Shown: in pieces, positions 1-64,000 of the stretch
Position numbering within the stretch: position 1 is the stretch's first letter
Layout of the letters: the number at the start of each line of letters is the position of its first letter
Assembly (NCBI RefSeq): GCF_000310145.2
Contig: NZ_AMXA01000020.1
Coordinates: 1 to 64,000 of the forward strand
DNA length: 64,000 nt
Source of the DNA: Thauera sp. 28
GTDB taxonomy: Bacteria > Pseudomonadota > Gammaproteobacteria > Burkholderiales > Rhodocyclaceae
Direction: 5' to 3'
Position numbers and translations under genes: made by a program
The notes under the pieces: generated by a model
Told to the model about the DNA's origin: nothing
Seen by the model: only the letters and a program-made list of their open reading frames with translations
Databases searched by the model: none

Positions 1-4
1 TCAA

Positions 5-142
5 CCCCTCGCGGCTGGCGCCGCTCCTACGGGAAACCGTCACGCACGTCGCCCGCTGTAGGAGCGGCGCCAGCCGCGAGCTTTTCGGGGCTTGCGACAC
101 ACCTCGCCGCCTTCAACCCCTCGCGGCTGGCGCCGCTCCTAC
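5..142. repeat. REP-like palindromic repeats, three copies
   Basis: The motif CGCGGCTGGCGCCGCTCCTAC occurs in forward orientation at 5..30 and 117..142, with an inverted copy at 58..80. Each unit contains the internal palindrome GGCGCC. Alternating orientation and intergenic position are typical of REP/BIME elements of Proteobacteria. The array lies downstream of the RlmN-family gene that ends at 199, so it may act as an mRNA 3' end or a gyrase/IHF site. It may continue left of the window. Confidence 0.75.
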
Positions 143-198
143 AGGGGGGCGCGACACGCGCTGCGGTTTGCGGTTGGGGCGGGCGGGGCAAGAGCGCT

Positions 199-1248
199 TC
201 AACCGGGCAGCTGCCCTCGAACGGCGCGCTTCTCTTCCCTGCGCACGAATGCCAGCTTGCTTTCGCGCGCGCGCAGCTGACCGCAACCGGCATCGACGTC
301 CTGCCCGGCAGACTGGCGCAGCTTGGTGAGGATGCCGCGGCGGTGCAGGCTGCGTGCGATGGCGGCGGCACGCTCGGCATCCGGGCGGCGATAGGCGAGG
401 CCGTCGACGGTGTTGAAGGGGATCATGTTCATCACCGCGTACTTGCCGGCAAGCAGGCGTGCGATGCCTTCGATCTCGTCCTCGCCGTCATTGACACCTT
501 CGATCAGCGTCCATTGGTACTGGATGGGATAGCCGGTGGCGCGCGCCCAGGCTTCGCCGAGCTCGACCAGCTCGCCAGGGTCGATGCGCGGTGCGCGCGG
601 CAGCAGCTGCGCGCGCAGCGCCGCCTTGGTGGTGTGCAGCGACAGCGCGAGTGCAGGCTTGACCTGCATCTGCGGCAAGCGCTCGAACACACGCATGTCG
701 CCGACGGTCGACAGCACCAGGTTCTTGTGCGGGATGGCACCCTCGGTGCCGAGCAGTTCGATCGCCTCAGCCACCGCGTCCAGGTTGTGCGCCGGCTCAC
801 CCATGCCCATGAACACCACTTTGTGCACCCGGCGCTGGCGGCGCGCCAGTGCCACCTGGGCGACGATCTCGGCGCTGCCGAGCTGGCGCAGCAGGCCATC
901 CTTGCCGGTCATGCAGAACACGCAGCCTACTGCGCAGCCGAGCTGGGTGGACACGCACAGGCCGTCGCGCGGCAGCAGCACGCTCTCCACCGTCTGGCCG
1001 TCGGCAAGTTCGACCAGCAGGCGGGTGCCGTCCTCACCGGGGTGCTCGGAGCGCACGCGGGCGAGCGCGAGCAGCTCCGCTTCGAGCGCGGGCAAGGCGG
1101 CCTGCAAGGCCTTGGGCAAGCGGTTCGAGTCGGTGTGCGGGCCGGCATCGAGCGCGCGCCCCTGCAGCCAGGCGCGCAGCAAGCGGCCTTCGTGACTGGG
1201 GCGGGCGCCGAGCGTACGCAGGCGCTGGCGGATGGCGTCGATGTTCAT
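199..1248 (-). CDS. RlmN/Cfr-family radical SAM 23S rRNA methyltransferase
   Basis: Predicted to methylate C2 of an adenine in 23S rRNA (A2503 in classical RlmN) by radical SAM chemistry. The 349-residue product has the radical SAM cluster motif CX3CX2C at Cys105, Cys109 and Cys112, the MGMGEP motif, and the family's second catalytic cysteine near residue 322 in VDAGCGQL. Length and motif order fit RlmN. The ATG at 1248 starts MNIDAIRQ; the frame is open further upstream, but that stretch overlaps the promoter of the divergent MoxR gene and looks non-coding. The N-terminal half is shorter and less conserved than classical RlmN, so this may be a second RlmN-like paralogue and not the housekeeping copy. 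I therefore give no symbol. Confidence 0.85.
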   Translation of the reverse strand: MNIDAIRQRLRTLGARPSHEGRLLRAWLQGRALDAGPHTDSNRLPKALQAALPALEAELLALARVRSEHPGEDGTRLLVELADGQTVESVLLPRDGLCVSTQLGCAVGCVFCMTGKDGLLRQLGSAEIVAQVALARRQRRVHKVVFMGMGEPAHNLDAVAEAIELLGTEGAIPHKNLVLSTVGDMRVFERLPQMQVKPALALSLHTTKAALRAQLLPRAPRIDPGELVELGEAWARATGYPIQYQWTLIEGVNDGEDEIEGIARLLAGKYAVMNMIPFNTVDGLAYRRPDAERAAAIARSLHRRGILTKLRQSAGQDVDAGCGQLRARESKLAFVRREEKRAVRGQLPG

Positions 1249-1329
1249 GGCGCGCGATGCTAGCACTGCAGCGGCGGCTCTGCCTGCACGCGGGCGGATT
1301 CGCGAGGCCAGTGCCCCGCACTCCGGCCG

Positions 1330-1335
1330 TATAAT
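1330..1335 (+). promoter_or_regulatory. Consensus -10 box upstream of the MoxR gene
   Basis: A perfect TATAAT lies 28 bases before the MoxR-type start codon, and a GAGGAA ribosome-binding site sits at 1351..1356. No good -35 hexamer is visible 17 bases upstream, so this would be a weak or activator-dependent promoter. Its position supports transcription starting between the divergent RlmN-like and MoxR genes. Confidence 0.4.
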
Positions 1336-1363
1336 CAATGCCATTCGACACGAGGAATCATGC

Positions 1364-2215
1364 ATGTCCGATCTGCGCTTCGAAGGCACCCGCGACTACG
1401 TCGCCACGCCCGACCTCATGCTCGCGGTCAACGCCGCCATCCGCCTGCAACGCCCGCTGCTGATCAAGGGCGAGCCCGGCACTGGCAAGACCATGCTTGC
1501 AGAACAGGTCGCCGATGCCCTTGGTCTGCCCTTGCTGCAGTGGCACATCAAGTCCACCACCAAGGCCCAGCAGGGCCTGTACGAATATGACGCGGTGTCG
1601 CGCCTGCGTGACTCTCAGCTCGGCGACGACCGCGTCCGCGACATCTCCAACTACATCGTCAAGGGTGTGCTGTGGCAGGCCTTCGAAGCCGAGCGCCCGA
1701 CCGTGGTACTGATCGACGAGATCGACAAGGCCGACATCGAGTTCCCGAACGACCTGCTGCGCGAACTCGACCGCATGGAGTTCCATGTATACGAGACGCG
1801 CCAGACCATCCAGGCCCGCCACCGGCCGATCGTGTTGATCACCTCGAACAATGAGAAGGAACTGCCCGACGCCTTCCTGCGCCGCTGCTTCTTCCACTAC
1901 ATCCGCTTCCCCGATCGCGACACCATGCAGCGCATCGTCGATGTGCATTTCCCGGCGATCCGCAAGGAGCTGCTCACCGAGGCGCTCGAAGTCTTCTTCG
2001 GCCTGCGCGACGTCCCCGGGCTGAAGAAGAAGCCCTCCACGTCCGAACTGATCGACTGGCTCAAGCTGCTGGTCGCCGAGGACATCCCGCCCGAGGCCCT
2101 GCGCAGCACGGACAACAAGACGGTCATCCCGCCCCTGCACGGCGCCCTGCTCAAGAACGAACAGGACATGCACCTGTTCGAGCGCCTGGTATTCATGGCA
2201 CGCCACAATCGCTGA
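1364..2215 (+). CDS. MoxR-family AAA+ ATPase
   Basis: A 283-residue AAA+ ATPase of the MoxR type, a chaperone-like class that usually works with a VWA-domain partner to assemble or activate enzyme complexes. Walker A is GEPGTGKT at residues 36-43, Walker B is VVLIDEID near 113, and ITSNNEKELPDAFLRRC carries the sensor-1 and arginine-finger region. The ATG at 1364 is preceded by GAGGAA; the frame is open upstream but without a ribosome-binding site. The VWA/CoxE-like gene at 3621 lies one gene downstream, the usual MoxR pairing, with an EAL-HDOD gene in between. The client complex cannot be read from this window. A CO dehydrogenase CoxD-like role is possible, but no cox structural genes are nearby. 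Confidence 0.88.
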   Translation: MSDLRFEGTRDYVATPDLMLAVNAAIRLQRPLLIKGEPGTGKTMLAEQVADALGLPLLQWHIKSTTKAQQGLYEYDAVSRLRDSQLGDDRVRDISNYIVKGVLWQAFEAERPTVVLIDEIDKADIEFPNDLLRELDRMEFHVYETRQTIQARHRPIVLITSNNEKELPDAFLRRCFFHYIRFPDRDTMQRIVDVHFPAIRKELLTEALEVFFGLRDVPGLKKKPSTSELIDWLKLLVAEDIPPEALRSTDNKTVIPPLHGALLKNEQDMHLFERLVFMARHNR

Positions 2216-2226
2216 GCGAACCCACC

Positions 2227-3597
2227 ATGTTCAAGGCACTGCTCGCCTGGCTGTTCGGCCGCGGCAAACCGTCGGCGGCCCCGCTACGCACGGCGACGGA
2301 CGGGTTCGACAAGCTCAACCGCGACGCCCCGCTGCGCGCGACAACCCCCGACCTGAGCGCCGACGGCATCGTCACCTTCCTGTGCCGCGAAGCCGTCCTC
2401 GGGCGCAACCAGCGCATCGCCGGCTACCAGTTCATGCTGCAGGAGGGCACGCGGGCGCGCATCCGCCACAGCAACCGGCGGGTGCACCACGTCTATGCCG
2501 AAGTGCTGGTGCGCAACCTGATCAACGCCGATATCGGTGAACTCCTCGGGCACCGCATCGCCTTCATCGACGTACCGGACTCCTTCCTCACCGCCCCCTG
2601 CCTCGCGCACCTGCCAGCGGCGAACGTGGTCCTCATTCCCACCGCGCTGCCCGACGCAGGCGCGCCGGATTTCGACAGCCTGCGGCGCACGGTCGAGGAC
2701 CTGCGCAAACGCGGCTTCAGGCTTGGCCTGCACGACCCCAACGTCGTCACCGAATTCAACGGCCTGCTGCCCTGGGCCGACTTCATCATCGCCCATGCGC
2801 AGGGCCTGGATGCCCGCCGTGGCCTGCAGCTGAGCAACATCGCCCTCGAGGTTGCGCCCAACGCGCGCCTGCTGGTGCGCGAACTGCCCTCGATCGAGGA
2901 GTTCCGGTTCAGTTTCAAGCTCGGCGCGAGCCTGTTCCAGGGCCCCTTCATCACCCGCCGCGAGGACTGGACCGAGCGCGAACTCGGCCCCAGCACACTG
3001 CGCATCGGCACCCTGATCGCCCGCCTGCGCGCCGACGCCGATACCCACGAGCTGGCCGAGCTGCTCAAGCAGGACGCTGCCCTGTCGCTGCGCCTGCTGC
3101 GCTACATCAACTCGGCTGCCAATGCGCTGCCGCAAAGCGTGTCCTCGATCGAGAACGCGCTCGCGCTGCTCGGCCGCGAAAAGCTCTACCGCTGGCTGAT
3201 CCTGCTCGTCTGCAGCACGGCAACCGAAAGCGAGCGCGGCGGCGCGGCGCTGGAGACGGCGCTCGTCCGCGGCCGCATGATGGAACTGCTCGCCGCCGCG
3301 CACCCGAGCGCCGAGCGTGACGCCCTGTTCCTCGTCGGCCTGCTGTCGCTCATCGACGTGATCCTGCAGGTTCCGCTCGACAAGGCGCTGGCGCCGCTGG
3401 CCCTCAGCGCCGACATCGATGCTGCCGTCCGCGGCAAGGGGGGCCCTCTCCACGACCTGCTCCAGCTCGCCATTGCCTGCGAGCGAACCCAGGGCGACGG
3501 CCTGGCCGAAGCCGCCGAGCGCTGCGGCATCTCGCCCGAGCAGGCCACGGAGTGCCACATGCAGGCCCTGTCCTGGGCGATGCAGATACAGGACTGA
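2227..3597 (+). CDS. EAL and HDOD domain signalling protein (YuxH-like)
   Basis: A 456-residue protein with an N-terminal EAL-like fold (about residues 55-260) and a C-terminal HDOD domain (about 265-440, including LLRYINSAANALPQSVSSIENAL). This domain order is that of YuxH-type proteins. The EAL part begins LCREAVLGRNQRIAGYQ; I do not see an intact EAL signature or the full set of metal ligands, so catalytic c-di-GMP hydrolysis is doubtful and a binding or scaffold role is more likely. It starts 11 bases after the MoxR stop and ends 23 bases before the VWA gene, so the three genes probably form one operon. There are no transmembrane segments, so it is cytoplasmic. Confidence 0.85.
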   Translation: MFKALLAWLFGRGKPSAAPLRTATDGFDKLNRDAPLRATTPDLSADGIVTFLCREAVLGRNQRIAGYQFMLQEGTRARIRHSNRRVHHVYAEVLVRNLINADIGELLGHRIAFIDVPDSFLTAPCLAHLPAANVVLIPTALPDAGAPDFDSLRRTVEDLRKRGFRLGLHDPNVVTEFNGLLPWADFIIAHAQGLDARRGLQLSNIALEVAPNARLLVRELPSIEEFRFSFKLGASLFQGPFITRREDWTERELGPSTLRIGTLIARLRADADTHELAELLKQDAALSLRLLRYINSAANALPQSVSSIENALALLGREKLYRWLILLVCSTATESERGGAALETALVRGRMMELLAAAHPSAERDALFLVGLLSLIDVILQVPLDKALAPLALSADIDAAVRGKGGPLHDLLQLAIACERTQGDGLAEAAERCGISPEQATECHMQALSWAMQIQD

Positions 3598-3620
3598 GGT
3601 CCACGCCCGCGGAGCTGCCG

Positions 3621-4799
3621 ATGCTGATCGATTTTTTCCTGCACCTGAAGGCACGCAAGCTGCCGGTGTCGACGCGCGAGTTCCTGACCGTGCTCGAGGG
3701 GATGAAGGCGCACGTGTGCGGCCCCTCCATCGACGACTTCTACCACTTTGCACGCACCTGCCTGGTGAAGGACGAAGCGCTCTACGACCGCTTCGACCAA
3801 GCCTTTGGCGAGTACTTCAAGGGGGTCACCGAGCTCCCCGGCCTCGAGGCGGACCTGCCCGAGGAGTGGCTGCGGGCAATGGCACGCAAGCACCTCAGCC
3901 CCGAGGAGCGCGCACAGCTGGAAAAGCTCGGCTGGGACAAGCTGATGGACGAGTTCCGCAAGCGCCTGCAGGAGCAAAAAGGACGCCACCAGGGCGGCAA
4001 CAAATGGATCGGCACCGGCGGCAGTTCGCCCTTCGGCAACAACGGCACCCACCCGGAAGGCATCCGCGTCGGAGGCGAATCGGCGGGCAACCGCACGGCG
4101 GTCAAGGTGTGGGACAAGCGCGAGTTCCGCAACCTGGACGACTCGGTGGAACTGGGCACCCGCAACATCAAGGTTGCCCTGCGCCGGCTGCGCCGCTTCG
4201 CCCGCCAGGGCGCGTCCGAGGAGCTCGACCTCGACGGCACGATCGCCGCCACCGCACGCAACGCCGGCTGGCTGGACCTGATGATGCGGCCAGAGCGCCA
4301 CAACGCGGTCAAGGTGCTGCTCTTCCTCGACGTTGGCGGCTCGATGGACGACCACGTCAAGATCTGCGAGGAGCTGTTCTCGGCCTGCCGGCTCGAGTTC
4401 AAGCACCTCGAGTACTTCTACTTCCACAACTGCGTCTACGAGGGTGTCTGGCGCGACAACCGCCGCCGGCACGCCGAGCGCACACCGCTACTCGACGTCA
4501 TCCACAAGTACGGGCCGGACTACAAGCTCATCTTCGTCGGTGATGCCACCATGAGCCCCTACGAGATCCTGCATCCGCATGGCTCGGTCGAGCACATGAA
4601 CGCCGAGCCGGGCGCCACCTGGCTGCGGCGGCTGCTCGACGCCTACCCGGCAGCGGCCTGGCTCAACCCGGAACCGGAACGCCTGTGGCCCTACCGCAAG
4701 TCGATCGAGCTGATCCACCAGATCGTCGGCGGACGCATGTACCCGATGACGCTCGATGGCCTGGCGCGCGCCACGCAGGGGCTGTCAAGAAAGCACTAG
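3621..4799 (+). CDS. VWA domain protein, CoxE family
   Basis: A 392-residue CoxE/YeaD-type protein with a C-terminal von Willebrand A domain. The MIDAS metal site appears as DVGGSMDD (DxGxS) at about residue 237. The N-terminal part (LIDFFLHLKARKLPVSTREFL) is the usual CoxE-like helical region. Residues around 120-155 form a Gly/Asn-rich linker (GGNKWIGTGGSSPFGNNGTHP). The ATG at 3621 follows GGAGCTGCCG; an upstream ATG at 3552 would overlap the EAL-HDOD gene and lacks support. VWA proteins of this type act with a MoxR ATPase, and the one at 1364 is the obvious partner. The client is unknown. Confidence 0.87.
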   Translation: MLIDFFLHLKARKLPVSTREFLTVLEGMKAHVCGPSIDDFYHFARTCLVKDEALYDRFDQAFGEYFKGVTELPGLEADLPEEWLRAMARKHLSPEERAQLEKLGWDKLMDEFRKRLQEQKGRHQGGNKWIGTGGSSPFGNNGTHPEGIRVGGESAGNRTAVKVWDKREFRNLDDSVELGTRNIKVALRRLRRFARQGASEELDLDGTIAATARNAGWLDLMMRPERHNAVKVLLFLDVGGSMDDHVKICEELFSACRLEFKHLEYFYFHNCVYEGVWRDNRRRHAERTPLLDVIHKYGPDYKLIFVGDATMSPYEILHPHGSVEHMNAEPGATWLRRLLDAYPAAAWLNPEPERLWPYRKSIELIHQIVGGRMYPMTLDGLARATQGLSRKH

Positions 4800-4847
4800 G
4801 CGCATCCGGATGCGGTGCCCTGGCACGCCACAATGCCGGGCGCACAC

Positions 4848-4874
4848 AAAAAAAGAGCGGCCGGTCGGCCGCTC
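4848..4874 (-). terminator. Rho-independent terminator of the marR-type gene
   Basis: Read on the minus strand, an 8-bp stem GAGCGGCC/GGCCGCTC with a 4-base loop is followed by seven T residues. It lies about 80 bases past the stop codon of the MarR-family gene and is the clearest intrinsic terminator in this part of the window. It also separates the MarR gene from the convergent CoxE gene. Confidence 0.8.
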
Positions 4875-4916
4875 AAGCTGCTGTCCGCACAAGTGCAAGA
4901 AACACTGTGTGTAAGA

Positions 4917-4940
4917 CACGGTCGGGACGTTCCGACCGTG
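4917..4940 (-). terminator. Second stem-loop behind the marR-type gene
   Basis: A perfect 9-bp inverted repeat CACGGTCGG/CCGACCGTG with a 6-base loop lies directly after the MarR stop codon. There is no T run, so alone it may only protect the 3' end. With the intrinsic terminator at 4848..4874 it forms a tandem pair. Confidence 0.5.
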
Positions 4941-4956
4941 CCAGGCGGAACATCGC

Positions 4957-5457
4957 TCATTCGGTGAAGGGCAAGGGCTGCATGCCAAAGCCTTCGTCAA
5001 GATTCTTGATCTGGCGCAGCAGCTTGTCGAGCTCGCTTTGAAGGCTCTCCAGGCCCGCCTCATCCATCAGCCGCAAGGCCTCGGGCAAAACCCCGCGCGC
5101 CGGAGATGGCGCCCGCGCCAGCAGTGCCTGGCCCTCTTCGGTAAGGTAGAGACGGACGACGCGCTGGTCGACAGTGGTGCGCTCCTTGCGAAGCAAGCCC
5201 GCAGTCTCGAGCCGATCGACCATGTTGGACGTGGTCGATTGATGCAGCGCCATGCGGTTGGCGAGTTCGCCCACCCGCAGGCCAGCTGACTCCTTGAGTT
5301 CCTGCAGAGCCCATAGCTGCGCCCCTGTCACTCCGCTCTGGCGCTCGATCCACTGGGAGTGGCGCTGCGCCGTGCGGATCAGGATCCTGAAACGCTGCAG
5401 CACCGAAAGCGGGGTCACCGGCGCGGCCGGCTTGCTTGCTCTTGCTTGGTTTTCCAC
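4957..5457 (-). CDS. MarR-family transcriptional regulator
   Basis: A winged-helix repressor of the MarR family, about 166 residues. Visible features are the helix-turn-helix region (LRVGELANRMALHQSTTSNMVDRLETAGLL) and the wing (RKERTTVDQRVVRLYLTEEG); dimerization helices lie at both ends. The frame can be read up to a TTG at 5490, but a near-consensus sigma-70 promoter occupies 5476..5504 on the same strand, so that start would lie upstream of the transcript. I therefore chose the GTG at 5457, preceded by GAGA. It is divergent from the ClC gene, which it may regulate. The ligand is unknown. Confidence 0.85.
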   Translation of the reverse strand: MENQARASKPAAPVTPLSVLQRFRILIRTAQRHSQWIERQSGVTGAQLWALQELKESAGLRVGELANRMALHQSTTSNMVDRLETAGLLRKERTTVDQRVVRLYLTEEGQALLARAPSPARGVLPEALRLMDEAGLESLQSELDKLLRQIKNLDEGFGMQPLPFTE

Positions 5458-5475
5458 TGTCTGAATCTCGCTCGG

Positions 5476-5504
5476 ACTATATTTGCTCAAAGCTTCATTG
5501 TCAA
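5476..5504 (-). promoter_or_regulatory. Sigma-70 promoter of the marR-type gene
   Basis: On the minus strand TTGACA (5499..5504) is followed by 17 bases and TATAGT (5476..5481), a nearly perfect housekeeping promoter. The start site would fall near 5469, leaving a very short leader before the GTG at 5457. The strength of the site fits a repressor gene that limits its own expression. Confidence 0.75.
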
Positions 5505-5643
5505 AAAAACATCATTGCCTGCCACGGCGTCTATGGTAACGGTATCGTTCACCTTTCGCATGTGCAGCATGCACGCAACGAGCCCGGTTCAGTCGTCAGC
5601 GCCCCTCCGGAACGGCGCCATGCTGTACCGCAACAGAGCCCTC

Positions 5644-7170
5644 ATGAGCCCCGACCCGAAACTCGATACGCCGACCCGAACTCGCTGGAGCCTGAGCCGG
5701 CTGTTACGCGGCGGTCGCCGCTACGCCCTGCCCTGGCTCTCGCTGCGCCGCTGGCGTGTCCGCTTGCTGCTGGTTGGCGCCGCCTTGTTCGCGGGGCTGC
5801 TCGCAATCGCCTTCGCGATCGGTGCCGAGCTTGCCATCGAGGCCCACGCCGGCGTGATGCGCGAGCGCCCCTGGCTGAGCCTGATCGTCGCGCCAGCAGG
5901 CTTTGCTGCGCTCGCCTGGGTATCACGGCGTTTCTTTCCCGGGACGGAAGGCAGCGGCATCCCACAGGCCATCGCCGCCTCCCTCTCCGACGACGGGCGG
6001 GTACGCAAGCAGCTGCTGTCGCTGCGCATCGCGATCGCAAAGGTATTCCTGACGCTGGGCGGCCTGCTGTCGGGCGCTTCGATCGGACGCGAAGGCCCCT
6101 CGATCCAGATCGGTGCCTCGATCATGCACATGCTGGCGAGCCGAAAGCGGCACCGGCGCATCGCGTCGAGCCGCGACCTCATCGTCGCCGGCAGCGGCGC
6201 AGGCGTGGCCGCGGCCTTCAACACCCCGCTCGGCGGCATCATGTTCGCAATCGAGGAGATGTGCCGCTACCGTGCCTTCCGCGCCAACAGCACCACGCTC
6301 ACCGCGGTCATCTTCGCCGGTCTGATGTCACTGGCCGTGCTTGGCAACTACACCTACTTCGGCCGCACCCTGGCCACGATCGGCTGGCCCGACGGCATCT
6401 GGCCGGTGCTGCTGTGCGGCGTGGTCGGCGGCCTGCTCGGCGGCGGCTTCTCACGCGTGCTGATCGCCTCGGCGCGCGGCCTGCCCGGGCGAGTGGGCGT
6501 CATCGCGCAGACGCAGCCGGTGCGCTTTGCCGCGTTCTGCGGCCTGCTCACCGGCCTGATCGGCGTCGCCAGCGGCGGCCTGACCTACGGCACGGGCTAT
6601 GCCGAATCCAAGGCTGCGCTCGAAGGCAGCGCCGCGCTGCCGATGGCCTTCATGCTGATGAAGATGGCGGTGATCTGGCTGGCTTTCGTGTCGCGCATCC
6701 CGGGCGGCGTGTTCGCACCCGCGCTCGCCGTGGGCGCCGGACTGGGATCGGACATCGCCATGCTGCTGCCCGGCGAACCCGACCCGGCCATCCTGGTCCT
6801 GGGCATGGTGGCCTTTCTTGCTGCCATGACACAGACGCCGATCACCTCCTTCGTGATCGTCATGGAGATGACGGCCAACCACCAGATGCTGCTGCCGCTG
6901 ATGGCGACGGCGGTGGTGGCGCATGGCGTATCGCGCTCGGTCGCCCCGGTCCCGCTCTACCATGCACTCGCCTACCCCTGGCTGCGGCGGGCGGAAGGAC
7001 GGGTCCAGCCCCCCGTACCAGATACCGCCGCGCCCTCGACAGCCGAATCCACAGCGGCCCCGGCTACGCAGGAGGCGCCCACCTCTCCCCTGGGCGTGGG
7101 CAATGCCGAGACTGCGGGCAACATGCAGGACATGCCCTCGACCGCCAGGAACAAGGAGGGGGCGCCCTGA
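5644..7170 (+). CDS. ClC-family chloride channel/antiporter
   Basis: An integral membrane ClC protein of about 508 residues. Family signatures are present: GSGIP (Cl-binding serine loop), GREGPSIQIG carrying the gating glutamate, and several long hydrophobic helices from residue 35 to about 430. The last ~60 residues are a Pro/Ala/Thr-rich tail without CBS domains. Start choice is uncertain: ATG at 5644 (MSPDPKLD) or 5620 (MLYRNRAL) are the candidates, and codons further upstream run into the marR promoter region. Members exchange Cl- or F- for H+, or conduct Cl-; the residues I can see do not settle which. It is divergent from the MarR gene and may be its target. Confidence 0.85.
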   Translation: MSPDPKLDTPTRTRWSLSRLLRGGRRYALPWLSLRRWRVRLLLVGAALFAGLLAIAFAIGAELAIEAHAGVMRERPWLSLIVAPAGFAALAWVSRRFFPGTEGSGIPQAIAASLSDDGRVRKQLLSLRIAIAKVFLTLGGLLSGASIGREGPSIQIGASIMHMLASRKRHRRIASSRDLIVAGSGAGVAAAFNTPLGGIMFAIEEMCRYRAFRANSTTLTAVIFAGLMSLAVLGNYTYFGRTLATIGWPDGIWPVLLCGVVGGLLGGGFSRVLIASARGLPGRVGVIAQTQPVRFAAFCGLLTGLIGVASGGLTYGTGYAESKAALEGSAALPMAFMLMKMAVIWLAFVSRIPGGVFAPALAVGAGLGSDIAMLLPGEPDPAILVLGMVAFLAAMTQTPITSFVIVMEMTANHQMLLPLMATAVVAHGVSRSVAPVPLYHALAYPWLRRAEGRVQPPVPDTAAPSTAESTAAPATQEAPTSPLGVGNAETAGNMQDMPSTARNKEGAP

Positions 7171-7228
7171 CGGACACCCCCTCCCGTGAAGCCGGCGGCC
7201 TGACCCGCAGCGCCGGTATGGGCCCGCT

Positions 7229-9172
7229 TTAGCTGCCGCTCATCGCCATCATCAGCTGGTTGATGCGCTTGACGAAGGTCGCCGGGTCGTCGAGCGTGCC
7301 GCCCTCGGCCAGCAGGGCCTGGTCGAACAGCACCGCTGCCCAGTCGTCGAAGTGCTTGTCCTCGTACTTCAGGCGCAGCACCGCCGGATGGCTCGGGTTG
7401 ATCTCGAGGATGGGCTTGGAGACCGGCGCGTTCTGGCCCGCGGCCTTGAGGATGCGGGCGAGGTTCATGCCCAGATCGTGCTCGTCGGCCACCAGGCAGG
7501 CGGGCGAATCGGTCAGGCGCAGGGTCACCTTCACGTCCTTCACGCGCTCGCCCAGGCTCGCCTTCATCTTGTCGAGCAGTTCCTTGTACTCGTCAGCGGC
7601 CTTCTCGGCTTCCTTCTTCTCGGCCTCGTCCTCCAGTGCGCCCAGGTCCAGGCCGCCCTTGGCGACGGAGACCAGCGGCTTGCCGTCGAACTCGGTGAGG
7701 TTGCCGGTCACCCACTCATCGACACGGTCCGACAGCAGCAGCACCTCGATGCCCTTCTTGCGGAAGACCTCGAGATGCGGGCTGTTCTTCGCGGCATTGA
7801 AGGTCTCGGCGGTGACGAAGTAGATCTTGTCCTGGCCTTCCTTCATGCGGCCGATGTAGTCGGCCAGCGAGACGACCTCGTCCGCCGTGTCGAGCTGGGT
7901 CGAGGCGAAGCGCAGCAGGCCGGCGATCTTCTCCTTGTTGGCGAAGTCCTCACCCACGCCTTCCTTCAGCACCTTGCCGAAGGCCTTCCAGAAGTCGGCG
8001 TACTTCTCCTTGTCGGCAGCCTCCTCGCTGTTGGCCAGACCTTCCAGCATCGACAGCACCTTCTTCGTGCAGCCCGAGCGGATGGTGTCGATGTCCTTCG
8101 ACTCCTGCAGGATCTCGCGCGACACGTTGAGCGGCAGGTCGGCCGAATCGACCACGCCGCGCACGAAGCGCAGGTAGGTCGGCATCAGCTTCTCGGCGTC
8201 GTCCATGATGAAGACGCGCTTCACGTACAGCTTGATGCCGTGCTTGGCGTTGCGGTCCCACAGGTCGAAGGGCGCGTTCTTCGGGATGTAGAGCAGGTTG
8301 GTGTATTCATGGCGGCCCTCGACACGCGAGTGGGTCCACGCCAGCGGCTCGTCGAAGTCGTGCGCAACGTGCTTGTAGAAGGCCTTGTACTCGTCATCCG
8401 TGATGTCGCTCTTGGCCCGGGCCCACAGGGCGTTGGCCTGGTTGACGGTCTCGTCCTCGTCCGTGAGCACCTGCTTCTTCTGCTCGTCGTTCCACTCCTC
8501 CTTCTTCATCACGATCGGCTGCACGATGTGATCGGAGTACTTGCGGACCAGGCTCTTGAGCTTCCACGACGACAGCAGGTCTTCCTGGCCTTCGCGCAGA
8601 TGCAGGGTGATCTCGGTGCCGCGGCCGGCCTTGTCGACCTGCGCCACGGTGTAGGCGCCAGCTTCATCGCCGGCCATCGAGCATTCCCACCTCACACCCT
8701 CGCCGGCAGCCAGGCCGGCGCGACGGGTGAGCACGGTGACGCGATCGGCGACGAGGAAGGCGGAGTAGAAGCCGACGCCGAACTGGCCAATGAGGTTGGC
8801 GTCCTTCTTCTGGTCGCCGGTGAGCTGGCCGAAGAACTCGCGCGTACCGGACTTGGCGATGGTGCCCAGGTGGGCAATGGCTTCGTCGCGGCTCATGCCG
8901 ATGCCGTTGTCGGCGATGGTGATGGTCCTGGCCTCGGCATCGAAGCCGATGCGGATCTTCAGCTCGGCGTCGTTTTCGTACAGGCTGCCGTTGTCGAGGG
9001 CTTCGAAACGCAGCTTGTCGCAGGCATCGGATGCGTTCGAGACCAGCTCACGCAGGAAGATCTCGCGATTGGAATACAGCGAGTGGATCATCAGGTGAAG
9101 CAACTGCTTCACCTCGGCCTGGAAGTTCAGGGTCTGGGACGACGCGTTGTTCGGGTTCTGTACTTCGGACAT
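7229..9172 (-). CDS. htpG: Molecular chaperone HtpG (Hsp90)
   Basis: A full-length bacterial Hsp90 of 647 residues, an ATP-dependent cytosolic chaperone working with DnaK on late folding. The GHKL ATPase motifs are present: [18 protein letters not shown] near the N-terminus, [18 protein letters not shown] and [10 protein letters not shown]. The middle and C-terminal dimerization regions follow. The ATG at 9172 begins MSEVQNPNN. The only Shine-Dalgarno-like GGAG lies 10 bases upstream, inside one arm of a 13-bp inverted repeat. A consensus sigma-32 promoter sits directly upstream, so heat-shock control is well supported. The chemoreceptor gene upstream points the same way, so read-through is possible. 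Confidence 0.97.
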
Positions 9173-9176
9173 GTGA

Positions 9177-9213
9177 CTGCGGCTCCGTCTGTTTGATCAG
9201 GACGGAGCCGCAG
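9177..9213 (-). promoter_or_regulatory. 13-bp inverted repeat over the htpG ribosome-binding site
   Basis: The sequence CTGCGGCTCCGTC (9177..9189) is matched exactly by GACGGAGCCGCAG (9201..9213) around an 11-base loop. In RNA the GGAG preceding htpG lies in the 3' arm, 10 bases from the ATG. The 5' arm overlaps the sigma-32 -10 element, so only transcripts starting further upstream would contain the full hairpin. It could also be a DNA operator. Confidence 0.7.
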
Positions 9214-9239
9214 ATGGGGGCGGTGCTCCCACTTTCAAG
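9212..9239 (-). promoter_or_regulatory. Sigma-32 heat-shock promoter of htpG
   Basis: On the minus strand CTTGAAA (9233..9239), a 13-base spacer and CCCCATCT (9212..9219) match the RpoH consensus CTTGAAA / CCCCATNT at every defined position. The predicted start near 9205 is about 33 bases before the htpG ATG. Confidence 0.9.
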
Positions 9240-9267
9240 GGCCTGCCCGCGCATGCGGGGCGGGCGC

Positions 9268-10899
9268 TCAGCAGCGGAAGCGGCCGACGAGCTGGTTGAG
9301 GTCGCCTGCCAGTTGCTCCATGCGCTCCGCCAGCTGAGCCATCGAGGCCATCTCGGCCGTGGTGTCCTGCGCCATCGAGGTGATCCGCTCGACCTGCTGG
9401 GCGATCTCGGTTGCTGCGGCGCGCTGCTCGCGGGTGGCGAAAGCCACACCGCGGATCTTCTCCAGCGCCTCGCCGGCGCCGGACCTGATCTGATGCAGGG
9501 ACTCGGACGTCTCATCGACGAGCACCACGCCGCCCTCGACCTGTGCCGTCACCTCGGCCATGGCATCGACCGTGCCCTTGGTCTCGGTCTGGATGCCCTC
9601 GATGACCTGCTCGATCTGGACCGTCGCCGCGGCGGTGCGCTCAGCCAGGCCGCGCACCTCGTCGGCAACGACCGCAAAGCCGCGCCCCTGCTCGCCGGCC
9701 CTGGCGGCCTCGATCGCCGCGTTGAGGGCCAGGAGGTTGGTCTGCCCGGCGATCTCCTTGATCACGTTGGCGATCGATCCCACTTCGTCCGCACGCAGGA
9801 CCAGGTTCTGCAGCTTGCCTGCAGCCGCCCCGACCTTGGCAGCGATCGAGTTCATCTCCGTGACCACACGCTCGGCCCGCGCCGCGCCCTCATGGGCCAG
9901 CTCGGACGTCGCCGCCGAGTTCTCCTCGGCATGGCGGGCGCCATCCGAGATGTGCTCCACGCTCACCGTCATCTCCTCGACCGCGGCTGCGATGGCAGCG
10001 GTCGAGTCGGTCTGCACGGCCGACGCCTTGGACACCACCCGCGCGACCTCAGAGATGTCCCGCACGGTATCGGTCAGCCGCCCCGAACCCTGGCCGATTT
10101 CGCCCACCATGGCGCGCAACTGGCCAAGCATGGTCGACAGCGTACCAAGCAGGCTGTCTGCGCCCGCGCGATTGGCGACCCTGACATCGAGCTGACCCGC
10201 AGCGGCCTGGCGCATGACCTCGTTGGCATAGGCCGGCTCGCCGCCGAGCGCACGGACCACGCCCCTCACCACCCACCACGAGATCAGGCCGAGGACGACG
10301 AGCACCGCCAGCACGAAGATACCGAAGCCGGTCGCCGCGCCACGCATGGCGGTATCGATATCATCGACATACACGCCCGTACCGACGATCCAGTCCCACT
10401 CCGCGAACATCTTGACGTAGGACAGCTTGGGCTGGGGCGTCTCCGACCCCGGGCGCGGCCACAGGTAATCCACGAAACCGGCGCCATCGGCACGCGCCAC
10501 GCGCACGAACTCGCGGAACAGGTACTTGCCCTGCGGATCACGATTCGGAGACAGGTCCACCCCCTCGAGATCGGGGCGGATCGGGTGCATCAGCATCACC
10601 GGACCGCTGTCATTGACCCAGAAGTACTCGTTGCCTTGATAGCGCAGGCCGCGCAACGCCGCCTTGGCGGCCTCCTGCGCATTGGCCCGGCTCATTGCGC
10701 CGCTGCGCTCCAGGGCGTGGAAATGCGCAATCAGACCGTGGGCGACCTCGACCTGGCTCCTGACGTTGCGCTCATAGCCTTCGGTCATGTGGCGGTGCGC
10801 ATCACGCAATGCCACTGCAGTGAGCAATGCCAGGCCAGCCATCGCCACCACGACCAGCAGCGAGACACGCTGCACGACGGTCAATGATCCAAGGCGCAT
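9268..10899 (-). CDS. Methyl-accepting chemotaxis protein, single-Cache type
   Basis: A 543-residue inner-membrane chemoreceptor. An N-terminal membrane segment (about residues 9-31) is followed by a periplasmic sCache_2-like sensor (about 32-190, with [18 protein letters not shown] and [13 protein letters not shown]), a second membrane segment, HAMP, and a cytoplasmic signalling hairpin with the conserved tip [19 protein letters not shown]. Adaptation helices flank the tip. There is no C-terminal CheR-tethering pentapeptide. The ligand is unknown; this Cache type often binds small organic acids. A sigma-28-like promoter upstream suggests expression with the flagellar regulon. It is similar in architecture to the receptor at 15993. 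Confidence 0.93.
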
Positions 10900-10977
10900 A
10901 TCCCTTCCCTCCCTCTCTATGATTTCTTCGGTCTGTCAGCCCCCCTGCACGGCCAGCGGCTGCAACCTGTGCGTTTG

Positions 10978-11005
10978 CTATCGGCCAAATACACCTCCGA
11001 CTTTA
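10978..11005 (-). promoter_or_regulatory. Sigma-28 (FliA) promoter of the Cache chemoreceptor
   Basis: On the minus strand TAAA (11002..11005), 16 bases and GCCGATAG (10978..10985). The FliA consensus is TAAA-N15-GCCGATAA, so the -10 matches 7 of 8 and the spacer is one base long. It lies about 80 bases before the start codon. Confidence 0.65.
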
Positions 11006-11070
11006 GCTGCATCGCGCCCACACCACCGCAGATACTCCAATGAAATACAAAGAGATAACGTTGACTTGCC

Positions 11071-11628
11071 TCAAACGTAGACCACGCCGACGATCTCCAG
11101 CTCACGCAGCCCGGCCGGGCTCTGGAAGCGCACCACGTCGCCGACCCGCGACTTCAGCACGGCACGTGCAAGCGGCGATATCCAGCTGATCCGGCCCTGG
11201 GTCGCATCAGCCTCATCCACTCCCACGATCTGCAGGGTCTGCTCCTCGCCGGTGTCCAGGTCGCAGAAACTCACCGTAGCGCCAAAGAACACCTGCTCCA
11301 GCTCGCGCTGGCGCTCGGGGTCCACCACCTCGGCGTTCTCGATGCGCTTGATCAGGAAACGGATGCGCCGGTCGATCTCGCGCAGCCGCTTCTTGCCGTA
11401 GATGTAGTCTCCGTTCTCCGAACGGTCGCCATTGCCTGCCGCCCACGCCACCGTCTCGACGAGCTTCGGACGCTCGAAGCGCACGAGCTGGTCGAGCTCC
11501 GCACGCAAGGCGTCGTAACCACGCCGGGTCATGTAGTTCTTGCTGCCGGCCGGCAGACGCAGGCCCGGCGCCAGATCCTCGTCGCCATCGCCGTCGCCGT
11601 CACTTTCCTTCACAAAGGCCTTGTTCAT
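11071..11628 (-). CDS. greB: Transcription elongation factor GreB
   Basis: A GreA/GreB-family factor of about 185 residues that enters the RNA polymerase secondary channel and stimulates cleavage of backtracked transcripts. The N-terminal coiled coil carries the acidic tip in GDRSENGDYIYGKKRLREIDRR, and the C-terminal FKBP-like domain ends in LREIDRR-distal ISPLARAVLKSRVGDVV. The arrangement IYGKKRLREID is GreB-like, not GreA-like. An unusual Asp/Gly-rich stretch (SDGDGDGDED, residues about 10-19), encoded by a short tandem repeat, precedes the family domain and makes the protein longer than E. coli GreB. The ATG at 11628 was chosen; a TTG two codons upstream is also possible. Confidence 0.92.
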   Translation of the reverse strand: MNKAFVKESDGDGDGDEDLAPGLRLPAGSKNYMTRRGYDALRAELDQLVRFERPKLVETVAWAAGNGDRSENGDYIYGKKRLREIDRRIRFLIKRIENAEVVDPERQRELEQVFFGATVSFCDLDTGEEQTLQIVGVDEADATQGRISWISPLARAVLKSRVGDVVRFQSPAGLRELEIVGVVYV

Positions 11629-11794
11629 CCTCAAGCGGTCCGCAAAAAGTGCCGATGTTACGGACTGGTCCAGATTTGCGCCAAGCCGGACGGCAGGCCC
11701 ATTTCGTGCTTTGCCTGGCCCGAGTGCTTACAAACGAGCGCGGCGCGGATGCTCGGACAACAACGAACCCGAATGAACGGAGGTCGAGGAGATC

Positions 11795-13816
11795 ATGGGA
11801 CTGTTCTTGCGCAAACAAGCCGCCAATGCGGCAGGGGTGGTGACCTTGCAGGCATCCTCGGCGACGCTGGGGGCAGCGCTTGACGCCTTGCGCATCAAGC
11901 CCACATTCGTGGTCGCTTTCGTGTCGCCGCACGTCGACATCGACCGCAGCGCGGCCGAGGTGCGCAGGCGCTTTCCCGATGCGGCGCTGGCCATGTGCAC
12001 GACCGCAGGCGAGCTCTGCTCCGAACAGGGCCAGCTCTACTGCACGACCGGCGGAAGCTGGGATCGCATCGTCCTCCAGTGCTTCGACGCCTCACTGGTG
12101 GCCCGCGCCGAAGTGGTGGCGATCCCCCTAGGCAGCGAGGACTTGCGCCGCGGCTCGGTTGCCGTGCCGATGAAGGAGCGCGTGGCGCGACTGGCAAGGA
12201 GCATCGAGAACGCCGGCATCGCCCTCGACATCGATCACCGCGACACCTTCGCCTACGTGCTGTTCGACGGCCTGTCGGCATCCGAGTCGTTCTTCATGGA
12301 GGCCCTGTACGAGAGCGGCCGCTTCCCCTGTCTGTTCGTGGGCGGCTCCGCCGGCGGCACGCTCGACTTCAAGGTGTCCTGGCTGCACGACGGCAAGCGG
12401 CGCCTGGACAACCACGCCCTCGTCACTTTCGTCAGAACGGCGCCGGGCGTGCGTTTCGGCGTGTTCAAGAGCCAGAACTTCGAACCCACGGATGTCGTGT
12501 TCAACGTCTTGTCCGCCTCGCTGGAGCAACGCTACGTCAGCCAGGTGTTCGACCAGCAGGGCCGCATCGGCACCCTGGTCGACGCCTTGTGCGACCGACT
12601 CAAATGCGATCGCAGCTCGCTAGAGGCCAAGCTGGCCGAGTACTCCTTCGCCATTCGCGTCGGCAAGGAAATCTACGTGCGCTCAATCGCACGCATGGAC
12701 CTGGATAGCGGGCGCGTGCACTTCTACTGCGACGTCGCCCCGGGCGAGGAGCTGGTCATGGTCCGCCGCACCGGGCTGGCCGAACGCACACGGCAGGACT
12801 TCCAGCGCTTCCTGGAAGGCAAGCCGGGACTGCCGGTGGCCGGCATCCTCAACGACTGCATCCTGCGCAGGCTCTACAACGAGCGCGAGCTCGGCGACAT
12901 GGGCAAGGTCATGGAGGGCGTGCCACTCGCCGGCTTCTCCACCTTTGGCGAAATTCTGGGCTTGAATCTGAACCAGACCCTGACTGCCATCTTCTTCTTC
13001 CGCGTGCGCACCGGAGAAGGCTTCCGCGACGGCTTCGTGGACCAGTTCGTGGCCCACTACGGCGAGTTCAAGGCCTTTTTCCTGCGCCGCCAGGTCGCCA
13101 AGCTCGCGGGCCTGTCGCGTGTCGTGGTTCAGCAGATCGAGAGTTTCGAGGCCCAGCACTTCGACAGCTCGCTCGACGCCAGCGGGCTGGATGAATCGAT
13201 GGCGAGGGTGTTCACCGGACTCAACGATCTTGGGCGGGTGCTCCGGGAGGCGAACACGCTGCGCGAGCACACTGCGCGGGAACTGGATGGTTGTGCCGGC
13301 GACCTTTACGGGTCGATGGATGCGCTGTCCGCACACATCGTCGAGCAGGACGAGGTCGTCCATCGCGCCGGCAGTACGGTCGTCGAACTTGCCGCGCGTG
13401 CGGGCGAGGTCGCCGCCAGCGCGCGCGGCCTGGCCGAAGCCAGTGCCCGCATCAAGAGCGTTGCAGGCGTGATCCAGCAGATCTCCGACCAGACCAACCT
13501 GCTCGCGCTCAACGCCGCGATCGAGGCGGCACGGGCCGGAGAACAGGGGCGCGGGTTCGCCGTGGTCGCAGACGAGGTGCGCAAGCTCGCGGAGAAATCG
13601 CGTACCAGTGCGACCGAGATCGGTGGCGACATTTCCCGGCTCGCGGATGCAATCAGCAATGTGGCGCGCGAGATCGAAGGCCAATCGTCCGGCGTGGCCG
13701 ACCTCACCAAGCTGCTCGAGAGCATCGAGCAGTCGAGCCGCCGCACCGCGGACACGGCGGTGCACACCAAGGCGGTGGCCGATAGCCTGAGGGCGCTCAC
13801 CAAGGGCAGCGCCTAA
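11795..13816 (+). CDS. Soluble chemoreceptor with FIST sensor domains
   Basis: A 673-residue protein with no membrane segment. FIST_N (about residues 30-230) and FIST_C (about 235-400, ending [17 protein letters not shown]) form the sensor, followed by a helical linker and a methyl-accepting signalling domain with the tip [19 protein letters not shown] and [10 protein letters not shown] near residues 560-600. FIST domains are thought to bind small ligands, possibly amino acids. It is therefore a cytoplasmic chemoreceptor sensing an internal signal. The ATG at 11795 has a strong GAGGAG ribosome-binding site. No sigma-28 promoter is visible. The orphan gene at 14852 carries a similar FGEI...LLNQTL ending, hinting at a related sensing function. 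Confidence 0.9.
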
Positions 13817-13938
13817 GACAGCCCCCCGCAAATTGGGGAGCAGCATTCATGAGCAGCGCGCATCGTTTCGGAACACGCGTGGAGCAGGAGCACTTGGCAC
13901 AGGCCACTGCGTGAAACAGTTGCACCGCGGCATCGTAC

Positions 13939-13973
13939 AGGGCCGGCGGGCGCCCGAAGCGCTCGCCGGCCCT
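13939..13973. terminator. Strong GC-rich stem-loop after the FIST chemoreceptor
   Basis: The stem AGGGCCGGCGGGCGC pairs with GCGCTCGCCGGCCCT (15 bp with one G-U) around a five-base loop. On the minus strand the loop is closed as C(TTCG)G, a very stable tetraloop. No T run follows in either direction, so termination is likely but not certain. It lies in the 294-base gap before the orphan operon. Confidence 0.5.
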
Positions 13974-14032
13974 CAGCTGCAGGGGTTTCAGCGCGCCCGG
14001 CATTTTTCATAACGCATATATCTGCACAACAA

Positions 14033-14047
14033 TGGCATGATTGTTGC
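14033..14047 (+). promoter_or_regulatory. Sigma-54 (RpoN) promoter
   Basis: TGGCAT-GATTG-TTGC gives the invariant GG-N10-GC spacing and close agreement with TGGCAC-N5-TTGCA. Transcription would start near 14059, about 70 bases before the first gene of the pair at 14131 and 14852. An enhancer-binding regulator must be required, but none is encoded next to it. Confidence 0.75.
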
Positions 14048-14130
14048 CTGAGCGCTCTCCAGCGCACGTGGCGCAGCCGTCACGGCGGCGCACTTGATCA
14101 CTCGATCCGATGGCTGGAGACCCGCCGACA

Positions 14131-14850
14131 ATGAATAACGAGCGACACCTGTGGCAAACACTGCTGGATGTCGAGGCGCCGTGGACGGTTACCGACTGCA
14201 AGGAGAATGGTGGCCGTCGCCACGACATCTGGATCGGACTGGAAACCCCTCGCCCCTGGTTGGGCATCATACGCGCGCGGCCTGTGCCGGGTACGCGGAC
14301 ACTGTCCTGGCGGCACGCCAACTTCGGCGCCTGGCAGATCCATATCCACGTCCAGGCGCCAGGCACGGCCGACCTGTCGCGCCAACCGTGGGCCGGCGAA
14401 CCAGACCTGCCATTCACGCGCGCGCTCAACGAGCGGATCTTCACCTTTCTGCGCGAGGGATGCAGCCTGCAGAGCATCTGCACCCTGCTCGACCTGCCGA
14501 TCACCGAACTCTGGCGATTGCGCTATGCGATGGACAGCGGCCGCTGGGGCTTCGACCGCTCCCCGGCCAAGTGTATCGCAGCGCACGGCAGCGAAACTGA
14601 CGCAGGCGCGGCGGCGGACCCGGACGTGCCCGACGTGGCGGACCCAGTGTGGGTCGCGCTGCTGGAAGGCGGACGACAACTCGACATCCGCGTCCTCGGC
14701 CTGAAGCTGCTGCTGACACGGCTGCGCGCGCAGTTCGAGATGATCTCCGACGTCGAGGTGCGCACGCTCAAGTTGCAGGAACTGCACCGGTACTTCCTCA
14801 AGAACAAGCGCCTGCTCGCGCATGAACTCAGCCAGATCAGGAGCGAATGA
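14131..14850 (+). CDS. Hypothetical protein with ISL3-transposase-like N-terminal region
   Basis: I do not recognise this 239-residue protein. Its first half (PWTVTDC, WRHANFGAWQIHIHVQAPG, then a PWA...PFTRAL segment and a helix-turn-helix-like SLQSICTLLDLPITELWRL) resembles the layout of the N-terminal region of ISL3-family transposases. The zinc-binding cysteines and any DDE catalytic domain are missing. The C-terminal third is helical and charged. It may be a domesticated DNA-binding module. The start at 14131 (MNNERHLW) has GGAG 12 bases upstream; ATG 14110 is the alternative. It lies behind a sigma-54 promoter and ends one base before the next gene's GTG, so the two are coupled. Confidence 0.7.
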   Translation: MNNERHLWQTLLDVEAPWTVTDCKENGGRRHDIWIGLETPRPWLGIIRARPVPGTRTLSWRHANFGAWQIHIHVQAPGTADLSRQPWAGEPDLPFTRALNERIFTFLREGCSLQSICTLLDLPITELWRLRYAMDSGRWGFDRSPAKCIAAHGSETDAGAAADPDVPDVADPVWVALLEGGRQLDIRVLGLKLLLTRLRAQFEMISDVEVRTLKLQELHRYFLKNKRLLAHELSQIRSE

Positions 14851-14851
14851 C

Positions 14852-15853
14852 GTGGCTGGGACTCCTCTTGAGCAAAGCGCCTCCGCACACGGTTCGTTAC
14901 TCGGCCTTGTCGAGGCAGCACGGCGCATCGAACGTGGCGCCTTCCTGACCATTGCCGGCGACGAGGACTTGCTGCGCCAGCTGCCGCGCGGCAACTGGAT
15001 CGGCGGCACGATTCCGTACTTCATGGCGCAGGACGGCGGCGAGATGAGCCGCAATCGCGTATTCGTGAGCGAGATCGCACACGTCTCGCCAGTACCGCGG
15101 ATCCGCTTCCATGACGTGACCTCGCTCGACCGGATATGTGTGGAAGCCCCGGACAACGGCTACTCCATACTGATCATTCCGGCGTTCTCTGCGGTGCACT
15201 CGCATTACGCGCGCAACGCGCCGGGGTTCGACGACATGTTCGTAAAACCCCTCGTCGGCTGGGTATCGGGCTGCCACCTCGACGATATCGAACGCGCCAC
15301 CCCCATGGTGATCAACGGGCAAACGGGAGAGTTCGACTCCGAGCGCGCGGTGGTGATGCATGTCACTCTCCCGGACGACTGCTACGCCCGGGTGGAGATC
15401 ATCAATCTGTTGGCGCAAGGCCGGGGCGACGACATCCGCTTTCCGGAAACGGGCTTCTCGGCACGCGAATGCCTCGTCAATGGCGCTCCGTCGCTCCTTG
15501 CGGACTACCTCGAAGCACATGGCGGCGATCTGCGCCTGCCCTTGGTCGCCGACTATTGCGGGGCGATGGTCAACGTGTCCTTCAAAAGCATCGATGCCAG
15601 CACCAGGCGCGTCGATTTCTACGCCCCCGTATTCAAGGACACCACCTATCGCCTGGCCCGCCGGCTGCCGCCGACGCACTCGAGCGCAGAGGGCGGACAC
15701 GCGGCGTTCTCGTGCAACTGCATTCTCAACTACGTCCATGACGGCCTGGAGGGGCGCCGAACAGGCGCCTTCACCGGACCGATGACCTTCGGCGAGATCG
15801 CCTATCTGCTGCTCAACCAGACCTTGGTCTACCTCGTGATCGATCGCATGTGA
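14852..15853 (+). CDS. Conserved protein of unknown function with FIST_C-like ending
   Basis: A soluble protein of about 333 residues with no known catalytic motif that I can see. Distinctive stretches are LLRQLPRGNWIGGTIPYFM near the N-terminus and GPMTFGEIAYLLLNQTLVYLVID at the C-terminus; the latter resembles the end of FIST_C domains, including that of the chemoreceptor at 11795. I suspect a stand-alone FIST-related sensor; from memory this family may be catalogued as DUF6976, which I cannot verify. The GTG at 14852 has AGGAG eight bases upstream; an ATG at 14822 would overlap the preceding gene. It is cotranscribed with the 14131 gene from a sigma-54 promoter. Confidence 0.75.
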   Translation: MAGTPLEQSASAHGSLLGLVEAARRIERGAFLTIAGDEDLLRQLPRGNWIGGTIPYFMAQDGGEMSRNRVFVSEIAHVSPVPRIRFHDVTSLDRICVEAPDNGYSILIIPAFSAVHSHYARNAPGFDDMFVKPLVGWVSGCHLDDIERATPMVINGQTGEFDSERAVVMHVTLPDDCYARVEIINLLAQGRGDDIRFPETGFSARECLVNGAPSLLADYLEAHGGDLRLPLVADYCGAMVNVSFKSIDASTRRVDFYAPVFKDTTYRLARRLPPTHSSAEGGHAAFSCNCILNYVHDGLEGRRTGAFTGPMTFGEIAYLLLNQTLVYLVIDRM

Positions 15854-15929
15854 CCAAAGGCTCGCTGAAGCTCGCCCCCCGCCGCCTCGGTCGTGGCGGA
15901 GCGAGCCGTAGCATTTCGCAATAAACTGC

Positions 15930-15956
15930 TAAAGTCTCCAGGCTTATAGCCGATAC
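15930..15956 (+). promoter_or_regulatory. Sigma-28 (FliA) promoter
   Basis: TAAA (15930..15933), exactly 15 bases, and GCCGATAC (15949..15956) match the flagellar sigma consensus TAAA-N15-GCCGATAA at all but the last base. It stands about 40 bases before the chemoreceptor start codon at 15993. Confidence 0.85.
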
Positions 15957-15992
15957 CGGCGTTGAGTACATCAACGGTGCCTGGGGACAGCC

Positions 15993-17627
15993 ATGCTCGA
16001 CAACCTGAAGTTCAGAACCAAGATCATCCTGCTGATCGCCGCCACCTTCCTGGGCCTGGCTACCGTCATGGTCCTGGATGCGATCCAGCTCAAGGCCGAG
16101 CTCACCGAAACACGCAAGCTCCAGGTCCGCTCCATCGTCGAGAGCGCCGTGCAGGTCTCGGCTGCCTTTCACGCCCGCAGTGGCGAGCTGGGCACTCCGG
16201 AAGCCCAGTCGAGGGCCATCCAGGCCATTCAGGCAATGCGCTACGGCGGCGACGACGGCAAGACCGAATACCTCTACATCTACGACCTGTCGGCGACGAC
16301 GGTGATGCACCCCTTCCGCCCGGAGTGGAAGGGGCGCGATGTGAGCAACGAGGTCCGTGACGGCAAGGGGCGTTACACGATCAAGGACGTGGTCGGCACA
16401 GCCAGCCGCAACGGCTCCGGCTACGTCGATACCGCCTTCCCCCGTCCGGGCAGCACCGACCCGGTCGACAAGCTGCAGTACGTCGCCACCTTCGCGCCCT
16501 GGGGCTGGGTCATCGGTACCGGGGTGTACATGGATGACGTCGAGACCCAGTTCTGGAACAGCGTGCTGGTCGATATGCTTGTCAGCCTGGTGATCATGCT
16601 GGTCGTGGTGGCGCTCGGTGTTCAGATCGGCCGCTCGGTGCTGCGCCAGATCGGCGGCGAGCCGACCGAAGCAATGCGCCTGATGGACCTCGCCGCCTCG
16701 GGAGACCTCACCGTTGCCATTCCCAACGCGCAACGCGGAAGTCTGCTCTCCGAGCTGTCGCGCATGCTGAGCGCGATTCGCCAGATGGTGGGCGAGATCT
16801 CGGCAAAGTCCGGCGTCGTGCGGCACACCGCCGAGAACATCTCGACCTCGTCGGGCCAGGTCGCCCAAGCCTCGCTCCGCCAGTCCGACTCCACGGCAGC
16901 CATGGCTGCCGCGATCGAGGAACTGACCGTCTCCATCAACCACATCTCCGACCTTGCCCGCGACACTGAGCAGTACTCCTCTTCGGCAGCGCAGCTGGCC
17001 CAGGGCGGCGAGGCGCAGGTTGCCGAGGCGGCGCGCGAGATGACCGTGATCTCCGAACAGACCTCCGCCGCTGCGGGAATGATCCGCTCGCTCGAGACGC
17101 GTGCCAACGAGATCTCCAAGATCACCGAGGTAATCAAGGAAATCGCAGCACAGACCAACCTGCTTGCCCTCAACGCTGCCATCGAGGCCGCTCGCGCAGG
17201 CGAGCAAGGCCGCGGCTTCGCGGTGGTCGCGGACGAAGTCCGCAAGCTTGCCGAACGGACCTCGTCCGCGACCGAAGAGATCAGTGCGATGACGGGCGCC
17301 ATCCAGAGCGACACGGGCAGCGCAGTCGAATCCATGGACAAGGCACTGCCCCAGGTCGAGCGCGGCGTGGAGCTTGCCCGCGAGGCCGAACAGTCGCTGC
17401 GCAAGATCCGCGAAGGCGCGCACACGACGCTCGACCGCATCCGCGAGGTGGCGCTTGCCACCCGGGAACAAAGCGCCGCCAGCACGGCCATCGCGCAGCA
17501 GGTCGAGAGCATTGCCCAGATGGTGGAAGAAACCAGCGCATCCACCGAACAGACCGCCTCATCGGCAACGTCCCTGGACACCATCGCCAGAGAACTCGGA
17601 GAGCTGGTGTCACGCTTCCGTCACTGA
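15993..17627 (+). CDS. Methyl-accepting chemotaxis protein, single-Cache type
   Basis: A 544-residue chemoreceptor with the same architecture as the one at 9268. A membrane segment at about residues 9-30 is followed by a periplasmic sCache_2-like sensor ([31 protein letters not shown]), a second membrane segment ([17 protein letters not shown]), HAMP, and the signalling hairpin with [19 protein letters not shown]. There is no CheR pentapeptide; the protein ends LVSRFRH. An almost perfect sigma-28 promoter lies upstream, so expression is coupled to motility. The sensor is clearly different from that of the other receptor, so the ligand probably differs. This looks like a paralogous pair flanking the FIST chemoreceptor. 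Confidence 0.94.
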
Positions 17628-17639
17628 GCGGACGGTTGA

Positions 17640-17657
17640 GGCGCCGTCAGCGGCGCC
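17640..17657 (+). terminator. Stem-loop after the chemoreceptor
   Basis: GGCGCCG-TCAG-CGGCGCC is a perfect 7-bp GC stem with a tetraloop, 13 bases past the stop codon. No T run follows, so it is a probable but weak intrinsic terminator. Confidence 0.5.
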
Positions 17658-17776
17658 CACCCTCCTGCGCTTCATTGCGCATTGTCAGGCCCGCCTGCCC
17701 CGCATACCATTGGCAAACAATGGCGGGGCAGACGTGCGCTTGAGCGCATGCAGATCCAGATCGGGGGAGCGTATTC

Positions 17777-17992
17777 ATGACGGACGAGCAATTCGACGAG
17801 GTCACCAGCCTGCGCGGGCGCCTCGAGGAGCTGCGCAGCGAGCATCGGGACCTGGACGATGCGATCACGCGCCTTGCGCAGCAGCCCTCGGAAGACGAGC
17901 TGATGCTGCGCCGGCTCAAGAAACGCAAACTCGCGCTCAAGGATCGCATCACCGCCATCGAGCACATGCTGGACCCTGACGAATACGCCTGA
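17777..17992 (+). CDS. YdcH/DUF465 family small protein
   Basis: A 71-residue, highly charged helical protein (FDEVTSLRGRLEELRSEHRDLDDAI then RRLKKRKLALKDRITAIE). The spacing fits the DUF465/YdcH family of short coiled-coil proteins, whose function is unknown. GGGGGAG upstream provides a ribosome-binding site. It stands alone between the chemoreceptor and a hydrolase gene. Confidence 0.8.
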   Translation: MTDEQFDEVTSLRGRLEELRSEHRDLDDAITRLAQQPSEDELMLRRLKKRKLALKDRITAIEHMLDPDEYA

Positions 17993-18129
17993 CGCATCGG
18001 GCCTTGCACGTCGAGCCGCAGCCCGGCTACCTTCCGCACCCCCTTCCGCACCCCACTCACCGTGCATCAAGCCCTGCCGCACAAGCTGCCGGGCGCATTG
18101 ATGCAAGCTGCAAGTCACCAGAGACATCC

Positions 18130-18912
18130 ATGCCTACGATTCCTCTCCGCGGCCATATGGCCGCCTATGACGATTTTGGCCCGACGACGGCCCACCCCCT
18201 GCTCCTTGTCCACGGTGCCGGACACGACCGCGGCATCTGGCAAGCTGTTGCCGAAGGCCTGGCTCAAGCCGGCAGGCGCACGATCGCCGTCGATCTTCCT
18301 GGACATGGCAGTTCAAGCGGCGACGCGTGTCTCGGCATCGATGCCATGGCGGACTGGGTGCTCGCATTCGCGGACGCCGCTGGCCTGGGTCGCTTCGACC
18401 TCGGCGGTCACAGCATGGGCTCGCTGGTCGCACTCGCCGCAGCGGACTCGGCCCCTACACGGGTGGGCCGCCTGGTGTTGATCGGCAGCCTGGCGCCCAT
18501 GCCGGTCGCCCCCTTCGTGCTCGATGCCGCGCGTAACGACCCTCAACAGGCGCACGCCCTGATCAACAAATTCTCCTTCGCTCCGGCGGAGTTGATCGGC
18601 GAAGCCCGTCGACAGGCGCTGGAGGAAGCCAATACCGCGCGCATGCAACGCAACGGCGCAGCAGTACTGGCCTCCGATCTGGCGGCCTGCGACGCCTGGC
18701 AGGACGGCCTGGCCGCCGCCGCCAGACGCCGCGGCCCAAGCCTGTTGCTGTGCGGCGAGGTCGACCGCATGACCCCGCTCAAGGCCGTGACCCCGCTCGC
18801 CGACGCCCTCCAGGCAGAGGGCAATGCGCGCCTGGTCGTGCTTGCAGCCTGCGGCCACGGCATGCTCGACGAGAACCCCGCTGCCGTGGTTCAGGCCCTG
18901 CTCGAAGACTGA
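18130..18912 (+). CDS. Alpha/beta-fold hydrolase
   Basis: A 260-residue serine hydrolase of the alpha/beta fold. The oxyanion-hole motif HGAG, the nucleophile elbow GHSMGS, the acid in GEVDRMTP and the histidine in CGHGMLDENP give a complete catalytic triad. The substrate is not identifiable; esters, lactones or C-C bonds are all possible. There is no signal peptide, so it is cytoplasmic. The ATG at 18130 gives a canonical first strand; earlier codons in frame read through non-conserved Pro/His-rich sequence. Its 3' end overlaps the convergent EEP gene by 22 bases. Confidence 0.87.
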   Translation: MPTIPLRGHMAAYDDFGPTTAHPLLLVHGAGHDRGIWQAVAEGLAQAGRRTIAVDLPGHGSSSGDACLGIDAMADWVLAFADAAGLGRFDLGGHSMGSLVALAAADSAPTRVGRLVLIGSLAPMPVAPFVLDAARNDPQQAHALINKFSFAPAELIGEARRQALEEANTARMQRNGAAVLASDLAACDAWQDGLAAAARRRGPSLLLCGEVDRMTPLKAVTPLADALQAEGNARLVVLAACGHGMLDENPAAVVQALLED

Positions 18913-19775
18913 GCCTCGAAGGTGAGCACCACCGGCTGGTGGTCCGACGCCGCCGTGTCCGCCATGACCTCCAGCTCGCGCACACGGGCCGCAAGGTCGG
19001 TGGTGACGAAGAAGTAGTCGCAGCAATAGGCGCGATCAGGCCACTCGGCGCCATGCAGGCCGACTGTGGGCGCATGAGGCTGCGCGCCATGAACGAGCTG
19101 CCACGCGTCTACCCAGTGCGCACGCGCATCGCCCCAGGGTGCCGCCGGTAGCGGCTGCAGCATGGCAAGATGCTCGGCCGAACCGGGCTCGCAGTTGAAA
19201 TCCCCGCACAACACGGCCGCTGCCGGGCGCTGCGGCGCGGCAAACGACGGATTCGCCTCCTTGAGTGCGGGCGGGCGCGCGGCCAGATCGGCTGCCTCGG
19301 CCTGCAGACCGCGCAGCGCCTCGACCTGGGCGCGACGCTGGACCGCCGAGTAGTACTCCAGGTGCGTGGTCATCACCCGCAGCGCGCCCCACGGCGCCTG
19401 CACCACGGCCTCCACGCACACACGCTGCATCGCCGGGTACGCCGGGTCCGCGGGCGAAGGCAGCAGGTGCCTGAACACCTGTCCGACAGGCAGGCGCGAC
19501 AGCAGCAGGTTGCCGAAGCGGGCACGCCCGCCCTCGCCGTCCGGCAGATCGACGGCCGCCGCATAGACAGCCTCATACCCCGCAAAGGCCGCGCCCAGCG
19601 CAGCGGCTTCATCCTCCCGCGCCCCGCCTGCCAGCCCGGGGAAATTGCACGCAACCTCCTGCAGGCAAATGACGTCGAAGTCTCCTGCCGCCCGGATCGC
19701 CGCCGCGCTGCGGGCGAGGTCCACCCGCCCATCGGCCCCACGCCCCCACTGGATGTTCCAACTCAGCAGCTTCAT
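18891..19775 (-). CDS. Endonuclease/exonuclease/phosphatase family protein
   Basis: A 294-residue member of the EEP (DNase I / exonuclease III / inositol phosphatase) superfamily. Metal and catalytic motifs are visible: LLSWNIQWG, ICLQEV, THLEYYS, GDFNCEPGS and ASDHQPV at the C-terminus. No signal peptide or membrane segment. Specificity (DNA, phospholipid or other phosphodiester) cannot be read from sequence. It is divergent from ttrS with only 77 bases between them. Confidence 0.88.
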   Translation of the reverse strand: MKLLSWNIQWGRGADGRVDLARSAAAIRAAGDFDVICLQEVACNFPGLAGGAREDEAAALGAAFAGYEAVYAAAVDLPDGEGGRARFGNLLLSRLPVGQVFRHLLPSPADPAYPAMQRVCVEAVVQAPWGALRVMTTHLEYYSAVQRRAQVEALRGLQAEAADLAARPPALKEANPSFAAPQRPAAAVLCGDFNCEPGSAEHLAMLQPLPAAPWGDARAHWVDAWQLVHGAQPHAPTVGLHGAEWPDRAYCCDYFFVTTDLAARVRELEVMADTAASDHQPVVLTFEAQSSSRA

Positions 19776-19852
19776 GCCCTGCTCCTCCCCTCATCCGAGA
19801 TCCATGCGCCAGCGGGCTTGACGCCTCTGCCGCAAACAGCGATTTTGCACCC

Positions 19853-21664
19853 ATGTCCAGGCCTCTTTATGTTTCTCGCCTCTGCGCCGCCCTGGGGTGC
19901 ATGCTGCTTGCTCTCCTGCCCCTGGCACCCGCCTGTGCAGCCCAGCCCCTGCGCATTGGCGTGCTCGCCTTCCTCGGCTCGGAAGCCGCAGTCGAAGAAT
20001 GGTCACCCGTCCTACGCCGGCTGCAGGCCAGCCTGCCTGGACACACCCCCGCACTCGTCCATCTCGACCATGATGGCTTGCGCCTTGCTGCGAGCCAAGG
20101 CGAACTCGACTTCATCATCACCAACCCGGGACACTACGTCGAGCTCGAAGCTGAACTCGGCGCCAGTCGAATCCTCACGCTCGACGCCGGCGGGGGACGA
20201 TCACCCGAGCGTGCATTGGGCTCTGCGGTGATCGTACCGGCAGACAGCCCGCTTCATAGCCTCGCCGAGTTGCGGGGCAAGCGCCTGGCCATCGTCGGCC
20301 GTGAAGGCTTCGGCGGCTTCCAGATGTTGTGGGGAGAGCTCGACGCACTCGGCCTGTCGCCCGAGCGGCATCTCGCCGCCCTGCATGAAGTCGGCTTCCC
20401 GATGAGCGGCGTAGTCGCAGCGCTTGACGCCGGCTTGGCCGATGCGGGCGTGCTGCGCAGCTGCCTGCTCGAGAACCGGGCGGACTGGCAGGAGCGTTTT
20501 CGCGTACTGTCGCCGCGCAACGAGCCTGGCTTCGCCTGCGCCAGCTCCACCCCGCTCTACCCCGACTGGCCACTCGCCGCCCTGCGCCACACGTCCCCAG
20601 AGCTTTCACGTATGGTCGCGATCGCGCTGCTCGGCATGCGTACCGAGCGTGACGGCCTGGCATGGGCGGTACCGGCGGACTACCAGGCGGTCCACGAGTT
20701 GTTCCGGCGCCTCGAGATCGGTCCCTACGCTTACCTGCGTGCCCCCACGCTGATGGCGCTGGCCGAACGCTACTGGCCATGGGTAGCAGGCTTTGCGTTG
20801 CTGCTCCTGGGCTGGATCATCTATACCGTCCGTGTCGAACACTTGGTGCAGCGCCGCACCGCCGAACTACGCCATGCTCTCGCCGAGCGGGAGGCTTTGA
20901 CGCAACACATGCATGCCGCACAGGAGCAGGCGGAGCACCTTTCGCGCCTGTCGGTACTGGGCGAGTTGTCGGGCACCCTCGCCCACGAACTCAACCAGCC
21001 GCTGGCCGCCATCGCAAACTACGCCAACAGCCTGGTGCGCCGAGCCGACAACCAGCGCCTGACAGAAGCTGCAGTGCGCGAGGCAGGTGGCGAGATTGCC
21101 GGCCAGGCCGAACGCGCCGCGGGCATCCTGGGCCAAATCCGCGTCTTCGCACGCAAGCGTGCCGCGAGCCGCGAACGCCAGCCCGTACGCGACGTCGTCG
21201 ATGAGACTGTCGCCCTCTTTCGCGGCATGCTGGCGCACGCACCCGAGGTTCGGATCGCCGACGAGCTACCGGCCGATGCATGCACCGAGTTCGACCGCCT
21301 GCAGATCCAGCAAGTGATACTCAACCTGCTCAAGAATGCCTGGGACGCCAGCCACGGGCTGCCCGTCGCACGCCAGCGCATCCTGCTGACGCTCGACACC
21401 GACGCCGACAGCCTGCACATCCGCGTACGCGACTACGGCGTCGGAATCGACGCAGCCACGCGTAACCGGCTCTTCGAGGCCTTCTTTACCACCAAGGCCG
21501 ACGGCATGGGACTCGGCCTGTCGATCTGCCGCGGCATCGCCGAAGCCCACGGCGGTCGGCTGAGCGCGGATATTCCGGACGACGGACCGGGCGCCATCTT
21601 CGTGCTCACCCTGCCGCAAGCCAAGCGGTACATTCAATCCACAGCGAAACCCACCGACGCATGA
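19853..21664 (+). CDS. ttrS: Tetrathionate sensor histidine kinase TtrS
   Basis: A 603-residue membrane sensor kinase. A signal peptide (about 1-29) precedes a periplasmic PhnD/TtrS-type binding domain (about 30-300, beginning LRIGVLAFLGSE), one membrane segment (about 307-325), then HisKA with the phosphorylated His378 in LAHELNQPLAA, and HATPase motifs NLLKNAWDAS, DYGVGI and MGLGLSICRG. The periplasmic domain and the neighbouring ttrBCA genes make tetrathionate the likely ligand. Its stop overlaps the start of ttrR by four bases, so the two are coupled. It should phosphorylate TtrR to switch on ttrBCA. Confidence 0.9.
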   Translation: MSRPLYVSRLCAALGCMLLALLPLAPACAAQPLRIGVLAFLGSEAAVEEWSPVLRRLQASLPGHTPALVHLDHDGLRLAASQGELDFIITNPGHYVELEAELGASRILTLDAGGGRSPERALGSAVIVPADSPLHSLAELRGKRLAIVGREGFGGFQMLWGELDALGLSPERHLAALHEVGFPMSGVVAALDAGLADAGVLRSCLLENRADWQERFRVLSPRNEPGFACASSTPLYPDWPLAALRHTSPELSRMVAIALLGMRTERDGLAWAVPADYQAVHELFRRLEIGPYAYLRAPTLMALAERYWPWVAGFALLLLGWIIYTVRVEHLVQRRTAELRHALAEREALTQHMHAAQEQAEHLSRLSVLGELSGTLAHELNQPLAAIANYANSLVRRADNQRLTEAAVREAGGEIAGQAERAAGILGQIRVFARKRAASRERQPVRDVVDETVALFRGMLAHAPEVRIADELPADACTEFDRLQIQQVILNLLKNAWDASHGLPVARQRILLTLDTDADSLHIRVRDYGVGIDAATRNRLFEAFFTTKADGMGLGLSICRGIAEAHGGRLSADIPDDGPGAIFVLTLPQAKRYIQSTAKPTDA

Positions 21665-22290
21665 GCCCGAACGAAGAACCTCTGATCCACGTCATCGACG
21701 ACGACGCCGCCTTTCGACGCTCGACCGTCTTCCTGCTCGAATCGATGGGCTGGCAGGTCGCTGCCCACGCTTCTGCCGAGGATTTCCTCTCCGCCGTAGC
21801 CGTCCCCACCCAGGCGGCCTGCCTGGTGCTCGACATCCGCATGCCCATGATGAGCGGACTGGAGCTGCAGCAGGTGCTGCACCAGCGCGGCTTCGAGGCA
21901 CCGATCGTATTCATCACCGGACATGGTGACGTGGAGTTGGCGGTCCAAGCGATGAAGCACGGCGCCTGCGATTTTCTCAAAAAGCCGTTCAAGGACCAGG
22001 CCCTGATCGATGCTGTCGGCCGTGCGGTGAAGCTCGGCTGTGAGGCTCGCGCCCGCAGCGCGCGCTGCGAGGAGGCCAGGCTGATTCTAGAGCGCCTGTC
22101 GCCACGCGAGCGCGAGGTCGCCCGCCTGGTGGCCCTGGGGCTACCCAACAAGCTGGTCGGGCGAGAGCTCGACATCAGCGAGAAGACGGTGCATGTACAC
22201 CGCCACCATGTCATGGAAAAGACCGGAGTCGGCAGCGCCGCCGAGCTCGCGCGCCTGATGCTGCGCGCGGACCCCGCCGGCCTGGACTGA
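21661..22290 (+). CDS. ttrR: Tetrathionate response regulator TtrR
   Basis: A 209-residue response regulator of the FixJ class. The receiver domain has the acidic pair in VIDDDAAF, the phosphorylated Asp58 in VLDIRMP, the threonine in FITGHGD and lysine in LKKPF. The LuxR-type helix-turn-helix is LSPREREVARLVALGLPNKLVGRELDISEKTVHVHRHHV, within residues 145-190. It begins with an ATGA overlap with ttrS. The target is presumably the ttrB promoter at about 27.4 kb, at the far end of the convergent ttrBCA operon. Confidence 0.9.
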   Translation: MSPNEEPLIHVIDDDAAFRRSTVFLLESMGWQVAAHASAEDFLSAVAVPTQAACLVLDIRMPMMSGLELQQVLHQRGFEAPIVFITGHGDVELAVQAMKHGACDFLKKPFKDQALIDAVGRAVKLGCEARARSARCEEARLILERLSPREREVARLVALGLPNKLVGRELDISEKTVHVHRHHVMEKTGVGSAAELARLMLRADPAGLD

Positions 22291-22396
22291 GACGCGACCG
22301 CCCAATCACACCTCTGCCGGCGCGCCTGCGTTTGCATCGATCCCATGGCACGGCGGCAGCCGCGAATCGAACCGGTCGAGTCGCGGACTTCTGGCC

Positions 22397-25300
22397 TCAC
22401 ACCCGCTCAAGCCGGGCCGGAATACCCTGGCGCACCGAGGTGCCCGACACCGCATCCACCCAGATGCCCTTGCCACCACGCGTCGGGTCGGACAGGCCGA
22501 GGTCATTGAGGTTGATGCCCGCCCGCAGGTCGGGGCGGTCCGGCTGCACCCGGTCGCCGATCCGATGCGCCCGTGCGCCCAGTTCGAGGTGGCCGTAACC
22601 GTGCTCGATCGCCATCACCCCGGGCACCACACCCTCATGCACGATCACCGTGCATGCCGCCGCGCCGCCCGGGGTGCGAATGCGCGCGGCGTCGCCGGTC
22701 TTCAGGCCCTGCTTTTCGGCATCGACCGGATGCACGACCACCGGATTGTCCGGGTGCAGGCCGGTGATGCGGGTAGCGATGCTGTACGAGTTCTGTAGCG
22801 CCGACTTGTAGCTGATGATCTGCAGCGGCCAGTCCGCCTCGGTGTGCACCTCGCGCATCGGCGTGCCGTCATAGAAGGCCGGCGGCGTCCATTGCGCGCA
22901 GCCGAGGAAGCGCGCGCCGGAGAGCGTGTTGCGCGCGCTGCCGATCATCTCGTTCCACAGCCACAGCGGCTTCGTGAAGCGGTTGGCCTGCCACTCGGGC
23001 TGCTCCGCGTCCTGCGCCTCGGTGGCCGGCTGGTAGCGCCCGCCACGGGTGAACAGGAAGGCTACCTTGCGCCACTCCTCAGGCTTGAGCACGCCCTCCA
23101 GCTGCGGGCGCAGGCGATCGACACCGGAGAGCTGCAGATCCTCGTCGGTGGCGTCGGCCACCGGCGCCTTGCCAGCGAAAGCGATGTTGGCGCCGCCGCG
23201 CAGGTACCAGTCCTCGGGCGTCTCAAGCGGATGGCGCTTGCCGTCCATGTCGGCGATCGCCTCGCCGCCAAAGCCGGGCAGCTTCATCGCCTTTGCGAGC
23301 GCGATGTAGAAGGTCTCCATGCCGATCGGCGTACCGTCGGGGGTCTTGTCCGCCTTGGGTTCGACCACCGGCCAGCGCGCGGTCGTGGCCTTGGTGGGCA
23401 CGCCATTCCAGGGCGCGGCCCAGCCCCAACTCTCGTACATGATCGAGTCGGGCACGATGTAGTCGGCAAAGGCGTTGCTCTCGTTGATCAGCGGGTCGAC
23501 CGAGATGATCAGCGGCAGCTTCTTCGGGTCGGCGAGGTCGCGCTCGATCAGCGGGCGCACGCCGGTGATGCCGTACAGCGGGTTGCAGCTCCACAGCACC
23601 AAAGCCTTGAGGCTATAGGGATAGCCGCGCAGTGCACCGGTGAACCATTCTGTGCCCAAGCCCGGCGCGTTGGGGAACCAGGCGTCGCTAGCCGGATAGG
23701 GCTTGCCCTCGGCCTGGCGGCGCTTGAACTCGGTCGAGCGCTCGTAGGCCACGTTGCGCCCAAGCGGGGTGCCGGACGGCTTCAGCTCGCCCGGGAAGGT
23801 CTCGAGATCGTAGCGTGGGCCGGCACCATTGTCCTTGAAGCCGCCGCCGTTCATCACGAAGCCGCCCTTGCAGTTCAGGTTGCCGATCAGCGCGTTCAAC
23901 GTGACCACGGCGTAGGCGTTGTAGAAGCCGTTGCCGGCCATCATGCCGCCGTGGGCAATCGCGCTCGCCTTGCGGCCGTGACGGGTGAACTCGTCAGCCA
24001 GGCCGACGATCACGTCCTCCGGGATGCCGCAGACGGCCGAGTATTCGGCGATCGACAGCGCACGCGCCGATTCGCGCAGCAGCTCGAAGGGCGTCTTCAC
24101 CGTCACCGGCTTGCCGCCGAGCTCGATCACCCGCGTGGCCTCCAGCACCGCCGCCACGGTCGCGGTTTCGGCCGCAACCAGCTCGCCGCCGGCGGTGGCG
24201 ATGACGTAGGGGTCGGCGTCCTTGTATTTCTCCTCCGCCGCGACTTCCATGCCGATGTCGGAGCCGCGCAGGAAGCGGCCCTGGCGCGGGTGGCCGTCCT
24301 CGGCGATCACCAGCCAGCCGGCGTTGGTAAAGGACGGCTCGCCCGCGGCCTGAGCGGCCTTGAGGTTGGGCCAGCCAAGGTAGGCGGTGTTCACGCGCTC
24401 GTTGTCGAACATCCAGCGCATCATGCCCATCACCAGCGCACCGTCGGTGCCCGGACGGATCGGCACCCAGCGCCCGTGCTCGGCGGCGGCAAGGTTGTGC
24501 GAGTTGTTCAGCACAGGGTCGACCACCACGTAATCCAGCCGGCCTTCGGCACGTCCCTTGGCGAGCATGCCGCCGGTGCGCTTGAAGGGGTTGCCGGCGT
24601 TGCCCGGCGCGGTGCCGATGAAGAGCACGAATTCGGCATTGGCCAGGTCGGGCTTGGCGTGCGGCATGCGCTTGACGTCGCCGAACAACGCACCCGAGCC
24701 GGAGCGGTAGGCGCCGCCGCAGTAGGAGCCGTGGCCGACGTGGTTGAGCGTGCCGTAGGCCTGGTTCCAGAAGCGGCGGCTGAAGTTCTCGCGGCCGTCA
24801 TTGACGCTGGTCAGCACCGCGACCTGATTCACCCGCTTGCCCAACTCGGGGGCCTCGGCATCGATCGGCTTTTCCAGGTCGCGCAGTGCGGCCAGGCCAT
24901 CGACATGGCCCTCGCCGAACAGGTCGCCGCCTTCCACCACTTCCTTCACCAGTTGCTCGAAGGAGATCGGCTGCCATTGACCGGAGTTGCGCGCACCGAC
25001 GCGCTTCAGCGGGGTGAGCACGCGGAAAGGCGAGTTCATCTGGTCCATCGCCGCGTTGCCGCGGCCGCAGGCGGTCGAGCGCCCGGCCAGGCCCTTGTCC
25101 TGGAAGCGCGACATGGCGACCAGGCTCTCCTTGACCGACGCCTTCATCGGCAGGTGAGGCTCGGTCGACAGCGGGCTGTAGGGGTTGCCGACCACGCGGA
25201 TGACCTGGCCGCTGGCCTTGTCGATGCGCACGCGCACGCCGCACTGGGTGGTGCAGCCCAGGCAGGCCGTGTAGCTGACCTGCTGGTTGGGGTTGGGGGT

Positions 25301-25492
25301 GAATTCGCCGCTCACCGGATCGACGGTGAATTCCGGTTCGGCCGAGCGGCCGTGGATGTGCCGGCCTTCGGCGATCTTCTTCTCTTCGGGGCCGGTGAAG
25401 TTGGCCACCATGCGGCCCAGAGTCTGCGAGAAGCCGGCAACGAAGGCGGCGAGGCCACCGGCGGCGATGATTTCACGACGTTCGATTTTCAT
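22397..25492 (-). CDS. ttrA: Tetrathionate reductase catalytic subunit TtrA
   Basis: A 1031-residue molybdopterin oxidoreductase, close in length to known TtrA. It reduces tetrathionate to thiosulfate in the periplasm. The N-terminus carries an RR motif followed by hydrophobic residues (ERREIIAAGGLAAFVAGF), a Tat-type export signal. The [4Fe-4S] cysteines appear in TACLGCTTQCGV and later STACGRGNAA. GSYCGGAYRSGSG holds the probable molybdenum-ligand cysteine. The ATG at 25492 has an AAGGAGAT ribosome-binding site. It is the last gene of ttrBCA and ends 107 bases from the convergent ttrR. A related DMSO-reductase-family role is possible, but the ttrS/ttrR and ttrB/ttrC context argues for tetrathionate. 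Confidence 0.92.
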   Translation of the reverse strand: MKIERREIIAAGGLAAFVAGFSQTLGRMVANFTGPEEKKIAEGRHIHGRSAEPEFTVDPVSGEFTPNPNQQVSYTACLGCTTQCGVRVRIDKASGQVIRVVGNPYSPLSTEPHLPMKASVKESLVAMSRFQDKGLAGRSTACGRGNAAMDQMNSPFRVLTPLKRVGARNSGQWQPISFEQLVKEVVEGGDLFGEGHVDGLAALRDLEKPIDAEAPELGKRVNQVAVLTSVNDGRENFSRRFWNQAYGTLNHVGHGSYCGGAYRSGSGALFGDVKRMPHAKPDLANAEFVLFIGTAPGNAGNPFKRTGGMLAKGRAEGRLDYVVVDPVLNNSHNLAAAEHGRWVPIRPGTDGALVMGMMRWMFDNERVNTAYLGWPNLKAAQAAGEPSFTNAGWLVIAEDGHPRQGRFLRGSDIGMEVAAEEKYKDADPYVIATAGGELVAAETATVAAVLEATRVIELGGKPVTVKTPFELLRESARALSIAEYSAVCGIPEDVIVGLADEFTRHGRKASAIAHGGMMAGNGFYNAYAVVTLNALIGNLNCKGGFVMNGGGFKDNGAGPRYDLETFPGELKPSGTPLGRNVAYERSTEFKRRQAEGKPYPASDAWFPNAPGLGTEWFTGALRGYPYSLKALVLWSCNPLYGITGVRPLIERDLADPKKLPLIISVDPLINESNAFADYIVPDSIMYESWGWAAPWNGVPTKATTARWPVVEPKADKTPDGTPIGMETFYIALAKAMKLPGFGGEAIADMDGKRHPLETPEDWYLRGGANIAFAGKAPVADATDEDLQLSGVDRLRPQLEGVLKPEEWRKVAFLFTRGGRYQPATEAQDAEQPEWQANRFTKPLWLWNEMIGSARNTLSGARFLGCAQWTPPAFYDGTPMREVHTEADWPLQIISYKSALQNSYSIATRITGLHPDNPVVVHPVDAEKQGLKTGDAARIRTPGGAAACTVIVHEGVVPGVMAIEHGYGHLELGARAHRIGDRVQPDRPDLRAGINLNDLGLSDPTRGGKGIWVDAVSGTSVRQGIPARLERV

Positions 25493-25517
25493 GATGTATC
25501 TCCTTGGTCGCCCGCGC

Positions 25518-26615
25518 TCAGGCGGCAGCCTTGTCGGTGTCGCCGGCCGCGAGGCGGTCGAGCGGCAGCAAGGTGGTGATGAGGACGAAGAGGAAGACCC
25601 ACAGCCCGGCGGTGCCGACGATGCCCATCAGGCCCTCGGGGCCGAGCGGTAGCGAATAGGTGTAGTAGCCGGCGCCGGTCTTGGGCACCTCCTGGCCACC
25701 GATGAAGATGGACCAGCGCATCATCCACGCCGAGTGCAGCGCCAGCAGGCCGATCAGCAGGCCGGACCCGGGCCACTTCCACGCCAGCAACAGGGTGAGC
25801 ACGGTGGCCGTCACCGCCCAGGCCGCCGAGAACTGCCAGTTGGCCGAGGGACCGACTTCGGCGAGGGCCTGGGCATGGACCGGCGACACGCCGGAGAGCC
25901 CGAGCGCCAGCCACAATGCTCCCACCGCCAGGGCCACCACCTGGGTCGCGGCCAGCACCCCGGCCATGCGGCGATTGGCAGCCTGGTCACGCACGCTGAA
26001 GCGGTTGAACAGCAGTGCCAGGCCGACCGCGCCAGCGAAGGCGGTGACGAAGAACTGCAGTGGCAGCAGCGGCGTGTTCCACAGCGGACGAGCCTGCACG
26101 ACCGCAACCTCGGCGCCGGTGTAAAGCGCCACCAGCGCGGCGCCGACGAAGGCGAGCAGCGCCGCCGCCTTGAGCGCGCCACGGCTGTCGTGGCCGCCGT
26201 AGGCGAGTACGTTGGCCAAGCCGGAGAGCTTGCCACCGCTTTGCGCATGGCGCGCCAGATCGGGGCGGAAGGCCAGCCAAGCGTAGGTGAGCAGCCCGCC
26301 CAGATACACCGGGATGAAGAAGGCGCCCCACGACATCCACGACGTCGGCGTGAAATAAGCATAGAAATGCCAGAAGCGGCCGGGCTGGTGCAGGTCCGCC
26401 AGCAGCGCCACCGGTGCGGCCAGGCCGCACACCAGTGCGCCGAGCAGGGCCAGACGCGAGATACCAGCCCAGCCCGGGCGGCGGAAGACGACGCCCGGCA
26501 GCGACAGCAGATACGCGCCGTAGGACAGGCCGATGAGGAAAAAGTACTGCACCGCCCACGGCAGCCACGCAACTTCGCGCGCAACGTTGATGGTTTCGAC
26601 AATGTTCGGGTTCAT
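25518..26615 (-). CDS. ttrC: Tetrathionate reductase membrane subunit TtrC (NrfD/PsrC type)
   Basis: A 365-residue polytopic membrane protein of the NrfD/PsrC family with about nine hydrophobic helices, from VQYFFLIGLSYGAYLLSLPG to GLWVFLFVLITTLLPL. It should oxidise quinol and pass electrons to the TtrB iron-sulfur protein. GAGGAGAT precedes the ATG at 26615. It lies between ttrB and ttrA with short gaps, as in other ttrBCA operons. Confidence 0.9.
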   Translation of the reverse strand: MNPNIVETINVAREVAWLPWAVQYFFLIGLSYGAYLLSLPGVVFRRPGWAGISRLALLGALVCGLAAPVALLADLHQPGRFWHFYAYFTPTSWMSWGAFFIPVYLGGLLTYAWLAFRPDLARHAQSGGKLSGLANVLAYGGHDSRGALKAAALLAFVGAALVALYTGAEVAVVQARPLWNTPLLPLQFFVTAFAGAVGLALLFNRFSVRDQAANRRMAGVLAATQVVALAVGALWLALGLSGVSPVHAQALAEVGPSANWQFSAAWAVTATVLTLLLAWKWPGSGLLIGLLALHSAWMMRWSIFIGGQEVPKTGAGYYTYSLPLGPEGLMGIVGTAGLWVFLFVLITTLLPLDRLAAGDTDKAAA

Positions 26616-26637
26616 GTTGGATCTCCTCGCGTGCGGT

Positions 26638-27396
26638 TCAGGCGTGCGGCAGACTGCGGGGCTTCCACAGCGTGCCCTGGCCCTCGACCTTGCCTGTGAA
26701 GCGCTCGTCGAGGCCGATGTAGAACACCCGCGGCGCCGTATCGAGCTCGGGCTTGAGCACCTTGAGCTGCGGCTGCGTCTCCTTCAGGCGGCGGGCGAGT
26801 TCGCCCTCAGGGTCGCTGATGTCACCGAAGATGCGCGCGCCGCCGACGCAGGTCTCGACACAGGCGGGCAACAGGCCGGCATCCACGCGGTGGGCGCAGA
26901 AGGTGCATTTGTCGGCCTTGCCGGTGTCGTGGTTGATGAAGCGCGCGTCGTAGGGGCATGCCTGCACGCAGTAGGCGCAGCCCACGCAGCGGTCGCCGTC
27001 GACGGCGACGATGCCGTCCTCGCGCTTGTAGGTGGCGCTCACCGGGCATACCGGGATGCAGGGCGGGTTGTCGCAGTGGTTGCACAATCGCGGCAGCACG
27101 TAGGTGCCGGCGGGCTGGGCGCTGTCGGTGAGCTTGACGCTGTAGGTCGACACCACGGTGCGGAAGCTGCCCTCGGGCACCGCGTTCTCCTGGATGCAGG
27201 ACACCGTACAGGCCTGGCAGCCGATGCACTTGCGGACGTCGATCAGCATCGCCCACTGGTGCTTGGCTGTGCTGGCGATCGCTGGGGTGGGCACCGCTAC
27301 CGCCGCAGCAGTCACTACCGGCACGCCGCGCAGGAAGTTGCGGCGTGAAGCCGAGGCTGGCGCTGCGCATGGCGGGGTTTCCAAAGCCTCTTTCAT
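26638..27396 (-). CDS. ttrB: Tetrathionate reductase iron-sulfur subunit TtrB
   Basis: A 252-residue ferredoxin-like electron-transfer subunit. A Tat signal (SRRNFLRGVPVVTAAAVA) is followed by four cysteine groups: CIGCQACTVSC, CNHCDNPPCIPVC, CVGCAYCVQAC and CTFCAHR...CVETC. These bind four [4Fe-4S] clusters. It carries electrons from TtrC to TtrA on the periplasmic face. It is the first gene of ttrBCA; the promoter should lie just upstream, where the dyad CCCA-N9-TGGG occurs at 27447..27463. Confidence 0.92.
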   Translation of the reverse strand: MKEALETPPCAAPASASRRNFLRGVPVVTAAAVAVPTPAIASTAKHQWAMLIDVRKCIGCQACTVSCIQENAVPEGSFRTVVSTYSVKLTDSAQPAGTYVLPRLCNHCDNPPCIPVCPVSATYKREDGIVAVDGDRCVGCAYCVQACPYDARFINHDTGKADKCTFCAHRVDAGLLPACVETCVGGARIFGDISDPEGELARRLKETQPQLKVLKPELDTAPRVFYIGLDERFTGKVEGQGTLWKPRSLPHA

Positions 27397-27894
27397 TTCA
27401 GTACTCCACGGGCCGTTGACGTGGATGACACTTTAGGCTTCCGATACCCATACAAAAATTGGGGAAATAAGGCAGGACGCTAGATGGTTCTACCTATTGC
27501 GTTCCGCTGCCCCCACGGCGATCAGGGACAGGCGCTGCACGCTATATGCGTCAATTCATCAGCCGCCTGCCCTGCTCTTGTGAGCGGCCTCGAAAAAATC
27601 CTCAAGGCAACCATGACCCCGTCGATACTCCTTTTTTCGTATGGGTCTCCTCATGGGCTCATGCACCAGTTGCGGCAGACGGCCGAGGGTTGCCAGCGCG
27701 GGAATGACCTCCGTCGCCTCGTACGACTGCCCTGGCCGGCGTCCTCGGGCATAATCGGACCCGCCTCCAGGGAGGAAAGCTCCGATTGCCGAGACGTACG
27801 CCGACGCGCACCGACGGGCACGGACACCACGCGACCATGTGCAGCGCAAGCGCCCGGCGCCGCCGATGCTGCCACTGCCGTAAAGGACTGAGCC
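27397..27894. other. Intergenic region between ttrB and an HDOD gene
   Basis: This 498-base gap has no convincing gene; open frames in it have no recognisable domain and atypical composition. It must hold the divergent promoters of ttrBCA and the HDOD gene. A dyad CCCA-N9-TGGG (27447..27463) stands 51 bases before the ttrB start and may be a TtrR site. A similar string, TTTTT(C)GTATGGGT, occurs in inverted orientation at 27446..27458 and 27632..27646. These are weak observations. Confidence 0.4.
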
Positions 27895-28746
27895 ATGCAC
27901 TCCGCACAGGAACTCGTCAGCCAGGTCGAGGCGCTGACCGCCCTGCCCGACGTCTACGAACGCGTTCGCCAGCAACTCGACTCGCCCGCCGGCTCGATCG
28001 GCGAGGTGGCACGACTGGTGGCGGCCGATCCCGCGCTCACGGCACGCCTGCTACGGCTGGTCAACAGTGCCATGTACGGCTACCGCGGACGTATTGCCGA
28101 CGTCGATCGCGCCGTCCAGCTGCTTGGCCTGCAGCAGGTACATGACCTCGTGCTGGCGATGTCCCTGCATGCAATCTTTGCAGGCGTGCGCCCTGCCCGC
28201 CTCGACATGCGCCGTTTCTGGCGCGACAGCATGCTCAACGGGCTGGCGGCACGGGCGGCCGCCCGCCGCCGCGGCCTGCCCGGCAGCGAACGTCTGTTCG
28301 TGATCGGACTACTGGCCGACATCGGCCACCTGGTGATGTACCAGACGGTTCCCGAACTCGCCGCAACCGCACGCGAATCCGCCGAGCGCGACGGAAAGGC
28401 CCTGGACGTGAGCGAGCGCGAAGTCGTCGGCTGCGACTTCAGCGAGATCGGGGCTGCGCTGGCCGACCTGTGGCAGCTGCCGCCAAGCTTTGCGGGGGCC
28501 ATCGGTACCCAGCTCTGCCCCCGCTTGGGTGGCGAGTACGGCAATGAAGCGGCCCTCCTCAGCCTGGCCCGCTGCGTGGTCGAGGCCGAACGCCGCAATC
28601 AGTCGAGCGCGGATGCGGCGGCGAGCCTCGAGGCGGACATCTGGCCACTGCTCGAGCTCGAGCCAGAGCAACTCGCCGACATTCGCGAGGAAGCCGAACT
28701 GCACCTGGCGGCCTATGTGAACCTGTTCTTCTCCTCTGCACACTAG
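27895..28746 (+). CDS. HDOD domain signalling protein
   Basis: A 283-residue protein consisting mostly of one HDOD domain ([41 protein letters not shown] at residues about 35-80, [17 protein letters not shown] about 140). HDOD proteins are HD-related but usually lack catalysis and act in signalling or stress networks. The HD dyad here appears as the variant ADIGHL. AAAGGAC precedes the ATG. It stands alone between the ttr locus and nrdJ, and no partner is evident. Confidence 0.87.
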
Positions 28747-28812
28747 CTGGCGCACGGCAGCCGAAAACCCGCGTAAACACTGGCTTTCCTGCCCAAAAAA
28801 GAGAACACAGAG

Positions 28813-28828
28813 CTACTACATGTAGTGC
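28813..28828 (+). promoter_or_regulatory. Possible NrdR box
   Basis: The 12-bp palindrome ACTACATGTAGT (28815..28826) sits in a 16-base window that matches the NrdR-box form ACACTATATATAGTGT at about 12 of 16 positions. A half-like ACATGT recurs at 28866..28871. The centres are 48 bp apart, not the usual ~31, so the second is doubtful. Both precede a ribonucleotide reductase gene, the typical NrdR target. Confidence 0.45.
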
Positions 28829-28891
28829 ATTCGTAAAATTTGAAACACAAACTAAAAATATAAATACATGTTTTAAAAGGATTTTATTTTT

Positions 28892-28920
28892 TTGCGAAAT
28901 CCCGCTTTCCGCGCTATTCT
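28892..28920 (+). promoter_or_regulatory. Sigma-70-like promoter of nrdJ
   Basis: TTGCGA (28892..28897), 17 bases, TATTCT (28915..28920): each hexamer matches consensus at four positions with ideal spacing. It follows an unusually AT-rich stretch (about 28835..28895) resembling an UP-element. The start near 28927 leaves a 20-base leader. Confidence 0.5.
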
Positions 28921-28946
28921 TCAGTCCGTTCCAAGACCCACCACGG

Positions 28947-31847
28947 ATGAAGAAAAAAGCCATGAGCGAGACCACCAGCGCGTCCACGAGTGCACACAAC
29001 CAAGGCACCATCAAACCCTCTGCCGCCAACCTGCCGATGCAGGAGATCTCCGGCGAGGTTCTGGTCGAAAAGTACGCCAAGGGTGACGAGCAGACCGTTG
29101 CCGAGGTGCGCCGCCGGGTTGCCCGTGCGCTTGCCGCGATCGAGTCCGAAGACAAGCGCGCCCACTGGGAAGCGAAGTTCCTCGAAGCGCAGGAGAAAGG
29201 TTTCGTTCCCGCTGGCCGCATCAACAGCGCCGCAGGCACCACGCTGGCCGCCACGCTGATCAACTGCTTCGTGCAGCCGGTCGGCGACTCGGTCACTGAG
29301 GCCGTCGATGGCCGCCCCGGCATCTACACCGCGCTGGCCCAGGCCGCCGAGACCATGCGTCGCGGTGGCGGTGTCGGCTACGACTTCTCGTCGATTCGCC
29401 CCAAGGGCGCGCTGGTGAAGGGCACGGCATCGAACGCCTCCGGCCCGGTGTCCTACATGCGCGTGTTCGACCGCTCTTGCGAAACCGTCGAATCCGCCGG
29501 TGCACGCCGCGGCGCGCAAATGGGCGTGCTGCGCTGCGATCATCCGGACATCGAGGAGTTCATCCACGCCAAGGACCACGGCGACCTCACCAATTTCAAC
29601 ATCTCGGTCGGCGTCACCGACCCCTTCATGCAGGCCGTCGAGGCCAACGGCGATGTCGAGCTGGTGCACAAGGCCGAGCCCACCGATGAGTTGAAGGAAG
29701 CCGGCGCCTACCAGCGCGACGACGGCCTGTGGGTGTACCGCAAGGTGCGTGCACGCGACCTGTGGGACCAGGTCATGCGCTCGACCTACGATCACGCCGA
29801 GCCGGGCATCCTGTTCCTCGACCGCATGAACCAGGACAACAACCTGTACTACTGCGAGACCATCGAGGCCACCAACCCCTGCGCCGAACAGCCGCTGCCG
29901 CCCTATGGCTGCTGCTGCCTGGGCTCGATCAACCTGACGCCCTTCGTCAAGAACCCGTTCAGCGACAAGGCCGAGTTCGACTATGCAGGGTTCGGCAAGG
30001 TGGTCGACGTCTCCATCCGCATGCTCGACAACGTGCTCGAAGCCACCCACTGGCCGCTCGAACAACAGCATGCCGAGGCGCAGTCCAAGCGCCGCGTGGG
30101 CCTGGGCTTCACCGGCCTGGGTGACGCGCTGATCATGCTCGGCAAGCGCTACGACACGCCCGAAGCACGCGAGGAAGCGCGCAAGATCTCCGAGTTCATG
30201 CGCAACCGCGCCTATCTGGCCTCGTCCGACCTGGCCAAGGAACGCGGCGCCTTCCCGCTCTTCAACGCCGACCTGTACCTGTCTGGCGGCAACTTCGCCT
30301 CGCGCCTGCCGGCCGAGGTCAAGGACAAGATTCGCAAGAACGGCATCCGCAACTCGCACCTGCTGTCGATCGCGCCGACCGGCACCATCAGCCTGGCCTT
30401 CGCCGACAACGCCTCGAACGGCATCGAGCCGCCCTTCTCCTACACCTACACCCGCCGCAAGCGCATGGCCGACGGCACCTTCAAGGAGTATGCGGTCGAG
30501 GACTACGCGTGGCGCCTGTACCGCCACCTCGGCGGCAACGTCGACAAGCTGCCGGAATCCTTCGTCACTGCGCTGGAGATCTCCGCGCAGGCACACAAGG
30601 ACATGGTCGCCGCCGTCGCCCCCTATGTCGACACGTCCATCTCCAAGACGGTGAACGTGCCCGAGGACTACCCCTACGCCGAGTTCGAAGACCTCTACCT
30701 CACCGCGTGGAAGGCGGGCCTCAAGGGGCTGGCCACCTACCGTCCCAACAACGTGCTGGGTTCGGTGCTGTCGGTGACCCCGACCGCCGAGCAGAAGCAG
30801 CCGCACGACGTCGAGATTGCCGACGCCAACAAGCGCCTGTCGATCAAGAACCTGCCCGCACCGGTGCTGTCCAGCCTGCGCTGGCCGGGCCGTCCGGATC
30901 TGCCCGACGGCAACCTGGCGTGGACCTACATGCTCAACACCCCGAGCGGCGGCTTCGCGCTCTTCGTCGGCCAGGTCGGCAACAACGGCGGCAGCTTCCC
31001 GTTCGAAGTGTGGGTAAACGGTGCCGACCAGCCGCGCGGCCTGGGTGCGGTGGCCAAGACGCTGTCGATGGACATGCGCGCCAACGACCGCGGCTGGCTC
31101 AAGCTCAAGCTCGACACCCTGGCACGCACCGTCGGCGAGCGCTCGTTCGAGATGCCCTTCCCGCCGCACGGCGAGAAGAAGCTGGTGCCCGGCGTTGTTT
31201 CGGCCTTTGCCCAGGCGGTGAACTACCGCTGCGAGAAGCTCGGCGTCTTTGACAAGGAAGACGACAGCAACTCGGTGCTCGACACCCTGTTCAGCCTCGA
31301 AGAGCCCAAGACCGGCACCGACGGCACGCTGTCGTGGACGGTGGACATCTACAACCCGGCCACCGGTGAAGACTTCGTGCTCGGCCTGAAGGAGATCACC
31401 CTGCCGGACGGCGTCACCCGCCCGTATTCGGTGTGGCTGTCGGGCAACTATCCGCGCGCGCTGGACGGTCTGACACGCATCCTGTCGCTCGACATGCGCG
31501 TCATGGACCCGGCCTGGATCGGCATGAAGCTGCGCAAGCTGCTCGACTATCCCGAGCCGCTGGGCGACTTCATGGCCTTCGTGCCGGGCACCCGCCGCCA
31601 GCAGAACTGGCCCAGCACGGTCGCCTACCTGGCCCAGCTCATCATCCACCGCTACGCCATGCTCGGCGTGCTCGACGAGAAGGGCTACCCGACGCGCGAG
31701 ATGGGCATCCTCGAGTCGCCGCGCGACGACAACGAGCCCAAGCTGATGCAGGGCGCGCTGTGCAACGAGTGCGGCAACCATACCGTCATCCGCAAGGACG
31801 GCTGCGACTTCTGCACCGCCTGCGGCGCGGTTGGAACCTGCGGCTGA
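28947..31847 (+). CDS. nrdJ: Adenosylcobalamin-dependent (class II) ribonucleotide reductase
   Basis: A 966-residue class II reductase that makes deoxyribonucleotides with or without oxygen, using adenosylcobalamin to generate the thiyl radical. Typical motifs: the first active-site cysteine in [49 protein letters not shown] holding the catalytic Cys and Glu, and [10 protein letters not shown]. Two TSCPD-like repeats follow (about 650-750 and 790-900). The C-terminus ends in a zinc-ribbon-like CNECG...CDFCTACG that probably re-reduces the active site. ATG 28947 and 28962 are both possible. B12 dependence suits a facultative anaerobe. No B12 riboswitch is seen upstream. Confidence 0.93.
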
Positions 31848-31886
31848 GCCCAACGCGGGAGCTCGCTGAGGTCAGGTCGCATCTCA

Positions 31887-31892
31887 TATAAT
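31887..31892 (+). promoter_or_regulatory. Perfect -10 box before the zinc-ribbon genes
   Basis: TATAAT occurs 40 bases past the nrdJ stop. No clear -35 is seen. Start near 31899 would give a leader of about 63 bases containing the hairpin at 31917..31946 before the ATG at 31962. Confidence 0.4.
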
Positions 31893-31916
31893 GCGTTCTG
31901 CCCATAACTACACGAA

Positions 31917-31946
31917 GCGCCCCAGGCCAGTTGCTGGCCGGGGCGC
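31917..31946 (+). promoter_or_regulatory. 13-bp leader hairpin before a small zinc-ribbon gene
   Basis: GCGCCCC-A-GGCCAG pairs with CTGGCC-GGGGCGC around the loop TTG: 13 base pairs with one bulged A. No T run follows on either strand. It could end nrdJ transcripts, or act as a 5' leader structure of the next gene, whose start at 31962 has no obvious Shine-Dalgarno. Confidence 0.55.
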
Positions 31947-31961
31947 ATGCGCTCCTGCACC

Positions 31962-32201
31962 ATGCCAACCTGTCCCCGCTGCGACGGCACGGACTGTCGC
32001 GAATCTCCCTGGCGCTCCGAAGACGAGCGCCGGGAACACAAGGGTGAAACGCCCTACCGCTGCATGTCCTGCGTGCATCGCTTCTTCGGGCCAGGCCGCA
32101 GGAACCTTCTGCAACACAACCCCCTGATCGCCGCCATCGGTGGCAGCACGCTGCTGGTGGTCATTGCGGTGGTGCTGATCATGTGGGCCTGGAAATCCTG
32201 A
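31962..32201 (+). CDS. Small zinc-ribbon membrane protein
   Basis: A 79-residue protein of unknown function. The N-terminal half has CPRCDGTDCRES and PYRCMSCVHRFFG, a CxxC...CxxC zinc ribbon. The second half is one membrane helix (LIAAIGGSTLLVVIAVVLIMWAW). The ribbon should therefore lie in the cytoplasm, anchored to the membrane. The next protein (32215) has a closely similar ribbon and helix. The start at 31962 puts the ribbon at the extreme N-terminus as in its neighbour; ATG 31947 lies flush against the hairpin. Confidence 0.7.
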   Translation: MPTCPRCDGTDCRESPWRSEDERREHKGETPYRCMSCVHRFFGPGRRNLLQHNPLIAAIGGSTLLVVIAVVLIMWAWKS

Positions 32202-32214
32202 GCGGAGTCGCGCA

Positions 32215-33033
32215 ATGAGCAGCACACCCCTCACGATCACCTGCCCGAAGTGCGGCTCGACCGACTGTCGCGAGTCGCGCTGGCGCTCGCACCAGGAAAA
32301 GGTAGACAACCCGGGCCAGCATCCATACCGCTGCCTGAATTGCGCCAACCGCTTCGTCGGCCGGCACTCCGGCAGTATTGCCGGACGGCGCAGCTTCCTG
32401 CTGCTCGCGGGCCTGGCTGGACTTGCGGTCGTTGCGCTGGTCGCGGGCGTGGTCGTGGTCCTGCTCGAGGGGCGCAAATCCGTGCCGGAGGCGCCGTCCG
32501 CAGGGACGCCCGTCGGCGCTGCGGCAAGCACGCACATCGAGGCCGCTGCACGCGGCGATACAGAGGCTCAGTTCCGCGCCGGACGCGCGGCGCTGCTCGA
32601 CACTGCGCGTGGCAAGGAGGCAACGCTGGAAGCCCTGGGCTGGCTCAAGCGCGCCTCTGAGGGCGGGCACACGGGCGCGATGATCCTGCTTGGCAAGCTC
32701 TACCGCAACGGTGTGGGCATCACCCAGAACTACGACCTCGCAGCACGCTGGATTGCGGCCGCTGCCGAGGCGGGCGACCCCGAGGGCATGGTCGAACTGG
32801 GGCGCCTGCACCGCGCCGGGATCGGGGTGCCGCAGGACGCGGTACAAGCGTATGTGTGGTTCAACCGCGCCGCCGCCGCACTCAACATGAATGGCGTTCA
32901 GGAGCGCGACAGCATCGCCATAAAGCTCAGCCCGGACGAGCTCAAGCGCGCCCAGACCCTGTCGCTCGAACACGACACCCATGTCACCCCAAGTGCAGAA
33001 CGCAACGCGGATGACAAGGCGACGCCGGACTGA
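32215..33033 (+). CDS. Zinc-ribbon, membrane-anchored Sel1-repeat protein
   Basis: A 272-residue protein with three parts. The first is an N-terminal zinc ribbon (CPKCGSTDCRES, PYRCLNCANRFVG, residues about 10-45). The second is one membrane helix (FLLLAGLAGLAVVALVAGVVVVLL, about 60-83). The third is a periplasmic run of Sel1/TPR-like repeats (AQFRAGRAAL, GAMILLGKLYRNGVGI, GMVELGRLHRAGIGV, about 105-220). Sel1 repeats mediate protein contacts, often at the cell envelope. The ribbon and helix are a near copy of the protein at 31962, so one arose from the other by duplication. GGAG precedes the start. Function unknown. Confidence 0.8.
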   Translation: MSSTPLTITCPKCGSTDCRESRWRSHQEKVDNPGQHPYRCLNCANRFVGRHSGSIAGRRSFLLLAGLAGLAVVALVAGVVVVLLEGRKSVPEAPSAGTPVGAAASTHIEAAARGDTEAQFRAGRAALLDTARGKEATLEALGWLKRASEGGHTGAMILLGKLYRNGVGITQNYDLAARWIAAAAEAGDPEGMVELGRLHRAGIGVPQDAVQAYVWFNRAAAALNMNGVQERDSIAIKLSPDELKRAQTLSLEHDTHVTPSAERNADDKATPD

Positions 33034-33072
33034 AGGCAGTCGCGTGCGCCCGCGGCGCAAGGCCTCAGCCCA

Positions 33073-33420
33073 TCACTGTGGCTCGCCGATGGTACCGGCG
33101 AATACCCAGCCCTGCTCCACCACATAGTTGAAGACGAAACCGGTCGGTACGTCGACGAACAGGCTGACGCTTTCACCGGCCTGCGCCGGTGCGAGGGCGG
33201 CCTCGGCGCGTTGACCGGCAAAACGCCAGCCTTCGTCGGCCAGGTACTCGTAGCGTCCGCCGGTCTGCTGGTCGAGCATCACGGCCAGCGGTGCAGTGGC
33301 CGCCCGGTCGAGCTTGACACGGACGGCCGCTGCCGACTCACCAGCCAGCGCAGCGGGCGCAGAAACGGCAATGACGAGCGCAGCCAGCGAGGCGACGCCC
33401 GGAAAACGACGGACATGCAT
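33073..33420 (-). CDS. Small exported protein of unknown function
   Basis: A 115-residue protein with a clear signal peptide (MHVRRFPGVASLAALVIAVSAPAALAG, cleavage expected after about ALA). The mature part has no motif I recognise; it contains two similar short units, EYLADEGWRFAG and NYVVEQGWVFAG, that suggest a small beta-repeat domain. The ATG at 33420 was chosen because it starts the signal peptide. It is convergent with the Sel1 gene and divergent from the ABC transporter. Confidence 0.6.
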   Translation of the reverse strand: MHVRRFPGVASLAALVIAVSAPAALAGESAAAVRVKLDRAATAPLAVMLDQQTGGRYEYLADEGWRFAGQRAEAALAPAQAGESVSLFVDVPTGFVFNYVVEQGWVFAGTIGEPQ

Positions 33421-33692
33421 GGGGGTATTCCTTGAAAAAACGGGATCAGGTCGCGCCATCGGCAAACGACAGCAATATGCTGCAGCGCAACATCACAACC
33501 CGGATGGTAGCAGAAACAAGGTATTCCTCAAGCCGAAAACGCACACCCCTTCCAGGCGCTGCCCGCGTGACACAAGCCGCGACGCCGTCGTGACCTGGCG
33601 ACGACTTGCCTACGCGGCTACTGGACGCGTATCGTCGCGACGTTGCGCCGTCCAGACGCGCGCGGGATGACTCACCGAGCCCAGTGAACACC

Positions 33693-35288
33693 ATGACCCA
33701 CCCCCCTGCCAGCATCGCTGGCGCGGCCAGCAACCCGCGGCTGAAGCTGAGCGGGATCAGCAAGATCTATCCGACTGTCGTCGCCAACGACCGCGTCGAC
33801 CTCAGCGTCCGACCCGGCGAAATCCGGGCCATCCTGGGCGAAAATGGCGCCGGCAAGTCCACGCTGATGAAGATGATCTACGGCGTCACACGCCCCAGCG
33901 CCGGCCAGATCTTCTGGGAGGGGCAGGACGTCCAGGTCACCAGCCCGGCGCATGCGCGCAGCCTGGGCATCGGCATGGTGTTCCAGCATTTCTCGCTGTT
34001 CGAAACACTGACCGTGGTGGAGAACGTTGCCCTCGCCCTGCCCGGCGCCCAGGCTCTGGACGAGTTGGCCGAACGCATCACCGAGGTGTCGACGCGTTAT
34101 GGCCTGCCGGTCGATCCGCGCCGCCACATCCACGCACTCTCGGTAGGCGAGCGCCAGCGCGTGGAGATCATCCGCTGCCTGCTGCAGGACCCGCGCCTGC
34201 TGATCATGGACGAGCCCACCTCGGTACTAACGCCGCAGGCGGTGCGCAAGCTGTTCGAGACCCTGCGCCAGCTGTCGGACGAAGGCTGCTCCATCCTCTA
34301 TATCAGCCACAAGCTCGACGAGATTCGCGAGCTCTGCCACACGGCCACAGTCCTGCGCGCCGGCAAGGTCACCGGCGAATGCGAACCCGCCCGGGAAACC
34401 CCTCAGTCCATGGCACGCCTGATGATTGGCAAGGAGCTGCCGCATTGCGAGCATTCGCAGGCCGCCGCCAGCGGCGAAGTGCGCTTGCGCCTGGCAGGTC
34501 TGTCGCACGCTGCCGACGACCCTTTCGGCGTCGACCTGAAGGACATCCACCTCGAGGTACATGCTGGCGAGATCGTCGGCATTGCCGGCGTGTCGGGCAA
34601 CGGCCAGCAGGAGTTGCTGCGCGCAATCTCGGGTGAGGAGCCGCTGGCCGAACGCTTCCCGGTGCAGATCTGCAATGTCGAGGCAGGCCGCCTCAAGCCT
34701 GGCCAGCGCCGCAAGCTCGGCCTGTGCTTCGTTCCGGAAGAGCGCTTGGGGCGCGGCGCCGTACCCGGCATGGCACTGGCCGACAACGCCCTGCTCACAG
34801 CCTCGCACACACAGGGCCTGGTGCGCGGCGGTCTTGTAGACGCGGGCCGTGCGCGCGCCTTCGCCGAGCGCTGCATCGAGGCGTTCAAGGTCAAGTGCGG
34901 CGGCGCTGGCGCACCCGCAAAGTCGCTGTCGGGCGGCAACCTGCAGAAGTTCATCGTCGGCCGCGAGATCCTGCAAGCACCCAGGCTGCTGGTGTGCGCA
35001 CAGCCGACGTGGGGCGTCGATGTGGGCGCCGCAGCGCTGATCCGCCAGGCCCTGATCGACCTGCGCGACCGCGGCTGTGCCGTGTTGGTGATCTCGGAAG
35101 AACTCGACGAGCTGTTCGAGATCTGCGACCGCATCACCGTCATCGCCAAGGGCCGGCTGTCTCCCGCCCGCCCCACTGCGCAGACGACGGTCGAGGACAT
35201 CGGCGTGTGGATGAGCGGCCTGTGGCCAGGGGCCGAGACCGACGAACCACTTGCTGCGCCAACGCCTGCGGAGTCACTGCATGCTTGA
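33693..35288 (+). CDS. Nucleoside/purine-type ABC transporter ATPase (two nucleotide-binding domains)
   Basis: A 531-residue fused ATPase like RbsA/YufO. The first domain is canonical: Walker A GENGAGKST, signature LSVGERQRV, Walker B LLIMDEPTS. The second has a degenerate Walker A (GVSGNGQQEL) and signature LSGGNLQKF, as is usual for this family. It powers the two permeases at 35281 and 36359, overlapping the first by eight bases. The family transports nucleosides, purines or related solutes with a BMP-type lipoprotein. No such gene is present within the window. The ATG at 33693 was chosen; a GTG three codons earlier is possible. Confidence 0.88.
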   Translation: MTHPPASIAGAASNPRLKLSGISKIYPTVVANDRVDLSVRPGEIRAILGENGAGKSTLMKMIYGVTRPSAGQIFWEGQDVQVTSPAHARSLGIGMVFQHFSLFETLTVVENVALALPGAQALDELAERITEVSTRYGLPVDPRRHIHALSVGERQRVEIIRCLLQDPRLLIMDEPTSVLTPQAVRKLFETLRQLSDEGCSILYISHKLDEIRELCHTATVLRAGKVTGECEPARETPQSMARLMIGKELPHCEHSQAAASGEVRLRLAGLSHAADDPFGVDLKDIHLEVHAGEIVGIAGVSGNGQQELLRAISGEEPLAERFPVQICNVEAGRLKPGQRRKLGLCFVPEERLGRGAVPGMALADNALLTASHTQGLVRGGLVDAGRARAFAERCIEAFKVKCGGAGAPAKSLSGGNLQKFIVGREILQAPRLLVCAQPTWGVDVGAAALIRQALIDLRDRGCAVLVISEELDELFEICDRITVIAKGRLSPARPTAQTTVEDIGVWMSGLWPGAETDEPLAAPTPAESLHA

Positions 35289-36345
35289 ACTCGAAGCCCG
35301 TGCCGAACCCTCGCGGCTGATGCCCTGGCTGTCGCCGCTGCTCGCGGTGGCACTCACCCTGGTCGGCGGCATGCTGCTCTTCCTTGCGCTCGGCAAGGAT
35401 CCGATCGAGGGCTTTCGCATCTTCTTCCTCAACCCGGTACGCGACCTCTACGCCGTCTCCGAGCTGCTGCTCAAGGCGACGCCGCTGATGTTGTGCGCAA
35501 TCGGCCTGGCAATAGGCTTCCGCGCCAATGTGTGGAACATCGGCGCCGAAGGCCAGTTCATGCTCGGGGCAGTGGCGGCAACCGGCGTGGCTCTGTACTT
35601 CGACGGCAGCCAGAGCAGCCTGCTGCTGCCGGCAATGGTGGCCGCGGGGGCGCTCGGTGGCGCGCTGTGGGCGAGCATCCCGGCCTTCCTACGCACGCAC
35701 TTCAATGCCAACGAGATCCTGGTGTCGCTGATGCTGGTGTACGTGGCGCAACTGTTCGTGTCCTGGCTGGTGTTCGGGCCATGGCGGGATCCGGACGGCT
35801 TCAACTTTCCGCAGACCAAGATGTTCGACGACGCCGCCACCATGCCGATGCTGCTCGAGGGCACGCGGCTGCACATGGGCTTCGCAATCGCGATCGGCCT
35901 GCTGGTCGCCGGCCATGTGTTCATGAACCACAGCTTCACGGGCTTTCGCATGCGGGTGGCAGGCGAAGCCGCGGCAGCGGCGCGTTATGCGGGTTTTTCG
36001 GCTTCGCGCATGATCTGGGCCGGCCTGCTCGCGGGCGGTGCAGCAGCAGGCATCGCAGGCATGGGCGAGGTCGCAGGGCCGATGGGCCAGCTCACCGACA
36101 AGGTCGGCAGCGGCTACGGCTTCGCAGCCATCATCGTTGCCTTCGTCGGGCGACTGAACGCCTTCGGCATCCTGCTCGCCAGTCTGCTGATGGCGCTGCT
36201 CTATATCGGCGGCGAGCAGGCGCAGCAGTATCTCAACCTGCCGAGTTCGATCTCGATGGTATTCCAGGGCATGTTGCTGTTCTTCCTGCTCGGCTCCGAC
36301 GTTTTCATCAACTACCGCCTGCGGCTGCGCCGCCGCGCCGCCTGA
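35281..36345 (+). CDS. ABC transporter permease, nucleoside type (YufP-like)
   Basis: A 354-residue membrane permease of the BPD_transp_2 class with about ten helices. The hallmark GFRANVWNIGAEGQFMLGA near residue 80 is present. With the permease at 36359 it forms the heterodimeric channel of a nucleoside/purine importer. It begins inside the end of the ATPase gene, so translation is coupled. Confidence 0.87.
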   Translation: MLELEARAEPSRLMPWLSPLLAVALTLVGGMLLFLALGKDPIEGFRIFFLNPVRDLYAVSELLLKATPLMLCAIGLAIGFRANVWNIGAEGQFMLGAVAATGVALYFDGSQSSLLLPAMVAAGALGGALWASIPAFLRTHFNANEILVSLMLVYVAQLFVSWLVFGPWRDPDGFNFPQTKMFDDAATMPMLLEGTRLHMGFAIAIGLLVAGHVFMNHSFTGFRMRVAGEAAAAARYAGFSASRMIWAGLLAGGAAAGIAGMGEVAGPMGQLTDKVGSGYGFAAIIVAFVGRLNAFGILLASLLMALLYIGGEQAQQYLNLPSSISMVFQGMLLFFLLGSDVFINYRLRLRRRAA

Positions 36346-36358
36346 AGCGGGAACGCCC

Positions 36359-37291
36359 ATGGACGCCAACCTGTTCACCTCGATGCTGTTCGCCACCGTG
36401 GTGGCCGGCACACCGCTCATCATCGTTGCCCTGGGACTACTGGTAAGCGAGAGGGCCGGTGTGCTCAACCTCGGCGCCGAAGGCATGATGGCCATGGGCG
36501 CAGTGACTGCCTTCGCCATCACCCATCACAGCGGCAGCCCCTGGCTGGGCGTGCTGGCCGGCATGAGCGCCGGCATGGCGATGGCGCTGCTGTTCGGCGT
36601 GCTTACACTCACCCTGATGGCCAACCAGGTCGCCTCGGGGCTGGCGCTGGCGATCTTCGGCGTCGGCCTGGCCGCATTCGTGGGCAAACCGTATGAGGCC
36701 GTAGCGCTGCAGGCAGTGCCGCCGATCCGCATCCCGTTCATCGCCGACATCCCGCTCATCGGCGAGGCGCTCTACAACCAGCAGTTGCTGGTGTACTTTT
36801 CCTGGGCGCTGTTCTGGGGCCTGCTGTGGTTCCTTTACCGCAGCCGTGCAGGCCTGGTGCTGCGCGCGGTAGGCGAATCGCCCGCCTCGGCGCATGCCAT
36901 CGGCTACCCGGTGATCCGCATCCGCTATCTGGCAGTCCTGTTCGGCGGCGCCATGGCGGGCATCGGCGGCGCCTTCCTGTCGGTGTTCTACACGCCGATG
37001 TGGGCAGAAGGCATGGTCGCCGGCCGCGGCTGGATCGCGCTCGCGCTGGTGGTGTTCGCTACCTGGCGGCCATTGCGGGTGATGATCGGCGCCTACCTGT
37101 TCGGCGGCGTGATGATCACCCAACTCTTCATCCAGGGCTCCGGGCTGCAGATCGACTTCCCATCGCAGTTCCTGTCATCGCTGCCCTACTGGGCAACGAT
37201 CGTGGTCCTGGTGGTGATCTCGCGCAACGTGAACACGATCCGGCTGAACTCGCCGCTCTCGCTCGGAAAGCCCTATCGGCCTGATGCCTGA
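36359..37291 (+). CDS. ABC transporter permease, nucleoside type (YufQ-like)
   Basis: A 310-residue partner permease with the paralogous motif ERAGVLNLGAEGMMAMGA near residue 30 and eight to nine helices. It completes the ATPase-permease-permease importer and is 13 bases after the first permease. The cluster's location next to purine-degradation genes favours purine or nucleoside substrates, which is an inference. Confidence 0.87.
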   Translation: MDANLFTSMLFATVVAGTPLIIVALGLLVSERAGVLNLGAEGMMAMGAVTAFAITHHSGSPWLGVLAGMSAGMAMALLFGVLTLTLMANQVASGLALAIFGVGLAAFVGKPYEAVALQAVPPIRIPFIADIPLIGEALYNQQLLVYFSWALFWGLLWFLYRSRAGLVLRAVGESPASAHAIGYPVIRIRYLAVLFGGAMAGIGGAFLSVFYTPMWAEGMVAGRGWIALALVVFATWRPLRVMIGAYLFGGVMITQLFIQGSGLQIDFPSQFLSSLPYWATIVVLVVISRNVNTIRLNSPLSLGKPYRPDA

Positions 37292-37305
37292 CGGGCACGC
37301 TGGAC

Positions 37306-37926
37306 CTAGCACTTCGCGCTCGGTCGCTCGGCGATGCGGTCGCGCCATGCCTGAAGGTTGTCCAACCCCTCGGTCCCCGGCCTGAACTTCATCAGGCCGC
37401 GGGCGAACTCGATCGCGCAGAAGGCAGTGATGTCGGCAATGGTGAAGCGCTCGCCGGCGACGAAGGCGCGCGTCGCGAGTTCCTCATCCAGCCAGCGTGC
37501 CACCTCGCGCACCTTCTCGCCTTGCGAACGGCCGAACTCAGGGAACTGCGGCTGCTCCAGAGGAGCCAGGCCGGGATGGGTATGGCGGATGCAGTTGGCG
37601 ATGCCACCGAACAGGTAGAACTCCATGCGCCGGTCCGCCATTTCGATGAAGGCGCGCTCCTCGAAGCTTGCCCCCATCAGGTTGGGCTCGGGATACAAGC
37701 CCTCGAGATAGGAACAGATGGCGCGCGTCTCTCCGAGCATGCGACCGTCGTCGAGTTCGAGCACCGGCACCTTGGCCAGCGGGCTCTTGGCACGAAAGTC
37801 CGAACTGCGATGCTCGTTCTTGCCGATCTCGACGACCACCTCTTCGATACCCCTGATGCCCTTCTCGGCAATGAACATCTGGACCCGGCGCGGATTGGGT
37901 GCGCGCGGCGAAATGTAGAGCTTCAT
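37306..37926 (-). CDS. Glutathione S-transferase family protein
   Basis: A 206-residue GST. The N-terminal thioredoxin fold (MKLYISPRAPNPRRVQMFIAEKG) contains the cis-Pro region KVPVLELDDGRMLGET, where VPVLE and E-T/S contact glutathione. The C-terminal helical domain ends FTIADITAFCAIEFA, the typical N-capping box. Serine or tyrosine catalysis is not obvious. It sits alone between the ABC importer and the purine permease and could be unrelated to them. Confidence 0.87.
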   Translation of the reverse strand: MKLYISPRAPNPRRVQMFIAEKGIRGIEEVVVEIGKNEHRSSDFRAKSPLAKVPVLELDDGRMLGETRAICSYLEGLYPEPNLMGASFEERAFIEMADRRMEFYLFGGIANCIRHTHPGLAPLEQPQFPEFGRSQGEKVREVARWLDEELATRAFVAGERFTIADITAFCAIEFARGLMKFRPGTEGLDNLQAWRDRIAERPSAKC

Positions 37927-38005
37927 GTGTTGTCCTCGGGGCGCAAGGCAGCGCCCGCTTCAACGGACGCCCGGCCCAGTGCTCGATGGTAGCGCGTGCA
38001 TGTTG

Positions 38006-38037
38006 CTTATGCAGCTATAAGCCGGGACGTATAAGTG
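38006..38037 (+). promoter_or_regulatory. Candidate LysR-type site upstream of the purine permease
   Basis: CTTAT-GCAGCT-ATAAG (38006..38021) is a 16-bp inverted repeat of LysR type, followed by TATAAGTG (38030..38037). The reverse complement CACTTATA also occurs in the urate-operon promoter at about 48669. It suggests a shared regulator. The rest of the 246-base gap upstream of the permease shows no gene. Confidence 0.35.
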
Positions 38038-38172
38038 CTATCAGAGGCCGCCAGTTTCCGAATCGGGGTCCGCTCCTAAACTGCGGGTACTGCACGACTG
38101 GAAGCAACACGCCTGCGAGCAGGCCGACAACGACAAACCAGGCCACAGCGCCAGAGACACGGAGACACCACA

Positions 38173-39510
38173 ATGAGCGGGACGACCCCAGCCTACCCCG
38201 ACCCGGCCAACCCGCCGCGCCCGGCCGTCGACGAGCACTCACCCGACTACATGCCGCCGCTGTCGCGCGCGATTCCGCTCGGCATCCAGCACATCATGGC
38301 GATGTTCGTCGGCAACATCACCCCCCCGATCATCATCGCCGGCGTGATCGGCGCGACCATGGACGAGCGCATCTTCCTGATCCAGGTGGCCCTTTTCGTC
38401 GCCGGCATCTGCACCCTGATCCAGTCGATCGGCATCGGCCCCATCGGCGCCCGCCTGCCCATCGTGCAGGGCACGAGCTTCGGTTTCCTGCCCGTGGCAC
38501 TGCCATTGGCGAAGGCCTTCGGGCTGCCCGCGGTACTCGGCGCATCGCTGGTTGCCGGCCTGCTGCAGGTGTTCCTGGGTGCCTTCCTGGGCCGCGTTCG
38601 CCACCTGTTCTCGCCGGTAGTGACCGGTATCGTCGTGCTGCTGATCGGGCTCATCCTGATGCCGGTCGGGCTGCGCTACGCCGCTGGCGGCGTAGGTGCA
38701 CCAGACTTTGCCGCGCCGCATCACCTGCTGCTGGCGCTGTTCGTGCTGATCGTGACCATCGGCTGCCACCAGTTCGGCCGCGGCTTCATCAAGCTCGCCT
38801 CGGTGCTGGTCGGTCTCGTCAGCGGCTACATCGTCGCGATCGTGCTGGGCTGGGTGGACTTCTCAAGGGTCGAGACAGCCGCCTGGTTCGCCGTGCCGCA
38901 GCCGATGGTGTTCGGCATGGAGTTCTCGCCCACCGCGATCCTGGGCATGTGCATCATCATGTTCGTGGTCGGCCTGGAGACGATCGGCAACATCTCGGCG
39001 ATCACGGTCAGCGGCGCCAAGCGTGCCGCCACCAACAAGGAGCTCTCGGGCGGCGTCATGGGCGATGGCGTGGCCACCGCCTTTGCCTCGGTCTTCAACA
39101 CCCTGCCCAACACCGCCTATGCGCAGAACGTCGGCCTGGTCGCACTGACCGGCGTGGTCAGCCGCCACGTGGTCACCATCGGCGGCATCGTGCTGATCGT
39201 GCTCGGCCTTTTCCCCAAGCTGTCGGCGGTGGCCTCGGCAATGCCCCCGGCCGTGCTCGGCGGCGCCGCCATCGTGATGTTCGGCATGATCGCCTCGGCG
39301 GGCGTCAAGATCCTCGCCGAGAACGAGCTCGATCAGCGCTCGATGCTGATCCTGGCCGTTTCGCTGAGCCTGGGCGTGGGCCTGCCGCTGGTGCCCGAGA
39401 TCAGCACCGCCGTACCCGAGCAGGTCGCCCTGCTGCTGAAGTCCGGCCTCATCCCGGCTGCGCTCGCTGCCCTCGTCCTCGATGCCGTGCTGCCCAAGCC
39501 GCGCCATTGA
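38173..39510 (+). CDS. NCS2-family purine (urate/xanthine) permease
   Basis: A 445-residue proton-coupled nucleobase transporter with about 14 membrane segments. The family signature is present as QNVGLVALTG, and GTSFGFLPV is seen in the third helix region. The Gly after Thr in the signature is more typical of xanthine/urate than uracil carriers. Location in a purine-catabolic region supports uptake of urate or xanthine. It is followed 41 bases later by a UspA gene, likely in one transcript. Confidence 0.88.
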   Translation: MSGTTPAYPDPANPPRPAVDEHSPDYMPPLSRAIPLGIQHIMAMFVGNITPPIIIAGVIGATMDERIFLIQVALFVAGICTLIQSIGIGPIGARLPIVQGTSFGFLPVALPLAKAFGLPAVLGASLVAGLLQVFLGAFLGRVRHLFSPVVTGIVVLLIGLILMPVGLRYAAGGVGAPDFAAPHHLLLALFVLIVTIGCHQFGRGFIKLASVLVGLVSGYIVAIVLGWVDFSRVETAAWFAVPQPMVFGMEFSPTAILGMCIIMFVVGLETIGNISAITVSGAKRAATNKELSGGVMGDGVATAFASVFNTLPNTAYAQNVGLVALTGVVSRHVVTIGGIVLIVLGLFPKLSAVASAMPPAVLGGAAIVMFGMIASAGVKILAENELDQRSMLILAVSLSLGVGLPLVPEISTAVPEQVALLLKSGLIPAALAALVLDAVLPKPRH

Positions 39511-39551
39511 GAAACCGCCACGCCAGCCCACGAGATTCCACGGAGACATCC

Positions 39552-40025
39552 ATGTCCTACGAGATCAGATCCATCCTCTACGCCTCCGACCTGACCCCGC
39601 GCTCACCTGCCGTGTTCCGTCATGCCGTAGGCCTCGCGCTCAGATTCGGCGCCAAGCTGCACGCCGTCACCGTGACCACGCCGACCACCTCCCTGCCCTT
39701 CACCGAGTTCATCAAGAAGGAAACGCTGGACGAGATCAAGGTCGCCGGCCGCAACCAGGCTGAATCCCTGCTGCAGCAGCGCATCGACATCTTCGCCGAG
39801 GCTCACCCCGACATGGACGTGAAGTCGGTGCTCACCAGCGTGCGCGCACTGGAGGGCGAACCCGCCCGCCAGATCCTCGACATGGCCAAGCACACCCTGG
39901 CCGACATGATCGTGATGGGTTCGCGCGGTCATAGCGCGATCGGCGAACTGCTGATCGGCTCGGTGGCACACAAGGTGACCATGAAGGCCGACGTACCGGT
40001 GGTACTGGTGCCGATCGACCGCTGA
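39552..40025 (+). CDS. Universal stress protein, UspA family
   Basis: A 157-residue UspA-fold protein. The ATP-binding signature appears as MGSRGHSAIGELLIGSVAHKV (GxRGx9GS), so it belongs to the nucleotide-binding subgroup. It lies directly behind the purine permease and is probably cotranscribed. UspA genes linked to transporters may modulate them, but no direct evidence is visible. A strong terminator follows. Confidence 0.9.
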   Translation: MSYEIRSILYASDLTPRSPAVFRHAVGLALRFGAKLHAVTVTTPTTSLPFTEFIKKETLDEIKVAGRNQAESLLQQRIDIFAEAHPDMDVKSVLTSVRALEGEPARQILDMAKHTLADMIVMGSRGHSAIGELLIGSVAHKVTMKADVPVVLVPIDR

Positions 40026-40046
40026 GCGACTGTTCGTCCGCAAGGA

Positions 40047-40080
40047 AAGGCCTCGGGGCGCCCTGCGCCGCCGAGGCCTT
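40047..40080. terminator. Bidirectional terminator between uspA and a carbamoylase gene
   Basis: AAGGCCTCGG pairs with CCGAGGCCTT, with an inner GGCG/CGCC pairing, between two convergent genes. GTTTGC follows on the plus strand and TTTCCTTG on the minus strand. Confidence 0.75.
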
Positions 40081-40087
40081 GTTTGCA

Positions 40088-41026
40088 TCACTCCGGCGGC
40101 AGGACCGCGCCCTTGCGCTCCACGATCAGGCCATAGGCCTGCGGTTCGCGGTGGCGGGCAAAGTTGAAGGTGGTGCTCTTGTACGACTGCGTCAGATCGA
40201 GGTCGCAGCGCGCCACCGCCAGTTCGTCGCCCAAGGTCGAGCACGCACCGACGATCTCGCCCGAGGGCGCGACGATGATCGAGTTGCCGATCTGCATCAC
40301 GCCCTCCTCGTTACCCGCCTTGCCCACACCTACCACCCAGCTGCCGTTCTGGTAGGCGCCGGACTGCATCACCAGCTGGTTGTGGAAGTGCGACAGGTTG
40401 TCGTGCTCGGGCGCGGGCGGATTGTGCACCGGGGTGTTGTAACCGATCAGCACCATCTCCACCCCCTGCAGCCCCATCACGCGGTAGGTCTCCGGCCAGC
40501 GGCGGTCGTTGCAGATCGCCATGCCGATGATGCCGCCGAAGGCGCGGAACACCGGAAAGCCGAGGTTACCGGTCTCGAAATAGCGCTTCTCCAGATGCTG
40601 GAACTGGCGCCAGGGCTCGTGCTCGGCATGGCCCGGAAGATGGATCTTGCGGTACTTGCCAACGATCGCGCCGGTCTTGTCGACCAGGATCGAGGTGTTG
40701 AAGTGGCGCGTGCGCCCCTCCTCCTCGGCCAGCTCCGCATAGCCGAGGTAAAAGCCGATGCCCAGCTCGCGCGCCGCCTCGAACAGCGGTCGGGTCTCCG
40801 GCCCGGGCATCTCCCGTTCGAAGAACTGGTCGATCTCGGCCTGGTCCTCGAAGTACCAGCGCGGAAAGAAGGTGGTGAGCGCGAGCTCGGGAAACACCAC
40901 CAGATCGCAGCCATGCTGGCTCGCCTGGGTAAGCAACGCAATCAGGCGGCTCACGACCTGGCTGCGGGTGTCGTTGCGGGCGATGGGGCCGAGCTGGGCG
41001 GCGCCGACGGTGACGATACGGGACAT
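40088..41026 (-). CDS. N-carbamoyl-D-amino acid hydrolase
   Basis: A 312-residue nitrilase-superfamily amidohydrolase that cleaves N-carbamoyl-D-amino acids to the D-amino acid, CO2 and ammonia. The catalytic triad falls exactly at Glu47 (FPELALTTFFPRW), Lys127 (GKYRKIHLPG) and Cys172 (ICNDRRWPET), as in the Agrobacterium enzyme, and several long stretches agree with that enzyme as I remember it. The ATG at 41026 follows the stop of the upstream gene by four bases. It is the last gene of a TRAP-transporter operon that also encodes an M20 carbamoylase/amidohydrolase and diaminopropionate ammonia-lyase. The substrate may therefore be a carbamoylated diamino acid. Confidence 0.88.
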   Translation of the reverse strand: MSRIVTVGAAQLGPIARNDTRSQVVSRLIALLTQASQHGCDLVVFPELALTTFFPRWYFEDQAEIDQFFEREMPGPETRPLFEAARELGIGFYLGYAELAEEEGRTRHFNTSILVDKTGAIVGKYRKIHLPGHAEHEPWRQFQHLEKRYFETGNLGFPVFRAFGGIIGMAICNDRRWPETYRVMGLQGVEMVLIGYNTPVHNPPAPEHDNLSHFHNQLVMQSGAYQNGSWVVGVGKAGNEEGVMQIGNSIIVAPSGEIVGACSTLGDELAVARCDLDLTQSYKSTTFNFARHREPQAYGLIVERKGAVLPPE

Positions 41027-41030
41027 GGAT

Positions 41031-42287
41031 TCAGGCTCCCTCGTTGGCAAGTTGGAGCAGGGTCGCAAACAGCACGCGCAAGCCGGCGACGAGGTCTGCG
41101 GGCTGGGTGTGTTCGGCCGGGTTGTGGCTGATGCCGCCGACGCTGGGGACGAAGATCATGGCGGTCGGGCAGATGCGCGCCAGCATCTGAGCATCATGCC
41201 CGGCGCCCGAGGTCATGCGGCGGTGGGTGTAACCGAGCGCCTCGGCGTGGGCGACGATGCGGGCCGCGATGCCGGGGTCGAAACGTACCGGCTCGAAGCG
41301 CGCCAGGCGCTGCGTGCTGATGCTCACCCCCTCGGTCGCCGCCAGCTCGTCGAGAAAGGCCGCCAGGCGGGTCTCGGCCCGCTGCAGCAGCGCCTCGTCG
41401 GTGTTGCGCAGATCGACGGTGAGCGACGCACGCGCGGCGATGACGTTGATCAGGTTGGGGGTCAGATCCACCTTGCCCACGGTACCGACCTGGTCGCCGC
41501 CCATCTCGCGCGTGAGCGCGCGCACGAAGTGCGCTACCGCGGCCGCGGCGTAGCCCGCATCGTGACGCATTCGCATCGGCGTGGTGCCGGCATGGTTGGA
41601 CTGGCCGACGATGTCGACCTGCTGCCAGGAGATGCCCTGCAGGTTCTCCACGGCGCCGATGGTGATCCCCTCGAGATCGAGCACCGGCCCCTGCTCGACG
41701 TGCAGTTCGACGAAGGCGGCAGGACGGATGCCACCCAGCGGTGCCGAACCGGCGTAGTCGATGCGGGCCAGCTCCTCGCCCAGCACGGCGCCGTCGATCG
41801 CGCGCGTGGCAAGCGCCTCGTCCAGCGCCAGCCCGCCCGCGTAGACCAGCGAGCCGAGCATGTCGGGTGCAAAGCGCGCGCCCTCCTCGTTGGTGAAGAA
41901 AGCCACCACCAGCGGCCGCTCGGTGCTGACACCGGCGTCATTGAGCGCAGCGACGACCTCGAGCCCGGCGAGCACCCCGTAGTTGCCGTCATAGGCGCCG
42001 CCGGTACGCACGGTGTCGATGTGCGAGCCGGTCATCACCGGCGCCAGATCGGCCCGACGCCCGGGGCGCAGGCCGAAGACGTTGCCAATGGGGTCGATCG
42101 ACACCTGCAGGCCGAGCTCGCGCATCCAGCCGACGACGAGATCGCGGCCGCGGCGGTCGTCGTCGGTGAGCGCCAGCCGGCAGCACGCACCGGATCCGGT
42201 GCGGCCAATGTCGGCCAGCGCCGCCAGGCGCGCGAGCAGGCGCGCGCCATCGGGCTCGACGCCCGGGGCCTGGGAGACTGTCGTCAT
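41031..42287 (-). CDS. M20-family N-carbamoyl-L-amino acid hydrolase / allantoate amidohydrolase
   Basis: A 418-residue metal-dependent hydrolase of the HyuC/AllC subfamily. Metal ligands are visible in GSHIDTV, GGAYDGNYG, NEEGARF, ELHVEQG and the C-terminal SHNPAEHT. Such enzymes remove carbamoyl groups from L-ureido acids or degrade allantoate. Allantoate here already has allantoicase (51956), so an L-carbamoylase role is more likely. The start overlaps the stop of the ammonia-lyase gene by four bases (ATGA), indicating coupling. Confidence 0.85.
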   Translation of the reverse strand: MTTVSQAPGVEPDGARLLARLAALADIGRTGSGACCRLALTDDDRRGRDLVVGWMRELGLQVSIDPIGNVFGLRPGRRADLAPVMTGSHIDTVRTGGAYDGNYGVLAGLEVVAALNDAGVSTERPLVVAFFTNEEGARFAPDMLGSLVYAGGLALDEALATRAIDGAVLGEELARIDYAGSAPLGGIRPAAFVELHVEQGPVLDLEGITIGAVENLQGISWQQVDIVGQSNHAGTTPMRMRHDAGYAAAAVAHFVRALTREMGGDQVGTVGKVDLTPNLINVIAARASLTVDLRNTDEALLQRAETRLAAFLDELAATEGVSISTQRLARFEPVRFDPGIAARIVAHAEALGYTHRRMTSGAGHDAQMLARICPTAMIFVPSVGGISHNPAEHTQPADLVAGLRVLFATLLQLANEGA

Positions 42288-43510
42288 GCCAGCACCTCCT
42301 CGGCCGACCTGCCCACCACCTCCCGGTAGATCACCGGGTCGGTGTCGCCCTCGCTGCCGATCAGCAGCACACGCGCATTCGCATCCAGGCCAAGCGCCTG
42401 CCTCACGGCGGGCTCACCCGCAGCCGCCAGCAGCAGGCCCAGCCCGGTGCCGCCGGTCTCGCCGGACACGATCGCCGCATCACCATCCTGCGGCAAAGCG
42501 AACACCCGCATCGCCTCAAGCGCGAAGCGGTCGCCCACGGTGGCGTAATGGTTCGCGCCGCCGCTGAGGATCTCCCAGGCCACCGGCGACACCTCGCCGC
42601 AGGCCAGTCCGGCCATCACGGTGTCGAGATCGCCGTGCACCGCCACCGGCCGGCCCGCCTGGCCACTCTGGAAGAAGCAATCGGCCTGCTCGGGCTCTGC
42701 GATGATGAACACCGGCCGCCGCTCACCCCAGGCCAGCCAGAAGGCCGCGCAAACCGAAGCCGCAAGCGCGCCGACACCGGCCTGCACGATGACGTGCGTG
42801 GGCAGCTCATCGCCGAGCTGGCGCACCATCTCGCGCGCCATCACGCCGTAGCCGTGCATGACGTCGATCGGGATGTCGCGGTAACCCTCGTAGGTGGTGT
42901 CCGAGACCACCGTCCAGCCGTTGCGCTCGGCCTCGGCCGCGGCGTGGCGGACGGAGTCGTCGTAGTTGCCGGGCACGCGGATCACCTCGGCGCCGTAGTG
43001 CGCGATCGCCGCACGCCGGCCCTCGCTGACCGTGGCGTGGATGTAGATCACACAGCGGCAACCGAAGAGCTGCGCCCCCCAGGCCACGGAGCGGCCGTGA
43101 TTGCCGTCGGTGGCGCAGGTAACGGTGAGCGCGCTGACGATGTCGCGATACTGTCCGGCGAGGATCTCCGCCGGTGTTGCCTGGTGACCGCCATGGGCCG
43201 CGGCGATCGCCTTCTGGATGAGGCGAAACACCGCATAGGCGCCGCCCAGCGCCTTGAAGCTCTTGAGCCCAAAGCGGCTGCTCTCGTCCTTGTACCAGAG
43301 CGCACCAAGGCCAAGGCGCGACGCCAGCGCCGGCAGCGTATGCAGGGGCGTCGGGGCGTAGCCCGGCCATTGCGAGATCTCGCGCTCGGCGGCGTCGAAG
43401 CCCTCGCAACTGAGGATCGCCGCGCGCGCCTCGCCATAGGGGGTGGTCGCGGAAACCGCGAGTGGATTGGGATAGCTTGCGATGCCCTCGGCACGCAGGA
43501 TCTGTGTCAT
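42284..43510 (-). CDS. dpaL: Diaminopropionate ammonia-lyase
   Basis: A 408-residue fold-type II PLP enzyme clearly homologous to E. coli YgeX. It converts 2,3-diaminopropionate to pyruvate and two ammonia. The PLP lysine is Lys86 in SFKALGG; TDGNHGRSVAWGAQ carries the phosphate-binding loop and the aspartate that, in enteric enzymes as I recall, acts on the D-isomer. SGGANHY and GETGGTGLGLLLA are further cofactor contacts. The ATG at 43510 (MTQILRAEG) was chosen. It is the first catabolic gene after the TRAP genes and is coupled to the M20 hydrolase. Confidence 0.9.
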   Translation of the reverse strand: MTQILRAEGIASYPNPLAVSATTPYGEARAAILSCEGFDAAEREISQWPGYAPTPLHTLPALASRLGLGALWYKDESSRFGLKSFKALGGAYAVFRLIQKAIAAAHGGHQATPAEILAGQYRDIVSALTVTCATDGNHGRSVAWGAQLFGCRCVIYIHATVSEGRRAAIAHYGAEVIRVPGNYDDSVRHAAAEAERNGWTVVSDTTYEGYRDIPIDVMHGYGVMAREMVRQLGDELPTHVIVQAGVGALAASVCAAFWLAWGERRPVFIIAEPEQADCFFQSGQAGRPVAVHGDLDTVMAGLACGEVSPVAWEILSGGANHYATVGDRFALEAMRVFALPQDGDAAIVSGETGGTGLGLLLAAAGEPAVRQALGLDANARVLLIGSEGDTDPVIYREVVGRSAEEVLA

Positions 43511-43576
43511 TGCCGTTCGTCCTCCGGCTGCACGCCGCGGGCGGGCGTGCAGCCGCATGGTTATTGTGGTGAAGCC

Positions 43577-44614
43577 TTACTTGACCTGCTCGATGTTGGC
43601 GAGCATGGCGTCGAGCATGTCGATGCCCTCGGCGCCCAGCTGCTGCTCGATCACTGCCCGCACGGCGGGCTGCGCGACGGCGGCGAACTTCTGCAGCTCG
43701 GCCTCGGGAATGGCGTTGACCTGCATGCGCTGGCCGAGCTTGGGCAGGCCCTTGTCGGCCGAGGCCTCGATGATGCGCGAAATGCCGCGCCCGGCGTCCA
43801 CCGCCACCGCCGCAGCCGAATCCACGACTGCACGCTCTTCCGCCGTCAAGCCGTCGTAGAACGCCTGATTCATCGTCCACACGTAGGGCGTGATGACATG
43901 GTTGGTGATCGACAGGAACTTCTGCACCTCGTCGAACTTGGCAAAGGCGATGATCGGGACCGGGTTCATCTGGCCGTCGGCGACGCCGGTCTGCAGGGCG
44001 GTGTACACCTCGGCCCAGGGCAGCGGCGTGGGCTGGCCGCCGAGCGACTTCACCGTGGCCTCATGGGTCGGCAGCGTCATCGTGCGGATACGCAGGCCGC
44101 CAAGGTCGGCCGCAGTCTGGATCGGGCGCTTGGAGTTGCTGATGGCGAAGAAACCGCCCGAGTCGAGCAGACCGAGCACCTTGAGCCCGGTCTTGGCCGA
44201 CAGGTCGGCGGCAAACTTCTGACCGAAGGGGCTGCCGAGGTCCATCACCTTGTGCACCACGCCGATGTTCGGGAAAGCGAACGGCATGTCGAACACGCCG
44301 ACCATCTTGTAGTGGGCGGAGATGCCGCCCGCAGACGAGATGACCGATTGCACCAGGCCATCGCGCACCTGCTGGATCACCTCGTCGTCCTTGCCGAGCT
44401 GGCCGTTGGGGAAGAGCTGCACCTTGACGCTGCCATTGGTGCCGGTCTCGACCAGACTCTTGAACACCGCTGCCATCGCACCGGAATGGCTGTCGAAGGG
44501 GCTGTCGGGGTTGAGGTGGGCCAGGCGGATGGTCTTCTGCGCGAACGCGGGCGACGCGAGCATGGCGGTTGCCGCAAGGGCAGTGACGGCAAGTTTCTTC
44601 AGCGAGATCATCAT
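43577..44614 (-). CDS. TRAP transporter solute-binding protein, DctP family
   Basis: A 345-residue periplasmic binding protein with a signal peptide (LKKLAVTALAATAMLASPAFAQ). The conserved arginine that grips a substrate carboxylate lies in GGLRIRTMTLPTHEA at about residue 175. It delivers an organic acid or amino acid to the DctQM permease encoded behind it. Neighbouring enzymes suggest a ureido or diamino acid. It precedes dpaL by 66 bases. Confidence 0.9.
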   Translation of the reverse strand: MMISLKKLAVTALAATAMLASPAFAQKTIRLAHLNPDSPFDSHSGAMAAVFKSLVETGTNGSVKVQLFPNGQLGKDDEVIQQVRDGLVQSVISSAGGISAHYKMVGVFDMPFAFPNIGVVHKVMDLGSPFGQKFAADLSAKTGLKVLGLLDSGGFFAISNSKRPIQTAADLGGLRIRTMTLPTHEATVKSLGGQPTPLPWAEVYTALQTGVADGQMNPVPIIAFAKFDEVQKFLSITNHVITPYVWTMNQAFYDGLTAEERAVVDSAAAVAVDAGRGISRIIEASADKGLPKLGQRMQVNAIPEAELQKFAAVAQPAVRAVIEQQLGAEGIDMLDAMLANIEQVK

Positions 44615-44690
44615 GCTTACTCCAGGGCTAGGGTGAAGGGGTACGGCAGGGGATTCAACGAAGGGGATGAAACAACGGCAAACCTGCGCC

Positions 44691-45989
44691 TCAACTCGCG
44701 GTCAGGCCAAGCAGCCGAGGCACGGCCAGCGTCAGGCTCGGCCAGTACGCCACCGCGAACAGCACCGCGATCTCGGCGAGCAGGAAAGGCCACAGCGAGT
44801 GCGCGATGCGTTCGATCTTCTCGCCGGTGACCGAGGCCAGCACGAACAGGCAGGCGCCCACCGGTGGCGTCATCAGCGAGATGTTGAGCGCGAGCACGAT
44901 CATGATTCCGGCGTGGATCGGGTCCATGCCGATGGTCACCGTCAGCGGCGCCAGCACCGGTGCGAGGATGATGAGCAGCGCGTTGATGTCCATGAACATG
45001 CCGATCAGCAGCAGCAACGCCAGGATCAGCGCGATGATCACGGCCGGCTCGGACGACACCGCCAGGAAGGCGGCCGCGATCGCCTGCGGGATCTGGTTGA
45101 AGGTCATCCACCAGCCGACAATCGAAGCCGAGGCGATGATCAGGAACACCACCCCGGTGATGCGCGCGGTGCGCACCAGCATGTCGACCAGATCGCCCCA
45201 GCCCACCTTGCGATACACGAACACCCCCATCACCAGGGCGTAGAAGACCGCGATCGAGGCCGCCTCGGTCGGCGTGGTGATGCCGCCAAGGATGGCGCCG
45301 AGGATCATCACCGGCATCAGCAGCGCGGCAAAGCCGTCCTTGAAGGCGACGAGGATGCGGCGCAGGCTGGGCCGGTGCTCGCTCTTGGGCAGGTTGAGCC
45401 GGCGCCCGAGCGCAGCAATCACCGCCATGCAAACCAGGCAGATCAGCAGCCCGGGCAGGATGCCGGCGGCGAACAGGCCGGCCACCGACACCCCCATCAG
45501 CGAACCATAGATCACCATCAGGTTCGACGGCGGGATGGTCGGCCCGATGATCGAGCCCGCCGCGGTGACCGCACAGGCGAAGGGCCGGGTGTAGCCCTTC
45601 TTGACCATGGCCGGCACAAGGGTGTTGCCGAAGGCCGCGGCGTCGGCCGTCGCCGCGCCCGACAGGCCGGCGAACATCACCGAGGCGACCATGTTGGAAT
45701 GTGCCATGCCGCCGCGCAGGTAGCCCACCAGTGCATCGGCCAGGCCGATCAGGCGATCGGTGATACCCGAACGGTTCATGATCTCGCCAGCGAGGATGAA
45801 GAAGGGCATGGCGAGGAAAGTGAACAAGTCCAGGCCGGCGAAGAAGCGGTCCGGCGCCATGGTGAGGAAGCGACCACTGGAGTCGATGCTCCACATGCCG
45901 ACCATGCCAGTGATGCCGAGCACGTAGCCGACGGGCATGCCAAGCACCATCAGCACGACGAAGGTAAGGGCGACCGTGATCATGGGCAC
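44691..45989 (-). CDS. TRAP transporter large permease, DctM family
   Basis: A 432-residue membrane protein with about 12 helices and DctM hallmarks such as PFFILAGEIMNRSG and IGPTIPPSNLMVIYG. It is the transport channel driven by a sodium gradient in known members. It overlaps the DctQ gene by ten bases and lies 76 bases before the binding-protein gene. Confidence 0.92.
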   Translation of the reverse strand: MPMITVALTFVVLMVLGMPVGYVLGITGMVGMWSIDSSGRFLTMAPDRFFAGLDLFTFLAMPFFILAGEIMNRSGITDRLIGLADALVGYLRGGMAHSNMVASVMFAGLSGAATADAAAFGNTLVPAMVKKGYTRPFACAVTAAGSIIGPTIPPSNLMVIYGSLMGVSVAGLFAAGILPGLLICLVCMAVIAALGRRLNLPKSEHRPSLRRILVAFKDGFAALLMPVMILGAILGGITTPTEAASIAVFYALVMGVFVYRKVGWGDLVDMLVRTARITGVVFLIIASASIVGWWMTFNQIPQAIAAAFLAVSSEPAVIIALILALLLLIGMFMDINALLIILAPVLAPLTVTIGMDPIHAGIMIVLALNISLMTPPVGACLFVLASVTGEKIERIAHSLWPFLLAEIAVLFAVAYWPSLTLAVPRLLGLTAS

Positions 45990-46513
45990 ACCACCACGTT
46001 CGGCGAGCGCGCCAGGCGCAACTGGTCGCGCACGGCCACGAGCGTGAGCTGCACCACCGCCAGCGCAGCCGCGACCGGCACCGCCGCAAAAGGCAGGGCC
46101 TTGGACATGCCGTAGATCATCGTCGTCACGCGCTCACCACGCTCGACCATCCCGATCCCGTAGAACACGAGCATCGAAAAGAAGGCGATGCCAAGCAGGT
46201 CGACCACCGCCAGCAGCCCCCGGCGCAGCCAGGACGGGAGGTAGGCGAACAACATCTGCACGCCGATGTGCTCACGCCGTGAGATACCCGCCGACACGGC
46301 GAGCAGCGCAACCCAGATCATCAGGTAGCGCGCCGCCTCCTCCATGAAGGTGATCGGCAGCGGCCACACGTAGCGCACCAGCACGCCGAGCCAGACGTCG
46401 AGCACGAGCACGATCAGCAGCGCCACGCAGATCAGGTCGACGGCGCGCGCCAGCCTGCGGCTCATGCCGTCAAGCGCGCGCGCCACGCCCTCGTATTCAC
46501 CAGGGTCATGCAT
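45980..46513 (-). CDS. TRAP transporter small permease, DctQ family
   Basis: A 177-residue protein with four membrane helices, the usual DctQ layout (LICVALLIVLVLDVWLGVLVRYV, then MEEAARYLMIWVALLAVS). It is an essential partner of DctM. It is the first gene of the operon dctQ-dctM-dctP-dpaL-hyuC-carbamoylase, transcribed away from the RpiR regulator gene. Confidence 0.9.
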   Translation of the reverse strand: MHDPGEYEGVARALDGMSRRLARAVDLICVALLIVLVLDVWLGVLVRYVWPLPITFMEEAARYLMIWVALLAVSAGISRREHIGVQMLFAYLPSWLRRGLLAVVDLLGIAFFSMLVFYGIGMVERGERVTTMIYGMSKALPFAAVPVAAALAVVQLTLVAVRDQLRLARSPNVVVCP

Positions 46514-46626
46514 GCAGAGTCTCCTTCACACCGGTCAGCGGCCGGCGTCCGCACTCGCGGGCGCCATCCCGTTCTACCCGCTGCCCGCTCCCGCAAGTGG
46601 TGCGTGGAAGGGCCGCTTTTTCTGTT

Positions 46627-46639
46627 GTATGCACCATAC
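46627..46639. promoter_or_regulatory. Candidate operator between the TRAP operon and rpiR-type gene
   Basis: GTATG-CAC-CATAC is a perfect 13-bp dyad in the AT-richer 225-base divergent region. Two TTTCAG direct elements follow at about 46651 and 46680. Position makes it a likely RpiR target. The remainder of the gap shows no gene. Confidence 0.4.
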
Positions 46640-46738
46640 TGGATCACCTGTTTCAGAAAAACAATCAGTAAAACGTTTTTTTCAGCTATGGTTCGCTTCA
46701 ACGCAAACAACGTGCCAACACACTCGGAAGAGCGTCCG

Positions 46739-47629
46739 ATGAGCGCTGCATCAACGCCAGGAAAGAGCGGCAAACGCCAGAACGTGGGGCCAAGCTCGCT
46801 GGAACGCCGCATCCGCGGCAGCTACGAGGGCCTGCCCAACAGCGAACGCCTGGTGGCCGATCTGCTGCTGGACTTTCCATCTCATCTCGCCACCCACTCC
46901 GCCACCGAACTGGCGCGCCTGTCGGGCGCGTCCAAGGCGGCGGTGACAAGACTGGTCCAGCGCCTCGGCTATCAGAGCTTCGCCCAGGCGCGCGCCGACG
47001 CGCGCAATGCGCAGCAATGGGGCTCACCGATCTACGTCAGCGCCACAGATGCGCCACAAGGGACGCATTCGGCCATAGAGGCGCATGTGGCGGCTGACCT
47101 GGAGGTGCTGCGCAAGACCCTCGACGGGCTGGCACAGACGCGGCTCGACGAGCTCGTCACCGCCTTGCACGATGCGCGCAGGGTGCTGGTGATCGGGCAC
47201 CGCAACAGTGCGCTGCTCGCCACCTATGCACGCGGCCAGCTCGGCCTGCTGCGAGCGGGCGTGGAGTTGGCGCCGATGCATGGAGAGACCCTCGCCGAAG
47301 GCCTGTTCGGCCTCGGCCCGCAGGATGTGCTGCTGGCGGTGGGCTTTCGGCGCCGGGTGCCGGCCTTTCTGTCGGCGCTGGAGGTGGCGCGCAACAACGG
47401 CGTGCGGATTGCAGTGATCACCGATCCGAGCGGCGCGGCCATGGCGCGCAATGTCGACTGGGTCATCCCCTGTCACTGCCGCGGCGCGTCGATGTTCGAC
47501 AGCTACGTCGCGGCGGTGAGCCTCATTAACTTCCTCGCCAGCCAGCTCGCGCTACAACTGGGCGCGCAAGGCCGGGCGCGCCTGCGCGGTATCGAGCAAC
47601 TGCACGAGGAACTCGGCGATCTCGTTTGA
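46739..47629 (+). CDS. RpiR/MurR-family transcriptional regulator
   Basis: A 296-residue regulator with an N-terminal helix-turn-helix of the RpiR type (SATELARLSGASKAAVTRLVQRLGYQSF, residues about 55-82) and a C-terminal SIS domain (RRVLVIGHRNSALLATYARGQL and AVITDPSGAAMA). SIS domains normally bind phosphosugars, but RpiR-type regulators next to ureide/TRAP operons may sense other ligands. It is divergent from the TRAP operon and probably controls it. ATG 46739 has GGAAGAG upstream; ATG 46688 has no ribosome-binding site. Confidence 0.88.
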   Translation: MSAASTPGKSGKRQNVGPSSLERRIRGSYEGLPNSERLVADLLLDFPSHLATHSATELARLSGASKAAVTRLVQRLGYQSFAQARADARNAQQWGSPIYVSATDAPQGTHSAIEAHVAADLEVLRKTLDGLAQTRLDELVTALHDARRVLVIGHRNSALLATYARGQLGLLRAGVELAPMHGETLAEGLFGLGPQDVLLAVGFRRRVPAFLSALEVARNNGVRIAVITDPSGAAMARNVDWVIPCHCRGASMFDSYVAAVSLINFLASQLALQLGAQGRARLRGIEQLHEELGDLV

Positions 47630-47636
47630 GATCGCC
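47615..47636. terminator. Stem-loop across the rpiR-type stop codon
   Basis: GGCGATCTC-GTTT-GAGATCGCC is a perfect 9-bp hairpin that includes the TGA stop codon, between convergent regulator genes. No T run; it may serve both strands. Confidence 0.5.
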
Positions 47637-47658
47637 GGCGTACGCGCCCTCGCGAGCG

Positions 47659-48597
47659 CTAGGCCGATGCGCTCACGATACGCCGCCCGCAGTCGCTGAG
47701 CAGCCGACGCAGCCAGCGATGCCCCGGGGACTGATGATTGCGCTCGTGCCAGAGCTGATAGAAGCGCATCGGCGGAAAAGCGATCGGTGAGGGCACGATC
47801 GCCAGCGGCAGCAGGTTGGCATAGAACTGGGCGAAGTGACGGGTGGTGGTAAATACCAGGTCGGTGCCCTGCAGCAGGTAGGGGGCCGCGGTGAAGGACT
47901 GGACGACGACGCGTTCCTCGCGGTGGATGCGCATCGACGCCAGCACGCTGTCGATCACCCCGCGCTGGCTGATCGAATAGGGCATCGGCACCACATGCAC
48001 CGCGCGCGCATAGTCTTCCGCGCTCATGCCCTTGCGCGCAAACGGGTGTGAGGCCGCCACCAGGCAGACGATCTCGTCTTCGAGCAGCATCGACAGGTGC
48101 ATGCGATGCGGTGGCTCGGGCCAGTTGCCGATCACGACGTCTAGGTCGCCCTCTGCAAGTGAGCGCTCGAAGTCGAAGTTCGGCCCGAGCGAGTGCAGCG
48201 TCAGGCGCGCCTGCGGCGCCTCGCTGCGGAAACGCTCGGCGACTCCGGCGATGAACACCGGCGCCAGGTAATCGGGCGAGCCGATACGGAACTCATGACG
48301 CGTGCTGTCGGGCTCGAAGGCCTCTGGCCCATCGACCATGCGGTCGATCTCGGCGAGCGCCCCCTTGGCATGCGACACCAGCGCGAGCGCGCGCTCGGTG
48401 GGCACCATGCCGCCTTTCTCGCGCACCAGCAGCGGATCGCCAAGGATGTCGCGCAAGCGCTTGAGCGCAGCACTGATCGCGGGTTGCGACTGATTGAGCT
48501 TGAGCGCCGTACGTGACACGCTGCGCTCGCCGATGAGCAGCACGAATACGCGCAGCAGGTAGGTATCGAGCGGGTCATCGCTACGCCTTAGGGTCAT
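47659..48597 (-). CDS. LysR-family transcriptional regulator
   Basis: A 312-residue LysR-type regulator. The winged helix-turn-helix is SVSRTALKLNQSQPAISAALKRLRDILGDPLL (about residues 25-57), and the periplasmic-binding-like effector domain follows. The ATG at 48597 (MTLRRSDDP) matches the normal short N-terminal arm; earlier codons fall in the promoter. It is divergent from uraH and is the probable regulator of the urate operon, with a purine intermediate as effector (inferred). Confidence 0.9.
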   Translation of the reverse strand: MTLRRSDDPLDTYLLRVFVLLIGERSVSRTALKLNQSQPAISAALKRLRDILGDPLLVREKGGMVPTERALALVSHAKGALAEIDRMVDGPEAFEPDSTRHEFRIGSPDYLAPVFIAGVAERFRSEAPQARLTLHSLGPNFDFERSLAEGDLDVVIGNWPEPPHRMHLSMLLEDEIVCLVAASHPFARKGMSAEDYARAVHVVPMPYSISQRGVIDSVLASMRIHREERVVVQSFTAAPYLLQGTDLVFTTTRHFAQFYANLLPLAIVPSPIAFPPMRFYQLWHERNHQSPGHRWLRRLLSDCGRRIVSASA

Positions 48598-48650
48598 GCT
48601 CGTCTCCTCGTCCACGGTGATGGGAGCCCGGCCTGGGGTCGCCGAGTCAG

Positions 48651-48684
48651 ATATGCGCCAGCATATATCACTTATAAACATATA
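48651..48684. promoter_or_regulatory. LysR-type regulatory region of the urate operon
   Basis: ATATGC-GCCA-GCATAT (48651..48666) is a perfect 16-bp dyad with LysR-type spacing. A second site, CACTTATA followed by ATATATGCG, lies downstream to about 48688 in a low-GC stretch. The arrangement resembles recognition plus activation sites between divergent LysR and target genes. Confidence 0.6.
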
Positions 48685-48782
48685 TGCGATTACTTAATAC
48701 ACCCTGGGCTTAAACTGCAACTCAGATCAAGGGCCTGAGCACGGGCCCGCCCCACACCAGACAGCATGCAGGAGACAACACC

Positions 48783-49133
48783 ATGGGACGCCTGACCACC
48801 CACGTTCTGGACACCGCCAAGGGCAAGCCGGGCAGCGGCATTGCGGTGATCGTCTACAGGCTCGATGGCGGGCGCCGCGAAGTCGCGCGCACCGTCACCA
48901 ACCACGACGGCCGCTGTGACCAGCCCCTGCTCGAAGGCGCCGCGCTCGAGGCCGGCAAGTACGAAATCATCTTTGCCGCCGGCGACTACTTCCGCGCCCA
49001 GGGGCTGGACCTGCCCGAGCCACTGTTCGTGGACGAAGTTGCGCTGCGCTTCGGCATTGCCAACACCGAGCAGCACTACCACGTACCCCTGCTGGTCTCG
49101 CCGTGGAGCTACTCCACTTACCGCGGCAGCTGA
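48783..49133 (+). CDS. uraH: 5-Hydroxyisourate hydrolase (transthyretin-like)
   Basis: A 116-residue transthyretin-related enzyme that opens 5-hydroxyisourate to OHCU, the second step of urate oxidation. The N-terminal LTTHVLDTAKGKPG and C-terminal SPWSYSTYRGS are the family signatures, with the active-site His near residue 7 and the YRGS tail. There is no signal peptide. AGGAGAC precedes the ATG. It is the first gene of the urate operon. Confidence 0.95.
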   Translation: MGRLTTHVLDTAKGKPGSGIAVIVYRLDGGRREVARTVTNHDGRCDQPLLEGAALEAGKYEIIFAAGDYFRAQGLDLPEPLFVDEVALRFGIANTEQHYHVPLLVSPWSYSTYRGS

Positions 49134-49169
49134 GCCTCGCGCTTCCCCCACTGACACAGAGACAAGAAC

Positions 49170-50363
49170 ATGGAAGCCTACCTGCTCGACTGGGCCAACC
49201 TGCTGGTCCGCTGGGTGCACCTGATCGCAGGCATTGCCTGGATCGGCGCCTCCTTCTACTTCGTCATGCTGGACAACTCGCTGAAGCCCCCGAAAAAACC
49301 CGAAGACGCGCAGCGCGGCGTGTTCGGCGAGTTGTGGGCCGTGCATGGTGGCGGGTTCTACCACAGCCAGAAGTACCTCACCGGCCCCAAGGGCGAACCA
49401 CTTACCCAGGACCTGCACTGGTCCAAATGGGAGGCCTACAGCACCTGGCTGTCAGGCATGGGCATGATGGCGCTGATCTACTGGATCGGTGCCTCCAGCT
49501 ACCTGATCGACAACAGCGTCATGGCGCTATCGCCCACCGCGGCAATCGCCATCTCGATCGCCTTCCTGGTTGCCGGGTGGGTCTTCTACGACCTGCTGTG
49601 CCGCAACATGATCGGCAAGGACGGCGTGCTCGCAGCCATCGTGTTCGTTTTCGTGATGGTGGCCAACTATGCGCTGCATCAGGTGTTCTCGGCCCGCGGC
49701 GCCTACATCCACGTCGGCGCCATGCTCGGCACGATGATGGCGGCCAACGTGTTCTTCCACATCATTCCCGGCCAGAAGAAGATGGTCGAGCAGATCCGCC
49801 GCGGCGAAGAGGTCGACACCGTGCCCGGCATCGTCGGCAAGCAGCGCTCGGTGCACAACACCTACTTCACCCTGCCGGTGCTGTTCATCATGATCAGCAA
49901 CCACTACCCGATGACCTATGCGCATGCCAACGGCTGGCTCGTGCTCGGCGTGCTGATGATGGCCGGCGTGCTGATCCGCCAGTTCTTCGTGCTGCGCCAT
50001 CGCGGCCAGGTCAAGTGGTGGCTGCCGGCCGCCGGCAGCGCGCTGATCCTGCTGTTGATCGTGCTGATGGCTCCCAAGCCGGTCGACGCCAGCGGCGAGC
50101 AGGTGTCCTTTGCCACCGTCAAGCAGATCATGGACCAGCGCTGCGTGAGTTGCCACGCCGCCTCGCCCACCTTCGAGGGCTTCGCCCAACCCCCCAAGGG
50201 CGTGATGCTGGAGAGCGCGGAGCAGATCGCCCAGCACGCGGTCATGAGCGCGCAGACGGTGGCCAGCGGCTACATGCCGCTCGGCAACCTCACCGGCATC
50301 ACCGATGAAGAACGCCAGGCCATCGCCATCTGGTTCGCCCAGGGCGCGAGGACGCAGGACTGA
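49170..50363 (+). CDS. puuD: Urate hydroxylase PuuD with cytochrome c domain
   Basis: A 397-residue membrane urate oxidase. The N-terminal PuuD region has about eight helices (LLVRWVHLIAGIAWIGASFYFVML onward) and ends at about residue 300. A C-terminal periplasmic cytochrome c domain follows, with heme motif CVSCH and axial methionine in SGYMPLGN. It oxidises urate to 5-hydroxyisourate and sends electrons to the respiratory chain. The operon has no separate soluble uricase, consistent with PuuD doing this step. Confidence 0.93.
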   Translation: MEAYLLDWANLLVRWVHLIAGIAWIGASFYFVMLDNSLKPPKKPEDAQRGVFGELWAVHGGGFYHSQKYLTGPKGEPLTQDLHWSKWEAYSTWLSGMGMMALIYWIGASSYLIDNSVMALSPTAAIAISIAFLVAGWVFYDLLCRNMIGKDGVLAAIVFVFVMVANYALHQVFSARGAYIHVGAMLGTMMAANVFFHIIPGQKKMVEQIRRGEEVDTVPGIVGKQRSVHNTYFTLPVLFIMISNHYPMTYAHANGWLVLGVLMMAGVLIRQFFVLRHRGQVKWWLPAAGSALILLLIVLMAPKPVDASGEQVSFATVKQIMDQRCVSCHAASPTFEGFAQPPKGVMLESAEQIAQHAVMSAQTVASGYMPLGNLTGITDEERQAIAIWFAQGARTQD

Positions 50364-50400
50364 GCGCGCCGCCGAGAACGCATCGCAAGAGACCCACGCC

Positions 50401-50925
50401 ATGAACGCTACGCCCAACACCCTCACCCTACAGGCGCTTTCCGCCCTGTCCCAGCCTGACTTCGTCAGCCACCTGGACGGCATCTTCGAGCACTCGCCCT
50501 GGATCGCCGAGCGCGCCTGGGCCCAACGCCCGTTCGACAGTATCGACGGCCTGCACGCCGCCATGCTCGCGGTGCTCGATACCGCCAGCACGGCCGAGCA
50601 ACTCGCCCTCATCTGCGCGCACCCTGAGCTTGCCGGCAAGGAAGCGGAGGAAGGCACGCTCACCACCGCCTCCACCGGCGAGCAGCGCGGCGCCGGGCTG
50701 GACCAGTGCAGCAAGGACGAGTTGCAGCGCCTGCGCAGCCTCAACAAGGCCTACCGCGAGCGCTTTGGTTTCCCCTTCGTCGTCGCCGTGAAGGGGCTCA
50801 GCCGCCACCAGATCATGGATGGCGTCGAGGCCCGCCTGAGCAACGATCGCGACACCGAATTCGCCCGCTGCCTGCAGGAGATCGGCAAGATCGCCCGCTT
50901 CCGCCTCGATGCCTTGTTCGCCTGA
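50401..50925 (+). CDS. uraD: OHCU decarboxylase
   Basis: A 174-residue enzyme that decarboxylates OHCU to S-allantoin. The family motif CAHPELAGK (catalytic His) and GLSRHQIMDGVEARLSN are present. The ATG at 50401 was chosen; the upstream frame is Arg/Pro-rich and lacks support. It completes the uraH-puuD-uraD oxidation unit. Confidence 0.92.
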   Translation: MNATPNTLTLQALSALSQPDFVSHLDGIFEHSPWIAERAWAQRPFDSIDGLHAAMLAVLDTASTAEQLALICAHPELAGKEAEEGTLTTASTGEQRGAGLDQCSKDELQRLRSLNKAYRERFGFPFVVAVKGLSRHQIMDGVEARLSNDRDTEFARCLQEIGKIARFRLDALFA

Positions 50926-50941
50926 CCCACCGGAGCCGAGC

Positions 50942-51892
50942 ATGAAACCGAACACCCCGAGCACTCCGAACGCCCCCTACCCCCGCGACCTCGTCGGCTA
51001 CGGCCGCAACCCGCCGCATGCCGACTGGCCGGGCCGCGCCCGCATCGCCGTACAGTTCGTGCTCAACTACGAGGAAGGCGGCGAGAACTGCGTGCTGCAC
51101 GGTGACGCCGGCAGCGAGCAGTTCCTGTCCGAGCTGTTCAACGCCGCCAGCTACCCCGAGCGCCACCTGTCGATGGAGGGCATCTACGAGTACGGCTCGC
51201 GCGTGGGCGTGTGGCGCTTTTTGCGCGAGTTCGAGCGCCGCGGCCTGCCGATGACGATCTTCGGGGTGTCGATGGCGCTCGAGCGCCACCCCGAGCTCAC
51301 CGCCGCGTTCAAGGAACTGGGCCACGAGATCGCCTGCCACGGCTGGCGCTGGATCCACTACCAGAACGTGCCCGAGGAGATCGAGCGCGAGCACATGCGG
51401 ATCGGCATGGAGATCATCGAGCGCCTCACCGGCGAGCGCGCGCTGGGCTGGTACACCGGCCGCGACTCGGTGAACACCCGGCGCTTGGTGGCGGACCATG
51501 GCGGCTTCCTGTACGACTCGGACTACTACGGCGACGACCTGCCGTTCTGGACCGAGGTGCGCAAGACCAACGGCGACACCGTGCCGCACCTCGTTGTGCC
51601 CTACACCCTCGACACCAACGACATGCGCTTCGCGCTGCCGCAGGGCTTCTCGCACGGCGACGAGTTCTTCGAGTACCTGAAGGACGCCTTCGACGTGATG
51701 TATGCCGAGGGCGAGGAGCGCCCGGCGATGATGAGCATCGGCATGCACTGCCGCCTGCTCGGCCGCCCGGGCCGCTTCCGTGCGCTGCAGCGCTTCCTCG
51801 ACCACATCGAGAAGCACGACCGCGTATGGGTGTGCCGCCGCGTCGACATCGCCCGCCACTGGATCGAGCGCCACCCCTACAACCCGAAATGA
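50942..51892 (+). CDS. puuE: Allantoinase PuuE
   Basis: A 316-residue polysaccharide-deacetylase-fold allantoinase, unrelated to the amidohydrolase-type AllB. Signatures: FVLNYEEGGENCVLHGD, the catalytic region EIACHGWRWIHYQ and GWYTGRDSVNTRRL. It converts allantoin to allantoate. The start lies 16 bases after uraD. A REP-like hairpin directly follows its stop codon. Confidence 0.94.
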   Translation: MKPNTPSTPNAPYPRDLVGYGRNPPHADWPGRARIAVQFVLNYEEGGENCVLHGDAGSEQFLSELFNAASYPERHLSMEGIYEYGSRVGVWRFLREFERRGLPMTIFGVSMALERHPELTAAFKELGHEIACHGWRWIHYQNVPEEIEREHMRIGMEIIERLTGERALGWYTGRDSVNTRRLVADHGGFLYDSDYYGDDLPFWTEVRKTNGDTVPHLVVPYTLDTNDMRFALPQGFSHGDEFFEYLKDAFDVMYAEGEERPAMMSIGMHCRLLGRPGRFRALQRFLDHIEKHDRVWVCRRVDIARHWIERHPYNPK

Positions 51893-51894
51893 TT

Positions 51895-51917
51895 TCAATG
51901 GGGTCAGACCCCATTGA
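51895..51917. repeat. REP-like hairpin between puuE and alc
   Basis: TCAATGGGG-TCAGA-CCCCATTGA is a perfect 9-bp stem two bases after the puuE stop. The core GGGGTCAGACCCC is, as I recall, a widespread REP-type motif linked to RAYT transposases in many Proteobacteria. It is a different class from the repeats at 5..142. Confidence 0.7.
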
Positions 51918-51955
51918 TCCAACGCATTGCTCCAACTCTGACAAGGAGAACACAC

Positions 51956-53005
51956 ATGGCCAGCCACACTCCCGGCGCCCCCGTCTTCGCCCCCCCTGCC
52001 GAGTTGCCCGACTGGGCGCTGCGCTCGGTCGACCTCGCCAACCCGCGCCTGGGCGCCAAGGCAATCGCCGCCTCCGACGACTTCTTCGCCGAGGTCGCAC
52101 GCATGCTCAACCCCGAGCCCGCACAGTTCGTCCCCGGCAAGTTCGACACCAACGGCAAGTGGATGGATGGCTGGGAGTCGCGCCGCAAGCGCGTCGCCGG
52201 GCACGACTGGGCTCTCGTCAAACTCGGCGTCAAGGGCGTCATCCGCGGCTTCGACGTCGACACCTCTCACTTCACCGGCAACTACCCGCCCGCCGTCTCG
52301 ATCGAGGCCTGCGTCTCCGACGCCGATGACGTGGCCGCGCTCCAGGCCGCGACCTGGACCGAGATCCTTCCGGCCACCCCGATGGGACCCAACAGCCATC
52401 ACCTCCTCGAGTGCGCCAGCACCGCGGCCTGGTCCCACCTGCGCGTGAACATGTATCCGGACGGCGGCATCGCGCGCCTGCGCGTCTATGGCCGCCCGGT
52501 GGGCTCGCTCGCGGCCAAGGCCGCCGCGGGCGAACTCGTCGATCTGGTGGCGATGGAAAATGGCGGCCGCGCCGTGTCGTGGAACGACGCCAGCTTCGGC
52601 TCTTCGGCCGCCGCGCTGTTGCTGCCGGGCCGTGGCATGAACATGGGCGATGGCTGGGAGACCCGCCGCCGCCGCGAACCGGGCAACGACTGGTGCGTGC
52701 TCGAGCTCGGCGCCCCCGGCACGGTCGAGCGCATCGAGGTCGACACCGCCTTCTTCAAGGGCAACTACCCCGATCGCTGCTCGATCCAGGCCGCCTATGT
52801 CACTGGCGGCACCGACCGCTCGATCACCACCCAGTCGATGTTCTGGCACACCCTGCTGCCCGAGCAGAAACTGGAGATGGATGCGATCCACAGCTTCACC
52901 GAAGAAGTGGCCAAACTCGGGCCGATCACCCACGTGCGCTTGAACATCTTCCCCGACGGCGGCGTCTCGCGACTGCGCCTGTGGGGCAAGGTCGAGGCCA
53001 AATAA
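51956..53005 (+). CDS. alc: Allantoicase
   Basis: A 349-residue enzyme with two tandem allantoicase-type beta domains. The paired repeats are visible as [13 protein letters not shown]...[27 protein letters not shown] and [11 protein letters not shown]...[27 protein letters not shown], spaced about 170 residues apart. It cleaves allantoate to ureidoglycolate and urea. AAGGAGA precedes the ATG at 51956. Confidence 0.94.
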
Positions 53006-53087
53006 GAAGACCGGCGCTGCGCGGGCGCAGCCCTGCGCCCGGGCGCCCGACCGCCGTGTCGCCCCCTTCCTCACCCGAGAGCACACC

Positions 53088-53639
53088 ATGACCGCGCACC
53101 CCGCCCTCCCCCTCGCCGTCGAGCCCCTCACCCACGAGGCCTTCGCACCCTTCGGCCAGCTCATCGAGGCCCGCGACGCCGCACCGCACTTCACCATCAA
53201 CGCCGGCAACACCGAGCGCTACCACGACCTCGCTCGCATCGAGCCCGGGCCCGAGGGCCGCGTCATCGTCTCCATCTTCCGCGGACAGCCCCGCGCCCTG
53301 CCCTTCACCGTGAACATGATGGAGCGCCACCCGCTCGCCTCACAGGCCTTCATCCCCATGTCGGGCAAGCCCTATCTGGTCGTCGTCGCCCCCGCGGGCG
53401 CACCGCCCACCGCACAAGACCTGACAGTCTTCCTCGCCCGCGGCGACCAGGGCGTCAACTACGCCCCCGGCGTCTGGCACCACCCCCTGCTCGCACTCGA
53501 CGAAATCTGCGACTTCATCGTCATCGACCGCAGCGGGCCAGGGCACAACTGCGACGAGATCCAGCTCGAGACCCCGGGCGCCATCCTCGCGCTGCCAGAC
53601 CGAACCTCGTCGACGAGGACTCAGCGGCCGAGCGCGTAG
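53088..53639 (+). CDS. allA: Ureidoglycolate lyase
   Basis: A 183-residue cupin-fold enzyme converting ureidoglycolate to glyoxylate and urea. [20 protein letters not shown] and [16 protein letters not shown] carry the metal-binding residues typical of AllA. It is the last gene of the urate operon and overlaps the convergent AhpD-like gene by 19 bases. Urease or urea carboxylase must be elsewhere. Confidence 0.93.
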
Positions 53640-54199
53640 AACTCCGCGTTGGGCCGCATGCTCGTCACGTTGGCAAGACGGTTGGACATGCCGAAGAAGG
53701 CCGCGATGCCGGCGATATCCCAGATGTCCTCCTCGGTGAAGCCGTGCGCCTGCAGCAGTTCGAAATCGGCCTCGCCCACCAGATGCGAGGTCTGCGAGAC
53801 CTTCATGGCGAAATCGAGCATCGCCTTCTGGCGAGCGCTCAGATCGGCCTTGCGGTAGTTGACTGCAACCTGGTCGGCGATGAGCGGGTTCTTGGCGCGG
53901 ATGCGCAGGATCGCGCCGTGGGCGATCACGCAGTACTGGCACTGGTTCGCATTGCTGGTCGCCACCACGATCATCTCGCGCTCGGCCTTGCTCAGGTTGC
54001 CCGGCTTCTCCATCAGCGCGTCGTGGTAGGCGAAGAAGGCACGGAACTCGTCGGGCCGTTGGGCGAGCGTAAGGAACACGTTGGGGATGAAACCGGACTT
54101 CTCCTGAACGGCCTCGATGCGCGCGCGGATGTCTTCGGGCATGTCCTTCAGTTCGGGGACAGGGAAACGGCTCACTGCGGATTGCTGTGCCTGGGTCAT
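53621..54199 (-). CDS. AhpD-like / peroxidase-related protein (carboxymuconolactone decarboxylase family)
   Basis: A 192-residue helical protein of the CMD/AhpD family. The redox motif appears as CQYCVIAH (CxxC...H), typical of alkylhydroperoxidase-like proteins. It may reduce peroxides or act in quinone or electrophile detoxification. AAGGAG precedes the ATG at 54199. It is 49 bases downstream of the reductase gene and probably shares its TetR control. Confidence 0.87.
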
Positions 54200-54248
54200 G
54201 CTTTCTTCTCCTTGGAATGATGAAACGGTTGATCCTGACGGGACGGCT

Positions 54249-55232
54249 CTAGCGATTGACGTCCACGACGATGCGGCCGCGGACCTCGCCCCTGAGCAAG
54301 CTGTCGGCGAGCGGGATGGCCTCGGCCAGTCCGACCTCGCGGCTGATCTGCCCGAGCTTGGCCAGATCCAGATCGCTTGCCAGGCGTTGCCAGGCCAGCA
54401 GCCGGTCCGCACGCGGGCACATCACGCTGTCGACGCCGGCCAGGGTGACGCCGCGCAGAATGAAGGGCGCGACCGTCGCCGGAAGGTCCATGCCCGCCGC
54501 CAGCCCGCAGGCAGCGACCACGCCACGGTACTTGGTGGTGGCGCAGACGTTGGCCAGCACATGGCTGCCGACCACATCGACAGCGCCGGCCCAGCGCTCC
54601 TTGCCCAGCGGCTTGCCAGGCGACGAGAACAGCGCACGGTCGACCACCTCCGCCGCCCCGAGCGCCTTGAGGTAGTCGGCATCCTGCGTGCGGCCGGTCG
54701 CCGCCACCACCGTGTAGCCGAGCTTGGCGAGCACCGCGATGGCGACGCTGCCGACACCGCCGGCAGCGCCGGTGACCAGAATCTCGCCGTCCCCGGGCTG
54801 GACCCCGTGGCGTTCGAGCGCCAGCACGCACAGCATGGCGGTATAGCCCGCGGTACCGATCGCCATCGCCTGTTGCGGCGTGAAGGCCGCGGGCAGCGGC
54901 ACCAGCCAGTCGCCATTCAGACGCGCCTTCTGCGCCAGGCCGCCCCAGTGCACCTCGCCCACACCCCAGCCGTTGAGCACCACTGCGTCCCCGGCTTTGT
55001 ATTCCGGATGGGTGCTGTCCTCGACCACCCCGACCAGATCGATGCCCGGGACCATCGGAAACGTGCGCACCACCGGCCCCTTGCCGGTAATCGCCAGCCC
55101 GTCCTTGTAGTTGAGCGTCGAGTGGCTGACGCGCACGGTCACGTTGCCCTCGGGCAACTGCGCTTCGTCAAGCGTCTTGACGCTCGCGCGGTAACCCGCA
55201 TCGTCCTTCTCGATCAGTACGCCCTTGAACAT
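54249..55232 (-). CDS. Acrylyl-CoA reductase / quinone oxidoreductase family (AcuI/YhdH)
   Basis: A 327-residue NADPH-dependent medium-chain reductase. The N-terminal part ([24 protein letters not shown]) and the dinucleotide motif [14 protein letters not shown] are characteristic of AcuI/YhdH, which reduces acryloyl-CoA and related electrophiles. No structural zinc cysteines are present. The ATG at 55232 lies 18 bases downstream of a TetR operator. It forms an operon with the AhpD-like gene and follows the TetR gene in the same direction. Confidence 0.88.
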
Positions 55233-55249
55233 GTCATCCCCTCCAGATT

Positions 55250-55264
55250 TAGACCGAACGTCTA
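55250..55264 (-). promoter_or_regulatory. TetR operator before the reductase gene
   Basis: TAGACCGAACGTCTA, an inverted repeat with TAGAC/GTCTA arms, in front of the reductase gene. The same word occurs upstream of the TetR gene at 55931 and resembles the NemR-type TAGACC...GTCTA site of enteric bacteria. Confidence 0.7.
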
Positions 55265-55281
55265 TAAAAATACGAAAAAAA

Positions 55282-55920
55282 TCAGCCCTTGGGCAGCCCG
55301 GCGAAGTAGAAATCGGCAAACAGCTCGAGCGGCCTCGCACTGCGCTCGAGCTTGGCACGCAGGACTGCGCCTTCCCAACCAATCCAGAACACTGCAGCGA
55401 GTCCCGCGCAGTCGGCCTGTGGTGCCAGCCACCCTGCCCGCTGTGCCTCGTTCAGGCAGGCCGCAAAACGGGCCTGCCAATCCTCGAAAGTATCCCTGAG
55501 CCGGACCCGAAAGCTCTCCGGCAATGCGCCCATCTCCTGCCCGAGGTTGCCGATCAGGCAACCTCGGCGGAATTCATGGCGTGCCATGCCCTCTGCCGCG
55601 TCGATGACGAAAGCGCGCAGGCGCGCCAGCGGCGGGCGTGCCGGATCGAGCAGATGGCGATCCAGCTTGCGGGCAAAGAACACGCCGTAGCGTCCGATCA
55701 CCTCGAGGCCGTAGTCTTCCTTGCTGTCGAAGTAATGGTAGAAGGAGCCCTTGGGCACGCCTACGCGGCCAAGGATCTCCTCGATGCCGGTGGCCGAGAA
55801 GCCCTTCTCGGTAAACACCTCCAGGCCCGCACGCAGCAAAAGCTCGCGCGTCTCCATCAGGTCCGCGCGCTGTTTGGGCGGCCTGCCGCGCCGACGAGGA
55901 GTCTGCTGTTCCGGTACCAT
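55282..55920 (-). CDS. TetR-family repressor (NemR/AcuR-like)
   Basis: A 212-residue TetR regulator. The helix-turn-helix is [32 protein letters not shown] (residues about 38-70). The N-terminus carries a basic [14 protein letters not shown] arm that may touch the minor groove. The C-terminal ligand domain has cysteines (including GCLIGN and CLNEAQ) that could sense electrophiles as in NemR. Two identical-type operators, before its own start and before the reductase gene, point to autoregulation and control of that operon. Confidence 0.9.
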
Positions 55921-55930
55921 GGGCAGATAT

Positions 55931-55947
55931 TAGACCGATCGTCTTTA
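55931..55947 (-). promoter_or_regulatory. TetR autoregulatory operator
   Basis: TAGACCGATCGTCTTTA, matching the site at 55250 at all but one position of the shared core, lies 11 bases before the TetR start codon. Confidence 0.7.
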
Positions 55948-56117
55948 TAAATGCAAGGAAACTCCCGACGACACCCTCGGCACGCACCGCTGGCCCGCAA
56001 CACACGAGCCCCAGGCACCGACCTCAACCAGGAGTTGCACCTGCGCCAGCCGCAGCGAAGCTACGAGGAATGATCCATGCCAAGGCGCTGCGGGCAACCC
56101 GCTGCTAGCATCGCCCC

Positions 56118-57530
56118 ATGAGCCTCTACCAAGACTTTGCCGAGCGAACTGCAGCACTGATTGCTTCGGGCGTACTACGTCCCGGCGACAAGCTCCTCTC
56201 CGTGCGACAGGCCTGCAAGACCCATGGAGTCAGCCCGATCACGGTCACCCAGGCCTACCACCTGCTCGAAAGCCGGGGCCTGATCGAGGCACGACCAAAG
56301 TCGGGCTACTTCGTGCGCGCCCGGCTCGGCCGCAAGCTGCCAGAGCCCGAGATGACGCACCCTGTGGGCGGCTCCACGGCGCTCGAGGTCAGCGACTTCA
56401 TCTTCCAGATCCTCGACAGCGTTCGCGATCCTGCGATCGTCCCATTGGGATCGAGCTTTCCGGACGCGCGGCTGTATCCGCTCGACAAGCTCGGGCGCTT
56501 CCTCGCCGCGGCCGCACGTCACCTGGACCCGCTGGCCACGGTGACCGACCTGCCTCCGGGCAATGAGGAGCTGCGCCGACAGCTCGCATTGCGTTACCTC
56601 GCGCATGGCGCCTCGGTGTCGCCACAGGAGATCGTCGTCACGTCAGGGGCGATGGAAGGGCTCAACCTCTGCCTGCAGGCCCTGACCCAGCCCGGCGACC
56701 TGGTTGCCATCGAGTCACCCACCTTCTACGCCGGGCTGCAGGCCAGCGAACGCCTTGGGCTCAAGGTGATCGAGATCCCGAGCCACCCGCGCGAGGGCGT
56801 GAGCCTGGATGCGCTGGCCGATGCGCTGCGCCATCATCCGGTCAAGGCCTGCCTGTTCATGCTCAACTACGCCAACCCGACGGGCAGCCGCGTAGCGGAC
56901 GAGAACAAGCGCGCCTTGCTGGAGCTGCTGCGCAAGTACCAGGTTCCGTTGATCGAGGACGACGTCTATGCCGAGCTGTACTTCGGCCGCGAGGCCCCCT
57001 TGTGCAGCAAGGCAATGGACACCGACGGACTGGTGCTGCACGTATCTTCGTTCTCGAAGTGCCTCGCCCCGGGGTACCGCGTAGGTTGGGTCGCAGCGGG
57101 GCGGTTCGCCAAGAAGGTTCAGCGGCAGAAATACTCGACCAGCCTGGCTACTGCCGTGCCGGTGCAGATCGCGCTGGCCGATTACCTCAAGCACGGCGGC
57201 TTCGACAACCACCTGCGTCAGCTGCGCAGGCAGCTTGCCACTCAAGAGGCACAACTCCTGGCCGGCATCGAGACGCACTTGCCCCACGACATCCGCCTGG
57301 CCAGGCCGGACGGCGGCTACTTCCTGTGGCTGGAGCTACCTGCCCGGGTCGACACGCTGCAACTGCACGAGGCAGCGCTCGCACACGGCATCAGCACCGC
57401 GCCAGGGCCGATCTTCTCGGCAAAACGCGAGTTCTCCAGCTACCTCCGACTCAATTTCGGCCACCCCGCCACGGCACGCCAGGACGATGCACTGGCCACG
57501 CTCGGCAGGCTGATCAAACGCCAGCTATAG
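56118..57530 (+). CDS. MocR-type GntR/aminotransferase regulator
   Basis: A 470-residue protein with an N-terminal GntR winged helix (RPGDKLLSVRQACKTHGVSPITVTQAYHLLESRGLI, residues about 20-56) and a fold-type I aminotransferase-like domain. The PLP lysine lies in SFSKCLAPGYRVGW, and NYANPTGSR and YAELYFGREAP are typical. MocR-type regulators use PLP to sense amino-group metabolites. A catalytic aminotransferase role is possible. No target is obvious; it is next to, but opposite to, the TetR gene. Confidence 0.9.
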   Translation: MSLYQDFAERTAALIASGVLRPGDKLLSVRQACKTHGVSPITVTQAYHLLESRGLIEARPKSGYFVRARLGRKLPEPEMTHPVGGSTALEVSDFIFQILDSVRDPAIVPLGSSFPDARLYPLDKLGRFLAAAARHLDPLATVTDLPPGNEELRRQLALRYLAHGASVSPQEIVVTSGAMEGLNLCLQALTQPGDLVAIESPTFYAGLQASERLGLKVIEIPSHPREGVSLDALADALRHHPVKACLFMLNYANPTGSRVADENKRALLELLRKYQVPLIEDDVYAELYFGREAPLCSKAMDTDGLVLHVSSFSKCLAPGYRVGWVAAGRFAKKVQRQKYSTSLATAVPVQIALADYLKHGGFDNHLRQLRRQLATQEAQLLAGIETHLPHDIRLARPDGGYFLWLELPARVDTLQLHEAALAHGISTAPGPIFSAKREFSSYLRLNFGHPATARQDDALATLGRLIKRQL

Positions 57531-57833
57531 GCTGGCGAGACGGGTGAAGCTGTCGCCGAACAAGGTCGTCAGCACGATCGCGATCGGGGTGAAGGCAATG
57601 AAGAAACGCAGCACATTGCGAAGGAAGGGGTGCACCAGCTCAGCCTCGATGAAGTAGCGTGCGACCAGCCGGCCCTTGATCCAGATGATCGCGGCGACGA
57701 TGAGCTGCACGGTGTCCTGCCCACCGAGGCCGGCGCCGAGCTGCGGGCTGACGAGGGTAAGGCCGACCAGCCCCAGCCAGGCCAAGACCAGGGGTTGCAG
57801 CGAGGTGGCGGGCTTGCGTGCGGAGGTATCCAT
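57525..57833 (-). CDS. Small membrane protein, NorF / cytochrome oxidase subunit IV-like
   Basis: A 102-residue protein with three membrane helices (LVLAWLGLVGLTLV, DTVQLIVAAIIWIKGRLVARYFIEAELVHPFLR, FIAFTPIAIVLTTLF). The region around WIKGRLVARYFIEAE is typical of NorF/Cox4-type proteins, often encoded with a subunit III-like NorE. It starts three bases after norE-like and overlaps the convergent MocR gene by six bases. Confidence 0.75.
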   Translation of the reverse strand: MDTSARKPATSLQPLVLAWLGLVGLTLVSPQLGAGLGGQDTVQLIVAAIIWIKGRLVARYFIEAELVHPFLRNVLRFFIAFTPIAIVLTTLFGDSFTRLASL

Positions 57834-57835
57834 GA

Positions 57836-58441
57836 TCAGGCCAGAACGTAGCAGAAGGGAAAAATGACCAGCCAGATGATGTCGGTGGCATGCCAGTAGC
57901 TGGCAAGCGCCTCCAGACCGCCGTGTTCGTCGGCAGTGTAGATCCCGAACCCGTGCCGGGTGAGAACCCAGAGGATGCCGAGGATGCCCCAGAAGGCGTG
58001 CACCATGTGGGTGAAAGTCAGGTAGTAATAGACGGTGAAGAAGATCCCCGACTGCCCATCGATCCCTTGCGCAAGATTCCACTGGATCTCGAAGTACTTG
58101 ACCAACGGATAGCCGAGTGCGGCGACCAGGCCCGCAATCAGCCAAGCGATCGATTCGCGCCTGCGCCCGGCACGCAGGCGGGTGACCGAGCAGGCGATGA
58201 AGAAGCTACTGCTCACCATCAGCAGCGTGATGAGCACGCCCGCCGTCTGCGAAAGACGCTCGGCCCCCGCATGGAAATCCTCCGGGAAGTGCGCACGAGC
58301 GACGAAGTACACGATGAACAGCACCAGAAACTCGACAAACTCACAGCAGATCCCGACCCAGATACCCTTGTTGCCGGGCACCCTACCCGTACTGGGGGGC
58401 AGATCCGCTGCATTGGCAAGACTCATCGTATTGGCAATCAC
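57836..58441 (-). CDS. NorE / cytochrome c oxidase subunit III-like protein
   Basis: A protein of about 200 residues with the subunit III fold: about five helices, including GICCEFVEFLVLFIVYFVARAHFP, VLITLLMVSSSFFIACSVT and THMVHAFWGILGILWVL, and ending HATDIIWLVIFPFCYVLA. NorE-type members assist nitric oxide reductase or oxidase function. No norCB genes are in view. GTG at 58441 has AGGAG nine bases upstream and is preferred; GTG 58477 and ATG 58426 are alternatives. It is divergent from ccoG. Confidence 0.8.
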   Translation of the reverse strand: MIANTMSLANAADLPPSTGRVPGNKGIWVGICCEFVEFLVLFIVYFVARAHFPEDFHAGAERLSQTAGVLITLLMVSSSFFIACSVTRLRAGRRRESIAWLIAGLVAALGYPLVKYFEIQWNLAQGIDGQSGIFFTVYYYLTFTHMVHAFWGILGILWVLTRHGFGIYTADEHGGLEALASYWHATDIIWLVIFPFCYVLA

Positions 58442-58544
58442 GGTACTCAGCTCCTGACTCGACACCTTGATTGTCACCGCCTGCCGATGCGCAGACAGGA
58501 ACAGTCGGGCCGATAGTCATCCGGCACAGCAAGACAGCCAGCCA

Positions 58545-58587
58545 GAATCTGTACCTGTTCTAAATCAAACAATCTGAATCTGCACCT
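58545..58587. promoter_or_regulatory. Divergent regulatory region with direct repeats and FNR-like site
   Basis: GAATCTGTACCT (58545..58556) and GAATCTGCACCT (58576..58587) are direct repeats 31 bp apart, about three DNA turns. Between them CTGTT-N4-ATCAA (58555..58568) matches the FNR/DNR form TTGAT-N4-ATCAA at 8 of 10 positions. It is placed to control both norEF-like genes and ccoG. Confidence 0.45.
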
Positions 58588-58639
58588 ATCCCACCCGGGA
58601 TGATGTACTTCCGGCCATCTTTGAAGCCGGAGTACATCC

Positions 58640-60037
58640 ATGAACCCACCCGTCAGCAAGGCGCGCGAAGCCCGGCTGGAGTTCTATCGCAAGAAGGGAA
58701 AGGTCCACGCCAAGGCGGTGCAGGGCCGCTTCAACGGCCTGCGCTGGGCAATGGTCTGGCTTACCCAGATCGTGTTCTACGGTGCGTGCTGGTTGCCATG
58801 GACGACGGCGACAGGCAGGCGGCAGGCGATCCTGTTCGACATCGCCGACGAAAAGCTCTATCTCTTCGACCTGGTGCTGTGGCCGCAGGACGCGCTGCTG
58901 CTCGCCTTCATCCTGATCCTGGCCGCCACAGCGCTGTTCTTCACCACCGCCATGGCGGGGCGCCTGTTCTGCGGCTTTGCCTGTCCGCAGACGGTCTATA
59001 CGTCCATCTTCGTGTGGATCGAGGGCAAGGTCGAGGGCGACCACCTTGCCCGCCTGCGCCTCGACCAGAGCCCGATGTCGGCGCGCAAGCTGCTGATCAA
59101 GTCGGTCAAGCATGGCATCTGGGCGCTGGTGGCGGCGTGGACCGCGATCACCTTCGTCGGCTACTTCACCCCGATCCGGGAACTGCTGCCGGCGATCGCC
59201 GGCTTCCAGACCGGCCCCTGGGAGACCTTCTGGCTGATCTTCTACGCGACCTTCACCTATCTGCAGGCGGGGCTGGCACGCGAGGCCGTTTGCCAGCACA
59301 TGTGTCCGTACTCGCGCTTCCAGGGGGTGATGATCGATCCGGATACTGCAAACGTCAGCTATGACAGCCGCCGCGGCGAACCGCGTGGCGCCCTGCGGCA
59401 ATCCACCAACAAGGGCGACTGCGTCGACTGTGGCATCTGTGTGCAGGTGTGTCCGACCGGCATCGACATCCGCGACGGTCTTCAATACCAGTGCATCAAC
59501 TGCGGCCTGTGCATCGACGGCTGCGACGAGGTCATGGACCGGATCGGCGCGCCGCGCGGCCTGATTCGTTTCACGAGCGCGCGCGAGCTTGCCGGCCGAC
59601 CGCAGGCTGCAGCGGCCCGGTGGCGGCCGCGGACTCTGGTCTATGTCGGCCTGCTGCTCGTGTTCGCTGCGCTCGGGTTGTGGACACTGAACGAGCGCGT
59701 GCTGCTGCGGGTGGAAGTGCACCGCGATCGCGGTGCACTGATGCAGGAGAGCACCGAGGGACGAATCGAAAACAACTACATCCTCAAGCTCATCAACATG
59801 GAGGAGGCGGCCCACCAGTTCCGCATCGGTGTGAGCGGCCTGCCGGGGCTGCGAATCGAAGGCACCAGCGAGTTCATGGTCGAGCCGGGGCGCGTCCATA
59901 CCGTCACGCTCACCCTGTCGTCCCCGCTCGAAGGCATGCCGTCAGGCGTGCAGCCGATCGTGTTCGAGACGGTGGCAGTGCACGACCAAAGCCTTGCCGT
60001 GCGCGAGAAGAGCACCTTCATCCTGCCCACCCACTGA
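58640..60037 (+). CDS. ccoG: Cytochrome c oxidase accessory protein CcoG (RdxA/FixG)
   Basis: A 465-residue membrane protein needed for copper delivery to cbb3-type oxidase. Motifs include CGFACPQTVY, CQHMCPYSRFQ, and two ferredoxin clusters CVDCGICVQVCPTGIDIRDG and CINCGLCIDGCDEVM. Helices at about 37-60, 85-105, 155-180 and 195-215 surround them, and a periplasmic Ig-like domain follows the last helix. No ccoNOP genes are in the window. It is followed 13 bases later by the sulfite reductase gene. Confidence 0.93.
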   Translation: MNPPVSKAREARLEFYRKKGKVHAKAVQGRFNGLRWAMVWLTQIVFYGACWLPWTTATGRRQAILFDIADEKLYLFDLVLWPQDALLLAFILILAATALFFTTAMAGRLFCGFACPQTVYTSIFVWIEGKVEGDHLARLRLDQSPMSARKLLIKSVKHGIWALVAAWTAITFVGYFTPIRELLPAIAGFQTGPWETFWLIFYATFTYLQAGLAREAVCQHMCPYSRFQGVMIDPDTANVSYDSRRGEPRGALRQSTNKGDCVDCGICVQVCPTGIDIRDGLQYQCINCGLCIDGCDEVMDRIGAPRGLIRFTSARELAGRPQAAAARWRPRTLVYVGLLLVFAALGLWTLNERVLLRVEVHRDRGALMQESTEGRIENNYILKLINMEEAAHQFRIGVSGLPGLRIEGTSEFMVEPGRVHTVTLTLSSPLEGMPSGVQPIVFETVAVHDQSLAVREKSTFILPTH

Positions 60038-60050
60038 ACAGTCAGCCATC

Positions 60051-61721
60051 ATGTACCGCTATAACGAAACCGATCAGCGCCTGGTCGATGACCGCGTCCG
60101 CCAGTTCCGCGACCAGATGCAGCGCCACCTCGACGGCAAGCTCAGCGAGGACGACTTCCGCCCACTTCGCCTGCAGAACGGGCTATACCTGCAGCGCCAT
60201 GCGCCGATGCTGCGCGTGGCCATCCCCTACGGCACGCTGTCGAGCATGCAGTTGCGCATGCTTGCACACATCGCACGCACCTGGGACCGCGGCTACGGGC
60301 ACTTCACGACGCGCAGCAACATCCAGTTCAACTGGGTCCGCTTTGCCGATGTGCCGGACATCTTGGCCCTGCTAGCCACGGTCCAGATGCATGCAATCCA
60401 GACCTCGGGCAACTGCATCCGCAACATCACGACCGACCAGTTCGCCGGCGTTGCACGCGACGAGATCCTCGATCCTCGCCCCTATTGCGAGATCGTCCGC
60501 CAGTGGTCGGCGCTGGCGCCCGAGTTCCAGTTCCTGCCGCGCAAGTTCAAGATCGCCATCGCCGGCGGTGAGGAGGACCGCGCGGCGGTGCGATTCCACG
60601 ACATTGGCGCAAAGGCGTGTCGGAGCGACCAAGGTGAGCCCGGCTTCGAGATCTTCGTCGGCGGCGGTCTCGGTCGCACGCCGATGGTGGGGCACTGCAT
60701 CAAGCCCTTTCTGCCACGCGCCGAGCTGCTGAACTACTTCGAGGCGATCCTGCGTGTCTATAACCGCTATGGACGTCGCGACAACAAGTACAAGGCGCGG
60801 ATCAAGATCCTGGTCAAGGACCTGAGCGTCGAAGGTTTCGCACGCGAGGTGGACGCGGAATGGCGTCATACGCGCGGCGCGGGAAGCCTGATCCCGGAAT
60901 CCACCTTCGCAACGATGGAAGCGTTCTTCGCGCCACCTGCGTACGCCGACGCGCGGGCAACCGATCTGGCTTTCGTTGCCCCTCGCGCCGAGAATCGCCC
61001 TTTCGCGCGCTGGGTCGAGCGTAACGTGGCACCGCATCGGCACCCCGGGTACGGCATCGTCACCCTGTCGCTGAAGAAGACCGGGGTGCCGCCGGGCGAT
61101 GCGACAGCCGACCAGATGGACCGGGTCGCCGAGTTGGCCGAACGCTTCAGCGCCGGCGAGATCCGCGTCAGCCACGAGCAGAACCTGATCCTGCCCAACG
61201 TGCCGCTGCGTGACCTGTATGCGTTGTGGGAGATCGCGCGGAGAAGCGGGCTCGCAACGCCAAACATCGGCCTGCTGACCGACGTTGTCTGCTGCCCTGG
61301 GGGCGACTTCTGCGCGCTGGCCAACGCAAAATCCCTGCCGGTCGCCGCCGCAATCCAGGCGCGCTTCGACGACCTCGACTATCTGTTCGACCTCGGCCCG
61401 CTGGAGCTGAACATCTCCGGCTGCGTCAATGCCTGCGGCCATCACCACATCGGACACATCGGCATCCTCGGCGTCGATAAGAACAACGAGGAGTGGTACC
61501 AGGTGACGCTGGGCGGCAGCGAAGGCAAGCACTCCCGCCTCGGGCGCGTGATCGGGCCGTCCTTCGCGGCCAGCGACATTCCCGACGTCATCGAACGAAT
61601 CCTGCAAGTCTATTTGCGCGAGCGCCTCGCCGAAGAGTGCTTCATCGACACGCTCGATCGTATCGGCCTCACTCCTTTCAAGCTTGCCGTCTATGGAGAA
61701 CGCCATGAAGCCGCTCATTAA
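60051..61721 (+). CDS. cysI: Sulfite reductase hemoprotein (CysI-type nitrite/sulfite reductase)
   Basis: A 556-residue siroheme/[4Fe-4S] reductase. The cluster cysteines lie in CCPGGDFC and SGCVNACGHHHIGHIG, and the two ferrodoxin-like half domains are typical (GYGHFTTRSNIQFNW in the first). It reduces sulfite to sulfide for cysteine synthesis, taking electrons from a ferredoxin or flavoprotein not encoded here. The DUF934 gene overlaps its end by 17 bases, the usual arrangement in betaproteobacteria. ATG 60051 was chosen. Confidence 0.88.
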   Translation: MYRYNETDQRLVDDRVRQFRDQMQRHLDGKLSEDDFRPLRLQNGLYLQRHAPMLRVAIPYGTLSSMQLRMLAHIARTWDRGYGHFTTRSNIQFNWVRFADVPDILALLATVQMHAIQTSGNCIRNITTDQFAGVARDEILDPRPYCEIVRQWSALAPEFQFLPRKFKIAIAGGEEDRAAVRFHDIGAKACRSDQGEPGFEIFVGGGLGRTPMVGHCIKPFLPRAELLNYFEAILRVYNRYGRRDNKYKARIKILVKDLSVEGFAREVDAEWRHTRGAGSLIPESTFATMEAFFAPPAYADARATDLAFVAPRAENRPFARWVERNVAPHRHPGYGIVTLSLKKTGVPPGDATADQMDRVAELAERFSAGEIRVSHEQNLILPNVPLRDLYALWEIARRSGLATPNIGLLTDVVCCPGGDFCALANAKSLPVAAAIQARFDDLDYLFDLGPLELNISGCVNACGHHHIGHIGILGVDKNNEEWYQVTLGGSEGKHSRLGRVIGPSFAASDIPDVIERILQVYLRERLAEECFIDTLDRIGLTPFKLAVYGERHEAAH

Positions 61722-62232
61722 GGATGGGCGCATCGTCGCCGACGAATGGAGCCTGCTCTCGCACGAGGCCCTCGACGACATCGACCTGACCCCCGCCGGC
61801 CCTCGGCAGATCGTACCGCTTGCGCACTACCGCACGCACGCCGAAGTGCTGCGGACGCAAGGGCACCGCATCGCGATCCTGCTCGGCCCGGATGATGAAC
61901 CCGACGCCGTGGCGCCGTATCTGGCGGACATCGCTCTCGTCGCCATCCATTTTCCGAGCTTCACCGATGGGCGAGGCTATTCAACGGCGCGTCTGTTGAG
62001 AGTCCGCTTCAACTTTTCAGCCGAAATACGCGCGGTCGGCGACATCCTTCGCGACCAGCTGTACTTCCTGCACCGCTGCGGCTTCGATGCATTCTCGCTG
62101 CGAGCAGACCAGGATGTTAACGCCGCACTGAGTGCCTTCGACGACTATGCGTGGGCGCCCGATTTCGGCGCTCTTCCTCGCACCGCCCCCAAGGGCTCCC
62201 TCCCACTTCGAGATCCTGCCGCAGACAAGTGA
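61705..62232 (+). CDS. DUF934 family protein associated with sulfite reductase
   Basis: A 175-residue protein of the DUF934 family (LARL-type FPSFTDGRGYSTARLLR and DQLYFLHRCGFDAF). The family is nearly always next to cysI and is presumed to help electron delivery or assembly, but no activity is proven as far as I know. GGAG precedes ATG 61705 by six bases; the gene overlaps cysI. It ends the ccoG-cysI-DUF934 run. Confidence 0.87.
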   Translation: MKPLIKDGRIVADEWSLLSHEALDDIDLTPAGPRQIVPLAHYRTHAEVLRTQGHRIAILLGPDDEPDAVAPYLADIALVAIHFPSFTDGRGYSTARLLRVRFNFSAEIRAVGDILRDQLYFLHRCGFDAFSLRADQDVNAALSAFDDYAWAPDFGALPRTAPKGSLPLRDPAADK

Positions 62233-62370
62233 TCGGTGTTGACATCGCAAATGCACGCGGCTCGGCTCGCGGACCCACCCGCTGTCGCCCCAGTGGCGCT
62301 TAGGGCTGTCCCAGTCTGCCTTGCCCGTGTCCTGCACGAAGATGGCAGATGGCGCAGCCTGCCCGGCGGC

Positions 62371-63132
62371 TCAGGGCTTCAACCGATATCCCGTCCTCAG
62401 CATCCACGTCGCGAGCGCCACGAACACTGTGAGGAAGAGCAGCGTCATCGCCAGGCTCACGCCCACCGGCACGTCGCCGCTGCCGTAGAAGCTCCAGCGG
62501 AAACCGCTGACCAGGTACACCACCGGGTTGAACAGCGATACCGTGCGCCACGCCGCAGGCAGCATGTCGATGGAGTAGAAGCTGCCGCCGAGGAAGGTCA
62601 GCGGCGTGATGATCAGCAAAGGGACGAGCTGAAGCTTCTCGAAGTTGTCCGCCCAGATGCCGAGGATGAAGCCGAGCAGGCTGAAGCTGACCGCGGTGAG
62701 CAGCAGGAAGCCGATCATCCATACCGGGTGTTCGATGCGCAGCGGAACGAACAGGGTGGCGGTGGCAAGGATGATCACGCTCAGGATGACCGCCTTGGTC
62801 GCCGCAGCCCCGACGAAACTGAGCACGATCTCGAAGTGCGAAACCGGGGCCGACAGAATCTCGTAGATCGTGCGCGAGAACTTCGGAAAGAAGATGCCGA
62901 AGGAGGCGTTCGACACGCTCTGCGTCAACAGGTTGAGCATGATGAGCCCGGGCACGATGAAGGCGCCGTAGCTCACCCCCTCCACCTCGGGGATACGCGC
63001 GCCGATTGCCGAACCGAAGACGACGAAGTACAGGGTGGTGGTGATCACCGGCGCCAGCACGCTCTGCAGCAGGGTGCGCTTGGTGCGAGCCATCTCGAAC
63101 AGGTATATCGCGCGAACGGCGTGCCAGTTCAT
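62371..63132 (-). CDS. ABC-2 type transporter permease
   Basis: A 253-residue membrane protein with six helices of the ABC-2 (YadH/NodJ) type: [50 protein letters not shown]. It forms the channel of an exporter with the ATPase gene that overlaps its start by four bases. Substrate unknown. The 138-base gap after DUF934 holds nothing I recognise. Confidence 0.88.
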
Positions 63133-64000
63133 CGTGCGCCCTCCGCGGCCGCCCGGGCCTCGCTGCCGTTTTCGCCCGCAAGCGCAGGCTCGTTGACCAG
63201 GCTGACGAAGATATCTTCGAGCGAGCGCTGGGTGGTGTGCAGGTCGGCGCAGGCAATGCCCGCGCCGGCAAGGTCCTGCAGCAGGCCGGCGATCGCGCTG
63301 TCGCCGGACTCACCGTTCCGGCCCGTCTCGTAGCGATACACCAGCGTGCTGCCCCCCTTGCCCAGCGTCAGCCCGTAACGATCCAGCGCGGGCGGAATCT
63401 CGGTGATCGGCACCACCAGTTGCAGGGTGAGCTGCTTGCCGCCGAGCTTGTCCATCAGCACCGCCTTGTCCTCGACCAGGATGAGCTCGCCCTTGGCGAT
63501 CACGCCGATGCGGTCGGCCATTTCTTCGGCTTCCTCGATGTAGTGGGTGGTCAGGATCACCGTCACGCCCTCGTCACGCAAACGGCGCACGAGCTGCCAC
63601 ATGTCACGCCTCAACTCGACGTCGACGCCCGCGGTCGGCTCATCGAGGAACAGCACCTTGGGCTCATGCGACAAGGCCTTGGCGATCAGCACCCTGCGCT
63701 TCATGCCGCCGGACAGGGTCAGCATCCTGCTGTCCTTCCGGCTCCACAGCGACAGCGCCTTGAGCAGACGCTCGAGGTAGGCCGGATCGGGCGGCTTGCC
63801 GAACAGCCCGCGGCTGAAGCAGACGGTGTTCCACACCGTCTCGAACGCCTCGGTGGTGAGCTCCTGGGGCACCAGGCCGATCTGCGCGCGTGCGGCACGG
63901 TAGTCGCGCACGATATCGTTGCCATCGACCCGCACGCTGCCGGCCGTCGCGTTGACCAGTCCACAGACCACGCTGATGAGCGTGGTCTTGCCCGCACCGT
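63129..64000 (-). CDS. ABC transporter ATPase, ABC-2 exporter (partial, runs off the right edge)
   Basis: The visible 290 residues begin within Walker A ([16 protein letters not shown]) and include the Q-loop VPQELT, signature LSGGMKRRV, Walker [13 protein letters not shown] and switch [16 protein letters not shown]-terminal extension ends with [13 protein letters not shown]. It is the energy subunit of the YadG/CcmA-like export system with the permease at 62371. The N-terminus and start codon are outside the window. Confidence 0.9.

Follow-up and report, generated by a model that had tools for sequence, protein, structure and literature searches.

In a window of 64,000 nucleotides from Thauera sp. 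28 (the whole stretch of DNA analysed here) we find two adjoining genes, A and B, that form a conserved pair. Gene B encodes a DUF6976 protein that, judged from profile alignments and its structure model, appears to be a distant relative of the FIST superfamily with a FIST-like fold. Gene A joins an ISL3-like head to a C-terminal helical module, and it is the module that accompanies DUF6976 almost throughout. For DUF6976, a family so far uncharacterised, this provides a probable fold, a partner that hardly varies and a role that is open to testing.

What might such a pair do? We give about an even chance to a two-protein, ligand-responsive cytoplasmic regulator, in which B is a FIST-like sensor and A contributes a docking module and an ISL3-derived head, both encoded in a sigma-54 operon. 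Homologies, pairing, coupling and promoter enrichment are what the sequence contributes to this reading; the FIST-like fold of B comes from the model. Gene B would sense a small-molecule ligand in the cytoplasm, the helical module of A would dock on B, and the head, descended from an ISL3 transposase, would bind DNA in this genome. Ligand on B would alter the seating of A on DNA and thereby switch target genes, either its own or distant ones. The operon is presumably transcribed as one message from the sigma-54 promoter. Coordinates are collected in Table 1.

Table 1. Positions of the gene pair, its parts and the neighbouring chemoreceptor, counted from the first letter of the window.
Feature	Position	Strand	Remarks
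FIST-FIST_C chemoreceptor (neighbour)	11795..13816	+	outside the conserved unit; possible functional relative
Sigma-54-like promoter TGGCATGATTGTTGCC, -24/-12	14033..14048	+	exact core match; similar sites upstream in related loci
Gene A	14131..14850	+	239 aa; ISL3-like head and C-terminal helical module; alternative in-frame ATG at 14110
ISL3-transposase-like N-terminal part of gene A	14131..14550	+	zinc-ribbon remnant without cysteines; hhalign 91.8
Helix-turn-helix-like helices of gene A, residues 97-135	14419..14535	+	three helices in the model
C-terminal helical module of gene A, residues 167-239 (last 73)	14629..14847	+	four helices in the model; near-constant partner of DUF6976
AGGAG (14839-14843, within the last codons of gene A), stop TGA of A and the single base ahead of the GTG of B	14839..14851	+	predicted translational coupling
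Gene B	14852..15853	+	333 aa, GTG start; DUF6976, FIST-like
FIST_C-like C-terminal part of gene B	15536..15850	+	profile alignments; Pfam FIST_C in few members
C290 of gene B	15719..15721	+	invariant; aligned to FBXO22 C326; 80/80 loci (best of at least 550; 79 by pattern, L136 by eye)
E315 of gene B, GE(I/V) motif	15794..15796	+	aligned to FBXO22 E362; 80/80 loci (best of at least 550; 73 by pattern, 7 inspected)

Two coupled genes had been predicted here, and the analysis confirms their coordinates, with a single base between the stop of A and the start of B. Across relatives the gap has a median of 6.5 bases and lies between -30 and +60 in 75 of 76 loci, a count in which starts of gene B close to the stop of A were given slight preference. 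Among 150 genomes of the same family, gene B is present in 24 and gene A, by profile search, in 23, each time adjoining gene B; the single gene B that stands by itself is truncated by a contig end. Beyond the family, we collected at least 550 confirmed DUF6976 relatives among 589 candidate stretches and studied the best 80, a sample that therefore leans towards close relatives. The gene A profile matches directly upstream of gene B in 77 of these 80 loci, in one of them (L134) through the C-terminal module alone, and two of the three remaining loci still carry that module. The pair is thus conserved, a point that the original prediction had proposed to check. The distance matrices of the two genes, compared over 75 loci, are correlated (r 0.84; permutation maximum 0.13, n=999); shared genome descent contributes to this figure. 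As judged from these sequences, the two genes have diverged in step while their frames stayed open.

For alignments A3 and A4 the sequences were clustered at 80 percent identity and one was taken from each cluster (50 of 77 and 45 of 80, respectively), plus that of the window; A3 further omits five repeated, partial or long sequences (L101, L134, L143, L147 and L149).

Gene A as a whole matched nothing in Pfam, NCBIfam or PHROGs at E up to 10. Its structure model is good (pLDDT 89.7), and a whole-fold search of the PDB and viral libraries returned nothing below E 0.1. A profile search of the PDB returned, at E 7e-8, a 'cap repeat' chain of which no stretch passes alone and which we judged compositional, as well as one further hit at E 1. 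The descent of the N-terminal part becomes visible in direct profile comparison: residues 1-140 align with a profile of eight ISL3 sequences along about 120 residues, with hhalign probability 91.8 and P 7e-7. Matched singly, two of the eight transposases are reached by the head profile (38 bits for L155, from the same genus, and 32 bits) and the other six are missed. Zn_ribbon_ISL3 is detected in 3 of 22 gene A members (best E 0.031) and HTH_Tnp_ISL3 in 1 of 22 (E 0.011). CxxC motifs are left in 4 of 76 heads; L147 and L148 retain both CPRC and CGC, which supports the zinc-ribbon descent of the head. No DDE family matched gene A or 21 relatives at E up to 10. The prediction of an ISL3-related N-terminus devoid of zinc cysteines and of a DDE domain thus holds. 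One ISL3-like open frame of 410 aa (L166) itself has no zinc cysteines. The helix-turn-helix-like helices weakly resemble the DNA-binding domain of Hin recombinase (1jj8; Foldseek rmsd 1.3 over 35 columns, E 2.7, probability 0.47), and this stretch is well conserved, reading ELWKFK.ALD.G in one alignment and DLWKFK..LD.G in another. It would seem that the DNA-binding head of a transposase has been reused next to a sensor.

Which part of gene A is the constant one? The original prediction had cast gene A as a DNA-binding module; here it has to be corrected, since the constant part is formed by the C-terminal helices and some relatives do without the ISL3 head. Among the best 80 of at least 550 loci, the module is found in 79 and the head profile in 76, and one locus (L146) has neither. 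No head is detectable in L134, L141, L152, L069, L070, L073, L249 and L251, and L071 has at best a trace (E 0.19). The module makes up the whole partner gene, of about 60-130 aa, in L134, L141, L152, L069 and L073 and on Pseudosulfitobacter and Sphaerotilus plasmids. Usually single, it is doubled in L101, L143 and plasmid L250, present in four copies in L147, L148 and L071, and in five in L070. We conclude that the module, and not the ISL3 head, is the near-constant partner of DUF6976; its persistence without a head and its repetition up to five times are as expected for a contact to B. Among 339 class genomes the module matches in six, with at most 17 candidates scored per genome, so that lone copies may be missed; five of these matches adjoin DUF6976, and the remaining one (with a stop, at E 0.009) is probably fortuitous. 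In L134, the module-only partner opens with a stretch (LL.I..PWKV) like the beginning of the ISL3 head, at profile E 2.4; it may be what a deletion of the head left behind. The head-less relatives imply that DNA may be dispensable for the core function: the core act would belong to B and the module, with DNA binding as an added output.

Upstream of the pair, the site at 14033-14047 matches TGGCAYGNNNNTTGC, which we take to be the sigma-54 consensus, exactly. The window holds two exact matches to it and five with at most one mismatch, against 4.2 expected; any single site is thus at chance level, and the evidence lies in conservation. In 40 of 76 loci the 170 bases preceding gene A contain a site that scores at least 10 of 12, compared with 58 of 3040 random 200-mers and none of 76 on the opposite strand (one of the 77 loci has no upstream DNA). 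As the random 200-mers were drawn from the loci themselves and are mostly coding DNA, a second comparison uses upstreams: less redundant upstreams of gene A carry such sites in 20 of 43 cases, those of other genes in 23 of 234 (p 8e-8). The predicted sigma-54-like site is borne out by this enrichment. The sites come from many genera and are generally found 50-100 bases ahead of gene A, the -24 element reading TAGCAC or TTGCAC in some; at the threshold of 10 of 12 they are absent from 36 of the 76 loci, Methyloversatilis included. The genome encodes rpoN, and sigma-54 activators adjoin the pair in 3 of 79 immediate neighbours. Sigma-28-like sites of at least 10 of 12 are seen upstream of gene A in 2 of 76 loci, compared with 19 of 1520 random stretches, again taken from these loci. 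The word TTTGCAGC at first looked enriched, a signal that grew weaker in comparison with upstreams of other genes: 8 of the 43 contain it, and so do 12 of the 234 controls (p 0.005, uncorrected for the many words tried), at scattered positions. It was rejected as an operator, and no conserved operator was found upstream of gene A.

Three chemoreceptors surround the pair in the window. The original prediction had pointed to flanking chemoreceptors; they are present here, but the arrangement is local, as a chemoreceptor signature appears in the flanks (up to 10 kb per side) of only 4 of the 80 loci, the best of at least 550. The chemoreceptors at 15993 and at 10899 (minus strand) have sigma-28-like sites of 11 of 12 upstream (15930-15956 and 10978-11005), unlike the pair. 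Fourteen FIST chemoreceptor genes were scanned, and at least 10 of 12 positions upstream are sigma-28-like in five and sigma-54-like in one; that of the window scores 9 for sigma-28 and 8 for sigma-54.

Across genomes, relatives of the FIST chemoreceptor at 38 percent identity or more occur in 19 of the 150 family genomes. These 19, of chemoreceptor length, were counted from 26 genomes with hits (E 1e-20), the other seven having stand-alone FIST proteins of 30-33 percent identity that were dropped. The chemoreceptor accompanies the pair in 11 of 24 genomes, compared with 8 of 126 genomes that have no pair (p 6e-6); by genus, it is found in 8 of the 16 that have the pair and in 4 of the 52 that do not (p 5e-4). 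In the 44 genomes of at least 3.5 Mb within an 81-genome subset, it is found in 6 of 9 with the pair and in 3 of 35 without it (p 8e-4). Shared ancestry is only partly removed from these comparisons, which therefore lend no more than indirect support to a possible common ligand of the pair and the FIST chemoreceptor. Strong cytochrome D1 matches (E below 1e-100), our proxy for NO and denitrification, showed no association with the pair in the 150 family genomes (18 of 24 with it, 77 of 126 without; p 0.25).

Beyond the pair itself, no conserved neighbour was found: the next cluster reaches 6 of 21 loci, and in the best 80 of at least 550 no other cluster exceeds 16, its distances being scattered, where the pair itself counts 66 and 60. 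Seventy-nine immediate neighbours (88 before a size limit, 86 under 900 aa, minus 7 near-duplicates) fall into 96 Pfam families, the commonest found in four members. In some lineages the neighbours presumably are PQQ-synthesis, aldehyde dehydrogenase or sulfite-reductase genes, and most of the betaproteobacterial loci L103, L109, L113, L116, L118, L119, L122, L150 and L153 seem to hold the pair among PQQ-synthesis and other metabolic genes. Such neighbours look lineage-bound, and we therefore draw no function from them. L150 and L153, recorded as Acidovorax sp. 210-6 and Dechloromonas agitata, have identical match coordinates at the locus, which suggests a mislabelled genome.

Could the output be a protein contact instead of DNA binding? 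Gene A would then be an adaptor that couples a DUF6976 sensor to, for example, chemoreceptor arrays or cyclic-di-GMP enzymes, the ISL3 head having become protein-binding. The near-complete loss of CxxC from the heads, the several relatives that keep the module without a head, an Ideonella dechloratans pair that is followed by an EAL protein, and the co-occurrence with FIST chemoreceptors would all suit this explanation, which we retain as an unlikely one, since DNA binding would be an added output. It sits poorly with the conservation of the helix-turn-helix stretch and with a neighbourhood of mixed families, in which no EAL, GGDEF or chemoreceptor family stands among the 25 listed of 96 and chemoreceptor signatures are as rare in the flanks as given above.

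For a ligand-responsive regulator, the nature of gene B is central. It matches Pfam DUF6976 (PF22396) at E 7e-135, scoring 449 bits (cut-off 27) over profile positions 4-320 of 321; we found no mention of this family in the literature searched. Gene B had been predicted to end like FIST_C. Profile alignment and fold search uphold that likeness; it is not a matter of FIST_C alone, and the whole protein is already catalogued as DUF6976. The alignments indicate that the ending TFGEI...LNQTL, which it has in common with the FIST chemoreceptor, is homology. Directly, gene B matched neither the Pfam FIST and FIST_C models at E up to 10 nor the NosP model NF041558 of NCBIfam, and Pfam FIST_C reaches 2 of 21 DUF6976 members (best E 0.0051). 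Aligned by hhalign, DUF6976 meets FIST chemoreceptors at probability 87 (P 3.6e-6) and other FIST proteins at 42 (P 2.6e-4); a somewhat altered set of the latter gave 25 (P 8e-4), and mismatched controls gave about 0.1.

The structure model of gene B (mean pLDDT 91.9, pTM 0.90) supplies the second line of evidence. In a Foldseek search of the PDB, ranks 1-3 are chains of human FBXO22, with probabilities of 0.97, 0.92 and 0.91, E 0.006-0.009 and TM about 0.3; a fourth FBXO22 chain at rank 5 has a probability of 0.51 and TM 0.38-0.39. Taken together the FBXO22 hits span E 0.006-0.10 and TM 0.28-0.39, which is low, and among the 50 hits listed of 453 no other match exceeds a probability of 0.16. 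The model thus did not refute the structural similarity to FIST that the original prediction had put up for checking, at a TM of only 0.3-0.4. A bacterial FIST profile searched against the PDB recovers FBXO22 chains as the sole chains. The same library returned no FIST chain to a DUF6976 profile, which missed FBXO22, nor to phmmer with the FIST chemoreceptor of the window, and the DUF6976-FIST link accordingly depends on fold and on other FIST proteins. Weak reach of Pfam FIST_C, the miss in PDB sequence searches and low TM place gene B as a distant FIST relative and not as a member of Pfam FIST.

Might gene B be an enzyme whose fold is akin to those of FIST proteins, chorismatases or cyanuric acid hydrolases, with gene A controlling or scaffolding it? 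Many polar residues of gene B are invariant: besides the Cys-Glu pair, listed as C289 and E314 in alignment numbering (protein numbering minus one; C290 and E315), these are H115, H141, N184 and N240. The FIST fold of FBXO22 is, moreover, described as similar overall to those two enzyme classes in PMC11185555. We consider an enzyme improbable, given that no gene of a substrate pathway was seen travelling widely with the pair and that neither class is among the 50 structural hits listed of 453, which FBXO22 leads.

Returning to B as a sensor within a two-protein regulator, the invariant Cys and Glu offer a candidate ligand site. The bacterial FIST profile places its own invariant Cys and GE on C326 and E362 of FBXO22 (positions counted from the printed alignment), C290 and E315 of DUF6976 fall in the same columns of the bacterial FIST alignment as the FBXO22 pair, and Cys and GE are kept in 18/18 FIST chemoreceptors and 23/23 other FIST proteins. 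In FBXO22, C326 reacts with aldehyde degraders, and E362A ablated degrader-driven NSD2 ubiquitination, according to PMC13316043; Cys326 adducts are likewise described in PMC11208438, and an obvious ligand pocket is said to be absent from the FIST domain in PMC11185555. The Cys and Glu through which aldehyde degraders hijack FBXO22 therefore coincide with the residues that never vary in the bacterial FIST sets studied, a link for which we found no statement in the literature searched (mostly papers outside subscription). By analogy, bacterial FIST domains may use this Cys as FBXO22 does with aldehydes, and the ligand site of gene B probably includes Cys290 and Glu315. A wider proposal, to which we attach little confidence, is that FIST sensors from bacteria to FBXO22 share an ancient Cys-Glu site forming reversible covalent adducts with electrophilic metabolites such as aldehydes, the DUF6976 pair being a new class of covalent-ligand regulator that brings an ISL3 head, through a repeatable docking module, to gene control. 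As the Cys-Glu pair is common to FBXO22 and bacterial FIST proteins, the natural ligand chemistry of FIST domains can be tested in simple bacterial proteins.

The pair is patchily distributed. Gene B scores above the cut-off in 6 of 369 class genomes and 3 of 398 phylum genomes (the genome of the window counted in both), and the three other same-genus genomes of the family sample do not have the pair. Gene B is found on 3 of 72,556 plasmids: one copy, on the alphaproteobacterial Pseudosulfitobacter plasmid L249, has a module-only partner and adjoins a ccdAB toxin-antitoxin pair, and another has an integrase gene upstream. In L233, L236 and L237 (G674), DUF6976 is split across frames, one piece with a stop, and looks like a decayed copy; in L026 (G143) a short second piece of the DUF6976 C-terminus, with a stop (E 9e-4), lies just downstream of an intact gene as a possible partial duplication. 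A reading of the pair as nothing more than an accessory or mobile module, such as plasmid or toxin-antitoxin-like cargo with a dead ISL3 remnant, would suit these plasmid copies and the patchy occurrence (24 of 150 in the family), but it is very hard to credit with no match in the phage records searched, two genes that apparently co-diverged as open frames and a head profile in most of the best 80 loci.

How does a two-protein regulator of this kind compare with known systems? FIST proteins (PF08495 FIST N, PF10442 FIST_C) resemble gene B in a C-terminal invariant Cys and GE and in an N-x-T-like end. The FIST chemoreceptor next to the pair has the FIST_C signature and co-occurs with it across genomes; unlike gene B, it is fused to a chemoreceptor signalling domain, and it scores 128 on the NosP model NF041558 against a cut-off of 450. 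NosP, as is proposed for gene B, is a stand-alone sensor encoded beside its partner, and is described as a separate FIST sensor acting on a histidine kinase in PMC12570481; it thus provides a precedent for the A/B pair. Heme binding and NO sensing have been reported for NosP-type FIST proteins in PMC12570481 and PMC8846402. Gene B differs from FIST and NosP proteins in passing the DUF6976 model only and in having a partner other than a histidine kinase. FBXO22, a human F-box protein with a FIST domain, leads the Foldseek hits and lays its C326 and E362 on C290 and E315, at an identity of 7-9 percent and TM 0.3-0.4; its role is in protein degradation, for which no parallel is known in gene B. 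The ISL3 transposases (IS204/IS1001/IS1096/IS1165), finally, align with gene A over the N-terminal zinc-ribbon region and the helix-turn-helix, whereas most gene A heads have lost the zinc cysteines, and gene A has no DDE domain and ends in a different C-terminal module.
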